The notes under the pieces are model-generated. The model was not told the origin of the DNA, did no database searches, and saw only the letters and a program-made list of their open reading frames with translations. Made by a program: the position numbers and the translations under genes. DNA of 5,071 bases, taken from NCBI GenBank assembly GCA_031282095.1, contig JAITEJ010000045.1, positions 1-5,071 on the forward strand. The letters run 5' to 3'. The DNA comes from Clostridiales bacterium. GTDB taxonomy: Bacteria > Bacillota_A > Clostridia > Christensenellales > CAG-917. Positions 1 to 5,071 of the stretch are shown piece by piece; within the stretch, counting starts at the first letter, position 1, and every line of letters starts with the position of its first letter.

Positions 1-324
1 AGCATGAAAATCAGCGGGGAAAAAATCTCTAGTAAGGGAAAGGACGACCGCAATATAATTACTTTGACATTCTCTCAGACATCGGAAAACGTTGCCGACT
101 ACGAGGAAAGTAATTTCGAAGAAAGTGAAAAAACGACTTATTCTTTCACATTTATAATAATAAACGACAGAATTGAAAATCTTAACTTTACAAAACGCAT
201 CGACTACACCGAAAACGGAGCAATCGATTCGGAGGTGTCCCACTTGAAGCTGACCATGACATACGGCATCGCCGCAATTCCTTTCCCGGCGGATTACGAG
301 AATTACAGGGAGCAACAATCTTAA
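1..324 (+). CDS. C-terminal part of an unrecognised protein (5' end outside window)
   Basis: This frame is open from the first base to a TAA at 322-324. The first Met codon, at 4-6, has only three bases before it and no visible ribosome-binding site, so the true start probably lies upstream and this is a tail of at least 107 residues. The visible part is hydrophilic and acidic in the first half. It then alternates charged and beta-branched residues (TYSFTFIIINDRIENLNF, then FTKRIDY), which suggests beta strands, as in the C-terminal domain of an exported or lipoprotein-type protein. No signal peptide, membrane segment or catalytic motif can be seen, and I do not recognise the family. It is the only plus-strand gene in the window and converges on dxs. 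A strong hairpin terminator follows 33 nt after the stop. The frame is probably real because of the clean coding composition and the correctly placed terminator; its function is unknown. Confidence 0.6.
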   Translation, partial: SMKISGEKISSKGKDDRNIITLTFSQTSENVADYEESNFEESEKTTYSFTFIIINDRIENLNFTKRIDYTENGAIDSEVSHLKLTMTYGIAAIPFPADYENYREQQS

Positions 325-356
325 GACATCGGCGAAAGGCAGGTTGGTAACGATAA

Positions 357-395
357 TTTTAAAAGCGCGGAATACATTGCGTATTTCGCGCTTTT
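357..395. terminator. Bidirectional intrinsic terminator between convergent genes
   Basis: A 15-bp stem (AAAAGCGCGGAATAC at 361-375 against GTATTTCGCGCTTTT at 381-395, one G-U pair, loop ATTGC) is flanked by T residues at the right on the plus strand and by the complement of TTTT (357-360) on the minus strand. It lies 33 nt after the stop of the plus-strand gene. For minus-strand transcripts it is the first good terminator after dxs, so the dxs message probably runs through the decayed repeats to here. The U-tracts are short (four to five), so efficiency may be moderate in both directions. Confidence 0.8.
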
Positions 396-447
396 ATTGC
401 GATGCGGCTGAGAGCGGTCTTTTTCCGACGTTAAGGCATATTTCGCC

Positions 448-569
448 TCATATGGGACGGTATTCTTACGGCTGTCAAGGCGGGAGAATACGGCAACCAT
501 CCTCTTTCAAACGTAAAGCCGTCTGTTCTCATGTTTTTTACCGTCATCAAAGGGATGGTATATATCGTT
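448..569 (-). repeat. Distal decayed tandem copy of the dxs 3' end (copy 2)
   Basis: On the minus strand this 122-bp unit contains a recognisable relic of the DXS C-terminus. In one frame it reads LPYSPALTAVRIPSHMR, comparable with YCRMSPALIAGRILSYMK at the true end of DXS. The anchor TCATAT sits at 448, 570 and 703 in the three copies. Compared with copy 1 this unit is 11 bp shorter around 495-505, where the AATACTCTGCC part has been lost. The leading segment TTTCAAACGTAAAGCCGTC, followed by ATGTTTTTTACCGTC, is nearly identical to that of copy 1. No start site or ribosome-binding site supports translation, and the short open frame at 431-619 crossing copies 1 and 2 shifts reading frame relative to DXS, so I treat it as non-coding relic. 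Confidence 0.75.
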
Positions 570-702
570 TCATATAGGACAGAATTTTCCCTGCCGTCAA
601 GGCGGAAGGATACGGGCAATACTCTGCCAATTTTTCACATTTCAAACGTAAAGCCGTCAATTCTTATGTTTTTTACCGTCGTCCGGGGGAGGATATGTCA
701 CT
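570..702 (-). repeat. Proximal decayed tandem copy of the dxs 3' end (copy 1)
   Basis: This 133-bp unit begins at the dxs stop codon. On the minus strand it encodes, in one frame, LAEYCPYPSALTAGKILSYMK, which is clearly related to LAEYCRMSPALIAGRILSYMK at the end of DXS. Over the last ~57 bp about four bases in five agree with dxs. The upstream part reads VKNIRIDGFTFEM before a TGA stop, weakly matching EMINIGVENGF in DXS and strongly matching copy 2. Frame shifts and the stop show that the copy is not translated as part of DXS. It is best explained as tandem duplication of the dxs tail followed by decay. A less likely reading is an interspersed repeat family that happens to resemble it. Confidence 0.75.
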
Positions 703-2380
703 TCATATAGGACAGTATTCTCCCGGCTATCAAGGCGGGCGACATACGGCAATACTCCGCGAGTTCGTCCTCGTCGGCGGTCGGTAAAAAGCCGTTTTCC
801 ACGCCTATGTTTATCATTTCCACGTTAAGCCCGCGCCCGCGGAAGAAAGAGGACACCGCCTGACCGAAGCCGCCTTGCAGCACATTATCCTCAACAGTCA
901 CTATCAAACTGTCCGACAGCGTAACGAGGGCTTTTTTGTCAAGAGGTTTAATGAATTTAGCGTTAACGACCGAACACATTATCCCGTTCTTCAACATAAT
1001 CTGCTCTACTTTCCTGCCTATTTCATAGCATTTAGCTCCCGCGGTGAGTATCGCTACCGTAGGCGCGGATGTCTTAACATCCCACTTGCCGAACGCAACC
1101 TCTCCGCAAGCATCCTCGTTTTTCCCCGCAGATTTCGGATACCTTATGGCGACTGTGCCGCCGAAGCTTTCCGTCCATGCCAGCATTTTTTTTAGTTCCG
1201 CCTTATTTTTCGGCGCAAGCACCGTCATATTGGGCATAAGAGACAAATAGCTTATGTCGAACACTCCCTGATGAGTTTCACCATCGCCGCCCACGAAACC
1301 GCTTCTGTCGATGAGAAAGGTCACGGGCAAGGAATCGGGCAAAACGTCGTGCAGTATCTGATCAAACGCGCGCTGTAAAAAGGTCGAATAGATCGCGACA
1401 TACGGGCGGTATCCCCCTCTCGCCAACGCCGCGGACATAGCGACGGCGTAACCTTCCGCTATGCCTACGTCGAAGAATCGCGACGGAAAGCGGCGGGCAA
1501 AATCAGACAGACCCGCGCCCTTTTTCATAGCGGCGGTAACTACGGTTATCTTGTCGTTTTTTAACGCCATATCGGACAGAGTTTTTCCCAACTCGGAGGC
1601 GAAAAAATCGATAGGCGGCGCAACGGAATGGAAACTCTCCGGCGCGCTTTCGGCGGGCGCGTAGCCCTTGCCCTTAAGCGTATTTACGCGTACCGCCACA
1701 TGTCCGTCCAATGTCTTCAATTGCCCGAACGTCAAAATCATCTCCTGCAGGTCATGCCCGTCCAAGCTGCCGGCATAGCGGAAGCCGTATTCCGAGAATA
1801 TGTCGCCGCTTTCCTTCAGGCGTTCGGAAATCATGCCCGTACTGCCGCTTATGGTCATGCCGTTGTCGTTTAGGATAAGCAGCAGATTGTGAGGAACGGA
1901 CGTTATGTCGTTCAACGCTTCCTGAGTCAGACCGTTCGGGAAAGCTCCGTCGCCCACCACCGCGACTATCCGGTTATTGAGTCCGCTCAGTACCTCCGCG
2001 CGCATATATCCCGCCGCCGAGGGAAGCGCGGTGCCTGCGTGACCGGCGTCCGCCGCGTCGAAAGGGCTCTCCGACGCGTTTACGAAGCCGGATACGCCTC
2101 CTTGCTTGCGCAAGTCCTTAAATCTGTCCGCGCGCCCCGTAAGCAGCTTGTGCGCGTAGCATTGATGCCCGACGTCGAATAAAATTTTATCGTCGGGAGC
2201 GTCGAATATGTAATGCAGCGCGACGGTCAACTCAACCGCCCCTAAGTTGGACGCTAAATGTCCGCCGTTTTTCAACGTAACGGCGGTTATTTCCTTTCTC
2301 AGCTCCGCGCAAAGAGCTGTAAGTTCATCCGCGTTCATCTTTTTGATGTCAGCGGGAGTTTTTATTTCGTTTAGCGTCAT
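698..2380 (-). CDS. dxs: 1-deoxy-D-xylulose-5-phosphate synthase, compact form
   Basis: DXS condenses pyruvate and glyceraldehyde 3-phosphate, using thiamine diphosphate and Mg2+, in the first step of the methylerythritol phosphate route to isoprenoids; it is cytosolic. The 560-residue product shows the family landmarks in order: GGH (39-41), DVGHQ (69-73), the thiamine-phosphate/metal motif GDGA (143-146) with NDN (171-173), DGHD (207-210), the catalytic Glu309 in IAEGYAV, YSTFLQR (331-337), DRSGFVGGDGETHQG (358-372, holding the Arg, Asp and His of the active site), IRYPK (412-416) and the C-terminal AKFIKPLD and EDNVLQGGFG. It is about 60 residues shorter than the E. coli enzyme, mostly because ~48 residues are missing near 182-192, where E. 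coli has a flexible helical insert. The usual AEQH is AEGY, and GHSSTSIS is GHAGTALP. I chose the ATG at 2378-2380 for its AGAGGAGAG upstream and for alignment with known N-termini; an in-frame TTG at 2414-2416 would add 12 residues. The start overlaps oapA by 32 nt. Confidence 0.95.
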   Translation of the reverse strand: MTLNEIKTPADIKKMNADELTALCAELRKEITAVTLKNGGHLASNLGAVELTVALHYIFDAPDDKILFDVGHQCYAHKLLTGRADRFKDLRKQGGVSGFVNASESPFDAADAGHAGTALPSAAGYMRAEVLSGLNNRIVAVVGDGAFPNGLTQEALNDITSVPHNLLLILNDNGMTISGSTGMISERLKESGDIFSEYGFRYAGSLDGHDLQEMILTFGQLKTLDGHVAVRVNTLKGKGYAPAESAPESFHSVAPPIDFFASELGKTLSDMALKNDKITVVTAAMKKGAGLSDFARRFPSRFFDVGIAEGYAVAMSAALARGGYRPYVAIYSTFLQRAFDQILHDVLPDSLPVTFLIDRSGFVGGDGETHQGVFDISYLSLMPNMTVLAPKNKAELKKMLAWTESFGGTVAIRYPKSAGKNEDACGEVAFGKWDVKTSAPTVAILTAGAKCYEIGRKVEQIMLKNGIMCSVVNAKFIKPLDKKALVTLSDSLIVTVEDNVLQGGFGQAVSSFFRGRGLNVEMINIGVENGFLPTADEDELAEYCRMSPALIAGRILSYMK

Positions 2381-3107
2381 TTTTATTTTTTCTCTCCTCT
2401 CGACTGAAAACGGCAAGTATGCGGGCGACGAACAGCACGAAATTCCTAGAATTCGATATTGCCACGTTCTTCATGTATGCCTTGCCTCCGATCGTGAGCG
2501 CGCCTACTATACCGGATATCATTATAGTAAGAAGCTGCTGATATGTTTCCGAGGTAAAGTGTAAAATTTTCAAAACTATCAAAAGAGAACAGGTTCCCGA
2601 CACTATGCCGAATATGTCTCCTATGACATCGTTGCATATGTTCGCCACCTTTTCGGCGTTTTTGACAAGCTTAAGCGCGGTTTTCGCTCCGTGAACCCTG
2701 CGCGCCGCCATGGATGCCAAAGGAGCCGGATCGCACGCCGTGACCGCCACGCCTATGCCGTCGAACAGCACGCTGGCAAGCACAAGAAACAGCAGCAGCA
2801 AAGCGATGACGACTATGTTGCCGGAACCGGCGAGGTCGGACAAAAAGGTGACGAACACCGTCAGCGGAAAGGAAATAAGCGTGATCTTCAACGCCCAATG
2901 CTCCTTCTTTTTTAAAGCTTTCGCGTACGGTCTGGACGTCTTCCTCGCCGCCGCCCTCGCATTTTCGGCGCGCCTTACCGCCGCGTCCGCGCGCGGCTCC
3001 GCTTTACGAACTGTCTGATGCGTAACGACGGGCTGAGGCTCCTCCGCCCCGAAGCCGTCGTCCTGCAGCAAAGGCTGCTCTTCAATTGTTTTTTCCGAAT
3101 CTTCCAT
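2349..3107 (-). CDS. oapA: DUF21-like membrane protein, probable OLE-associated protein OapA
   Basis: The 252-residue product has a hydrophilic N-terminus, acidic at 1-25 and then very basic and Ala/Arg-rich at 32-70. Four hydrophobic segments follow, at about 72-92, 96-124, 163-184 and 190-211, and a Lys/Arg/Asn-rich tail ends it. The cytoplasmic stretch at 116-160 (FDGIGVAVTACDPAPLASMAARRVHGAKTALKLVKNAEKVANICND, described by its pieces VTACDPAPL, GAKTALKLVKN and AEKV) follows the pattern of the DUF21 domain of CNNM/CorC-type proteins, where small-residue-rich helices precede 'AKxALKLxxNxEK'. A DUF21 protein directly downstream of a large structured RNA, and next to dxs, is the known signature of OapA, which binds OLE RNA and anchors it at the membrane. 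No CBS or CorC domain is present, so a full magnesium exporter is unlikely. No good ribosome-binding site precedes the ATG at 3105-3107. The end overlaps dxs by 32 nt, suggesting one operon. The DUF21 and OapA assignments rest on pattern and context, not on a search. Confidence 0.75.
   Translation of the reverse strand: MEDSEKTIEEQPLLQDDGFGAEEPQPVVTHQTVRKAEPRADAAVRRAENARAAARKTSRPYAKALKKKEHWALKITLISFPLTVFVTFLSDLAGSGNIVVIALLLLFLVLASVLFDGIGVAVTACDPAPLASMAARRVHGAKTALKLVKNAEKVANICNDVIGDIFGIVSGTCSLLIVLKILHFTSETYQQLLTIMISGIVGALTIGGKAYMKNVAISNSRNFVLFVARILAVFSREERKNKNDAKRNKNSR
2390..2398 (-). promoter_or_regulatory. Ribosome-binding site of dxs, inside the oapA coding sequence
   Basis: The minus strand reads AGAGGAGAG here, followed by an A-rich 9-nt spacer (11 nt counted from the GGAGAG core) and the dxs ATG at 2380. 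It is the strongest Shine-Dalgarno match in the window and decides the ATG over the upstream TTG. It lies within the last codons of oapA, so ribosomes finishing oapA pass over it, which favours translational coupling. Confidence 0.75.
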
Positions 3108-3252
3108 AATTAAATATTTTATAAATCCGCAAAACGTTTCTCTTTTCCCGGAGAGAACGCGATAATACGGAAAGAACTTTCATGCGGTCGCCGTGAACGT
3201 ATTTCAGCCGCGAACTGAAGTGTTCCGCGCGAAGCGGATGATAAACGCATTT
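3108..3252 (-). other. Leader region of oapA with two small hairpins
   Basis: The ~145 nt between the terminator and oapA hold no convincing gene. On the minus strand there are two adjacent hairpins: TCCGC/GCGGA with loop TTCGC, and TTCAG/CTGAA with loop TTCGCGG, the latter inside an outer GAAC/GTTC pair. An AT-rich TATAAAATATTTAAT lies just before the oapA ATG but has no well-placed -35 box. A 33-codon frame starts with ATG near 3183 and runs into oapA (see findings). Confidence 0.4.
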
Positions 3253-3302
3253 TAAAAAGAGGAAATTCGGCGGAGCTTCAGCAAAGCGCGCCCATTTCCT
3301 CT
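3253..3302 (-). terminator. Intrinsic terminator between OLE RNA and oapA
   Basis: On the minus strand a perfect 9-bp stem AGAGGAAAT/ATTTCCTCT (plus-strand arms 3294-3302 and 3258-3266) closes over inner GC-rich pairs, including GCTT-TGCTG-AAGC, and is followed directly by TTTTT and then AAAA. The stem is long and the U-run well placed. It lies ~50 nt beyond the last paired domain of the OLE RNA and ~150 nt before oapA. It could end the RNA as a separate transcript or partly attenuate oapA-dxs. It may also be a 3'-terminal helix that belongs to the RNA. Confidence 0.7.
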
Positions 3303-3349
3303 CCGCAAGCACGACAAAAACCGACGGCTTTTATCGCGTTAAGAAACAA

Positions 3350-3930
3350 AATCAGTGGCGGTGCGCCGGATAAACCTTGCGTCTTCAGGTTCGGTAGGCT
3401 TTCCCGCGGGGGCGACTCACCGTCGCCGTTTGAGGAGTTTCCTATTACACCCCCGCACGCAGGGTTTCCCGCTGCGTAACCGAATCGCCACTTAGAACAC
3501 ACTATAATCCCCGACGCACCTCGTCAGAACAGTCTAGAAGTTTTCCTTGACAGACAAAACCGCTCCTTATCCTTTTTTGCAGAACAGCTTTCATCGGGCA
3601 ATCGCGCACCGCCGTCTGCCGACGGTTTTGCGCGTGTTCCCGAATTCCGCATACTCCGCTCAAGACAGGCTACTCTGCACACAGCGTAAGGCAAATTGCC
3701 CTCACCGCATTGCAGGTTGTCACTATGCAGTAGTTTCACCCACCCGCATAGGCCTCCGCGAAAGTTGGGTCGATTTTCGTATGCCGTTACGACCCGCCCA
3801 AAATCCTTTACTCCCAGCAGCAACACCCGTTTGGGCAACGAACGCCGCCACCAGAAACTTCATCGATGTGCCCTTCGGCGATATTTTACCTCCGCCTCCG
3901 GAACGGAAAGCCTGACTAGAATACTGCGCC
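3350..3930 (-). ncRNA. ole: OLE RNA (ornate, large, extremophilic RNA), boundaries approximate
   Basis: OLE is a ~600-nt conserved RNA of Firmicutes. With OapA, OapB and other partners it forms a membrane-associated ribonucleoprotein; in Bacillus halodurans its loss gives sensitivity to alcohols, cold and elevated Mg2+. Here ~580 GC-rich nt on the minus strand have no credible gene but fold densely. Plus-strand helix arms are: 3670-3674 with 3729-3733, enclosing hairpin 3684-3708; hairpin 3767-3795 (GGGTCG/CGACCC); a long hairpin 3594-3643 (TCGGG, then GCGCA, then a CCGTC/GACGG tip); and a 3' domain closed by 3354-3360 with 3486-3492. That domain contains an inner TTCGGT/ACCGAA helix, a hairpin at 3457-3477 with a GAAA loop on the minus strand only, and the 6-bp hairpin 3411-3427. 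The GNRA loop fixes the strand. Size, orientation and the downstream DUF21 gene plus dxs match known OLE loci. I could not recall the consensus well enough to align it base by base. A different, undescribed RNA remains possible. Confidence 0.75.
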
Positions 3931-3935
3931 ACCGC

Positions 3936-3964
3936 ATTATAGTATACACGTATTACGTCAAAAA
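3936..3964 (-). promoter_or_regulatory. Probable sigma-A promoter of OLE RNA
   Basis: The minus strand carries a perfect TATAAT (3936-3941). Upstream is TTGACG (3956-3961), which would be near-consensus but with a short 14-nt spacer; TTTTTG (3959-3964) gives a 17-nt spacer with a poorer hexamer. Transcription would start near 3929-3930, giving about 580 nt to the end of the 3' domain, the size expected of OLE RNA. The spacer ambiguity may mean modest or regulated activity. Confidence 0.55.
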
Positions 3965-4255
3965 GTAAAACGAGATTTACGCCTGCGCGTAAAAATCCTT
4001 TGATTGTTTTAATCTTATGTAATATTATATTAAGGTTGTGCAAAAATTTTGCGTATAACTCGGATATTTTCAAACCTGACCGCGGTAAAACGGTACGACG
4101 CCGCCCGTCGGCATATCCGTTTTTACCGTCTGCGTTTATACGGTACACCGTTTAAACCGTATCCCGAAATCTTTTGCCGGCTTCTCGTTGCCGCTTAATT
4201 GACCGTTCCTTATGCGGGAATCATATACACCGAGTCAAAACCTCATCAATCCCCG
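3965..4255. other. Palindrome-rich gap with no convincing gene
   Basis: No open frame here has a ribosome-binding site or protein-like composition. The stretch holds several inverted repeats: GATTTACGC against GCGTAAAAATC near 3974-3997 (two-base bulge); the 13-nt odd palindrome GCAAAAATTTTGC at 4040-4052; a long hairpin 4084-4127 (GGTAAAACGG with CCGTTTTTACC, GC-rich interior); and ATACGGT/ACCGTAT at 4138-4162. An AT-rich run at about 4010-4032 includes a TATAAT on the minus strand without a good -35. It may be regulatory DNA for the OLE promoter, or a second structured leader. Confidence 0.4.
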
Positions 4256-4275
4256 TTTTATTGATATCAATAAAA
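4256..4275. repeat. Perfect 20-bp palindrome beside the terminator
   Basis: The sequence TTTTATTGATATCAATAAAA is identical to its own reverse complement. It abuts the U-tract side of the terminator at 4271-4305 and sits ~330 bp upstream of the OLE start. Its AT content and dyad symmetry would suit a dimeric regulator, or it may simply extend the terminator structure. No matching half-site was seen at the OLE promoter. Confidence 0.45.
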
Positions 4276-4305
4276 ACGCGCCGAACAAAAGACGTACGAC
4301 GCGTT
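4271..4305 (-). terminator. Intrinsic terminator of the phosphatase gene
   Basis: On the minus strand a 9-bp stem (AACGCGTCG with CGGCGCGTT, one G-U pair; plus-strand arms 4297-4305 and 4275-4283) with a 13-nt loop is followed by TTTTTATTG. The plus strand has no T-run after the stem, so it works for leftward transcription. It lies 75 nt past the phosphatase stop and separates that gene from OLE. Confidence 0.75.
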
Positions 4306-4379
4306 AAATTGCGAAAACATTATCATTCACCGCGCACAAGGCACAAGCGGGAAACGTGTATGCAGTTACAGATCTGCAA

Positions 4380-5071
4380 TCAGAAAATCCCTTCGGGAAG
4401 CTTGTTCGTCCAAAAAGCAGGGGCTTTTATGTTCAGCGCGTACGCTACGATAGCGGCTATATCCTTCATGGTTGCGTCCCCTATCGTCCCTTTTTTTACG
4501 GTCTTACCGGCTACGCCTAGAAAACAGTTCATTTCCTCCGGAGTAGTTCCGCCGTGTCCGCCCGCCGGAGTGTGTCCGTGATCGGGGGTCACGATAAAAA
4601 GCGTGTCGTCCAACCAACCCAGTTCCTCATATTTATCGTAAATCCATCCGATGTATTCGTCCTCTTGTGCGATGGTGTTCAAATAGATATCGCTTGCGCT
4701 GCCGTGGGCATGTCCGGCGTGATCTACGTTATCAAAATGTACGTATAAAAATTTGGGGTCGTTGCCATTATCCAAATAGTTTAAAACTTTATTCGCAATG
4801 ACGGAGTCGGAAATCGGCTCCGGAATTGCACCTTGAAGCATATAACCGTCCAAGAACACGTCCACATCGTATTCTATAAACGCCCAAATCGCAAAGAAAT
4901 AACAAATCGCCGCTTGTTCAGCGCCGGGATACGCGTCGGAGATCAGCTTAAATAACGAATAAATGCCCTCCGGTTCACGTTTATCAGGATTACGTATCTC
5001 ATTGCTAAGACTATAAAAATATGAATACCATGCATTCGTATACGCTGAATCGTTGTCCCATCCGTGTACCT
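4380..5071 (-). CDS. Alkaline-phosphatase-superfamily hydrolase, C-terminal part (5' end outside window)
   Basis: The frame is open from the window edge (first full codon at 5067-5069) to a TGA at 4380-4382, giving 229 visible residues starting VHGWDNDSAY. It belongs to the alkaline phosphatase superfamily, most like type I phosphodiesterase/nucleotide pyrophosphatase proteins, which hydrolyse phosphomono- or diesters using two metal ions. The metal-binding motifs are clear: DNVDHAGH (visible residues 113-120) supplies an Asp and a His, TPDHGH (161-166) the Asp-His pair, and GGHGG (171-173 region) the last His. The nucleophilic Ser or Thr and any signal peptide would lie in the missing N-terminal half, so substrate and location cannot be told. 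A GTG at 4863-4865 could be mistaken for a start, but the frame continues upstream with protein-like sequence (AAICYFFAIWAFIEYD). It is transcribed leftward with its own terminator and is probably unrelated to the OLE operon. Confidence 0.85.
   Translation of the reverse strand, partial: VHGWDNDSAYTNAWYSYFYSLSNEIRNPDKREPEGIYSLFKLISDAYPGAEQAAICYFFAIWAFIEYDVDVFLDGYMLQGAIPEPISDSVIANKVLNYLDNGNDPKFLYVHFDNVDHAGHAHGSASDIYLNTIAQEDEYIGWIYDKYEELGWLDDTLFIVTPDHGHTPAGGHGGTTPEEMNCFLGVAGKTVKKGTIGDATMKDIAAIVAYALNIKAPAFWTNKLPEGIF

What the first reader, a model, noticed from the sequence alone, without database searches (positions are those of the whole stretch)
2349..3930. An OLE RNA-OapA ribonucleoprotein locus linked to dxs
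Seen: a ~580-nt gene-free, heavily paired minus-strand stretch with a consensus -10 box, followed by a four-segment membrane protein with a DUF21-like middle, followed by dxs. Known: OLE RNA genes in Firmicutes lie directly upstream of oapA (DUF21) and often near isoprenoid genes. Inferred: this is an OLE locus, possibly in an uncultured, non-extremophile Clostridia member, which would widen the range of the system.
Basis: partly seen in the sequence, partly recalled or inferred. Interest (0 to 1): 0.85.

Follow-up and report, generated by a model that had tools for sequence, protein, structure and literature searches.

The report
Ordinary OLE RNA and OapA locus
The window holds a complete gene for OLE RNA, a large bacterial RNA known from other work to act at the cell membrane, followed by its usual membrane-protein partner OapA and the isoprenoid gene dxs; it is a clear further example of a known system, in an uncultured relative of Clostridia, and not a new kind of thing.

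Summary
Window 3948-3339 (minus strand) matches the Rfam OLE model over its full length, 418.9 bits against a cut-off of 50, E 9.7e-121. Of 159 model base pairs, 136 are standard, and 41 of those differ from the consensus on both sides. The 252-aa protein downstream is OapA: Pfam CNNM (formerly DUF21), the DxxxD motif, 84% identity to the protein beside OLE in a Clostridiaceae MAG, and a predicted fold closest to CorB/CorC transporters. dxs follows and overlaps oapA by 32 nt. The order is standard: of named OLE loci with enough sequence, 82 of 85 have an OapA match and 47 of 56 have dxs downstream. The claim that this widens the range fails: OLE is already reported in 2,822 Bacillota genomes, uncultured gut lineages included (PMC11332333, results read), and 35 of 43 genomes in the nearest relative's family carry it. 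It is a new member of a known kind, of low interest. One side observation may be worth more: a Paenibacillaceae MAG with an intact OLE RNA and no OapA found.

The parts
3339..3948 (-). OLE RNA gene (model extent; predicted transcript start about 3933)
   Evidence: Rfam RF01071, 418.9 bits, E 9.7e-121, model 1-616 of 616; 136 of 159 pairs standard, 41 with changes on both sides against the consensus
3941..3969 (-). likely OLE promoter: TTTACT (3969-3964), 17-nt spacer, TATACT (3946-3941)
   Evidence: listed (9 of 12 matches); TTTACA-17-TATACT at the same place in relative L085 (alignment); inferred, not shown to work
3250..3304 (-). terminator-like hairpin with a run of five T (partly in the stem) between OLE and oapA
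   Evidence: fold -24.2 kcal/mol, z -3.06, 1 of 200 shuffles as good; not listed by the simple terminator scan, and poorly kept in L085
2349..3107 (-). oapA, 252 aa, CNNM/DUF21-like membrane protein with DxxxD (D160, D164)
698..2380 (-). [quoted passage not shown]
   Evidence: TIGR00204 546.1 bits over cut-off 465.95; start and length
4380..5069 (-). 3' part of a phosphodiesterase/sulfatase-superfamily gene upstream of OLE, open at the window edge
   Evidence: Pfam Phosphodiest 44.9 bits; the relative has a full-length gene of this family between ispA and OLE

Best explanation
This is a standard OLE ribonucleoprotein locus of an uncultured Clostridia relative. An OLE RNA of about 590 nt is transcribed, probably from its own promoter just upstream, folds into the conserved OLE structure and, by analogy with published work, dimerises and is held at the cell membrane by OapA, a CNNM-like homologue of divalent-metal transporters encoded next door. 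The complex most likely helps manage divalent metals and stress (cold, alcohol, Mg2+, carbon source), as others showed in Halalkalibacterium halodurans. dxs overlaps the end of oapA and is probably translated from the same message. Shown here: RNA identity, OapA identity and predicted fold, gene order. Inferred: promoter, expression, binding, membrane location, physiological role.
Against: No expression, binding or localisation data. The Pfam CNNM score is barely over its cut-off, and the L085 copy is under it (26.1 against 28.4). The AlphaFold model is middling (mean pLDDT 68.9, residues 1-62 under 50), Foldseek's best E-value is 0.013, and a PDB sequence search found no relative of OapA. An L7Ae-family protein (OapC type) was not found in the nearest relative's genome, so a partner essential in H. 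halodurans may be missing, or the assembly is incomplete. 17 of 159 model pairs are non-standard and 6 gapped. The published OLE-MpfA anticorrelation is not seen inside this family: CorC_HlyC is in 1 of 43 genomes, that one (G024) also has OLE and OapA, and the 8 genomes without OLE lack it too. No genome is held for the window, so partner proteins were tested only in relatives.
Confidence: 0.97

Rival explanations
1. The RNA is an OLE relic: a decaying copy that no longer functions in this organism.
For: The score is toward the low end of the 15 named loci scored (418.9; range 389-578), and no OapC-type protein was found in the nearest relative's genome.
Against: 222 of 249 strongly conserved positions kept and 41 two-sided pair changes; 89% DNA identity to L085 over a 713-nt block with OLE, while the stretch between OLE and oapA hardly aligns, which suggests selection on the RNA; OapA keeps all eight fully invariant residues; OLE in 35 of 43 family genomes.
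Confidence: 0.02
2. The membrane protein is a plain CNNM/MpfA-type ion transporter that happens to lie near an RNA, not OapA.
For: CNNM Pfam match and CorB/CorC-like predicted fold.
Against: It has DxxxD, shows no CBS or CorC_HlyC match, aligns with OLE-linked OapA proteins at the invariant columns and sits in the usual slot between OLE and dxs.
Confidence: 0.01
3. The structured stretch is another large RNA or an mRNA leader of oapA.
For: It lies upstream of oapA on the same strand.
Against: Among 4227 Rfam families the only match at E up to 1 in the window is OLE, over its full length.
Confidence: 0.001

Closest known systems
OLE RNA-OapA locus of L085 (JAITPR010000030.1, Clostridiaceae bacterium isolate Pq454_bin33)
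   Same: OLE-oapA-dxs with a phosphodiesterase gene upstream; OapA 84% and Dxs 81% identical, DNA 89% identical over a 713-nt block with OLE.
   Different: Longer spacer between OLE and oapA (535 nt against 231 nt); no match after dxs to the window's repeats of the dxs tail.
OLE RNP of Halalkalibacterium halodurans (PMC9723947 and PMC10898510, passages; PMC12265935, part of the introduction and section 6)
   Same: OLE RNA with oapA next to it and dxs often adjacent; OapB and bS21 homologues in the nearest relative.
   Different: No OapC-type protein found in the nearest relative; the window OapA has a 60-70 residue N-terminal extension that several named OapA proteins lack; a phosphodiesterase gene precedes OLE. 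Sequences of H. halodurans itself were not compared.
Clostridium acetobutylicum OLE, 577 nt, cryo-EM dimer (PMC12286853, passages)
   Same: Same RNA class in a clostridium.
   Different: Not compared at sequence level here.
OLE variant 1 (TANB77) and variant 2 (RF39) (PMC11332333, results read)
   Same: Same class; uncultured hosts.
   Different: The window RNA covers the whole 616-position model with 610 nt, so by length it is of the full-length type; the helix names P7-P9 were not mapped.
MpfA/CorB/CorC CNNM Mg2+ transporters (7m1t, 7cff)
   Different: No CBS or CorC_HlyC match; has DxxxD.

Membership tests
OLE RNA (RF01071) | Full-length covariance model match over the gathering score | tested here: met
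   418.9 bits against 50, model 1-616
OLE RNA (RF01071) | Conserved secondary structure kept by compensatory change | tested here: met
   136 of 159 pairs standard, 17 non-standard, 6 gapped; 41 two-sided changes; shuffles reach at most 80. The alignment was fitted to the model, so the count leans towards it
OLE RNA (RF01071) | Highly conserved nucleotides | tested here: met
   222 of 249 upper-case consensus positions identical
OLE RNA (RF01071) | oapA next downstream, often with dxs | tested here: met
   oapA 2349-3107, then dxs; 82 of 85 and 47 of 56 named loci alike
OLE RNA (RF01071) | Membrane-located RNP, dimeric RNA | not testable with these tools
   needs experiment
OapA | CNNM/DUF21-related membrane domain | tested here: met
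OapA | DxxxD motif | tested here: met
   D160 and D164, invariant in 89 of 89 aligned proteins
OapA | Four transmembrane helices | tested here: met
   four long helices in the model; membrane insertion itself not tested
OapA | Lacks the conserved CNNM proline | not tested
   the position was not identified in my alignment
OapA | Binds OLE RNA | not testable with these tools
   needs experiment
MpfA (CNNM + CBS + CorC_HlyC) | CBS and CorC_HlyC domains | tested here: not met
   no such Pfam match to the 252-aa protein at E up to 10
OLE RNP partners OapB, OapC, bS21 | Genes present in the same genome | tested here: inconclusive
   window genome not held; in the relative G002 OapB and bS21 found, OapC-type L7Ae not; L7Ae in 32 and bS21 in 37 of 43 family genomes

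The most novel reading that the evidence does not exclude
In this lineage OLE RNA is made as a stand-alone transcript with its own promoter and terminator, and works with OapA, OapB and bS21 but without OapC: a reduced RNP around a full-length OLE RNA.
Probability: 0.2. Interest if true: 0.3.

Novelty: new member of a known kind. Interest (0 to 1): 0.15.

Why it matters
OLE RNAs are among the largest structured RNAs of unknown biochemical function. One more divergent, complete example with its OapA helps alignments and structure work, but by itself changes neither the known range nor the mechanism. The OLE-without-OapA genome seen in passing could matter more if it is real, because PMC11332333 describes the two as almost completely mutually inclusive.

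Tried and rejected
Truncated OLE in the family: G013, G015, G019 and G022 matched mainly model 278-595 and G004 gave a 438-nt hit, which looked like a shortened variant. All five hits end within about 40 nt of a contig end, so I take them for assembly edges.

Stop codons in OapC-type genes: 10 of 33 L7Ae hits carried one TAG inside and one a TAA, which looked like recoding. I translated those 11 and one without a stop: the stops fall at the end of the gene with the alignment running on, so this is ordinary.

Habitat: searches for Pq454 or JAITPR and for 'OLE RNA' with 'termite' gave nothing usable; habitat left open.

OLE on viruses: an exact core pattern in the viral contigs gave no match; an exact pattern misses diverged copies.

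PDB sequence searches with OapA found no relative; the link to CorB shows in Pfam and in the fold comparison. A loose motif count (6 of 89) used a badly written pattern and is not evidence; the column table of the same call is. The promoter/terminator scan did not list the hairpin at 3304-3250, and its terminator count (3) was below the shuffles' mean of 3.5.

The OapA alignment A1 holds 40 of the 120 listed homologues (601 found), chosen by me.

Full report
The window is 5071 nt and no whole genome is held for it. On its minus strand lie, in order of transcription, the 3' part of a phosphodiesterase-superfamily gene (5069-4380), a gap, the stretch in question, a 252-aa membrane protein (3107-2349) and dxs (2380-698).

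The RNA. A scan of both strands against all 4227 Rfam families at E up to 1 gave one match: OLE, RF01071, 3948-3339 minus, 418.9 bits, E 9.7e-121, model 1-616 complete. I scored that alignment pair by pair: of 159 model pairs 136 are standard, 17 are not and 6 have a gap; 41 of the standard pairs differ from the consensus on both sides and 21 on one. Shuffling the window letters gives a mean of 60 standard pairs (maximum 80 in 500); dealing out partners anew gives 62 (maximum 77). Of 249 strongly conserved consensus letters 222 are identical. Fifteen of the 120 named OLE loci, chosen by me, range from 389 to 578 bits. By length (610 nt over 616 positions) this is the full-length type rather than the shortened variants of PMC11332333 (results and discussion read).

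Promoter and end. TTTACT-17-TATACT (3969-3941) is nearly kept there (TTTACA-17-TATACT) and would start transcription at about 3933, where the conserved letters of OLE begin. A hairpin with a T run at 3304-3250 (-24.2 kcal/mol, z -3.06) may end the RNA before oapA, but it is poorly kept in L085 and was not listed by the terminator scan. Both are inferences.

The neighbourhood. Of the 85 with more than 1900 nt downstream, 82 have an OapA match (not L032, L049, L064); of the 56 with more than 3500 nt, 47 have dxs downstream. L085 (JAITPR010000030.1, Clostridiaceae bacterium Pq454_bin33) is the close relative: OapA 84%, Dxs 81%, with folD, xseA, ispA and a phosphodiesterase gene before OLE, then oapA and dxs. 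An OapA tree joins the window with L085 at full support; their wider place among Clostridia is weakly supported. The dxs ATG at 2380 lies 32 nt inside the end of oapA, so the two are probably translated from one message.

The system in the relatives. In the family of the L085 genome (G002) 35 of 43 genomes have OLE and 36 have OapA: 34 both, 1 OLE only (G016), 2 OapA only (G014, G043), 6 neither. By their coordinates the three single cases sit at contig ends. CorC_HlyC, the mark of MpfA, is in 1 of 43. That fits the published rarity of MpfA in OLE-bearing clades, but not an anticorrelation within the family: the one genome with it, G024, also has OLE and OapA, and the 8 genomes without OLE lack it too. 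Spo0A_C is in 38 of 43, bS21 in 37 and an L7Ae-family protein of OapC type in 32, but not in G002. G002 has an 89-aa protein just upstream of infA (the gene before it I recognised as map by eye) that matches the solved OLE-associated protein B at E 9.6e-10. Completeness of these assemblies is not told, so absences are weak evidence, and they concern relatives, not the window's own genome.

How it works. By analogy with H. halodurans, where others have shown it, OLE RNA is held at the membrane by OapA and the complex supports growth under cold, alcohol, Mg2+ and carbon-source stress (PMC12265935, first part of the introduction and section 6 read; PMC10898510 and PMC9723947, passages seen; PMC12054373, abstract and one section read). 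Nothing here tests function.

Novelty. PMC11332333 reports 2,822 Bacillota hits for OLE and names uncultured gut lineages among them; PMC12286853 (passages) solved an OLE from Clostridium acetobutylicum; and the pattern scan found OLE in records of Christensenella, yak colon and goat cecum. The window is a new member of a known kind.

Aside. L032, a Paenibacillaceae MAG, has a full-length OLE (519 bits) lying directly between ispA and dxs with no oapA in its slot, and a profile search of its 4.1-Mb genome found no OapA, while 5 of the 5 other genomes in the same search had one. The results section of PMC11332333 speaks of apparently defective OLE genes in organisms without OapA; by score this one does not look defective. 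It may be an assembly fault or an incomplete genome, and is left as a lead.

Noticed in passing
L032 5262-4595 (-), between ispA 6290-5379 and dxs 4610-2691: Full-length OLE RNA (519 bits) with no oapA between it and dxs, and no OapA found in the 4.1-Mb genome, against the near-complete OLE-OapA pairing of PMC11332333. Could be a MAG fault; completeness not told.
   Followed up: partly
window 435-748: Three imperfect 59-nt copies (76% and 73% to the first; spacing 122 and 133), the last one at the 3' end of dxs, running on downstream of the gene; the stretch after dxs in the relative gives no matching copies.
   Followed up: partly
window 4380-5069; L155 9720-10742: A phosphodiesterase-superfamily gene lies between ispA and OLE in the relative and precedes OLE in the window; in many other named loci ispA begins about 900-1100 nt before the OLE core pattern, leaving no room for it.
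   Followed up: partly
window 3941-4030: About 90 nt upstream of OLE are well conserved with L085 although the sequence further upstream aligns poorly; may be regulatory.
   Followed up: no
L049, L064, L091: OLE with no OapA match in the held stretch although each genome has an OapA; L091 has only 1683 nt downstream. Whether OapA lies on the same contig was not determined; OLE and oapA may be unlinked there.
   Followed up: partly
L120 and L091: OLE in records labelled Candidatus Atribacteria and Actinobacteria; PMC11332333 suggests gene transfer or assembly errors for hits outside Bacillota.
   Followed up: no
window 4-324 (+): 106-aa open frame with no Pfam (E up to 10) or NCBIfam (E up to 1) match.
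   Followed up: no
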